Shown here: one piece after another, positions 1 through 33,300 of the stretch
Numbering within the stretch: the stretch's first letter is position 1
Layout of the letters: every line of letters starts with the position of its first letter
Assembly: GCA_017882465.1 (NCBI GenBank)
Contig: JADGPN010000017.1
Location: forward strand, 1-33,300
DNA: 33,300 nucleotides
Direction: 5' to 3'
Source of the DNA: Solirubrobacteraceae bacterium
Lineage (GTDB): Bacteria > Actinomycetota > Thermoleophilia > Solirubrobacterales > Solirubrobacteraceae
Translations under genes and position numbers: made by a program
Notes under the pieces: generated by a model
Databases searched by the model: none
Told to the model about the DNA's origin: nothing
Seen by the model: the letters and a program-made list of their open reading frames with translations, nothing else

Positions 1-92
1 AGCCGACCGCCGCCCAAGGCCCCAGCCGACCGCCGCCCAAGGCCCCAGCCGACCGCCGCCCAAGGCCACGGCCGACCGCCGCCCAAGGCCGA
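1..92. repeat. 23-bp tandem repeat, four copies, cut by the window edge
   Basis: Four consecutive 23-bp units lie at 1-23, 24-46, 47-69 and 70-92. All share the core GCCGACCGCCGCCCAAGGCC; only the first base and the last two or three bases vary between copies. The array may continue left of the window. It sits just 3' of acyP (stop at 103-105 on the minus strand). The unit length is not a multiple of three, so it is unlikely to be coding. It has no spacers, so it is not a CRISPR. It is best described as a small minisatellite; a function such as termination is unproven. Confidence 0.9.
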
Positions 93-102
93 CGTCCACC
101 AC

Positions 103-381
103 CTACCGAACCTCGAACGCGCCCAGGCCCTCCGGCGACTCGATCTGGACCTGAATCCGGTCGACGCGAGCTCTTGGAGGCCCGATCTTGCAGAAGCGGA
201 CGAGGCGCTCGACCTCCTCGAGCGGGCCCTCGAACACGGCCTCGACCGTGCCGTCGGTCCGGTTGCGCGCCCACCCGGGGACGCCCGCGACCCGGGCGCG
301 CTCGCGTAGCGAGTCGCGGAACCAGACGCCCTGGACGCGCCCGTGGATGATCAAACGGCGGCGGACGAGATCGGTCGGCAC
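103..381 (-). CDS. acyP: acylphosphatase
   Basis: Small cytosolic enzyme that hydrolyses acyl-phosphate bonds. The 92-residue frame has the family's two signatures: GRVQGVWFR at about residues 14-22, with catalytic Arg22 (Trp replaces the more usual Gly of VQGVGFR), and GWARNRTDG at 37-45, with catalytic Asn40. Length matches the family (about 90 aa). I chose the GTG at 379-381, which has a GGAAG ribosome-binding-like sequence about 9 nt upstream. An upstream in-frame ATG at 421-423 would add 14 residues and would share the palindromic CATG with the rmuC start. The gene is divergent from rmuC with only about 40 bp between them. Confidence 0.9.
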   Translation of the reverse strand: MPTDLVRRRLIIHGRVQGVWFRDSLRERARVAGVPGWARNRTDGTVEAVFEGPLEEVERLVRFCKIGPPRARVDRIQVQIESPEGLGAFEVR

Positions 382-421
382 GGGCGGATTCTTCCAGCCG
401 GTTCCGTCCGCCGGAGGCGGC

Positions 422-1780
422 ATGCTGGTTGGTCCTATGAGCGCACTCTGGTTGCTGATCGGGCTGGTCGTGGGCGGGGCTCTGGCCACCGTGTTGCTGC
501 GCGCCCGCATCCGGGCGCTCGGCGCCGAGGCGGCGCGGGCGGCTGAGCTCGACCGCGAGCTCGTGCGCGCTCGCGCCGAGCTCGAGCACGAGCGGGTCCG
601 GGCCGAGGACAGGCTGGCCACCGTCCATGACGCTCAGGCACGGCTCTCGGACTCGTTCAAGACGCTGAGCGCCGAGGCGCTCCAGACCAGCGTGGCTCAG
701 CTCACCGACCTCGCCCGGGCCCAGCTGCAGACCGCACAGATGCAGGCCAAGGGCGACCTCGACCGCCGGCACGAGGCGGTCTCCAAGCTCGTGGCACCGC
801 TGCGTGAGCAGCTCGGGCGTGTCGATGCCCAGCTGCTGGCGCTCGACCAGGAGCGCCGCGAGTCGCGCGGCGCCCTGGAGGCGCAGCTGAAGACCCTGAC
901 CGAGACCGGCGAGAAGCTGAGGACGGAGACCGGCGCCCTGGTCACCGCGCTGCGCAAGCCCAACGCCCGCGGGCAATGGGGGCAGATGCAGCTGCGCAAC
1001 GTGGTCGAGCTGGCGGGGATGGTCCGGCATTGCGACTTCGTCGAGCAGTGCTCCGTCCCCGGGGATGAGGCCGCGCTGCGGCCGGATCTGGTGGTCCGGA
1101 TGCCCGGCGGCAAGCACGTGGTCGTCGACGCCAAGGCTCCGCTGCAGGGCGTGCTTGACGCCTACGAGGCCCGCGACGACGAGGAACGCGAGCGTCACCT
1201 GCGCGACCACGCGCGGCTGTTGCGAAAGCACGTCAAGGCGCTGGCCGACAAGGCGTACTGGGCGGGACTCGATTCGGCCCCGGACTTCGTGGTGATGTTC
1301 CTCCCGGGCGAGCATCTCTATGGCGCCGCGCTCGAATCCGACCCGACCCTGATCGAGGACGCGATGGCACGGCGGGTGCTGATCGCGACGCCGACCACGC
1401 TGCTGGCGATGCTCAGGGCGGTCGGCTACGGATGGCAGCAGGAGCGGGTGGCCGAGTCCGCGCAGGAGATCTCGGATTTGGGCCGCGAGCTGCACGGACG
1501 ACTGGTCAAGCTCTCGACCCTGCTCGCGACGCTCGGCAACCGGCTCAACGGTGCGGTGAAGGCCTACAACGAGACGGTCGGCTCCTACGAGGCCCGTGTC
1601 CTGCCGGGGGCCCGGCGGTTCGCCGACCACGGCGTCGCCGCCGCGGAGCTGCCACACCTCGAGCACGTCACGGTCAACGCCCGGTCGGTCCGGGCGCCCG
1701 AGCTGCCCGCCGAGGACGATCCTCCGGCCGAGCTGACGGCCGGCGAGGTCACGGCCCGCCGCCTGCGCGCGGCCGAGTAG
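422..1780 (+). CDS. rmuC: RmuC family DNA recombination protein
   Basis: Predicted membrane-anchored nuclease-like protein of the RmuC family, which in E. coli limits recombination at inverted repeats. The 452-residue product has an N-terminal membrane helix (about residues 7-26), a long charged coiled coil (about 35-180) and the RmuC core. In the core I see GQWGQ at 184-188, PDLVV near 221-225 and the DAK motif (Asp236, Lys238) typical of its PD-(D/E)XK-like fold. The start at ATG 422 is chosen because GGAGG lies 4 nt upstream (413-417); ATG 437 is a shorter alternative. Divergent from acyP and convergent with the phosphatase-like gene downstream. Confidence 0.92.
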   Translation: MLVGPMSALWLLIGLVVGGALATVLLRARIRALGAEAARAAELDRELVRARAELEHERVRAEDRLATVHDAQARLSDSFKTLSAEALQTSVAQLTDLARAQLQTAQMQAKGDLDRRHEAVSKLVAPLREQLGRVDAQLLALDQERRESRGALEAQLKTLTETGEKLRTETGALVTALRKPNARGQWGQMQLRNVVELAGMVRHCDFVEQCSVPGDEAALRPDLVVRMPGGKHVVVDAKAPLQGVLDAYEARDDEERERHLRDHARLLRKHVKALADKAYWAGLDSAPDFVVMFLPGEHLYGAALESDPTLIEDAMARRVLIATPTTLLAMLRAVGYGWQQERVAESAQEISDLGRELHGRLVKLSTLLATLGNRLNGAVKAYNETVGSYEARVLPGARRFADHGVAAAELPHLEHVTVNARSVRAPELPAEDDPPAELTAGEVTARRLRAAE

Positions 1781-1810
1781 ACCTCCACGCCGCCCGGCTG
1801 AACCACGGAC

Positions 1811-2308
1811 TCAGCCTGCCTGGCGGCCCTCCCACCAGCGACGCAGGTCCTCGCGCTGGTGGGGCAGGGGATCGGCGGTCGGCTTGTGGGCCTGCACGTG
1901 CTCCAGTGCCTGATCGAGGTCGATCCCCTTGCGGACCGCGACCACGCCGGCCGCGACGGCCGCCGATCGCTGCCATCCCGCCCGGCAGTGTATGTACACC
2001 CGGCGACCGTCATCCAGCCAGGCGCTCACCTCCTGCACTGCGCCCTCGAGCACTTCGGCGGGTAACCCGCCGTAATCGGTGAGGCTGAGGCGCCGCTCCT
2101 CGATCCCGGCGGCCGCCAGCGCCGACTCCACCGCCTGGCGATCCCCCGGCCGGTACTCCTCATCCTCGACCAGGTTGAGGATCCGGTTGACGCCAATCCA
2201 GCTGAGCATCTTCACGTCGTCGGCGTCGAGCGGATAGGCACCGATCAGAAGATCGTCGAGCACGTCGGCGAAGCCGTATGACCGAAACCAGTTGGACACG
2301 CCGCACAT
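1811..2308 (-). CDS. dual-specificity / tyrosine phosphatase-like protein
   Basis: The 165-residue product carries the cysteine-phosphatase signature HCRAGWQRS, a CX5R loop with Cys108 and Arg114. A plausible general acid, Asp78, sits in LTDYGG. The N-terminus (YGFADVLDDLLIGAYPLDADD) resembles the opening of dual-specificity phosphatases, where a short strand precedes the first helix. It probably removes phosphate from protein tyrosine/serine or a small phosphorylated molecule in the cytosol; the substrate cannot be told. The start is ATG 2306-2308; the frame is open further upstream, but that part is low-complexity and Arg-rich. It is convergent with rmuC across a 30-bp gap and divergent from the next gene. 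Confidence 0.82.
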   Translation of the reverse strand: MCGVSNWFRSYGFADVLDDLLIGAYPLDADDVKMLSWIGVNRILNLVEDEEYRPGDRQAVESALAAAGIEERRLSLTDYGGLPAEVLEGAVQEVSAWLDDGRRVYIHCRAGWQRSAAVAAGVVAVRKGIDLDQALEHVQAHKPTADPLPHQREDLRRWWEGRQAG

Positions 2309-2425
2309 GATGGCTGGTGCCGGTCCCCGGCGTGCTTGGCCTCCGGATCGCGCGTGCCGGTTCCCGCCAGCGATGCCATCGCGGCCGCGACCGCGCGATC
2401 GAAGAGTCGATCGATCCCTCGCGGC

Positions 2426-2431
2426 TACGCT
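2426..2431 (+). promoter_or_regulatory. -10 element of the 2439 gene
   Basis: TACGCT ends 7 nt before ATG 2439. With no Shine-Dalgarno in between, the transcript would be leaderless or nearly so. Confidence 0.45.
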
Positions 2432-2438
2432 CGGGCGA

Positions 2439-3467
2439 ATGGACAACGACCGCGCGATCGCCGCCTCCCGCTCGGGAGCTCTCTCCACCGCGCTGGCCGA
2501 GGCCGGCGGCGTTGCCGCGCCCGGTGAGCGGGTCGCTCAGCTGCGCGCGCTGCTGCTCGACGAGCTGCAAGCCGGCGCCGGCGAGCTGCGCCTGACGCGA
2601 TCCGGCTACCGGCGGCCGGTGGCTGTGGCGATCGGCCCGGGTCGGCCGGGCCTCGTGGCTGTGGTTCCCGTGCATCCGTCGCTGCGCGCCGACGCCGCAG
2701 GCGTGCGCGAGCGGGAATGGCTGCTGGTCGCGGCCGTGGTCGGGGCCCTCGTGGACGTCGCCTCTCCGTCGCCCGTGGTGGACCCGGCCGCTGCGTCGCG
2801 CGAGCGCACCCTCGCCGCGCGCGACGCGGCCGCGCCCCTGGCACACGAGCTGCTGGCCGGTGAGCTCTGCGGCTGGCTCGCGCTGGCGCTCCCGATCCGT
2901 GCCCAGGACGCGCCCGAGGCGGTGGAGCTGGCGCCACTGGCGTTCGAGGATCACGCCTCTTCGATCGACCGGCTCCGCGCCCGCGCCTACGCGGTGCCGG
3001 GCGCCGTGATCGACGGAGTGAGCGACCTGCGCGAGCCGATCGGAGCGGCGCACCCGCTCCGGATCGCTGAGGCGATCGCGCGACTCGACGGCCGCCCGGC
3101 CGACGAGCGCTCGGTGTCCGAACACGAGGAGCAGGTGCTGGCCGCGCTCGGGACCGACTCGGCCGTGGCCCGGCCGCACCAGGAGCTCGATCCCGGCCTC
3201 CGCGTGGCCCGGCGGATCCTGCAACGGCTGGCCGGAATGGGGAAATGGGGTGGCTACCACACCGAGTTCGAGCATCTGGCCCGAGGCTTCGCCGGCCACG
3301 ATCGCGCCCTGGTGAACGACATCGCCGGGCGGCTGATCGACGCCGGGCTGCTGGTCGAGAAGCCGAGCGTCGGGCAGCGTCACGTGTTCCTGAACCCGCG
3401 CTGCGCGGCCGGGATCTACGCGCTGATCGAGCGGGGCGAGCTGCCCGAGGGGCTCCGCCTGCCGTGA
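2439..3467 (+). CDS. hypothetical protein with C-terminal winged-helix-like region
   Basis: I do not recognise this 342-residue protein. It is soluble, with no signal peptide or membrane helix. The N-terminal half is Ala/Leu/Val-rich with alternating helical and strand-like segments. A helical region follows (about 205-250). The last ~90 residues (RVARRILQRLAGMGKWGG onward) read like a winged helix: helix, helix, a recognition-like helix with NDIAGRLIDAGLL, then a strand pair ending HVFLNP. This could mean DNA binding or a protein-interaction wHTH; that is inference. It stands alone between the phosphatase-like gene (divergent) and the yceD-family gene. The start at ATG 2439 is supported by a -10-like hexamer just upstream. 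Confidence 0.75.
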   Translation: MDNDRAIAASRSGALSTALAEAGGVAAPGERVAQLRALLLDELQAGAGELRLTRSGYRRPVAVAIGPGRPGLVAVVPVHPSLRADAAGVREREWLLVAAVVGALVDVASPSPVVDPAAASRERTLAARDAAAPLAHELLAGELCGWLALALPIRAQDAPEAVELAPLAFEDHASSIDRLRARAYAVPGAVIDGVSDLREPIGAAHPLRIAEAIARLDGRPADERSVSEHEEQVLAALGTDSAVARPHQELDPGLRVARRILQRLAGMGKWGGYHTEFEHLARGFAGHDRALVNDIAGRLIDAGLLVEKPSVGQRHVFLNPRCAAGIYALIERGELPEGLRLP

Positions 3468-3515
3468 GGCCGCCGGACCCCCGGCTGCCCGCTGTGGGCC
3501 GCCCGGACGGCTCGA

Positions 3516-3521
3516 TAAGCT
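3516..3521 (+). promoter_or_regulatory. -10 element of the yceD-rpmF unit
   Basis: TAAGCT ends 6 nt before ATG 3528, the spacing expected if transcription starts at or next to the A of the start codon. Confidence 0.5.
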
Positions 3522-3527
3522 CGGAGC

Positions 3528-4046
3528 ATGGGTCTGAGAACGGACAGCTTCGATCTCGGGCGTCTCAAGCTGACCGCCGGTGAGGGACGCCGGCTCGACC
3601 TCGAGGTCGACATCGAGCCGCTCATCCTGGGCGGCGAGGAGTATTCGGTGGAGCCGCCGCTGGTGCCGGTCCGGCTCGATATCTCGCGAACCACCAGCGA
3701 GGGGTATGCCCTGCGAGTGCGATTCGAGGCCGCCTTGGAGGGTCCCTGCATGCGCTGTCTCGGCCCGGCTGCGCCGGCGTTCGTGATCGATGCGCGGGAG
3801 ATCTCCCAGCCCGGTGAGATCGACCAGCTCGACAGCCCCTACGTGGCCCAGCAGGTGCTCGATCTGGCCGCATGGGCCCGGGAGGCGCTGGCGCTCGCGC
3901 TCCCGACCCAGGTGATCTGCCGTCCCGATTGCGCGGGGCTGTGCCCGGTCTGCGGAGCCGACCTGAACGCAGCCGGGCCCGAGCACGCCCACGAGGCCGA
4001 GCCCGACCCCCGGTGGGTGAAGCTCTCGGAGCTGCGCTTCGACTGA
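3528..4046 (+). CDS. yceD: YceD/DUF177 family protein
   Basis: DUF177 proteins are almost always encoded directly before rpmF and are implicated in 23S rRNA/L32 or ribosome-related metabolism. The 172-residue product shows the usual central CxxC (Cys74, Cys77) and a C-terminal cysteine cluster (Cys131, Cys135, Cys139, Cys142, in a CPVCG context) that could bind zinc. The position before rpmF supports the call. The start at ATG 3528 is preceded by a -10-like TAAGCT and has no Shine-Dalgarno, so it may be translated leaderless. Confidence 0.88.
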   Translation: MGLRTDSFDLGRLKLTAGEGRRLDLEVDIEPLILGGEEYSVEPPLVPVRLDISRTTSEGYALRVRFEAALEGPCMRCLGPAAPAFVIDAREISQPGEIDQLDSPYVAQQVLDLAAWAREALALALPTQVICRPDCAGLCPVCGADLNAAGPEHAHEAEPDPRWVKLSELRFD

Positions 4047-4091
4047 CGGCGGGCCGCAGTGGGTCGTCAGGTGCCCGCGGATGATTCTGAC

Positions 4092-4097
4092 TACACT
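4092..4097 (+). promoter_or_regulatory. -10 element before rpmF
   Basis: TACACT ends 9 nt before the rpmF ATG at 4107. It lies in the 60-nt gap after the yceD-family gene, so rpmF-plsX may have its own promoter. Confidence 0.45.
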
Positions 4098-4106
4098 CAT
4101 GCCCTC

Positions 4107-4301
4107 ATGGCCGTCCCGAAGCAGAAGCAATCACACGCCCGCACAGCCCAGCGCCGCGCGCAGCACAAGATCAGCGCGCCGACCTACAACGCGTGCCCGC
4201 AATGCCACAGCCCCCGGCTGCCCCACCGAGTTTGCCCGGTGTGCGGCAGCTACAAGGGCCGTGAGGTAGTCAGCGCGGACGTGCGCGACGAGACCCTCTA
4301 A
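4107..4301 (+). CDS. rpmF: 50S ribosomal protein L32
   Basis: The 64-residue protein begins MAVPKQKQSHARTAQRR, the basic start typical of L32. It keeps the zinc ribbon as two CxxC pairs (Cys30/Cys33 and Cys43/Cys46). This is therefore the zinc-containing paralogue type, not the cysteine-free zinc-independent form. Length is normal. An in-frame ATG at 4059 would add 16 uncharacteristic residues and is rejected. plsX begins 11 nt downstream, the conserved rpmF-plsX order. Confidence 0.97.
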   Translation: MAVPKQKQSHARTAQRRAQHKISAPTYNACPQCHSPRLPHRVCPVCGSYKGREVVSADVRDETL

Positions 4302-4312
4302 CCCCGCCGGTT

Positions 4313-5392
4313 ATGGTCATCGTCGCCGTCGATGCGGGCGGGGCTGACCTTGGCCCCGCAGAGGTGGCAGCAGGCGCCGCCCGCGCCGCGGCTGCCGGTA
4401 TCGGCGTACTCCTGTTCGGCCCCGCGAGCGAGATCGGGCCGGTGCCCTCGGGCGTCGAGGTGATCGACGCCCCGGTCTCGATCGCCAAGGCGACCGACCC
4501 GGCGTTCGCGGTCCGGTCGACTCCCGAGGCTTCGATCGTCCAGGCGGCCCGGGCCGTCGCCGAGGGCCGGGCGCAGGCGCTCGTGTCCGGGGGATCCACC
4601 GGCTCAGCGCTCGCCGCCGGCCTGTTCAACCTGCGCCGCGATCGCGGCATCTACCGCCCCGCGCTGGCGCTTCCGGTCCCGATGCCCGGCGCGCCGCCGG
4701 TGCTGATGCTCGACGTCGGCGCCAACGTCACCTGCCGGCCCGAGCACCTGGTCCAGTTCGCGCACATGGGGTCGGCGTTCGCGCAGGCCGTGATGGGCCT
4801 CTCCTCACCGCGGGTCGCGCTGCTTTCCAACGGCGAGGAGCCCGCCAAGGGCACGCCCGACCTGGTCACGGTCCACGCGCAGCTGGCCGGACCCGGCGGC
4901 AAGGGACTCAACTTCATCGGCAACATCGAGGGTACGCAGGTCACCGACGGAGCCGCCGACGTGGTGGTGATGGACGGGTTCACCGGGAACATCACGCTGA
5001 AGCTGATCGAGGGCGTCTCGGGCCGGACGCTGCGCGCGATCCGCGACGCGGCCACTTCATCGTGGCGGGGCAAGCTGGGCGGGCTGCTGCTCGCGCCGGC
5101 GGTTGCGCGGCTGCGTGACGAGATCGATCCGGAGGCTCCCGGCGGGGCCTACATGCTCGGGCTGCGCCAGCTCGGCGTGATCGCCCACGGCCGCTTCACG
5201 CGGCGCGGGTTCGCCCGTGCGATCGAGGTCGCCGCACGCGGCGTCCAGGAGGACGTGATCGGCCAGACCCGGGCCGCGCTCGAAGCGGCTGGCGCTCTGC
5301 GCTCGCAGAGTGGTCAGGAGTCGGAGGCAAGCTCGACCGCCGCAGCTGACGCGGGCCCGTCCGAACGCCAGGCTACGGTGTCGAACCGATGA
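4313..5392 (+). CDS. plsX: phosphate acyltransferase PlsX
   Basis: PlsX converts acyl-ACP and phosphate to acyl-phosphate, the acyl donor for the first glycerol-3-phosphate acylation in membrane lipid synthesis. The 359-residue product begins with IVAVDAGGAD, the altered form of the family's DAMGGD opening. It continues with SGGSTGSALAAG, LDVGANV and DGFTGNITLK, all characteristic of PlsX. A C-terminal tail of about 30 residues is Ala/Ser-rich and probably disordered. The stop overlaps the acpP start by ATGA, so PlsX and its ACP substrate are translationally coupled. Confidence 0.96.
   Translation: MVIVAVDAGGADLGPAEVAAGAARAAAAGIGVLLFGPASEIGPVPSGVEVIDAPVSIAKATDPAFAVRSTPEASIVQAARAVAEGRAQALVSGGSTGSALAAGLFNLRRDRGIYRPALALPVPMPGAPPVLMLDVGANVTCRPEHLVQFAHMGSAFAQAVMGLSSPRVALLSNGEEPAKGTPDLVTVHAQLAGPGGKGLNFIGNIEGTQVTDGAADVVVMDGFTGNITLKLIEGVSGRTLRAIRDAATSSWRGKLGGLLLAPAVARLRDEIDPEAPGGAYMLGLRQLGVIAHGRFTRRGFARAIEVAARGVQEDVIGQTRAALEAAGALRSQSGQESEASSTAAADAGPSERQATVSNR
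5374..5379 (+). promoter_or_regulatory. possible internal -10 element before acpP
   Basis: TACGGT ends 9 nt before the acpP ATG, inside the end of plsX. The spacing matches other unit heads here. It could give acpP extra transcription, though acpP is also coupled to plsX. Confidence 0.3.
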
Positions 5393-5667
5393 CCCGCGAG
5401 CAGGTCTTCTCACTGATCCGCGACCACCTGGCCGATGAGCTCGAGGTGGAGCCGGACAAGATCCTGGAGGCCATGCGCTTCCGGGAGGATCTCGAAGCTG
5501 ATTCGCTCGATCTGTACACGCTCGTCCAGGAGCTCGAGGACTCCTACGGCGTCAAGATCTCCGACGAACAAGCGGCCAAGATCCTCACCGTCGGCCAGGC
5601 GGTCGACTTCGTGCTCGCGAGCGGCGGTGCCACCGCCTCTGTCGGCGAGAGCGATTCAAGGCCCTGA
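5389..5667 (+). CDS. acpP: acyl carrier protein
   Basis: Carrier of acyl chains in fatty-acid synthesis. The 92-residue acidic protein has the phosphopantetheine attachment motif ADSLD with Ser39, followed by the recognition helix LYTLVQELEDSYG. It has about 12 more C-terminal residues than a typical 78-80 aa ACP (a Gly/Ser/Ala tail). The start ATG 5389 overlaps the plsX stop; rnc follows after 7 nt. Confidence 0.97.
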   Translation: MTREQVFSLIRDHLADELEVEPDKILEAMRFREDLEADSLDLYTLVQELEDSYGVKISDEQAAKILTVGQAVDFVLASGGATASVGESDSRP

Positions 5668-5674
5668 ACCCTGA

Positions 5675-6349
5675 GTGAGCCAGAAGCTCAACGCGCTGCT
5701 CGAGCATCTGCCCGAAGAGCTGGCCGTGCCGGTGTTCACCCATGCGTCGTGGACCAACCGGCGGTCGGAGTCATACGAGCGGCTCGCCTTCCTCGGCGAC
5801 AGCGTGCTCGCGCTGGCGATCACCACACATCTCTATCCACGGCTCGAGGCCGACCGGTTCGGCGCCGGGAGGCTGACGAAGATCCGCGCGCAGACGGTAT
5901 CGGGACGCTCCTGCCGCGCCGTGGCGGTGCGGCTCGGGCTGCCCCAGCGACTGCGGGCCGCCGCCCCGGCCAGCTCCGCGACCAGCATCGCCTCGCTGGT
6001 GTCGACCGAGCGGGTGCTGGCATCGGTGATCGAAGCGGTGATCGGGGCGTGCTACCTCGCATTTGGCTACGACCGGACCGCGGAGGCGGTCGTGGAGGCG
6101 TTCGGGCCGGAGATCGAGGAGGCGCTCGAGCATCCGGTCGACTTCAAGTCCGCCCTGCAGGAGCGGCTCGCCCAGCGCGGCGAGGTGGTGGCCTATGCGG
6201 TCGTGGCCGAGGAGGGGCCGCCGCACGACCGTACGTTCTCCGTCGCGGCCATGGTCAGCGCGACCGAGCTCAGTCGCGGCACCGGCCGCAGCAAGAAGGA
6301 CGCCGAGCAGGAGGCCGCGCGTGCGGCCCTCGAGGTGATCGGGGCGTGA
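5675..6349 (+). CDS. rnc: ribonuclease III, with altered active-site residues
   Basis: Double-strand-specific RNase for rRNA and mRNA processing. The 224-residue protein has an RNase III domain (about 1-145; YERLAFLGDSVLALA at 34-48) and a C-terminal double-stranded-RNA-binding domain (about 155-222; DFKSALQERLAQRG and the closing GRSKKDAEQEAARAAL). The family signature is ERLEFLGD; here the second Glu is Ala38, while Asp42 is kept. The second metal-binding pair, normally D..E in an ADxxEA context, reads ASVIEA: Ser117 replaces Asp and Glu120 is kept. Two of the four usual carboxylates are therefore missing. The start is GTG 5675, 7 nt after acpP. Confidence 0.93.
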   Translation: MSQKLNALLEHLPEELAVPVFTHASWTNRRSESYERLAFLGDSVLALAITTHLYPRLEADRFGAGRLTKIRAQTVSGRSCRAVAVRLGLPQRLRAAAPASSATSIASLVSTERVLASVIEAVIGACYLAFGYDRTAEAVVEAFGPEIEEALEHPVDFKSALQERLAQRGEVVAYAVVAEEGPPHDRTFSVAAMVSATELSRGTGRSKKDAEQEAARAALEVIGA

Positions 6350-6356
6350 TGCCGGC

Positions 6357-9300
6357 GTGCACCTGAAATCGATCACCCTGAAGGGCTTCAAGTCCTTCCC
6401 CGATCGCACGCGGCTCGAGTTCGGGCCGGGGGTCAGCGTGATCGTGGGCCCGAACGGGTCGGGCAAGTCGAACGTCACCGATGCCGTCCTGTGGGCGCTC
6501 GGCGAGCAGTCGCCGCTGGCCGTCCGCGGTCAGTCGATGCAGGATGTGATCTTCGGCGGCGCCCCCGGGCGCCAGGCGGCCAAGAGCGCCGAGGTGGAGC
6601 TCGTCCTCGATGACAGCGAGGGCACGCTCGGGCTCGGGGTGCCCGAGATCTCGATTCTGCGTCGCCTCGACCGCACCGGGGAGGGCGAATACCGGCTGGC
6701 CGGTGCGCGCTGCCGGCTGGTGGACGTGATCGAGCTGCTGTCGGACACCGGACTGGGCAAGGAGATGCACTCGGTCATCTCGCAGGGCCGGGTGGAGGCG
6801 ATCGTGACCTCCAAGCCGCGTGACCGGCGGCTGTTGATCGAGGAGGCAGCGGGGCTGGGCAAGCACCGCAAGCGCCGCCGGCGGGCCCAGCTGAAGCTCG
6901 CCCGGACCCAGGAGAACCTCGACCGGGCGCTCGACGTCGAGCGCGAGGCGCGCTCCCGGCTGCGTCCGCTCAAGCGACAGGCTGAGGCCGCCGAGCTGCA
7001 CGCCCGGCTGGAGCGGCAGACGCTCGAGACCCGCTGGGAGCTGGCTCGCGACGACCTGCGCGGGCGCCGCCAGGCGTTGGAGGAGGCGTCGCGGGCGGCC
7101 GCGGCTGCTCGCGCCCGCCGGGAGACGGTGGAGGGTGAGCTGCGGGCCGTTGCCAAGCGCCGCGAGGAGGCGGAGGGGGCCCTGGCCAGCCGCAGCACCC
7201 GACGCGAGGAGCTCTCACGCCGCTCGTTCACGGCCCAGGCGGCCGGCGACCGGGTCGCGTATCGGGCCGAGGGCATCCGAACCTCCGCCGCGACCCTTGC
7301 CGCCCGGGCCGCGCGCGGCCGCGAGGCGCTGTCCGCGCTCGCGGCCGAGGCCGTCGCCGACGTTCCCGACGAGCAGACCGCGGACCGGATCGCGGCGCTG
7401 GAGCGGGAGCTCGCCGGCCTGGAGCGCGACCGCGAGGCCGAGCTCGCCCGCCAGGTGGCCGAGCTGGAGGAGCAGCGGTCGGCCGCCACCGCCGAGATCG
7501 CGGTCCGCGACACGGCCGCAGCGCAGGCGCGCGAGGGTCGTGACGCGGGGGAGCAGCGCGTCGAGCAGGCTCGAACGGCGCTCAGGCAAGCCGAGCGCGC
7601 GGTCGAGTCGGCGCGGCGCGAAGCGGCTCGAGTGGGCGGCGAGCTGGCGGGCGTGAACCAGTTCCTGCGCGGCCAGGCCGGCGCTCCCGGCGGCGCCGCG
7701 GCGCTGGCCGACGAGCTCGAGGTCGAGACGGGCTACGAGCTGGCGCTCGCCGCTGCGCTGGACGGGCGCCTGCGGGCCGCGGTCGTCTCCGATCGCGCGG
7801 CCGCCGCGGCGCTGCTCGACCGTGCCGGCCCCGACGGAGGCCGGGTGCTGATGGCCTCCGAGCGCTCCACCCGGGCTCCAGACGGCGCCGACCCGAGCGG
7901 GCCGCCGATCGCCGGTGCGCAGCGGCTGGCCGACCGGCTCCGCGGTCCCGCTGACCCGGTGGCCCTGGCCCGGGAGCTGCTGGCTGACACCTGGGTGGTC
8001 GACGACCTGGGGACGGTCCCCGACGACTTCCACGGCGTCGCCGTCAACCGCGCCGGGCGCGTGTTCTCGCCGCTCACGCGCGAGGTCCGGCAGGCGCCCG
8101 CCGTGGGCGAGGACCGCGTGCTCGCCGAGCGCAACCGGCGCGAGCGGCTGATCCGGGCCAGCGAGCAGGCCGTGCAGGCCGAGGTCGCGGCCGGCGCCGA
8201 GCTCGATCGCGCTGCCGGGGCGGTGGCCACGGCGGATGCCGAGCGCGACGGCGCCCTGACCGCGCACCGCGCCGCGGTCCGTGCCCACGACGAGGCGGCC
8301 GAGGAGGAGCGCCGCATCGGGCGACAGATCGAGACCCGCCGAGCGGCGCCCGACGACGGCCCCGAGGGCGGGCGGCGCGCCCAGATCGCGGCCGAGCTGG
8401 CCGCGGAGCGGCGGATGGCGGAGCGCGCCGAGCGCGAGCGAAACGAACGCAACCAGCGGATCGTTCGGCTGCGGGCGCAGGTCGCCCGCGACGAGGCCCT
8501 CGCGCCCCTGCTCGAGGCCCTGATCGGCACGTTCGAGCGCGCGGCCGCGGTCATCGCCGAGCACACACGTGAGTTCGAGGCCGCGCTGAAGGCCGATCGC
8601 GAGGCCGGCGAGCACGTGGCCTCGGCGCTGCGCGCCTGCGCTCAGGAGGAAGCCGGCCTGCAGGGCCGCCTGCACCGTGAGAACGAGCTGCTGACCTCGG
8701 CCGAGGTCGGAGCCCAGCGCGCCCGCGACCAGGCCTCCGACGCCGAGACCGAGCTGCGCGAGTTGGCCGGGGCACTGGGGCTGGAGCCCGAGGCGGCCGC
8801 GGAGGGGCTCGGCGCCGACGAGCGCCAGGCGCTCAGCACCCGGCTCGAGCGACTGGCGCGCCGCCGTGAGCAGCTGGGGCCGGTCAACCCGCTGGCGGAG
8901 GCAGAGTACGCCGAGGCCCTGGAGCACGTGGAGGAGCTCGAGGCCCAGCGCACCGACCTCGAGACGGCCCTGCGGGAGCTGCAGAAGCTGATCTCCGAGA
9001 CGGACCGCCAGATCCGGGAGACCTTCGAGCACACGTTCGCCGCGGCGGCGCGCAACTTCGAGGAGCTGGCGGCGCAGCTGTTCCCCGGCGGTCGCGGCCG
9101 TCTGCGACTGGTCACCGAGCGCGACGGGCCGGCGAGGGTGCTGGGCGGCCAGGCGCCTCCGGCCGAGGAGGGCGCCGATCCCGCGGAGCCGGCCACCGAG
9201 GCGGAGGACGACGAGGATCGCGAGGACCTGCTCGGGGTCGAGATCGAGATCACACCGGCGGGCAAGGCGATGAAACGCCTCACGCTGCTCTCGGGCGGCG

Positions 9301-9578
9301 AGAAGTCGATGACCGCGCTGGCGTTCCTGTTCTCGGTCTTCCTGGCCCGGCCGTGTCCCTTTTACATCCTCGACGAGGTCGAGGCGGCACTCGACGACCT
9401 GAACATCAACCGCTTCCTCGAGCTGCTGGCGCAGTACTCGCAGCGCGCCCAGTTCATCGTCGTCACCCATCAGAAGCGCACGATGGAGGCCGCCGACTCG
9501 CTGTACGGAGTGTCGATGGGATCCGACGGCATCTCCAAGGTGATCTCGCGGCGCCTGCCGCGCGAAGCCGCGGCGTAG
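6357..9578 (+). CDS. smc: chromosome segregation ATPase SMC
   Basis: SMC is the ATPase core of condensin and organises the chromosome with ScpA/ScpB. The 1073-residue product has the N-terminal head with Walker A GPNGSGKS (31-38). Coiled-coil arms run from about 165 to 430 and 600 to 880, with a globular hinge between them. The C-terminal head has signature LSGGEKS (978-984) and Walker B YILDEVEAALDD (near 1003-1014). It is somewhat shorter than the usual ~1180 aa, mostly in the arms. The C-terminal head holds an acidic Pro/Glu/Asp insert of roughly 35 residues around 930-965, just before the strand leading to the signature motif. The start is GTG 6357, 7 nt after rnc. Confidence 0.96.
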   Translation: MHLKSITLKGFKSFPDRTRLEFGPGVSVIVGPNGSGKSNVTDAVLWALGEQSPLAVRGQSMQDVIFGGAPGRQAAKSAEVELVLDDSEGTLGLGVPEISILRRLDRTGEGEYRLAGARCRLVDVIELLSDTGLGKEMHSVISQGRVEAIVTSKPRDRRLLIEEAAGLGKHRKRRRRAQLKLARTQENLDRALDVEREARSRLRPLKRQAEAAELHARLERQTLETRWELARDDLRGRRQALEEASRAAAAARARRETVEGELRAVAKRREEAEGALASRSTRREELSRRSFTAQAAGDRVAYRAEGIRTSAATLAARAARGREALSALAAEAVADVPDEQTADRIAALERELAGLERDREAELARQVAELEEQRSAATAEIAVRDTAAAQAREGRDAGEQRVEQARTALRQAERAVESARREAARVGGELAGVNQFLRGQAGAPGGAAALADELEVETGYELALAAALDGRLRAAVVSDRAAAAALLDRAGPDGGRVLMASERSTRAPDGADPSGPPIAGAQRLADRLRGPADPVALARELLADTWVVDDLGTVPDDFHGVAVNRAGRVFSPLTREVRQAPAVGEDRVLAERNRRERLIRASEQAVQAEVAAGAELDRAAGAVATADAERDGALTAHRAAVRAHDEAAEEERRIGRQIETRRAAPDDGPEGGRRAQIAAELAAERRMAERAERERNERNQRIVRLRAQVARDEALAPLLEALIGTFERAAAVIAEHTREFEAALKADREAGEHVASALRACAQEEAGLQGRLHRENELLTSAEVGAQRARDQASDAETELRELAGALGLEPEAAAEGLGADERQALSTRLERLARRREQLGPVNPLAEAEYAEALEHVEELEAQRTDLETALRELQKLISETDRQIRETFEHTFAAAARNFEELAAQLFPGGRGRLRLVTERDGPARVLGGQAPPAEEGADPAEPATEAEDDEDREDLLGVEIEITPAGKAMKRLTLLSGGEKSMTALAFLFSVFLARPCPFYILDEVEAALDDLNINRFLELLAQYSQRAQFIVVTHQKRTMEAADSLYGVSMGSDGISKVISRRLPREAAA

Positions 9579-9609
9579 GGCCGGACACCCCCGGTCCGCG
9601 CGCCGTTGG

Positions 9610-9615
9610 TAAGGT
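9610..9615 (+). promoter_or_regulatory. -10 element of ftsY
   Basis: TAAGGT ends 11 nt before ATG 9627 in the 48-nt gap after smc. Confidence 0.4.
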
Positions 9616-9626
9616 CGCGCGCCCTG

Positions 9627-10625
9627 ATGGCCCGCGACTGGCGAGATCTCTTCATCGTGGACGGCGCCCCCGCTCCGGGCGGCGAGGACGCCGGCGACCG
9701 GGGCGGGTCCGAGCGCCGGATGGGCCGCTTCCGGCGCCTGCGCGAGAACCTGCGCAAGACGCGCCAGGCGCTGACCAGCGAGATCCAGGCGACGCTGTTC
9801 GAGGATCTCAACGACGAGACCTGGGAGCGCCTCGAGGAGGCCCTGATCTACGCCGACGTCGGAGCCCGGACCACGGCCCAGGTGGTCGAGCAGCTCGAGC
9901 GGGAGGCGACGGGGGGTGAGGTCACCGGCGGGGAGGCGCTCACGCAGCGCCTGACCGAGCTGCTGGCGGACATCGCCCGGACCGGGGATGACCGGATCGA
10001 CATCACCGCCGAGCCGACCGTGATCATGATCGTCGGCGTCAATGGGACCGGCAAGACGACCACGATCGGCAAGCTGGGCTGGCACCTGCGCCAGGAGCTC
10101 GGCCGCAGCGTCGTGCTCGGAGCCGCCGACACCTTCCGCGCCGCGGCGGTGGAGCAGCTCGAGATCTGGGCTGAGCGCGCCGGGGTGCAGCTGGTCAAGG
10201 GGCTCCCGGGGGCGGACCCCGGGTCGGTGGCCTACGACGCCATCGCCACTGGCCGCCGCGAGGGGGCCGACGTGGTGATCATCGACACCGCTGGGCGCCT
10301 GCACACCCAGGACGACCTGATGGCGGAGCTGACCAAGGTGCGCCGTGTGATCTCCAAGCAGATCCCCGAGGCGCCGCACGAGACGCTGCTCACGGTCGAC
10401 GCCACGACCGGTCAGAACGGGCTGCGCCAGGCGCGCCTGTTCGCCGAGGCGGTCGAGGTCACCGGCCTCGTGCTGACCAAGCTCGACGGGACCGCGAAGG
10501 GCGGGATCGCGCTGGCGATCGCGCACGAGCTGGGCATCCCGGTGAAGCTGATCGGGGTGGGGGAGAAGCTCGAGGATCTGCGCCCGTTCGACCCCACGGA
10601 GTTCGCCAGAGCGCTTGTCACCTAG
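9627..10625 (+). CDS. ftsY: signal recognition particle receptor FtsY
   Basis: SRP receptor GTPase that docks Ffh-ribosome complexes at the membrane for co-translational insertion. The 332-residue product has a short charged N-terminal region, the helical N domain (about 35-115) and the G domain. Motifs in the G domain are GVNGTGKT (137-144), DTFRAAA, DTAGRLH and TKLDGTAKGG. It lacks the long acidic A domain of E. coli FtsY, as is common in Gram-positives. I prefer ATG 9627 over ATG 9606 because the -10-like hexamer at 9610-9615 lies between them. Its partner ffh is 2.3 kb downstream, separated by three accessory genes. Confidence 0.96.
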   Translation: MARDWRDLFIVDGAPAPGGEDAGDRGGSERRMGRFRRLRENLRKTRQALTSEIQATLFEDLNDETWERLEEALIYADVGARTTAQVVEQLEREATGGEVTGGEALTQRLTELLADIARTGDDRIDITAEPTVIMIVGVNGTGKTTTIGKLGWHLRQELGRSVVLGAADTFRAAAVEQLEIWAERAGVQLVKGLPGADPGSVAYDAIATGRREGADVVIIDTAGRLHTQDDLMAELTKVRRVISKQIPEAPHETLLTVDATTGQNGLRQARLFAEAVEVTGLVLTKLDGTAKGGIALAIAHELGIPVKLIGVGEKLEDLRPFDPTEFARALVT

Positions 10626-10628
10626 CAT
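10623..10628 (+). promoter_or_regulatory. -10 element of the copper-protein gene
   Basis: TAGCAT overlaps the ftsY stop codon. It would give a ~28-nt leader that contains GGAGGAG at 10653-10659, so this gene has a normal led transcript. Confidence 0.4.
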
Positions 10629-10662
10629 GTGCGCGGGAGGCCCGTGAGCGCTGGAGGAGAGC

Positions 10663-12225
10663 ATGATCAAGAGATCGATGCTGGGAGTGGCTGCGCTTAT
10701 CGCCTGTGCGTTCGCGTGCTCGCCCGCGGTCGCGGGCGCCGCTGCGGGCGTCGAGCACCTGCATTTCCAGGCCGGCCCCTATCTGGTGACTCCGGGCGCC
10801 AACCTGATCCTGCTCGATTCGAACAAGGTCCCCAAGCCGACGCAGGACGGCTACATGATCCGGATGGCGCCGAACCTGCACTATGCCCGCGCCAACGGCT
10901 CCTGCTGCGGCGCGGTGCCACGCGTCGACGTGATCCACCTGCACCACGGAGTGTGGCTCAGCAACGGGGCCCCCGGGGAGGGCGAGGGCAACGGCGGTGG
11001 CGTCTACCCGTTCATGGCCGCCGGCGAGGAGAAGACGGTCTACCAGCTCCCGGCCGGCTATGGCTACCCGATCGGCGCCAAGGACAGGTGGTTCCTGAAC
11101 TACATGATCCACAACCTCACCGCGACGGCGGAGCGGGTCTACATCACCTACGACATCGACTTCGTCCCCTCCACGTCGCCGCAGGCGGCCCCGATCACCC
11201 CGGTGCATCCGATCTGGATGGATGTCGAGGATCACCACATCTATCCGGTGTTCGATGTCCATCGCTACAGCGGGCGCGGGGGCAAGTACACGTTCCCCGA
11301 CATGGCCTCGCACCCGTACTCCGGCGCGCCCCTGAACGAGTTCACCGTCACCCACGCCGGGACGCTGATCGCGACCGCCGGCCACCTGCACCCGGGCGGC
11401 CTGTATGACGACCTCGACCTGATCCGCCCCGGGCTCACTCCGAGCGGCGGGACGATCCCAGGCAGCGTGCCGAACTCGGTGCGGCTGTTCCGCTCCAGCG
11501 CCCATTACTTCGACAAGCGCGGACCGATCTCGTGGGACATGGCGATGACCGGGACCGCGCCCGACTGGCGTCCCGCGGTCAAGCCCGGCGACGTGATGCG
11601 CATCAGCGCCACCTACGAGACGCGGCGCGCCTCGTGGTACGAGTCGATGGGGATCATGGTCGTGTGGGAGGCCGACAACGACCAGACCGGGGTCGATCCG
11701 TTCACCCGGGCGCTGGATGAGACCCGACACGTCACCCACGGCCACCTGCCCGAGAACAACCATCACGGTGGCAGCGCCTTCGCGGGCGTCAACCTGAAGA
11801 AGTTCCCCACCTGCTTCAAGCGCAAGGTGATCATCGGTGGCTTTCACTTCACCCCCGGCGACTTCACCTCCACGGGCAGCGACCGCTGCACCCCGACCGT
11901 GCGGCAGGGACAGTCGATCACGTTCGTCAACAACGACGCCAGCCCATTGTCGCCGGGCGGCCTCCCGTACGCCCCCAGCCCGGCGTACCTGTCCTCGATC
12001 TTCCACTCCGTGACGAACTGTCAGAGTCCATGCGGGCTGGACACGGGGATCTCCTATCCACTGGCCAACGGGGCCGGCAACTACGACTCCGGGCAGCTCG
12101 GGGTGGGGACGCCGGCGATCGGCCGTCTGACCTGGGGCACTCCGAAGAGCCTGAAGCCCGGGACCTACACCTACTTCTGCCGGATCCACCCGTTCATGCG
12201 CGGTGTGTTCAGGGTGATCAAGTAG
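10663..12225 (+). CDS. secreted copper protein: PHM-like monooxygenase fold plus cupredoxin
   Basis: The 520-residue product starts with a signal peptide (about 1-27, ending near AVAGAAA). Residues ~30-340 carry a copper-ligand layout like peptidylglycine alpha-hydroxylating monooxygenase (PHM): HLHH at 92-95, a lone His150 in a strand, HLH at 241-243 and Met329/Met332. PHM uses His-His plus a distant His for one copper, and HxH plus Met for the other, in the same order and similar spacing. Residues ~385-520 look like a cupredoxin: His448, then Cys506-x2-His509-x2-Met512, the amicyanin-type type-1 copper loop. It may oxidise or bind copper outside the cell, the C-terminal domain passing electrons. 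The function is inferred from motifs; a structural or copper-storage role is possible. Strong RBS GGAGGAG. Confidence 0.72.
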   Translation: MIKRSMLGVAALIACAFACSPAVAGAAAGVEHLHFQAGPYLVTPGANLILLDSNKVPKPTQDGYMIRMAPNLHYARANGSCCGAVPRVDVIHLHHGVWLSNGAPGEGEGNGGGVYPFMAAGEEKTVYQLPAGYGYPIGAKDRWFLNYMIHNLTATAERVYITYDIDFVPSTSPQAAPITPVHPIWMDVEDHHIYPVFDVHRYSGRGGKYTFPDMASHPYSGAPLNEFTVTHAGTLIATAGHLHPGGLYDDLDLIRPGLTPSGGTIPGSVPNSVRLFRSSAHYFDKRGPISWDMAMTGTAPDWRPAVKPGDVMRISATYETRRASWYESMGIMVVWEADNDQTGVDPFTRALDETRHVTHGHLPENNHHGGSAFAGVNLKKFPTCFKRKVIIGGFHFTPGDFTSTGSDRCTPTVRQGQSITFVNNDASPLSPGGLPYAPSPAYLSSIFHSVTNCQSPCGLDTGISYPLANGAGNYDSGQLGVGTPAIGRLTWGTPKSLKPGTYTYFCRIHPFMRGVFRVIK

Positions 12226-12240
12226 TCCAGACACCGGCGG

Positions 12241-12253
12241 CACGGGCCCCGTG
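12241..12253 (+). terminator. short GC-rich hairpin after the copper-protein gene
   Basis: CACGGG and CCCGTG form an inverted repeat centred at 12247, 15 nt after the copper-protein stop and before the nfeD promoter. There is no T tract, so it is weak as an intrinsic terminator. Confidence 0.25.
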
Positions 12254-12259
12254 GCGCGG

Positions 12260-12265
12260 TAATCT
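12260..12265 (+). promoter_or_regulatory. -10 element of nfeD
   Basis: TAATCT ends 11 nt before ATG 12277. Confidence 0.45.
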
Positions 12266-12276
12266 CGACGGCTGAG

Positions 12277-12702
12277 ATGTCAGCGACGATCCTGTGGGTG
12301 ATCGCTGCGTGCGCATTCGCCGTCGGCGAGATGCTGACCACGGGTTTCTTCCTGGTGGCGCTCGCGCTCGGTGCCGCGCTCGCGGCGATCACCGACGCCG
12401 CCGGGGCGGGAGGGATCGCGGGGTGGTTCGTGTTTGTGATCTCCTCGCTGCTCACGTTTGGGATCGTGCGGCCGATCGCGCGCTCGCTCCATCCGCCCCC
12501 GATCCGGACGGGATCGGCGGCGCTGGTCGGGAAGCAGGCGATCGTGCTGGAGCGGATCGCCAACGACGAGGGGGCCGGATGCGTGAAGATCGACGGCGAG
12601 ATCTGGACGGCACGTGCCTCCGACGATGACCATGTGATCGAAAGCGGAACCCGGGTCCATGTGGTCGAGATCAAGGGCGCGACGGCGCTGGTAACCGAGT
12701 AG
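12277..12702 (+). CDS. NfeD-like membrane protein
   Basis: Short NfeD family member (141 residues). It has two or three membrane helices in the first ~75 residues and a cytosolic OB-fold domain (about 80-141, including GSAALVGKQAIVLE and SGTRVHVVEIKGATALV). NfeD proteins are normally paired with an SPFH/stomatin-like protein and act in membrane microdomains or quality control. Here the next gene is only the tail of such an SPFH protein, 10 nt downstream. The nfeD gene itself looks complete. Confidence 0.88.
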   Translation: MSATILWVIAACAFAVGEMLTTGFFLVALALGAALAAITDAAGAGGIAGWFVFVISSLLTFGIVRPIARSLHPPPIRTGSAALVGKQAIVLERIANDEGAGCVKIDGEIWTARASDDDHVIESGTRVHVVEIKGATALVTE

Positions 12703-12712
12703 GAGGAACCGG

Positions 12713-12901
12713 ATGGCGGAGCAATGCTTCACCGTGACCGACGCCAAGTCTGCGACCAGCTACCAGTATCTTCAGGTGTTGCCCCAGCTCGCTCAGGGGG
12801 ATGCCAACAACGTGTTCGTGATCCCGTCTGAGTTCGCCGAGGCGTTCGGCGGCTTCGGCGAGGCGCTCGGTCTACACGAGTCCGGCGCCCCCGACTCGTG
12901 A
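12713..12901 (+). pseudogene. C-terminal remnant of an SPFH/stomatin-like protein
   Basis: The 62-residue frame contains YQYLQVLPQLAQGDANNVFV followed by IPSEFAEAFGGFGEALG. This matches the very end of actinobacterial SPFH/Band 7 proteins (family pattern YQYLQ.LPQ.A.G..N..W.IPSE....L.G). The N-terminal membrane helix, the SPFH domain and the coiled coil are absent, and there is no room for them upstream because nfeD ends 10 nt before. The frame has its own start and a good GAGGA ribosome site about 5 nt upstream of ATG 12713. It may therefore be an internal deletion that fused the original start to the tail, and it could still be translated. It could also be a retained mini-protein; I favour gene decay. 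Confidence 0.7.
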
Positions 12902-12945
12902 GTTCGCCACCAACCATCTGATCGCTCCCAGCCGCTGAGACCACC

Positions 12946-14277
12946 ATGTTCGACTCGCTAGCCGACAAGCTTCAGGCCACCCTCGCCGACGTGCGCGGGC
13001 GGGGCACGCTGACCGAGGACGATGTCTCGGCGGCGATGCGCGAGATCCGTCTGGCGCTGCTCGAGGCGGACGTGAACTTCAAGGTCGTGAAGAGCTTCAC
13101 CAGCGCCGTCAAGGAGCGCGCGCTCGGAGCCAACATCGTCGGGCAGCTGAATCCCGGCCAGCAGGTGGTCAAGATCGTCAGCGACGAGCTGACCGAGCTG
13201 ATGGGCGGCGCGGCCCGCGAGCTCTCCTTCTCGCCGCGGCCGCCGACCGTGATCGTGATGGCGGGACTGCAGGGCTCGGGCAAGACGACGGCCACCGCCA
13301 AGCTGGCGCGCTACCTGCACGAGGAGCACGGCTCCTCGGTCGCCGTCGCCGCCTGCGACGTGTACCGGCCGGCGGCGGTGGATCAGCTGATCAAGGTCGG
13401 CACCCAGGCCGGCGCCGACGTCTACGAGCAGGGAACCGACCGGGATCCGGTCAAGATCGCCGCCTGGGCGCGCGACCGGGCCCAGTCCGAGGGCAAGGAC
13501 GTGCTGATCATCGACACCAGCGGCCGGCTGCATGTCGACGAGGCGCTGATGACCGAGCTGGCCCAGATCAAGAAGGCGGTCAAGCCGCATGACGTGCTCC
13601 TGGTCGTGGACGCGATGACCGGTCAGGATGCGGTTGCGGTGGCCGAGCAGTTCGCCGAGGTGGTGCAGTTCGACGGGGTGGTCATGACCAAGCTCGACGG
13701 CGACGCGCGCGGTGGCGCGGCGCTGTCGGTGAAGGCGATCACCGGTAAGCCGATCCTGTTCGCCTCCACGGGCGAGAAGCTCGACCAGTTCGAGAAGTTC
13801 CACCCCGACCGGATGGCCCAGCGGATCCTCGGGATGGGCGACGTGATGACCCTGATCGAGAAGGCCCAGGGCGCTTACGACGAGGAGCAGGCGGCGGACC
13901 TCGAGCGCAAGATCCGCAAGCAGGAGTTCGGGCTCGACGACTTCCTCGAGCAGATGCGGCAGGTCCGCCGCCTCGGGCCGCTGCAGTCTCTGCTGGGGAT
14001 GATCCCGGGCGTCGGCAAGGAGCTGAAGGGCGTGAAGCTCGACGAGCGCGAGTTCGATCGCCTGCAGGCGATCATCCTGTCGATGACCCCTCACGAGCGC
14101 CGTCACCCGGAGCTGATCAAGGGATCCCGGCGGCTGCGGATCGCGCGCGGATCGGGGACCAACGTGCAGGCGGTCAAGGCGCTGATCAAGCAGTTCGATC
14201 AGATGCGCAAGGTCATGCGGCAGGTGTCCCAGGGGCGGACGCCGGACCTCGGCGCGCTGATGCGACAGGGTCGCTGA
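12946..14277 (+). CDS. ffh: signal recognition particle protein Ffh
   Basis: SRP54-type GTPase that binds signal peptides and SRP RNA. The 443-residue product has the N domain (1-~95) and the G domain, with GLQGSGKT at 107-114, CDVYRPAA, DTSGRLH and TKLDGDARGG. The methionine-containing M domain follows (about 300-443), including the SRP-RNA-binding stretch near GSGTNVQ. Length is slightly below the usual ~450-520 aa because the C-terminal tail is short. The start is ATG 12946, within a 44-nt gap after the SPFH remnant; I see no clear Shine-Dalgarno or TAnnnT there. Confidence 0.97.
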   Translation: MFDSLADKLQATLADVRGRGTLTEDDVSAAMREIRLALLEADVNFKVVKSFTSAVKERALGANIVGQLNPGQQVVKIVSDELTELMGGAARELSFSPRPPTVIVMAGLQGSGKTTATAKLARYLHEEHGSSVAVAACDVYRPAAVDQLIKVGTQAGADVYEQGTDRDPVKIAAWARDRAQSEGKDVLIIDTSGRLHVDEALMTELAQIKKAVKPHDVLLVVDAMTGQDAVAVAEQFAEVVQFDGVVMTKLDGDARGGAALSVKAITGKPILFASTGEKLDQFEKFHPDRMAQRILGMGDVMTLIEKAQGAYDEEQAADLERKIRKQEFGLDDFLEQMRQVRRLGPLQSLLGMIPGVGKELKGVKLDEREFDRLQAIILSMTPHERRHPELIKGSRRLRIARGSGTNVQAVKALIKQFDQMRKVMRQVSQGRTPDLGALMRQGR

Positions 14278-14310
14278 GAGGCGCGCGCCGCGTGGATTCC
14301 ACATACCCGC

Positions 14311-14316
14311 TAACCT
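14311..14316 (+). promoter_or_regulatory. -10 element of the rpsP operon
   Basis: TAACCT ends 10 nt before ATG 14327; no Shine-Dalgarno is evident. Confidence 0.45.
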
Positions 14317-14326
14317 CATCGCGCTC

Positions 14327-14581
14327 ATGGCAGTCAGACTCAGATTGACCCGCGTCGGCGGGCGAAAGAATCCGATCTGGCGCGTCGTCGTCGCCGATCA
14401 GCGCTCCAAGCGCGACGGTCGCGTGATCGAGACCGTCGGGCATTACAACGCCCAGACCGACCCGTCGACCATCGTGCTCGACGAGGAGCGCATCCGGGAT
14501 TGGCTCTCGCGCGGCGCTCAGCCGAGCGAAACCGTGCGCAAGCTGCTGCGCACGCAGGGCATCACCCCCGCCGGCCGTTAG
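14327..14581 (+). CDS. rpsP: 30S ribosomal protein S16
   Basis: Small-subunit assembly protein. The 84-residue product has the S16 opening VRLRLTRVGGRKNPIWRVVV and the PSTIVLDEERIRDWLSRGAQPSETV segment, with normal length. It heads the conserved rpsP-khpA-rimM-trmD-rplS operon. The -10-like TAACCT close to the start suggests a very short leader. Confidence 0.97.
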   Translation: MAVRLRLTRVGGRKNPIWRVVVADQRSKRDGRVIETVGHYNAQTDPSTIVLDEERIRDWLSRGAQPSETVRKLLRTQGITPAGR

Positions 14582-14596
14582 CGGCACCGCCGGCCG

Positions 14597-14833
14597 ATGA
14601 AGGAACTGCTCGAGTACCTGGCGCGGGGGCTCGTCGAGCATCCCGCCGACGTGCGCGTGACCGAGGTCCAGGAGCAGGACGGAACCATCATCCTGGAGCT
14701 GTCGGTGGCCCAGGACGACTACGGCAACGTGATCGGCAGGGGTGGGCGCACGGCGTCCGCGCTGCGCACGGTGATCAAGGCCGCGGCGGTCAAGGACAAG
14801 CGCCGCGTGTTCGTGGACATCGTCGACTCTTGA
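14597..14833 (+). CDS. khpA: KH-domain RNA-binding protein KhpA
   Basis: Small single-KH-domain protein (78 aa) that binds RNA. In Gram-positives KhpA works with KhpB and affects cell division and envelope genes. The KH GxxG loop is IGRGGRTA, followed by the helix SALRTVIKAAAVKDKRRV. It is placed between rpsP and rimM, 15 nt after rpsP, as usual in Gram-positive genomes. Its stop overlaps the rimM start (TTGA). Confidence 0.92.
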   Translation: MKELLEYLARGLVEHPADVRVTEVQEQDGTIILELSVAQDDYGNVIGRGGRTASALRTVIKAAAVKDKRRVFVDIVDS

Positions 14834-15330
14834 GCGAACCCGGCCCGGGATGGTTGCGCGCGGGCGGGGTCGGCCGCCCGCACGGGCTCGACGGGAGCTT
14901 TCACGTCTGGCAGCCGAGCGCGGAGCTGCTGGGCCTCGGGAGCGTCGTGTGGATCGCCGGTCGCGAGCTGCCGATCGTTCGCCGGGCGGGAACGGACCGG
15001 CAGCCGATCCTGCGGCTGGAGGGCTGCGAGAGCCGAGCCGACGCCGAGGCGCTGCGAGGCGAGCTGCTGTTCGTGCTGCGAACCTCGGCGCCGCCCCTGG
15101 GCGAGGACGAGTGGTGGGCGGAGGATCTCGAAGGCTGCACGGTTCGCGACGGCGGTCGCGAGATCGGCACCGTCAAGCGGCTGCTGGCGCTGCCGTCCTG
15201 CGAGGTGCTCGAGGTCGATCGCGCCGGCCAAGGCGCCGATCTGCTCATCCCGCTGGTCCGCGATGCCGTTCGCTCGGTCGATCTCGAGCACCGGGAGATC
15301 GATGTCGACATGCGGTTCCTGGGCCACTGA
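14830..15330 (+). CDS. rimM: ribosome maturation factor RimM
   Basis: 16S rRNA processing/30S maturation factor that binds S19. The 166-residue product has the N-terminal RimM barrel (RAGGVGRPHGLDGSFHV near residues 10-26) and the C-terminal PRC barrel (WWAEDLEGCTV and LIPLVRDAV). I chose TTG 14830 because it overlaps the khpA stop by 4 nt and gives the usual short lead before the GRPHG motif; no ATG or GTG fits. trmD follows after 6 nt, the common rimM-trmD pair. Confidence 0.93.
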   Translation: MSEPGPGWLRAGGVGRPHGLDGSFHVWQPSAELLGLGSVVWIAGRELPIVRRAGTDRQPILRLEGCESRADAEALRGELLFVLRTSAPPLGEDEWWAEDLEGCTVRDGGREIGTVKRLLALPSCEVLEVDRAGQGADLLIPLVRDAVRSVDLEHREIDVDMRFLGH

Positions 15331-15336
15331 GTCACG

Positions 15337-16020
15337 ATGGAGATCGACGTCTTCACGCTCTTCCCACCCGCCTTCGCGTGGTTCGAGGGCCAGCGGCACG
15401 TGGCCAACGCGATCGCGTCCGGGCTGCGACTCGGGTACGTCAACTACCGCGACCACACCCCCCTGAGCTCAGGGCAGGTGGACGACACGCCGTTCGGTGG
15501 TGGCGCCGGCATGGTCCTGCGAGTGGATGTCGTCGAGGCGGCGCTGCAGGCCAGATACGGGCGTGATCCGGTCAAGTTGAGGACCGAGCGCCGCGTGATC
15601 GCGCTCACGCCGGGCGGCCGGGTGCTCGATGACGCGCTGGTCGACGAGCTGGCCGGTGAGCCTGCGCTGACGCTGCTCTCGGGCCGCTACGAGGGATTTG
15701 ACGAGCGCGTGCTCGAGCACCTGGCCACCGATCGGGTGTCGATCGGGCGCTACGTGCTGGCGGGCGGCGAGCTGGCGGCGATGGTGCTCTGCGACGCGGT
15801 GCTGCGCAAACTGCCGGGAGCGCTCGGCCACGAGGAATCGGCGGTCGAGGAGTCGTTCAGCCGGGCACTGGACGGTGCGCCCGAGTATCCGCACTACACG
15901 CGCCCGGCCGAGTATCGGGGCTGGACCGTGCCCGGCGTTCTCCTCTCGGGTCATCACGCCCGGATTCGCGATTGGCGCCTGGAGCAAAGCCGGCGGCGGG
16001 CCGCGGGTGAGCCCGGCTGA
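15337..16020 (+). CDS. trmD: tRNA (guanine-37-N1)-methyltransferase TrmD
   Basis: Methylates G37 in tRNAs reading CNN codons, preventing frameshifting. The 227-residue product shows the SPOUT trefoil-knot SAM site as [12 protein letters not shown] and [16 protein letters not shown]. It also has [13 protein letters not shown] near the N-terminus and the C-terminal helical tRNA-binding region ending in [13 protein letters not shown]. Length is normal. ATG 15337 lies 6 nt after rimM. Confidence 0.97.
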
Positions 16021-16073
16021 GCAGCCGCTGGGGACGGGTTTGAGCCGTGCTGCGGGGCCGACAGACTCTCCGC

Positions 16074-16079
16074 TACCAT
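16074..16079 (+). promoter_or_regulatory. -10 element of the rplS leader
   Basis: TACCAT lies 101 nt upstream of the rplS ATG. If used, it gives a leader of about 95 nt, unlike the near-leaderless heads elsewhere in the window. Confidence 0.35.
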
Positions 16080-16082
16080 TGA

Positions 16083-16178
16083 CCGCCCGCGCGGGCGGGG
16101 ACCGGTGGGGTTCCTATCAGCCCGCCACCAGCTTGACGGCGACCGCCGCCGGCGGAGCCGGTGGGGCGCGTTTTCTTT
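16083..16178 (+). promoter_or_regulatory. structured rplS leader with pre-start T tract
   Basis: The 160-nt trmD-rplS gap has no gene. It contains a perfect 16-bp palindrome at 16083-16098 (CCGCCCGC then GCGGGCGG), a 10-bp palindrome at 16146-16155 (CCGCC then GGCGG) and CCACC (16128-16132) that can pair with GGTGG near 16160-16164. These are followed by TTTTCTTT at 16171-16178, only 2 nt before the ATG. A GC-rich fold plus a T run could act as an attenuator or ribosomal-protein-binding leader. No Shine-Dalgarno is evident. I cannot assign it to a known L19 leader family. Confidence 0.4.
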
Positions 16179-16180
16179 CC

Positions 16181-16801
16181 ATGAGCACAGTCATCGACAG
16201 CCTGGAGCGTGCACAGCTCCGCCGCGTACCGGCGTTCGACGCCGGGGATCGCCTGCGCGTGCATTTCCAGGTGATCGAGGGCACACGTCGCCGCACCCAG
16301 GTGTTCGAGGGCGTCGTGATCAAGCGCCAGGGTCACGGCGCACGCGAGACGTTCACGGTCCGCAAGCAGTCGTTCGGCGTCGGTGTCGAGCGGACGTTCC
16401 CACTGCACTCGCCCAAGATCGAGCGGATCGAGGTGGCGGCGCGCGGCGACGTCAGGCGCGCCAAGCTGTATTACCTGCGTGATCGAGTCGGCAAGCGCGC
16501 GCGAGTTCGCGAGCGCCGCTCGGTCGGGCCCGAGGAGGTCGTCGAGCGCGGACTGCTCTATCCCCCGGTGCCCGAGGAGGATGCGGCGGTCGAGGAAGCC
16601 TCGGCCCCCGATGAAGCCCCGGCTGCGGAGGACGCCGCCGCGGCGCCCGAGGCGTCCGCGGCTCCTGAAGCGGCGGCTCCCGAGGCGGCGCCGGCTGCTG
16701 AGCCCGACGCCGGAGGGGACGAGCCTGCAGCTACACCGACGCCGGCGCAGGATGCCGAGCCGGCGGCCGCAGAGCCCCCCGCCGGCGAAGAGAAGGTGTG
16801 A
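16181..16801 (+). CDS. rplS: 50S ribosomal protein L19 with long acidic C-terminal tail
   Basis: Large-subunit protein at the 30S-50S interface. Residues ~1-115 are ordinary L19, with [30 protein letters not shown], the [15 protein letters not shown] segment and the closing [15 protein letters not shown]. Normal L19 is about 115 aa; this product is 206 aa. The extra ~85 residues are rich in Ala, Glu and Pro with repeated APEA-like units, no aromatic residues after the start of the tail, and no predicted fold. The tail is in frame with a clean stop that overlaps the lepB start (GTGA), so it is not an obvious assembly error. Confidence 0.95.
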
Positions 16802-17424
16802 CGCGGGGCAAGAAGTCGGCGGCGAGCTCCGTCCTGGAGCTCGTACTCATCGTCGCGACGGCGCTCGGTCTCGCGCTGGCGATCCAGGCCTTCGTGATCA
16901 AGCCGTATCGGATCCCGAGCGGCTCGATGCTGCCCACGCTGCACATCAACCAGCGGGTGCTGGTCAACCGGCTGGGGACGCATTTCGGCTCGCCGAGCAT
17001 CGGCGACATCTACGTCTTCCACCCGCCGAAGAACTACGACCAGGGGTGCGCCGACCCGCAGGAGGGGCAGACCGACGTCGGCCGGAACAACCTCCGAGCC
17101 TGCGATGTCGCGCAGTCGCAGGAATCGAGCGAGACGTTCATCAAGCGCGTCGTCGGACTGCCCGGCGACCGCATCTCGATCCGCGGCGGTCACGTGATCC
17201 GCAACGGCGTCCCGGAGAAGGACTCCTACATCGCCCCCTGCGACGGAGCGGGGTCGTGCGATTTCCCGGGCACGGTCACGATTCCCAAGAACGACTACTT
17301 CATGATGGGCGACAACCGCGGCCAGTCCGACGACAGCCGCTTCTGGGGCCCGATTCCGAAGGCGTGGATCATCGGCCACGCGTTCTTCACCTACTGGCCG
17401 CCCGACCGGATCGGGTTCTTGTAG
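16798..17424 (+). CDS. lepB: type I signal peptidase (first of two)
   Basis: Membrane protease that removes signal peptides from exported proteins. The 208-residue product has one N-terminal membrane helix (about 13-33). Next come the Box B serine in PSGSMLPTL (Ser43) and the lysine in [13 protein letters not shown] (Lys116), the Ser/Lys dyad. [15 protein letters not shown] lies at 170-184. Four cysteines on the outer side (84, 102, 148, 154) could form disulfides. The start is GTG 16798, overlapping the rplS stop by 4 nt. The next gene is a paralogue. Confidence 0.95.
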
Positions 17425-17432
17425 GAGCTACG

Positions 17433-18026
17433 GTGGGCAAGTCCAGGGTCAAATCGCTCATCGAGCTGCTGGTCACGATCGCGGTCGCGGTCGGCCTGGC
17501 GCTGCTGATCCAGGCGTTCATCGTCAAGCCGTACAGGATCCCGAGCCCGTCGATGGTGCCGACGCTGACCATCGGTCAGCGGGTGCTCACCAACCGGCTG
17601 ATCAACCACCCCAGCGTCGGCGACATCGTCGTCTTCCACCCGCCCCGCGGCGCGGATCCGGCGACCCCCGTGTGCGGCAACCCCAACCAGGGCGGCTCCG
17701 GCCCGCAGCCGTGCGGAGTGCCCACCCCGCAGATGTCGAGCCAGACGTTCATCAAGCGCGTCGTGGCGGGCCCCGGGGACTCGATCGCGATCGTCCACGG
17801 GCACGTCTACCGGAACGGGAAACGCGAGACCGATCCGTACATCGCGCCATGCGATTCCTGCAATTACCCCCAACCGGTCATCGTTCCGCCCGGCGACTAC
17901 TTCATGATGGGCGACAACCGTGGCGAATCCGACGACAGCCGCTTCTGGGGTCCCGTCCCCGACTCCTGGGTCATCGGAGTTGCCTTCTTCACCTACTGGC
18001 CGCCGGACCGCATCGGCTTCCTCTGA
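17433..18026 (+). CDS. lepB: type I signal peptidase (second of two)
   Basis: A 197-residue paralogue of the preceding gene, 8 nt downstream. It has a membrane helix at about 10-31, Ser40 in PSPSMVPTL, Lys108 in QTFIKRVVAGPGD, and the same [14 protein letters not shown] block and C-terminal [10 protein letters not shown] ending. The catalytic Ser and Lys are both kept, so it is probably active. It differs mainly in the Gly/Pro/Cys-rich loop between the two catalytic boxes, which could alter substrate preference. The start is GTG 17433, with GGAG about 7 nt upstream. Confidence 0.93.
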   Translation: MGKSRVKSLIELLVTIAVAVGLALLIQAFIVKPYRIPSPSMVPTLTIGQRVLTNRLINHPSVGDIVVFHPPRGADPATPVCGNPNQGGSGPQPCGVPTPQMSSQTFIKRVVAGPGDSIAIVHGHVYRNGKRETDPYIAPCDSCNYPQPVIVPPGDYFMMGDNRGESDDSRFWGPVPDSWVIGVAFFTYWPPDRIGFL

Positions 18027-18693
18027 GCGCAAGGCCCGCAGGCGCCCGCGCCGGGCCCCGCGGCCGGGCCGGCGCCTGTTCCAGTTCGATCGTGAGCTGG
18101 GCTCGAGGTTCGTGGCCGGAGCCGACGAGGCCGGCCGCGGCTGCCTGGCGGGGCCGCTGGTGGCCGCGGCCGTGCTGTTCGACCAGGAGCGCCTCGGCCG
18201 CGCGGAGGTCCGCGCCCTCGGGGCGCTGAACGACTCCAAGCAGCAGACCGCCGCGTCGCGAGCCGAGATGTACCCGGTGATCCTCCGAATCGCCACCCGG
18301 GTGGTCGTCGTGGCCCGGTGCGCTCCGGGCATCGACGCACGGGGCTTGCACGTCACCAACCTCGCCGCCCTGCGCGACGCGCTCGGCCGCGTGGCCTGCC
18401 CGGGCTGCATCTGCCTCAGCGACGGGTTCCCGGTCCGCGGCCTCGATTACGAGCAGCGGGCGGTGATCGGCGGCGATGCCAAGAGCGCCGCGATCGCGGC
18501 GGCATCGGTGATCGCGAAGGAGACCCGAGACCGCTATATGCGCCGCGCCGACGAGGCCCACCCGGGCTGGGAGTTCGCCCAGCACGTGGGCTATGCGACT
18601 CCGGAGCACCGCCAGGCGATCGAGCGGCTGGGCGTCTCGCCGCTGCACCGGCTCTCGTTCCAGTCGGCGGCGTACCAGCAGCTGTCGCTGTAG
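17980..18693 (+). CDS. rnhB: ribonuclease HII
   Basis: Removes RNA from RNA-DNA hybrids and single ribonucleotides from DNA. Key motifs are AGADEAGRGCLAGPLVAAAV (Asp and Glu of the DE pair), LSDGFPV (third Asp) and DAKSAAIAAASVIAKETRD, followed by HxGY-like HVGYATPEH. The start is unclear. The frame has no ATG, GTG or TTG between the lepB stop and the catalytic core except a GTG just before DEAGRG. I use TTG 17980, which overlaps lepB; ATG 17920 or a CTG near 18076 are alternatives. An Arg-rich N-terminal stretch precedes the core in the long forms. The 3' end is only 3 bp from the convergent yraN. Confidence 0.9.
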   Translation: MPSSPTGRRTASASSERKARRRPRRAPRPGRRLFQFDRELGSRFVAGADEAGRGCLAGPLVAAAVLFDQERLGRAEVRALGALNDSKQQTAASRAEMYPVILRIATRVVVVARCAPGIDARGLHVTNLAALRDALGRVACPGCICLSDGFPVRGLDYEQRAVIGGDAKSAAIAAASVIAKETRDRYMRRADEAHPGWEFAQHVGYATPEHRQAIERLGVSPLHRLSFQSAAYQQLSL

Positions 18694-18696
18694 GGC

Positions 18697-19071
18697 TCAG
18701 AACGCGTCCTCCACGTGCTCGAGGCGGACCAGGCGGCCGAGAGCGTCGACCGTGACCCCGATCGCGTCGAACCTGACCGAAACCGCGTACGGGCGCTCCC
18801 GGCGCTCGATCAGCCAGCTGCCGGCCATCTTGCGCACGCGCGAACGCTTGCCGGTGCCGACCGCGTCCAGCGGCCCGCTCCCGGTCGCGGTCAGGCGGCG
18901 CGTCTTGACCTCACAGAAGGTCAGGGTGAGCCCGTCGAAAGCGACGATGTCGAGCTCTCCCCAGCGGGTGCGGTAGTTGCGCTCCACGATCTCGAATCCG
19001 AGCCGGGCCAGATGGTCCGCAGCCAGGCGCTCGCCGAGTGCTCCGAGGCGGTGACGCAGGTCCGAGCTCAT
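18697..19071 (-). CDS. yraN: YraN/UPF0102 family endonuclease-like protein
   Basis: A 124-residue protein of the UPF0102 family, whose fold is that of a PD-(D/E)XK nuclease. I see LGALGERLAADHLARLGFEIVERNYR, then GELDIVAFDG and FCEVKTRR, which supply the family's Glu, Asp and Glu-x-Lys. Its cellular role is not firmly known; it clusters with comM and dprA in many genomes, suggesting DNA processing. The start is ATG 19069-19071, with TAGCGT ending 8 nt upstream on the minus strand. It is divergent from comM and its promoter mirrors the comM promoter. Confidence 0.92.
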   Translation of the reverse strand: MSSDLRHRLGALGERLAADHLARLGFEIVERNYRTRWGELDIVAFDGLTLTFCEVKTRRLTATGSGPLDAVGTGKRSRVRKMAGSWLIERRERPYAVSVRFDAIGVTVDALGRLVRLEHVEDAF

Positions 19072-19079
19072 CGTCTTCG

Positions 19080-19127
19080 ACGCTACGCCTGATCGCGTAA
19101 CGCGTGGGTGACACACAGCGACAATTC
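19080..19127 (-). promoter_or_regulatory. yraN promoter, mirrored copy of the comM promoter
   Basis: Read on the minus strand from 19127 to 19080, this 48-bp segment has GAATTG, then TCACCCACG, ACGCGATC and finally CGTAGCGT, whose TAGCGT is the -10 (19080-19085). The same blocks at the same spacing occur on the plus strand at 19157-19204. By my hand alignment 37 of 48 positions agree, and 28 of the 32 nearest the gene. Confidence 0.65.
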
Positions 19128-19156
19128 AGCGCAGGGGAGGCGCTCCGGACTGCGGA

Positions 19157-19204
19157 GAATTGGCACACACCGTCACCCACGTGTCACGCGATCGCGCGTA
19201 GCGT
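19157..19204 (+). promoter_or_regulatory. comM-dprA promoter, mirrored copy of the yraN promoter
   Basis: GAATTG (19157-19162), TCACCCACG (from 19173), ACGCGATC (19186-19193) and CGTAGCGT with -10 TAGCGT (19199-19204) match the yraN promoter block for block in the opposite direction. The centre between the two copies is 29 bp. TAGCGT ends 6 nt before ATG 19211, so transcription likely starts at or beside the start codon. Confidence 0.65.
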
Positions 19205-19210
19205 GGAGGC

Positions 19211-20728
19211 ATGCTCGCTCGAGTGGCCACCTTCACCATCGATGGCGTCGATCCGCGGCAGGTATGGGTGGAGGTCGACATCCGGCCGGGGCTGCCGGCG
19301 TTCACGATCGTCGGCCTCGGCGACGCGGCGGTGCGCGAATCGCGCGAGCGCATCCGCTCGGCGGTGCTGAACTCGGGGTTCGAGTTCCCCGCCCGGCGGA
19401 TCACGGCCAACCTGGCTCCGGCCTTCCTGCGCAAGGTGGGGCCTGGCTTCGACGCGGCGCTCGCGCTGGGCGTGCTGGCGGCCAGCGGCCAGGTGGCGCC
19501 GGAGTCGCTGGCCACCTTCGCGGTCTTCGGCGAGCTCTCGCTGGGAGGCGAGCTGCGGGACTCGCCCGGCGCCCTGGCCGTGGCCGAGGGCGCCCACCGG
19601 GCGGGGTTCGCCCACCTGATCGTCCCGCGCGAGAGGGCGCGCGAGGCAGCGCTCGTGGAGGGCATCGCCATCGCCGGCGCGTCGAGCCTGCGCGACGCGG
19701 CCGAGGTGCTGGCCGGCCGGACGCCGGCTGCGCCTCCGGCCGAGGCGCGCCGCGCGAGTGCACGCCAGGAGCCAGATCTCGCCGACGTCCGCGGCCATGC
19801 CGCTCCGCTGCTGGCGCTGCAGATCGCCGCGGCCGGGGGTCACAACCTGCTGCTCGAGGGCGCTCCGGGGACGGGCAAGACGATGCTGGCGCGGCGCCTG
19901 CCGTCGATCCTCCCGGCGCTCACCCGAGCCGAGGCGATCGAGGTCACGAGGATCCACAGCGTCGCCGGGATCCAATCCGACGGGCTCGTGCACGCGCGTC
20001 CCTTCCGCGCTCCGCACCACTCGATCTCGCCGGCCGGTCTGGTCGGCGGCGGAGCGCCGCCGCGGCCCGGGGAGGCTACCTTGGCCAACCATGGCGTGCT
20101 GTTCCTGGACGAGCTGTCCGAGTTCCAGCGCTCCAGCCTCGATGCCCTGCGCCAGCCGCTCGAGGACGGGTGCGTGACGATCGTGCGCGGCCAGCGGGCG
20201 CTGGTGTTCCCGACCCGGTTCATGCTCGTGGCCGCCACCAATCCGTGCCCGTGCGGCTATGCCGGGGTCGGAGACCGGTGCGGGTGCGGGGAGGCGGACC
20301 TGAGACGCCACCGGCGCCGCCTGAGCGGCCCGCTGCTCGACCGCATGGACCTGCTCGTCGACGTCGCGCGCCCGGCGGGGCGTGAGCTGCGCGCGGGACC
20401 GGCGGTCGACTCCGCTCGGGTGTGCGCACGGGTGGCCGTCGCCCGCGAGCGCCAGCAGGCGCGGCTCGCCGGCACGCAGGCGCGCTGCAACGGCGAGATG
20501 GACGGCAAGCTCGTCTCCCGCCACGTTCGCCTCGAAGCGGCGGCGGAGGCGGCGGTCGCGCGCGCCTACGACGCCGGCGCCCTGAGCGCGCGTGGGCGCC
20601 ATCGGGTGCTCCGGGTGGCCAGGACGATCGCCGATCTCGAGCAGTCCGATCGGGTCAGCGTCGACCACGTCCTCACCGCCCTCAGCCTGCGCCAGCGCGA
20701 CCAGGCCTCGGCGGCGCTGGCGGCATGA
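19211..20728 (+). CDS. comM: ComM/YifB family magnesium-chelatase-like AAA ATPase
   Basis: ComM is a DNA helicase that promotes branch migration during natural transformation. The 505-residue product has the N-terminal Lon-protease-like ChlI fold (opening VATFTIDGVDPRQVWVEVDI and GLGDAAVRESRERIRSA). The central AAA module has Walker A GAPGTGKT at about 217-224 and Walker B LFLDELSEF, then a cysteine-rich loop (PCPCGYAGVGDRCGCG) and a C-terminal Mg-chelatase-like helical domain. Length matches the family. It overlaps dprA by ATGA, the usual comM-dprA pair. GGAGG 19205-19209 immediately before the ATG is too close to act as a good Shine-Dalgarno. Confidence 0.95.
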   Translation: MLARVATFTIDGVDPRQVWVEVDIRPGLPAFTIVGLGDAAVRESRERIRSAVLNSGFEFPARRITANLAPAFLRKVGPGFDAALALGVLAASGQVAPESLATFAVFGELSLGGELRDSPGALAVAEGAHRAGFAHLIVPRERAREAALVEGIAIAGASSLRDAAEVLAGRTPAAPPAEARRASARQEPDLADVRGHAAPLLALQIAAAGGHNLLLEGAPGTGKTMLARRLPSILPALTRAEAIEVTRIHSVAGIQSDGLVHARPFRAPHHSISPAGLVGGGAPPRPGEATLANHGVLFLDELSEFQRSSLDALRQPLEDGCVTIVRGQRALVFPTRFMLVAATNPCPCGYAGVGDRCGCGEADLRRHRRRLSGPLLDRMDLLVDVARPAGRELRAGPAVDSARVCARVAVARERQQARLAGTQARCNGEMDGKLVSRHVRLEAAAEAAVARAYDAGALSARGRHRVLRVARTIADLEQSDRVSVDHVLTALSLRQRDQASAALAA

Positions 20729-21813
20729 TCGGCGATCGCGCCTGCGAGCGGTGCCTGGCCCGGCCGTGGCTCCTGGAGCGGCTGCGAGGGCATCTCGATC
20801 TCGAGCGCGGACGGCTGGGGGCGGCGCTCGAGCTGCCCGATCGGGAGCTGATCGCGGCCGTCGCGGGCGCCGAGCGCGGGAGCGTGAGCCGGGAGCTCGA
20901 CCGCTTCGACGCCGCCGGCGCCCGTGAGCGATGCGAGCGCGCGAAGGTGGAGCCGGTCTGCCGCTGCGATCCCGGGTACCCGGTGCGGCTGGCGGACCTG
21001 GCCGCCCCTCCGGCCGTGATCCACGTCGCCGGTGGCCTCGATCGCTTCCTGGATCTGGCCGCCGGGGACCCGGTGGCGATCGTCGGTGCGCGGCGCGCCA
21101 GCTCCTACGGGCTGGAGGTCGCCCGCTCGCTCGGCCGCGGTCTCGGGGCGGCGGGTGCGGTGGTGCTGAGCGGGATGGCGCTCGGCATCGACTCGGCCGC
21201 CCACGCCGGCGCGCTCGCCGCGCAGGCGCCGACGCTTGCGGTGCTGCCCGCCGGGGCCGACCACGCCTACCCGGCCAGCAGGCGCGCACTGCACGGCCGG
21301 ATCCAGGCCGCCGGGGCGGCGATCTCGGAGCTGCCTCCCGGCGCCGAGGTCCGGCGCTGGATGTTCCCGGCTCGCAACCGGGTGATCGCGGCGCTCGCGC
21401 TGATGACCGTGGTGGTGGAGGCGAGCGAGCGGTCCGGCGCATTGATCACAGCCGGGCTGGCGCAGGGCCTCGGGCGCGGTCTCGGCGCGGTGCCGGGGCG
21501 CGTGACCTCGCCGCTGGCCGCCGGGCCCAACTCGCTGCTGGCGGCGGGCGCGGCGCTCGTGCGCGGCGCCCAGGACGTCCTGGACCGTCTCTACGGCGTC
21601 GGCGTCCGCGACGGGAGCGCGGCTGAGCACCGCGCCGAGCTGTCCCCGGACCTGCGCCGGGTGCTCGATCAGATCGCCGGCGGCCGTGACACGGCGGCGG
21701 CGCTGGAGCGGGCGGGGCATCGGCCGGAGGAGATGCTGGCCGCGGTGGCGTCGCTGGAGCTCCACGGCTACATCAGGCGTGAGATCGGAGGTCGGTTCGT
21801 CCCGCTGCCGTAG
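20725..21813 (+). CDS. dprA: DNA-processing protein DprA
   Basis: Loads RecA onto incoming single-stranded DNA in transformation. The 362-residue product has an N-terminal helical region and the Rossmann-like core, with VAIVGARRASSYG, LSGMALGIDSAAHAGAL, FPARNRVIAALA and EASERSGALITA. It also has a C-terminal winged helix (about 300-362) ending KHGYIRR-like as LHGYIRREIGGRFVPLP. The start ATG 20725 overlaps the comM stop, so the two are co-translated. It sits under the mirrored promoter shared in design with yraN. Confidence 0.95.
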   Translation: MIGDRACERCLARPWLLERLRGHLDLERGRLGAALELPDRELIAAVAGAERGSVSRELDRFDAAGARERCERAKVEPVCRCDPGYPVRLADLAAPPAVIHVAGGLDRFLDLAAGDPVAIVGARRASSYGLEVARSLGRGLGAAGAVVLSGMALGIDSAAHAGALAAQAPTLAVLPAGADHAYPASRRALHGRIQAAGAAISELPPGAEVRRWMFPARNRVIAALALMTVVVEASERSGALITAGLAQGLGRGLGAVPGRVTSPLAAGPNSLLAAGAALVRGAQDVLDRLYGVGVRDGSAAEHRAELSPDLRRVLDQIAGGRDTAAALERAGHRPEEMLAAVASLELHGYIRREIGGRFVPLP

Positions 21814-21819
21814 TCCGAT

Positions 21820-21825
21820 TAGTCT
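21820..21825 (+). promoter_or_regulatory. -10 element of thiD
   Basis: TAGTCT ends 8 nt before ATG 21834, in a 20-nt gap after dprA; there is no space for a TPP riboswitch. Confidence 0.45.
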
Positions 21826-21833
21826 CGTGAGCC

Positions 21834-22646
21834 ATGCACGCGCCCACCCGCATCCCGGCGGTACTTTCCATCGCCGGCTCGGACTCGGGCGGGGGCGCCG
21901 GCATTCAGGCCGATCTGAAGGCGTTCGCCGTCTGCGGAGTGCACGGCATGACCGCGATCACGGCCATCACGGCCCAGAACACCGTCGGCGTCACCGCCGT
22001 TCACGTGATCCCCCCGGAGACGATCCTGGCCCAGGTCCGGGCGGTGAGCGACGACATCGGCGTCGACGCGGTCAAGATCGGGATGCTGGGCAACGTAGCC
22101 ACGATCGAGGCGGTCTCCCAGGCGCTGCGGGAGCTGGCGCCCGGAACGCCGGTGGTGCTCGACCCGGTGATGGTCTCCGAATCGGGGGCCGAGCTGCTCG
22201 AGCCCTCGGCCCGTGACGCGCTGATCCGGCTGCTGGTGCCGCTGGCCACCGTGCTCACCCCCAACGTGCCCGAGGCCCGGTCGCTGACCGGCGACGCCGT
22301 CTCGGAGGCCCCGGAGCTGGCGCGCCGCGTGCGTGCGCTGGGTCCGCAGGTCGTCGTCCTCACTGGGGGCCACCGCGAGCGGGCGATCGATGTCTACCTC
22401 GACGGCACCGAGATGGTCGAGATCCCCGGAGAGCGGCATCCCGACGGGGCGGCGCACGGTTCCGGGTGCACCCACTCCTCGGTGCTCGCGGCCCAGCTCG
22501 CCCTGGGCGTCGCTCCGCTCGAGGCCGCCCGGCGCGCCAAGCGGATGGCCGCGGGCGCGGTCAGGGACGGCCTGCGGGAGATCGGGGCGGGCCCGGGCCC
22601 CGTCGACGTGATCGGAATCGGCCGCGGTCGCGCAGGCCGCGCGTGA
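21834..22646 (+). CDS. thiD: hydroxymethylpyrimidine / phosphomethylpyrimidine kinase
   Basis: Phosphorylates HMP and HMP-P in thiamine pyrophosphate synthesis. The 270-residue product has the ribokinase-like opening GSDSGGGAG (15-23), MTAITAITAQNT, DPVMVSESGAELL, LTPNVPEA and the C-terminal anion hole with GSGCTHSSVLAA. All ThiD hallmarks and normal length are present. No other thiamine gene is nearby, so it is probably a stand-alone unit with its own near-leaderless promoter. Confidence 0.95.
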   Translation: MHAPTRIPAVLSIAGSDSGGGAGIQADLKAFAVCGVHGMTAITAITAQNTVGVTAVHVIPPETILAQVRAVSDDIGVDAVKIGMLGNVATIEAVSQALRELAPGTPVVLDPVMVSESGAELLEPSARDALIRLLVPLATVLTPNVPEARSLTGDAVSEAPELARRVRALGPQVVVLTGGHRERAIDVYLDGTEMVEIPGERHPDGAAHGSGCTHSSVLAAQLALGVAPLEAARRAKRMAAGAVRDGLREIGAGPGPVDVIGIGRGRAGRA

Positions 22647-22721
22647 GCAGCGCGCGCGCCGGCGCATGAGCGCCGCGCCCCAGCCAGGACGGGGCGATTC
22701 GGTAGGAGGGGATTCCTTTGA

Positions 22722-22727
22722 CATAAT
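22722..22727 (+). promoter_or_regulatory. -10 element of the 22734 gene
   Basis: CATAAT (five of six matches to TATAAT) ends 6 nt before GTG 22734, in a locally AT-richer stretch. The overlapping TTGACA at 22718-22723 cannot be a -35 for this element. Confidence 0.5.
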
Positions 22728-22733
22728 GCTCGC

Positions 22734-22982
22734 GTGCGGTTCCTGCGTATGAAGCCCGGGCATGGTGAGGTGCTCATCGCCGAGGGGGACGTCGAGCGGG
22801 CGGAGGACGAGCAGCGGCTGATCGAGGAGTTCCGCCGGCAGCTGGACGCGGGTCTGTGGGCCGCGGTTCCGTACACCGGCTCCGCCGGCCGTCGTCAGGC
22901 GCACATGGTGCGTGCGTTCGGCGACATACCCCGCGACGCCGAGCGCGTGATCTTCTTCCCGCGGGCAGCGGGCGGAAGATAG
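22734..22982 (+). CDS. small hypothetical protein
   Basis: An 82-residue soluble protein I do not recognise. It is mixed alpha/beta by eye: a strand-turn-strand opening (MRFLRMKPGHGEVLIAEGD), an amphipathic helix (about 24-40, EDEQRLIEEFRRQLDAG) and a last section with RQAHMVRAFGDIPRDAERVIFFP. Its small size and the HMV...ERVIFFP ending look like a real conserved family rather than noise, and the codon bias matches its neighbours. The start is GTG 22734, supported by a good -10 6 nt upstream. The next unknown gene begins 22 nt downstream and may be co-transcribed. Confidence 0.75.
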   Translation: MRFLRMKPGHGEVLIAEGDVERAEDEQRLIEEFRRQLDAGLWAAVPYTGSAGRRQAHMVRAFGDIPRDAERVIFFPRAAGGR

Positions 22983-23004
22983 GTAGCGGCGGCGGGCCAG
23001 ACCG

Positions 23005-23625
23005 ATGATCCTCGCCCTCGCCGCGACCACACTGGTGGCACTCGCGCTGCTCTCGGATCTGATCATCCCCAGGGTGGAGGAGGCGTGGTCCCGGCACCGG
23101 GCACGCCGGGGTCGCGCGCCGGCCCTGTCGTATGACCCGGGGCGCGAGCGCCGGGCCGAGCAGCGGGCCCGCACGCTCCTGCGCTCATGCGTCGACGACG
23201 AGGAATGGGCGATGTACCGCGATCTCGGGTTCATCCGCGTCTGGGGCTCACAGGCCGACGGGCCCGACCAGGCGGGCGGTACCGGCGGCGCGCCCTACGC
23301 GTATCTCATCTACCCGCACCGGGCGATCGTGGCCTATCTCGCCCAGACCCACCGGCTGCTCAACGAGTACTGCGTCGCCTTCCCTGACCAGACCCGCCCC
23401 TACGGGAGCGCGCGGCTGCCCGACTCCGACGACGTGCTGGCCAAGTGGATGGCGCTGACGGGCGATGAACGCCGGCTCATCGCGACGGCCAACATGCATC
23501 TCCCCGGGCGCCAGCTCGACCCGACCCGGGTGCGGCGCGATCTCTGGCGCCTGACGCAGTGGGAGCGGGCCCGCATGCGCTCCTCGGGCGCACACTCCGC
23601 GTCCACCGGCGTCGACGCGGGCTGA
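23005..23625 (+). CDS. hypothetical membrane-anchored protein
   Basis: A 206-residue protein of unknown function. One N-terminal hydrophobic helix (about 2-22) is followed by a basic Arg-rich stretch, which suggests a cytosolic domain anchored by the N-terminus. The domain has distinctive stretches, LLRSCVDDEEWAMYRDLGFI, YAYLIYPHRAIVAYLAQTHR and a helical tail with LWRLTQWERARMR. The Trp/Tyr/His-rich core looks like a true folded domain. It follows the 82-aa gene by 22 nt and precedes ilvD by 71 nt, with its own probable start at ATG 23005. I cannot assign a family. Confidence 0.75.
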   Translation: MILALAATTLVALALLSDLIIPRVEEAWSRHRARRGRAPALSYDPGRERRAEQRARTLLRSCVDDEEWAMYRDLGFIRVWGSQADGPDQAGGTGGAPYAYLIYPHRAIVAYLAQTHRLLNEYCVAFPDQTRPYGSARLPDSDDVLAKWMALTGDERRLIATANMHLPGRQLDPTRVRRDLWRLTQWERARMRSSGAHSASTGVDAG

Positions 23626-23681
23626 CGCCCACAGCGGCCGCCCCCGCTCCCGGCCGTGTCCCCACTGCTGCGCCCTCCCGC

Positions 23682-23687
23682 TACAGT
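23682..23687 (+). promoter_or_regulatory. -10 element of ilvD
   Basis: TACAGT ends 9 nt before ATG 23697; there is no room for a leader-peptide attenuator. Confidence 0.45.
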
Positions 23688-23696
23688 CCGGCGCCG

Positions 23697-25379
23697 ATGA
23701 GCACCTCCACGTTCGACCTCAAGCACCGCAGCCGGGCCCTGACCGCTGGCCCCGCGCGCGCCGCCGCCCGCGCCTACCTGAAGGGAATCGGGTTCGACGA
23801 CGACGCCCTCGCTCGGCCCCTGGTCGCGGTCGCGAACACGTGGATCGAGACGATGCCCTGCAACTTCCACCTGCGGGCGCTGGCGGCCAAGGTCAAGGAG
23901 GGCATTCGCGCCGCGGGCGGCACGCCGATGGAGCTGAACACGATCGCGATCTCGGACGGGATCACGATGGGGACCCCGGGCATGCGGGCGTCACTCGTGA
24001 GCCGGGAGGTGATCGCCGACTCGATCGAGCTCGTGTGCGACGCGCACATGTTCGACGCCGTGGTCACTATCAGCGGCTGCGACAAGACGATTCCCGGCAC
24101 CGTAATGGCTCTGTGCCGGCTGAACGTCCCCAGCCTGATGCTCTACGGCGGCTCGATCATGCCCGGGCACCTGCGCGGTGAGCCGGTGACGATCCAGGAG
24201 GTGTTCGAGGCCGTGGGCTCCTACGCCGCCGGCCGGATCTCCGAGGCCGAGCTGACCGAGCTGGAGGACGTGGCCTCGCCCGGGGCGGGCGCCTGCGGGG
24301 GGCAGTTCACCGCCAACACGATGGCGATGGCCTTCGAGGTGCTCGGCATCTCACCCGCCGGGATGTCGATGGTCCCGGCCACGAACGGCCACAAGGTCGA
24401 GGTGGCGCTCGAGGCCGGGCGGCTGGTGATGGACGTCCTCGCCCGCGGGCAGCGGCCCAGCGACATCATCACCAACAAGAGCCTCGAGAACGCGATCGCG
24501 GCGATCGCCTGCAGCGGCGGGTCCACCAACGGCGTGTTGCACCTGCTGGCGATCGCCAAGGAGATCGGCGTCGAGCTCTCGATCGACGATTTCGACCGGA
24601 TCAGCGAGCGCACGCCGCTGCTATGCGACCTGAAGCCCGGCGGACAGTACGTGGCGGTTGACCTGTATGAGGCGGGTGGCGTCCCGCTGGTTATGAAGCG
24701 TCTCAAGGACGCCGGGCTGCTGCACGAGCAGGCCGTGACGGTCACCGGCGACACGGTGGGCAAGATCGCCGAGGAGGCCCGGGAGACCGACGGCCAGCGC
24801 GTGGTGCGCCCGCTGGAGGATCCGATCAAGCCCACGGGCGGACTGGCGATCCTCCGCGGCAACATCGCCCCGGAGGGATGCGTAGTCAAGCTCGCCGGTC
24901 ACGAGCGGCGGCTGCACATCGGCCCGGCGCGGGTGTTCGAGGGCGAGGAGGACGCGATGCGCGCGGTCACCGCCCGGGAGATCAAGGCCCGGGACGTGGT
25001 CGTGATCCGCAACGAGGGGCCGGCCGGCGGTCCCGGGATGCGGGAGATGCTGGCCGTCACCGCGGCGCTCGTGGGCGAGGGCCTCGGCGAGGACGTGGCA
25101 TTGATCACCGATGGCCGCTTCTCTGGCGCCACCCACGGCTTCATGGCCGGTCACGTCGCGCCCGAGGCGGCGCGCGGTGGCCCGATCGCGGCGATCAGAG
25201 ACGGCGACGAGATCACGATCGACGTGGCCGCTCGCCGGCTCGAGGTGGCGCTCTCGGACGAGGAGATCCTCGTCCGGGTGGCAGACTATGCGCCGCCGGA
25301 GCGGCCACATGCGGGTGTGGCGCTCTCGAAGTACGCCCGGCTGGTGTCGAGCGCCTCGCAGGGCGCCGTCACGTTCTAG
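23697..25379 (+). CDS. ilvD: dihydroxy-acid dehydratase
   Basis: Iron-sulfur enzyme of isoleucine, valine and pantothenate synthesis, which converts dihydroxy acids to 2-keto acids. The 560-residue product has the three cluster cysteines in MPCNFHL (Cys55), SGCDKTIPG (Cys128) and GAGACGGQF (Cys200). It also has AISDGITMG, the C-terminal VIRNEGPAGGPGMREM and the substrate loop DGRFSGATHGFMAGHVAPEA. Length is normal. The frame is open further upstream, but ATG 23697 is the usual start and has a -10-like hexamer at the common spacing. No other ilv gene lies nearby. Confidence 0.97.
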   Translation: MSTSTFDLKHRSRALTAGPARAAARAYLKGIGFDDDALARPLVAVANTWIETMPCNFHLRALAAKVKEGIRAAGGTPMELNTIAISDGITMGTPGMRASLVSREVIADSIELVCDAHMFDAVVTISGCDKTIPGTVMALCRLNVPSLMLYGGSIMPGHLRGEPVTIQEVFEAVGSYAAGRISEAELTELEDVASPGAGACGGQFTANTMAMAFEVLGISPAGMSMVPATNGHKVEVALEAGRLVMDVLARGQRPSDIITNKSLENAIAAIACSGGSTNGVLHLLAIAKEIGVELSIDDFDRISERTPLLCDLKPGGQYVAVDLYEAGGVPLVMKRLKDAGLLHEQAVTVTGDTVGKIAEEARETDGQRVVRPLEDPIKPTGGLAILRGNIAPEGCVVKLAGHERRLHIGPARVFEGEEDAMRAVTAREIKARDVVVIRNEGPAGGPGMREMLAVTAALVGEGLGEDVALITDGRFSGATHGFMAGHVAPEAARGGPIAAIRDGDEITIDVAARRLEVALSDEEILVRVADYAPPERPHAGVALSKYARLVSSASQGAVTF

Positions 25380-25391
25380 CGGGTTCCCTGG

Positions 25392-25397
25392 GAGAAT
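25392..25397 (+). promoter_or_regulatory. possible -10 element of plsC
   Basis: GAGAAT (four of six matches to TATAAT) ends 9 nt before ATG 25407, in the 27-nt gap after ilvD. Confidence 0.3.
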
Positions 25398-25406
25398 CGG
25401 ACCGGC

Positions 25407-26327
25407 ATGGCCGATCCCCCCGAGCAGCATGAGACGGCCGGCGAGCACGAGACCGCCGGCGATCCGGTTGCCGACGGGGCGACCGTCGAGCTGGCGCTGA
25501 ACGATCTGCGCCGCGAGCTTCCGCTCGCGCCCGGGGACCTGCGTCAGTTCCTGCCCGGCCTGGAGCCCGAGCGGCAGGTGACCGACTGGGGTCGCTCCGA
25601 GCGCGTCGAGGGTCTCGTCGACAGGACCCTGTACGAGTTCCTCTACCACTATTGGTTCCGGGTCGAGGTCGAGGGCGTCGAGAACGTGCCCGATCACGGA
25701 GGCGCGCTGCTGGTGGCCAACCATGCCGGCGCGGTGCCCCCCGACGGGGCCATGATCGGCAAAGCGATCCGCGAGGAGCATGCCCACCCGCGCCCGCTGC
25801 ACCTGACGATGGAGCCCTCGTTCACGGGCTTCCCGGGGGTCGGCATGCTGGCCACCAAGATCGGCGGCGTTCCCGCCCATCCCGCCAACGTCCACCGGCT
25901 GCTGTTCGATGAGCGGCAGCTGGTGCTGGTGTTCCCGGAGGGCCGCCAGGGCGCCGAGAAGCGGCTCAGGGACCGCTACCGCGTGCGGCGCTTCGGTCGC
26001 GGGGGCGTCGTCGAGGCGGCGATGCGGGCCAGGGCGCCGATCGTCCCGATCGCAGTCGTGGGGGCGGAGGAGGCCCAGCCCGTGTTTGCGCGCCTGAGCC
26101 TGCTCCGCCGCCTGACGCGGCTCCCCTCCGTCCCGGTGACGTCACCGCTGCCGCTGCCGGCCAAGTTCCGGATCCGCTTTCTCGAGCCCGTGTGGACCGA
26201 TGAGCTCGGCGACGCGCCGTGGGAGGACCAGGGGCTCGTACAGACTCTCAGTCACGACATCCGGGCTCTGATCCAGGAGAACCTGTTCGAGATGGTCGCG
26301 GCGCGCCGGAGCGTCTGGCTCGGGTAG
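25407..26327 (+). CDS. PlsC-type 1-acylglycerol-3-phosphate acyltransferase family protein
   Basis: A 306-residue lysophospholipid-acyltransferase-like protein. The acceptor block is VANHAGAVPPDG with His106 and Asp113, so the spacing is HX6D, not the HX4D of classical PlsC. The second block is LVFPEGRQG (FPEGR at 176-180), and a conserved PIVPIAVVGAEE follows. The acidic N-terminal ~70 residues are extra relative to small PlsC enzymes. It is followed 19 nt later by an SDR-like gene. A comparable acyltransferase/epimerase-like pair exists in mycobacteria (Rv0502/Rv0501, from memory), so the two likely act together on a lipid. The exact substrate is unknown. Confidence 0.88.
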   Translation: MADPPEQHETAGEHETAGDPVADGATVELALNDLRRELPLAPGDLRQFLPGLEPERQVTDWGRSERVEGLVDRTLYEFLYHYWFRVEVEGVENVPDHGGALLVANHAGAVPPDGAMIGKAIREEHAHPRPLHLTMEPSFTGFPGVGMLATKIGGVPAHPANVHRLLFDERQLVLVFPEGRQGAEKRLRDRYRVRRFGRGGVVEAAMRARAPIVPIAVVGAEEAQPVFARLSLLRRLTRLPSVPVTSPLPLPAKFRIRFLEPVWTDELGDAPWEDQGLVQTLSHDIRALIQENLFEMVAARRSVWLG

Positions 26328-26346
26328 TCGCTCCCGCGCACGCACC

Positions 26347-27681
26347 ATGGACTCTCGGCGAATTCTGATCACGGGGCTGTCGTCGTACTGGGGCGGGCGT
26401 CTGGCCCAGGCGCTCGAGCGCGAGCCCGCCGCGCAGGCGATCATCGGCGTCGACTCCAGCGACCCTCGCCATCAGCTCGAGCGGACCGAGTTCGTCCGCG
26501 TGGACACCCAGCACGGATTGATCCGCCGCATCATCAACGCGGCCGCGATCGACACCGTGATCGACACCAGGCTGGTCGTCGATCCGCTCACCGCTCCGCT
26601 CAAGCTCGCGCACGAGACGAACGTGATCGGGACCATGAACATCCTCGCGGCGTGCTCGGGAAGCGAGTCTCCGGTGCGCAAGTTCGTGTTCAAGTCCTCG
26701 GCCCACTACTACGGATGCGAGCAGGACGATCCGGCGTTCTTCTCCGAGGACATGATCCGGCCGCATCCCCCGCGCACCGCGATCGAGCGCGACATCGTCG
26801 AGGCCGAGGAGGCGGTGGCGGACTTCGCCGCCCGGAACCCGGACACCACGGTGAGCGTCCTGCGCGTGGCCAACGGGATCGGCGGCGATCTGCACACGTC
26901 GCACCTGGCGCTGCTCTCCCTTCCCGTGGTTCCCTCGATCCTCGGCTTCGACCCGCGCTATCAGTTCATCCACGAGGACGACATCGTCGGCGTGCTGGAG
27001 CACGCTGTCCGCCACGATCTGCCGGGGATCTACAACGCCGCCGCCGATGGCGTGCTGGCGCTCTCGGAGGTCGTGTCGCTGCTGGGCAAGCCGCTGCTGC
27101 CCCTGCTGCCGCCGTGGGGGACGGGCTTCACCGCCGCCCAGCTGCGACGGCTCGGACTCCGGATCCCGGTCGAGATGGTGCGTCAGCTGCGCTTCGGCCG
27201 CGGGCTGGACAACCGCCGCCTGAAGGCGAGCGGGTACAGCTTCAGGTACACGACGCGGGAGGCCGTACTCAAGCTCCGAGCCCAGCAGCGACTGCGCCCG
27301 CTGCTGCGCAGCGGCGCCGAGTCCTATCACTACGAGCGCGAGATCGAGGAGTTCCTGCGCTGGAGTCCGAGCGTGCAGTCGGCGCCCGATCGCGGGCAGG
27401 GGGTCTGGCGACCCTCGGCGGCTCAGATCGCCCAGCTCGAGCGCACGCTCGCGGCCCTGCGGCCGTCGGACGCGGCGGACTCCCCGGCGAGCGCCCGGGC
27501 TCCGCTGCCCTCCTACGACGACCTCACCGCCGAGGAGGTGATCGAGATCGCCTCCTCGCTTGAGGCCTCCGCACTAGCCGAGCTGCGCCGCTTCGAGGCC
27601 GCCAACCGCGCCCGGAAGGAGGTCTTGGCGGCCTTGGATCGAAACCTTGCTCGTTGGCGTCCCTCGAGCGCCGCGCAGTGA
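26347..27681 (+). CDS. SDR/NAD-dependent epimerase-like protein with C-terminal helical hairpin
   Basis: A 444-residue protein with an extended-SDR Rossmann fold. The opening ILITGLSSYWGGRLAQAL keeps TG and the last glycines but not the full TGxxGxxG. VDTVIDTR-like and NVIGTMNIL follow, and SSAHYYG marks the active-site strand. I do not see the expected YxxxK; the region instead reads TAIERDIVEAEE. The protein may therefore bind a nucleotide without normal SDR catalysis. Residues ~330-444 are an extension ending in an acidic helical hairpin (YDDLTAEEVIEIASSL, then RRFEAANRARKEVLAAL). It is coupled to the upstream acyltransferase gene. Confidence 0.85.
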   Translation: MDSRRILITGLSSYWGGRLAQALEREPAAQAIIGVDSSDPRHQLERTEFVRVDTQHGLIRRIINAAAIDTVIDTRLVVDPLTAPLKLAHETNVIGTMNILAACSGSESPVRKFVFKSSAHYYGCEQDDPAFFSEDMIRPHPPRTAIERDIVEAEEAVADFAARNPDTTVSVLRVANGIGGDLHTSHLALLSLPVVPSILGFDPRYQFIHEDDIVGVLEHAVRHDLPGIYNAAADGVLALSEVVSLLGKPLLPLLPPWGTGFTAAQLRRLGLRIPVEMVRQLRFGRGLDNRRLKASGYSFRYTTREAVLKLRAQQRLRPLLRSGAESYHYEREIEEFLRWSPSVQSAPDRGQGVWRPSAAQIAQLERTLAALRPSDAADSPASARAPLPSYDDLTAEEVIEIASSLEASALAELRRFEAANRARKEVLAALDRNLARWRPSSAAQ

Positions 27682-27700
27682 AAGGCCGCTTGCAAATCAT

Positions 27701-27710
27701 GAGAATTCTC
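27701..27710. promoter_or_regulatory. perfect palindrome upstream of the L,D-transpeptidase gene
   Basis: GAGAATTCTC is a perfect 10-bp palindrome in the AT-richest part of the 110-nt gap, about 34 bp before the -10 TAGCAT. It could be an operator; no regulator is known. Confidence 0.3.
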
Positions 27711-27743
27711 TCGACCCCTTTCCGTTCGACGCACCGCGCCCGC

Positions 27744-27749
27744 TAGCAT
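27744..27749 (+). promoter_or_regulatory. -10 element of the L,D-transpeptidase gene
   Basis: TAGCAT lies 42 nt before GTG 27792, which gives a leader of about 35 nt holding a GGGGG ribosome site. The same hexamer precedes the secreted copper protein. Confidence 0.4.
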
Positions 27750-27791
27750 CCGGCTTGGTGGGTGCGCGGTAACTCCATTGGGGGATTCGTA

Positions 27792-29456
27792 GTGACTCCA
27801 GTTTCGTACCTGAGGACGACAGTGAGGCCTGGCAAGTCGGTTGACGGAACCGGCGCGCCGCTTGCTACTCCACGCCGCGGCGGACCCTGGCGCTATGTCG
27901 CGCTGGCGCTCGTCCTGGTGCTCGCGGGGCTCGTCGTGGCCGGGGTGCTGCTGCTGTCCTCGAACCCGACCCTGAGCGCCGATTCGAGGGCCCTGGCCAA
28001 GGTCGAGATGCCGCTCGGCGGCGGCACGATCACCAGCGCCACCGCCACCGGCGCAGGCGGCCGGCCGATCCCGCTCGAGGTCCGCGGCGACCAGCTGTGG
28101 CCGCGCAAGCTCGTCCCGGCGACGGAGCTGGTCTCGGTCCAGGTGGTCGTCAAGCACCCCGGATGGATCTCGTGGCTCAGCGGCAGCAGCGACACCCTGC
28201 ACCTGTCGTTGCGCGCGCCGGCCGCGCACCTGCTCTCGCACTACCTGACCCTGCGGTCGGGCGCGCCGGTGCATCTGCAGTTCAATGCGCCGGTTCAGGT
28301 GCTCGCCTTCGGATCGCCCGGTCAGCTGCACCGCCGCGTGCTCGCGAGCCCGGTGTCCGAGGTGAACCTGCCGCGCAGCGCGGACGCCGGCACGGTCCAG
28401 GTCGCCGCCGCACCCCGGATCTGGGAGACCTCGCGCGCAGCCTACGTCAGCTGGTTCCCGGCCGGCGCTTCGGCGGCCAGCGCCGTGGCCAGCCCGGCCC
28501 CGGGCAGCCGGATCGAGCCGAGCACGCCGATCACCCTCACCTTCTCCAAGCCGGTCGGCGTGGCCCTCGGGTCCTCGCGGCCACCGGTGTCGCCGGCGAC
28601 CGCCGGAACCTGGCACACGGTCAACGCCCATACGATCGTGTTCAAGCCCGAGGGCTACGGATACGGTCTCTCGGCCACGGTCCGGATCCAGCTGCCGGGC
28701 GGCGTGCAGCTCGTCGGCGGCCGGCAGAGCGCCGGCGGCGCGAGGGCGAGCTGGACGGTCCCCGCAGGGTCGACGCTGAGGATGCAGCAGATCCTCGCCC
28801 TGCTCGGCTACCTGCCGCTCAAGTTCAACTACGCGGGCGCCGGGGTGGCCCACACGGCCGCCGCGCAGGAGTCGGCAGCGGTGCACCCGCCCGCCGGCAC
28901 GTTCACCTGGCGCTACGCGAACACCCCTGCCTCGCTGCGCGGCTTCTGGGCCCCCGGAGTCGGTGGCGTGGTCACGCGCGGCGCGCTGATGGCGTTCCAG
29001 AACGAACACGCCCTGACCACCGACGGGGTCGTCGGGCCGGCTGTGTGGCGGTCCCTGATGGCCGCGGTGATCGCGGGTAAGCGCTCGACATTTGGGTACA
29101 CCTTTGTGTCGGTCAGCGTCGCCGCGCAGAAGCTCGAGCTCTGGCACAACGGCAGGACGCGGGTCACCAGCGCGGTCAACACCGGAATCGCCTCAGCCCC
29201 GACCGCGACCGGCACCTACCCTGTGTTCGAGCACATGCCCTCGGGGACGATGTCCGGAACCAACCCGGACGGGAGCCACTACAGCGATCCCGGGATCCAG
29301 TACATCAGCTACTTCAACGGCGGTGACGCACTGCATGCGTTCACGCGCGCTCAGTACGGCTTCCCGCAGAGCCTCGGCTGCGTCGAGATGCCGCTCAGCT
29401 CCGCCGGCGCCGTCTACCCGTACACGCCGATCGGGACCCTGGTGCACGTCGCCTGA
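27792..29456 (+). CDS. L,D-transpeptidase with N-terminal anchor and peptidoglycan-binding domain
   Basis: Predicted cell-wall cross-linking enzyme (554 aa) that forms 3-3 links in peptidoglycan. Layout: a short cytosolic lead, a membrane helix (about 34-57), and a large extracellular Ig-like region (about 65-320, including PGSRIEPSTPITLTFSKPV typical of such domains). A PG-binding_1-like module follows (about 325-445, GALMAFQNEHALTTDGVVGP). The C-terminal YkuD domain has the catalytic block HAFTRAQYGFPQSLGC, with His near 505 and Cys near 530. The start GTG 27792 is preceded by GGGGG at 27778-27783; GTG 27762 would add 10 residues. It follows the SDR-like gene by 110 nt. Confidence 0.88.
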   Translation: MTPVSYLRTTVRPGKSVDGTGAPLATPRRGGPWRYVALALVLVLAGLVVAGVLLLSSNPTLSADSRALAKVEMPLGGGTITSATATGAGGRPIPLEVRGDQLWPRKLVPATELVSVQVVVKHPGWISWLSGSSDTLHLSLRAPAAHLLSHYLTLRSGAPVHLQFNAPVQVLAFGSPGQLHRRVLASPVSEVNLPRSADAGTVQVAAAPRIWETSRAAYVSWFPAGASAASAVASPAPGSRIEPSTPITLTFSKPVGVALGSSRPPVSPATAGTWHTVNAHTIVFKPEGYGYGLSATVRIQLPGGVQLVGGRQSAGGARASWTVPAGSTLRMQQILALLGYLPLKFNYAGAGVAHTAAAQESAAVHPPAGTFTWRYANTPASLRGFWAPGVGGVVTRGALMAFQNEHALTTDGVVGPAVWRSLMAAVIAGKRSTFGYTFVSVSVAAQKLELWHNGRTRVTSAVNTGIASAPTATGTYPVFEHMPSGTMSGTNPDGSHYSDPGIQYISYFNGGDALHAFTRAQYGFPQSLGCVEMPLSSAGAVYPYTPIGTLVHVA

Positions 29457-29486
29457 GGCGCCAGCGCCTGCGCAGCCCCTCTGCGC
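29456..29486. terminator. double hairpin between convergent genes
   Basis: Two adjacent inverted repeats lie in the 33-nt gap between the L,D-transpeptidase stop and the end of the minus-strand orphan. The first is AGGCGC/GCGCCT at 29456-29469. The second is GCGCAG, a 5-nt loop, then CTGCGC at 29470-29486. There is no strong T tract on either side, but the position suits a bidirectional terminator. Confidence 0.45.
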
Positions 29487-29489
29487 CCG

Positions 29490-29786
29490 TCACGGCTTGA
29501 CGACACTCGCCCCGATCTCGCCGACCGGCACTTCCTCCCATCCGCGCTCCAGCAAGGAGGCATGGTGCGGCTGGTGACGAATAGCCAGAGCGCCAATGTA
29601 TGTGTCCCCGCTCCGCCCGATCTTCTTGCGCAGCACCGCGTACCAGAGCGTGCTGGCGTCGCTTGGGCCCTGGATGCGATGCCACGGGCGCTCGGGCACA
29701 GATCCCGCGGAGACCACCCCGGCCTCGCCGAATTGGCGTAGGGTGGCGACCTGACCTGTGGTCGTGTCGATGAAGAAGACGCCCAT
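29490..29786 (-). CDS. small hypothetical protein, orphan
   Basis: A 98-residue frame filling the otherwise empty 330 nt between the L,D-transpeptidase gene and xerC. The product opens MGVFFIDTTTGQVATLRQFG and includes STLWYAVLRKKIG, DTYIGALAIRHQ and a C-terminal GWEEVPVGEIGASV. This is protein-like, balanced composition with no low complexity. Its codons look slightly less GC-rich than its neighbours' (by eye). On the minus strand TACCCT ends 8 nt before the ATG. Its start codon shares CATG (29784-29787) with the xerC ATG. I do not recognise a family; it could be a recently acquired or lineage-specific gene. Confidence 0.55.
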   Translation of the reverse strand: MGVFFIDTTTGQVATLRQFGEAGVVSAGSVPERPWHRIQGPSDASTLWYAVLRKKIGRSGDTYIGALAIRHQPHHASLLERGWEEVPVGEIGASVVKP

Positions 29787-30753
29787 GACCGCGGAGGGTA
29801 ATGGTCGGGCGGCGATCTCCGAGCCGTGGGTCGCGGCGCTGGCCTCGTTCGAGAGCGATCTCCGCCGCCGCGCCGCGGCGCCGAACACGCGCGACGCCTA
29901 CCGCAACGACCTCCGGCAGTTCGCCGCCTGGGCCGCCGCGAGCGACCTCGAGCCGCGCTCGATCGACGTGCGCGCGCTGCGCCGGTACGCGGCCAGCCTG
30001 ACCGAGCGCGGGCAGGCGCCGGCCACGGTGGCCCGCAAGCTGGCGGCCCTGCGCGGCTTCTTCCGGACGCTCGTCGAGCTCGGGCAACGGGGGGAGAATC
30101 CCGCCGAGCTGCTCTCATCGCCCAAGCGGTCTCAGCGCCTGCCGCGCGTGCTCAAGGCCTCCGAGGTGGCCGAGCTGCTCGACCGGATCCCGGCCACCAC
30201 GCCGCTCGAGCTCCGGGACCGGGCGCTGTTCGAGCTCGCCTATGCCTCGGGGCTGCGAGCCGAGGAGCTCGTCTCGCTCGACGTGGGGTCCGTCGACTTC
30301 GACGCCGAGTCCGTCCGCGTCGAGGGCAAGGGAGGCAAGACCAGGCTGGTCCCGGCCGGCGAGCACGCGCTGCGGGCCCTCGAGCGCTACCTGGCGCGCG
30401 GCCGCCCCGCCCTGGAGGTCGACGGCGAGCGCGAGATCGGGTCCGAGACGCCCTCGCGGCGCGCGCCGGCGCTGTTCCTGTCCAAGTCCGGGCGCCGGCT
30501 CGGCACCTCGGACGTTCGGCGGCGTCTGCGGACGTGGGCGCGCCAGGCGGCCTCGCAGGCCCCGGCCCTCGTGGATGCCCATCCGCACGCGCTCCGGCAT
30601 TCGTTCGCCACCCACCTGCTCGAGGGGGGCGCGGACCTGAGGGCGATCCAAGAGCTGTTGGGACACGCAAGCATCTCGACGACGCAGGTCTACACTCGGG
30701 TAGAGTCGGGGCGACTGAGGTCCGCCTATGCACGGGCCCACCCGCGCGCTTAG
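29785..30753 (+). CDS. xerC: tyrosine recombinase XerC
   Basis: Site-specific recombinase that resolves chromosome dimers at dif. The 322-residue product has the N-terminal SAM-like DNA-binding domain (about 12-105) and a catalytic domain. The catalytic residues are Arg158 (SGLRAEEL), Lys near 185 (GKGGKTR), His268 and Arg271 (HALRHSFATHLLEGG), His294 (LGHASI) and nucleophile Tyr303 (TQVYTRV). All are intact. An insert of about 20 residues (EREIGSETPSRRAPA) precedes the FLSKSGRRL strand. Starts at GTG 29758 or ATG 29770 are possible. XerD cannot be excluded, but a place near dprA and before a WhiG-type sigma gene suits actinobacterial xerC. Confidence 0.9.
   Translation: MTAEGNGRAAISEPWVAALASFESDLRRRAAAPNTRDAYRNDLRQFAAWAAASDLEPRSIDVRALRRYAASLTERGQAPATVARKLAALRGFFRTLVELGQRGENPAELLSSPKRSQRLPRVLKASEVAELLDRIPATTPLELRDRALFELAYASGLRAEELVSLDVGSVDFDAESVRVEGKGGKTRLVPAGEHALRALERYLARGRPALEVDGEREIGSETPSRRAPALFLSKSGRRLGTSDVRRRLRTWARQAASQAPALVDAHPHALRHSFATHLLEGGADLRAIQELLGHASISTTQVYTRVESGRLRSAYARAHPRA
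29795..29800 (-). promoter_or_regulatory. -10 element of the minus-strand orphan
   Basis: On the minus strand TACCCT ends 8 nt before the ATG at 29786, the same geometry as other unit heads in the window. It lies inside the start of xerC. Confidence 0.35.
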
Positions 30754-30768
30754 CACACTGGGGGAGAG

Positions 30769-31548
30769 CTGGAAACGAACGTAAAAACGATCGAGCTGCA
30801 CGACCTCTGGAGACGCTACAAGTCCTCAGGCGAAGAGCGCGCGCGCGAGCGGCTCGTGGTCGCCTACTCACCATTGGTCAAGTACGTCGCCGGCCGGATG
30901 AGCTCCGGGCTGCCCGCGCACGTCGAGGAGGCCGACCTGATCTCCTACGGCCTTGGGGGATTGATCTCGGCCATCGAGCGCTTCGATCTCGCCCGCGAGA
31001 TCAAGTTCGAGACGTACGCGATCCCGCGCGTCCGGGGCGCGATCATCGATGAGCTGCGCTCGATGGACTGGGTGCCGCGGTCGGTCCGCGCGCGGGCCAG
31101 GGAGTTCGAGCGGGCGAACATGAAGCTCGAGGCGCGACTGCGCCGGGCGCCGACCGACGAGGAGATGGCGACCGAGCTGCAGATCACGCTCGAGGATTTG
31201 CAGGACGCGCTGCTGCAGATCTCCAACTCGACGATGGTTGCGCTCGATGAGCTGTGGACGGTCTCGGACTCGACCGGAGACCAGGTGTCGCTGCTCGACA
31301 CGCTACCCGACCGCGGCGCGCCCGACCCCCAGGCGATCGTCGACCAGGGCGAGCTCCGGGACCGGATCGCGGACGGGATCGCCGCCCTGCCCGAGCGCGA
31401 GAAGCTGGTCGTGGCGCTCTACTACTACGAGAACCTGACGCTGCGAGAGATCGGCGAGGTTCTCGGCGTGACCGAGTCCCGGGTCTCACAGCTGCACACC
31501 AAGGCGGTGCTGCGGCTGCGGTCCAAGCTGGCCACCGAGCTGCGCTAG
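30769..31548 (+). CDS. whiG: WhiG/FliA-type RNA polymerase sigma factor
   Basis: Alternative sigma-70 factor. Region 2 is [34 protein letters not shown] and [29 protein letters not shown]. The last is diagnostic for the WhiG/FliA group, which drives sporulation or flagellar genes. Regions 3 and 4 follow ([51 protein letters not shown]). The conserved N-terminus [20 protein letters not shown] is encoded upstream of the first ATG/GTG/TTG (GTG 30856), so that GTG is too late. The only start-like codons are CTG 30769, with GGGGGA just upstream, and CTG 30796. The frame continues from the xerC TAG without a shift. Confidence 0.9.
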
Positions 31549-31551
31549 CCG

Positions 31552-31573
31552 CCGGCCTCCGATCCGGAGCCGG
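31552..31573 (+). terminator. GC-rich hairpin after the sigma factor gene
   Basis: CCGG plus CTCCG pair with CGGAG plus CCGG around a 3-nt loop (ATC), with one bulged C. It starts 4 nt after the stop codon. There is no T tract, so it may end transcription weakly or only protect the 3' end. Confidence 0.45.
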
Positions 31574-31612
31574 GACGACGCGCCGCGCCACGGGTCAGCC
31601 GCTGAAGTGCTC

Positions 31613-31658
31613 GCGCGGGCACCCGCACGAAGGCGGCGCGCGCACCCGTACGAAGGCG
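31613..31658. repeat. two tandem 23-bp units upstream of the EF-G-like gene
   Basis: Units at 31613-31635 and 31636-31658 agree at 21 of 23 positions and share GCGCG at the start and ACGAAGGCG at the end. They abut the -10-like TATCGT at 31660-31665, so they occupy the -35 and upstream promoter region. The remaining 150-nt gap after the sigma gene holds no gene. Confidence 0.7.
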
Positions 31659-31659
31659 C

Positions 31660-31665
31660 TATCGT
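31660..31665 (+). promoter_or_regulatory. -10 element of the EF-G-like gene
   Basis: TATCGT is followed by a ~27-nt leader with GAGGAGAGGAG (31681-31691) before ATG 31699. This gene has a conventional ribosome-binding site. Confidence 0.4.
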
Positions 31666-31698
31666 CGCGGCTTCGGCATCGAGGAGAGGAGTCTGGGC

Positions 31699-33300
31699 AT
31701 GCACAAGGCCGCGGATCGGATTCGCAACGTGGCTCTCGTCGGCCACCGGGGCAGTGGCAAGACCTCGCTGCACGAGGCGCTGTTGTTCCAGGCCGGCGCC
31801 GTCAACCGGCTGGGTTCCGTCGTCGACGGCACCACCGTTTCGGATTCCGACGCGGACGAGAAATCTCGCCAGATGTCGATCTCCGCGGCACTGTCCTCAT
31901 TCGAGTGGCAGGACCGCAAGGTCAACCTGATCGACACCCCTGGCGACTCCAGCTTCATCGCCGATGCCCTCGGCGCGCTGCGTGTGTGCGAGTCGGCCGT
32001 GTTCTTGGTCAACGCGGTCATGGGCGTCGAGGTCCACACCAACCGACTGTGGCAGCGCGCGGCCGAGCTCGATCTGGCGCGGCTGATCTTCGTCAACATG
32101 CTCGATCGCGAGCGGGCCGACTTCTTCCGCACGCTCGACTCGCTCAAGGCATCCTTCGGCCCCCACGTGGTGGCCACCGAGATCCCGATCGGCTCCGAGC
32201 ACGACGTCACCGGGCTGGTCGACCTCGTCGACATGAAGGCCTATCGCTACGAGGGCGCCGGACGCGAGAACTGCACCGAGATCCCGATGCCCGAGGAGCT
32301 CCGCGCACAAGCCGAGGAGTACCGCGAGAAGCTGATGGACGAGGTGGCCGAGAACTCCGACGCGCTGATGGAGCGCTACCTCGAGGGCGAGGAGATCTCG
32401 CACGACGAGATCGTGGCCGCGCTTAAGGACAGCACCAACCACGGCGCGATGTTCCCCGTCACCTGCGGGGTGGCGACGCGCAACCTCGGCACCAACCGGC
32501 TCCTGGACGCGATCGTCGAGGACCTGCCCTCTCCCGTCAAGCACGGCGGGCTCGAGGTCGGCGAGGTCACCCTCGAGCCGGTCGACGACCAGGAGCTGTT
32601 CGTCTACGTGTTCAAGACCCGCGCCGACCCGTTCGCGGGCCGCATCAACCTGTTCCGTGTCTACCAGGGCACGCTCAAGCAGGACTCCCATGTGCTCAAC
32701 ACCCGCTCCCACGCGAAGGAGCGCGTCGGCCCGCTGGTCACATTCGACGGCGGCCAGACCGGGCACACGAGCGAGTTCGGGCCCGGCGACATCGGCGCGG
32801 TGGCCAAGCTGAAGGAGACCAGGGCCGGCGACTGGCTGGCCTCCCGTGACGAGCCGATCGAGATGCCCAGCGTGAAGCTCCCGGCTCCGGTGATGGCGTT
32901 CTCGGTCGAGCCCAAGAGCAAGGGCGACGAGGACAAGGTGTTCACGGCCCTGCGCCGGCTGCAGGAGGAGGACCCGACGATCGATCTGCACCGCGATCCC
33001 CAGACCGGCGAGCAGATCGTGGCCGGGCTCTCACAGGTCCACGTCGAGGTGATCGTCGAGCGGCTGAAGTCGCGCTTCGGCGCCGAGGTCAACCTGAAGC
33101 CGCCGCGCGTGCCCTACCAGGAGACGATCCGGCGCTCGGCCAAGGCCCACGGGCGCCACAAGAAGCAGACCGGCGGCCGCGGCCAGTTCGGCGACTGCCA
33201 CATCGAGATCGAGCCGCTCGAGTCCGGCGCCGGGTTCGAGTTCGTCAACGCGATCAAAGGGGGAGTGATCCCGTCCGGGTTCATCCCCGCGGTCGAGAAG
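31699..33300 (+). CDS. fusA2: elongation factor G-like GTPase (EF-G2), 3' end outside window
   Basis: The first 534 codons of an EF-G-like translational GTPase; no stop is reached. Motifs are G1 GHRGSGKT (15-22), G3 DTPGDSSF (79-86) and, at the G4 position, VNMLDRE (133-139). There Met134 stands where NKxD has Lys. Domain II (about 285-385, FVYVFKTRADPFAGRINLFRV) and domain III (PVMAFSVEPKSKGDEDK onward) follow, then the start of domain IV (GGRGQFGDCHIEIEPL). The EF-G-like paralogue type, not canonical FusA, is indicated by GHRGSGKTSL in place of GHIDAGKTT. Its cellular role is uncertain. The RBS is GGAG 8-9 nt before ATG 31699. Confidence 0.92.
   Translation, partial: MHKAADRIRNVALVGHRGSGKTSLHEALLFQAGAVNRLGSVVDGTTVSDSDADEKSRQMSISAALSSFEWQDRKVNLIDTPGDSSFIADALGALRVCESAVFLVNAVMGVEVHTNRLWQRAAELDLARLIFVNMLDRERADFFRTLDSLKASFGPHVVATEIPIGSEHDVTGLVDLVDMKAYRYEGAGRENCTEIPMPEELRAQAEEYREKLMDEVAENSDALMERYLEGEEISHDEIVAALKDSTNHGAMFPVTCGVATRNLGTNRLLDAIVEDLPSPVKHGGLEVGEVTLEPVDDQELFVYVFKTRADPFAGRINLFRVYQGTLKQDSHVLNTRSHAKERVGPLVTFDGGQTGHTSEFGPGDIGAVAKLKETRAGDWLASRDEPIEMPSVKLPAPVMAFSVEPKSKGDEDKVFTALRRLQEEDPTIDLHRDPQTGEQIVAGLSQVHVEVIVERLKSRFGAEVNLKPPRVPYQETIRRSAKAHGRHKKQTGGRGQFGDCHIEIEPLESGAGFEFVNAIKGGVIPSGFIPAVEK

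What the first reader, a model, noticed from the sequence alone, without database searches (positions are those of the whole stretch)
19080..19204. Mirrored twin promoters driving yraN and comM-dprA in opposite directions
The 139-nt gap between yraN and comM holds two near-identical 48-bp blocks in inverted orientation (minus 19127 to 19080, plus 19157 to 19204). Both contain GAATTG, TCACCCACG, ACGCGATC and CGTAGCGT at identical spacing; 37 of 48 positions match by hand, 28 of the 32 nearest the genes. Each ends in the same -10, TAGCGT, 6 or 8 nt before the ATG. Unconstrained promoters would not keep such a long match, so a shared regulator probably controls both arms. The genes are all DNA-processing/competence type, which suggests an undescribed competence- or damage-linked regulon in this lineage.
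Basis: partly seen in the sequence, partly recalled or inferred. Interest (0 to 1): 0.75.

Follow-up and report, generated by a model that had tools for sequence, protein, structure and literature searches.

The report
Shared switch for DNA-uptake genes
The mirrored blocks are two copies of a promoter that, across a whole class of little-studied Actinomycetota (Thermoleophilia), sits before genes for taking up and recombining foreign DNA, which exposes a DNA-uptake control system that I found no description of.

Summary
In detail: 37 of 48 positions match between the two inverted blocks, against a maximum of 34 in 2000 shuffles. The blocks are two divergent, near-leaderless promoters. Each has a TAGCGT -10 box 6 or 8 nt before the start codon. 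Each also has four head-to-tail half-sites (consensus YGTCACA) about 10-11 bp apart at -61, -50, -40 and -29. Both arms carry the same profile throughout the family, although the sequences have diverged.

A profile built only from yraN and comM arms then found the same promoter before held-out genes: comEA-comEC (14 of 18 testable loci), recA, prepilin peptidase and comFC. In other orders of the class it marks comEA, comM, prepilin peptidase and a ComFC-like gene.

Two caveats apply. First, the window's own genus has no detectable ComEC (0 of 28 genomes), so it may use the retained arms for recombination rather than DNA uptake. Second, the regulator is unidentified. The tandem 11-bp repeats resemble MtrA/PhoB/SARP operators, which suggests an OmpR-type winged-helix activator, but no clear MtrA ortholog reaches its cut-off. 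Competence control in Actinomycetota is described as poorly understood.

The parts
18697..19071 (-). yraN (UPF0102), driven by the minus-strand arm
   Evidence: Pfam PF02021; divergent from comM throughout the family
19080..19085 (-). -10 box TAGCGT of the yraN arm, 8 nt before the ATG (near-leaderless)
   Evidence: sequence; conserved TAGCGTC in 47 yraN arms
19096..19102 (-). yraN arm half-site 4 (-29), CGTTACG
   Evidence: half-site matrix; sequence
19107..19113 (-). yraN arm half-site 3 (-40), TGTCACC
   Evidence: half-site matrix; sequence
19117..19123 (-). yraN arm half-site 2 (-50), TGTCGCT
   Evidence: half-site matrix; sequence
19128..19134 (-). yraN arm half-site 1 (-61), degenerate CTGCGCT
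   Evidence: half-site matrix, weak peak
19079..19135 (-). whole yraN promoter element matched by profile R1 (E=1.1e-7, 35 bits)
19150..19204 (+). whole comM-dprA promoter element matched by profile R1 (E=2.5e-10, 43 bits; best in the genus)
19150..19156 (+). comM arm half-site 1 (-61), degenerate CTGCGGA
   Evidence: weak peak
19161..19167 (+). comM arm half-site 2 (-50), TGGCACA
   Evidence: sequence
19171..19177 (+). comM arm half-site 3 (-40), CGTCACC
   Evidence: sequence
19182..19188 (+). comM arm half-site 4 (-29), TGTCACG
   Evidence: sequence
19199..19204 (+). -10 box TAGCGT of the comM arm, 6 nt before the ATG (leaderless)
   Evidence: sequence; 64 comM arms; TASSGT box to start distance peaks at 6-7 nt in a congener
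19211..20728 (+). comM (Mg-chelatase-type AAA+ helicase)
   Evidence: PF01078, PF13541, PF13335
20422..21813 (+). open frame holding dprA (the true start is probably near 20725, overlapping the comM stop)
   Evidence: PF02481 at residues 171-380; start inferred

Best explanation
The gap holds two divergent copies of one activated promoter type, one for yraN and one for comM-dprA, which together form one node of a competence (DNA uptake and recombination) regulon of Thermoleophilia. Shown by sequence: each arm has about four head-to-tail half-sites (consensus YGTCACA; also GGCACA, GTTGCA, GTTACG) 10-11 bp apart on one face of the helix. The last half-site ends about 10 bp before a TAGCGTC -10 box. 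The start codon follows directly, so the transcript is leaderless or nearly so. Shown by comparison: the same composite promoter precedes comEA-comEC, recA, prepilin peptidase and comFC in the family, and comEA, comM, prepilin peptidase and a ComFC-like gene in other orders of the class. Inferred: a dimeric activator with an OmpR/PhoB-type winged-helix DNA-binding domain (a response regulator of the MtrA/PhoB kind, or a SARP) binds the array, takes the place of a -35 element and recruits the housekeeping polymerase, switching these genes on together. Inferred: in the window's own genus the uptake channel ComEC has been lost, so there the switch serves recombination genes (yraN, comM-dprA, probably recA) only.
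For: Blocks real and above chance. Independent profiles from 64 comM and 47 yraN arms are nearly the same. Half-site matrix peaks at -61, -50, -40 and -29. A full-architecture pattern over 28 congeneric genomes gave 8 exact hits, all in the yraN-comM gap, with none for the control pattern. In 2 Mb of a complete congeneric genome the two arms score 29.6 and 26.6; the next site scores 16.6, which is background. A position weight matrix trained only on comM/yraN arms finds the promoter directly before comEA in 14 of 18 testable ComEC loci. Profile R1, built from comM/yraN arms only, gave 55 sites at E<=1e-4 in 30 genomes. Of the 29 outside yraN-comM, 10 are comEA, 8 recA and 1 prepilin peptidase. 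Class-level hits fall on comEA, comM, prepilin peptidase and a ComFC-like gene in other orders. recA of a congener also has the array. The half-site and spacing match MtrA sites, GtnAcC-n5-GTnAcn in Streptomyces and GTCACAgcg repeats in mycobacteria (PMC13189361; PMC4285127), and the 11-nt direct repeats of PHO boxes (PMC4415409).
Against: No regulator has been identified. The own genome has at least 15 OmpR-type response regulators, and none reaches the MtrA cut-off. The -61 and -40 half-sites are weak. About a third of the strong extra sites lie before genes with no known competence role. Four of 18 comEA loci, all in one genus, lack a clear site. ComEC is absent from the own genus. Nothing has been tested in a cell.
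Confidence: 0.75

Rival explanations
1. DNA-damage regulon: a PafBC-like WYL activator that binds a -26 element and adapts the housekeeping sigma factor controls recombination genes, and the uptake genes are passengers.
For: recA, comM, dprA and yraN act on DNA; the -29/-23 half-site lies where PafBC reads its -26 promoter motif (PMC11804915); recA is a frequent member.
Against: comEA-comEC, comFC and prepilin peptidase are among the best non-comM members, within the family and in other orders. The element is a multi-copy tandem array reaching to -61, not a single -26 box. The half-site does not match the mycobacterial TTGTCRGTG box in register (box sequence recalled, not looked up).
Confidence: 0.12
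2. The common feature is an alternative sigma factor that reads GTCACA and TAGCGTC, with no separate activator.
For: Position and spacing to the -10 box are very constant, and the promoter is confined to a small gene set.
Against: At least two further half-sites lie upstream of -35 in 10-11 bp steps, which a sigma factor would not need. Several recA, comFC and other sites keep the array but not the TAGCGT box.
Confidence: 0.1
3. The blocks are simply the ordinary housekeeping promoter of this lineage, or one arm is a recent inverted copy of the other.
For: Leaderless TAnnnT boxes occur elsewhere in a congener.
Against: The composite element is nearly unique to this locus within the genus. Both arms diverge between species while keeping the same profile, which selection on binding explains and a recent copy does not.
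Confidence: 0.03

Closest known systems
MtrA operators of Streptomyces and Mycobacterium
   Same: Direct repeats of GTnAC/GTCACA with an 11-bp period; the comM arm GTCACCCACGTGTCACG fits GtnAcC-n5-GTnAcn.
   Different: Known MtrA targets in those papers concern replication, development, osmotic stress and antibiotics, not competence. There are four half-sites fixed relative to a leaderless -10 box. No protein in the own genome reaches the MtrA cut-off.
PhoB/PhoP PHO boxes and SARP operators
   Same: Head-to-tail 11-bp repeats, in SARP sites overlapping the -35 region.
   Different: Different half-site sequence and different gene set.
Competence regulons of B. subtilis (ComK), streptococci (ComX) and Vibrio/Haemophilus (TfoX/Sxy)
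   Same: Uptake channel, DNA receptor, prepilin peptidase, dprA and recA under one control (from general knowledge).
   Different: Different cis element. M. luteus, the actinobacterial competence model, is reported to lack ComK and ComX, and its regulatory nodes are unidentified (PMC12849477). I did not look for those regulators in Thermoleophilia.
PafBC promoters of mycobacteria
   Same: recA among the targets; an element near -26 in place of -35 recognition.
   Different: Tandem array to -61; uptake genes are members; different sequence.

Membership tests
Competence regulon | DNA receptor/channel genes comEA-comEC share the regulatory element | tested here: met
   14 of 18 testable loci, matrix trained without them; also in another order of the class
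Competence regulon | Transformation-processing genes dprA, recA and comM share it | tested here: met
   comM-dprA in the window and family; recA in 8 genomes at E<=1e-4
Competence regulon | Pilus or prepilin-processing genes share it | tested here: met
   prepilin peptidase in three genomes of one family genus and in another order; the TadE-like pilin is by eye only (no Pfam hit)
Competence regulon | ComEC present in the window's own genome | tested here: not met
   PF03772 in 0 of 28 genus genomes, controls positive; 64 of 101 family genomes have it
Competence regulon | Co-induction and transformability | not testable with these tools
   needs culture work
MtrA regulon | GTnAC direct repeats with 11-bp period | tested here: met
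MtrA regulon | MtrA ortholog over the NCBIfam cut-off in the genome | tested here: not met
   best 244.7 bits against a cut-off of 300
OmpR/PhoB-type winged-helix activator site | Head-to-tail half-sites at 10-11 bp directly upstream of the -10 box | tested here: met
   peaks at -61, -50, -40, -29
OmpR/PhoB-type winged-helix activator site | Binding by such a protein | not testable with these tools
   no binding data
PafBC-type promoter | Single -26 element TTGTCRGTG-N8-TAnnnT (sequence recalled) | tested here: not met
   the family consensus CGTCACACG-N8-TA differs in register and is part of a longer array
Leaderless promoter | -10 box about 6-7 nt before the start codon | tested here: met
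   6 nt (comM), 8 nt (yraN), about 5-6 nt in most comEA sites; transcription start not mapped

The most novel reading that the evidence does not exclude
An undescribed, class-wide competence regulon in Thermoleophilia. A single unknown winged-helix activator reads four tandem YGTCACA half-sites before leaderless promoters of comEA-comEC, comFC, prepilin peptidase, comM-dprA, yraN and recA. It also brings in new candidate competence genes, such as a small membrane protein family and DUF2461. Part of the regulon has outlived the loss of ComEC in one genus.
Probability: 0.7. Interest if true: 0.8.

Novelty: new variant of a known kind. Interest (0 to 1): 0.72.

Why it matters
Competence control in Actinomycetota is described as poorly understood, with regulatory nodes still to be identified (PMC12849477). 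Here a defined 57-nt element marks the regulon from sequence alone. It can be used to pull down the regulator, to list new competence genes, and to predict which uncultivated Thermoleophilia are transformable. The retention of yraN and comM-dprA control in a genus without ComEC also offers a natural test of what these recombination genes do apart from DNA uptake.

Tried and rejected
Tandem GTCAC triplets without the -10 box gave about a dozen scattered hits in the genus, only partly at this locus. Scanning 2 Mb of one congener suggested a single-locus element; this was misleading, because the genus lacks ComEC, and the regulon appeared only in ComEC-bearing relatives. A CRP-like palindrome reading (TGTGA-N6-TCACA) fails by spacing. 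MtrA itself is not established, since no ortholog reaches the cut-off.

Full report
Observation. The two blocks exist at the stated places: 37 of 48 positions match, and the inverted pair extends to 58 nt at 76% complementarity. In 2000 dinucleotide shuffles of the gap the best inverted 48-mer match was 34, and no other tile of the window reached 37. The neighbours are yraN (UPF0102), comM and dprA by Pfam.

Lineage and conservation. ComM relatives place the window in the Solirubrobacterales (Conexibacter and uncultured Solirubrobacteraceae; class Thermoleophilia). The head-to-head yraN-comM arrangement is conserved across most of the family, often with a 139-146 nt gap. Aligning arms on their -10 box (64 comM, 47 yraN) gives almost the same profile for both: TGCGCAGA.TYGTCACA, then a weaker CGKG..C, then CGTCACACG, then CSTAGCGTC, then the start codon. 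A half-site matrix trained on -29 to -23 finds further peaks at -50, -61 and -40, that is, four head-to-tail half-sites at 11, 10 and 11 bp. In a complete congeneric genome the distance from TASSGT boxes to start codons peaks at 6-7 nt, consistent with leaderless promoters in the lineage.

Specificity within the genus. A pattern for the full architecture over 28 congeneric genomes gave eight exact hits, all in the yraN-comM gap, and none for the control pattern. With one mismatch most hits are still there. In 2 Mb (58%) of a complete congeneric genome the two arms score 29.6 and 26.6 with a matrix trained without that genome; the next site scores 16.6, which is background. The element is therefore not the ordinary promoter of the lineage. 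The same genome's recA has a tandem array about 230 nt upstream of the matched gene start, among the best arrays after the yraN arm, without the TAGCGT box.

Test of the competence idea. ComEC (PF03772) was found in 0 of 28 genus genomes, although the control genomes were positive, but in 64 of 101 family genomes. Upstream DNA of 20 comEC loci was fetched. With a matrix trained only on comM and yraN arms, 14 of 18 testable loci carry the same promoter directly before comEA, in the right orientation and at leaderless distance, with scores 18-39; the other loci score below 8. Comparable scores are expected in well under 1% of such loci by the shuffle rates.

Regulon. A sequence-only profile R1 was built from 55 comM/yraN arms. 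In 30 ComEC-bearing family genomes it gave 55 sites at E<=1e-4 by my count of the listing. Of these, 26 are yraN or comM. Of the other 29, 10 are comEA, 8 recA and 1 prepilin peptidase. In one recA case (G062) the gene was recognised from an out-of-frame reading. Ten lie before other genes. Lower-scoring sites include comFC, further prepilin peptidases, a secreted SNase, and, without the -10 box, radA and gyrB. In the window's own genome R1 finds exactly the two arms. At class level, hits outside the family fall on comEA (two), comM (two), prepilin peptidase, a ComFC-like gene and, by eye, a TadE-like pilin, out of 13. The regulon therefore extends beyond the order.

Mechanism. Head-to-tail half-sites at 10-11 bp ending about 10 bp before the -10 box are the geometry of winged-helix activators. 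Published MtrA sites are GtnAcC-n5-GTnAcn and GTCACAgcg repeats (PMC13189361; PMC4285127), PHO boxes are 11-nt direct repeats (PMC4415409), and SARP sites are heptameric direct repeats overlapping -35 (PMC10972967). I infer an activator of this structural class that replaces -35 recognition. Which protein it is remains open: the own genome has many OmpR-type regulators and none reaches the MtrA cut-off. PafBC (PMC11804915) remains the main rival for the mechanism, but uptake-gene membership speaks against a pure damage regulon.

Novelty. I found no paper describing a competence regulon or its operator in this class (open-access library only). A 2026 study of Micrococcus luteus states that competence control in Actinomycetota is poorly understood (PMC12849477). 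The kind of system (a competence regulon) is known; this element, lineage and probable regulator class are new.

Limits. All evidence is sequence comparison. E-values from R1 are rough. The listing was truncated at its weak end, and only the best-scoring candidates of each genome were rescored. Absence of ComEC rests on one Pfam model.

Noticed in passing
genus of the window, 28 genomes (G000-G027): ComEC (PF03772) is absent from all 28 genomes although most of the rest of the family has it, while yraN and comM-dprA keep their competence-type promoters.
   Followed up: partly
L370, L423, L425: A small membrane protein of about 157 aa without a Pfam match has the competence-type promoter in three genomes of genus g23; a candidate new competence gene (the L423 assignment is by eye).
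   Followed up: partly
L364, L372: DUF2461 proteins in genus g11 have a full-length competence-type promoter at leaderless distance.
   Followed up: partly
L365, L375: Related lipoprotein-like proteins of genus g20 carry the promoter; no Pfam match for L375.
   Followed up: partly
L412, L421: An AbiEi_4/MTES_1575 nuclease-like protein (L412) and a secreted SNase-like nuclease (L421) lie behind competence-type arrays.
   Followed up: no
L414, L429, L430: A conserved array without a -10 box lies about 310 nt before murI (in L414 and L430) in genus g19, next to a short uncharacterised frame.
   Followed up: no
L016 (G011), yraN-comM gap: The gap is expanded to 262 nt by several tandem copies of a roughly 30-nt unit GGGACTGCGCAGGATTCTCACACCG, a duplication of the upstream part of the comM array.
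   Followed up: no
   Followed up: no
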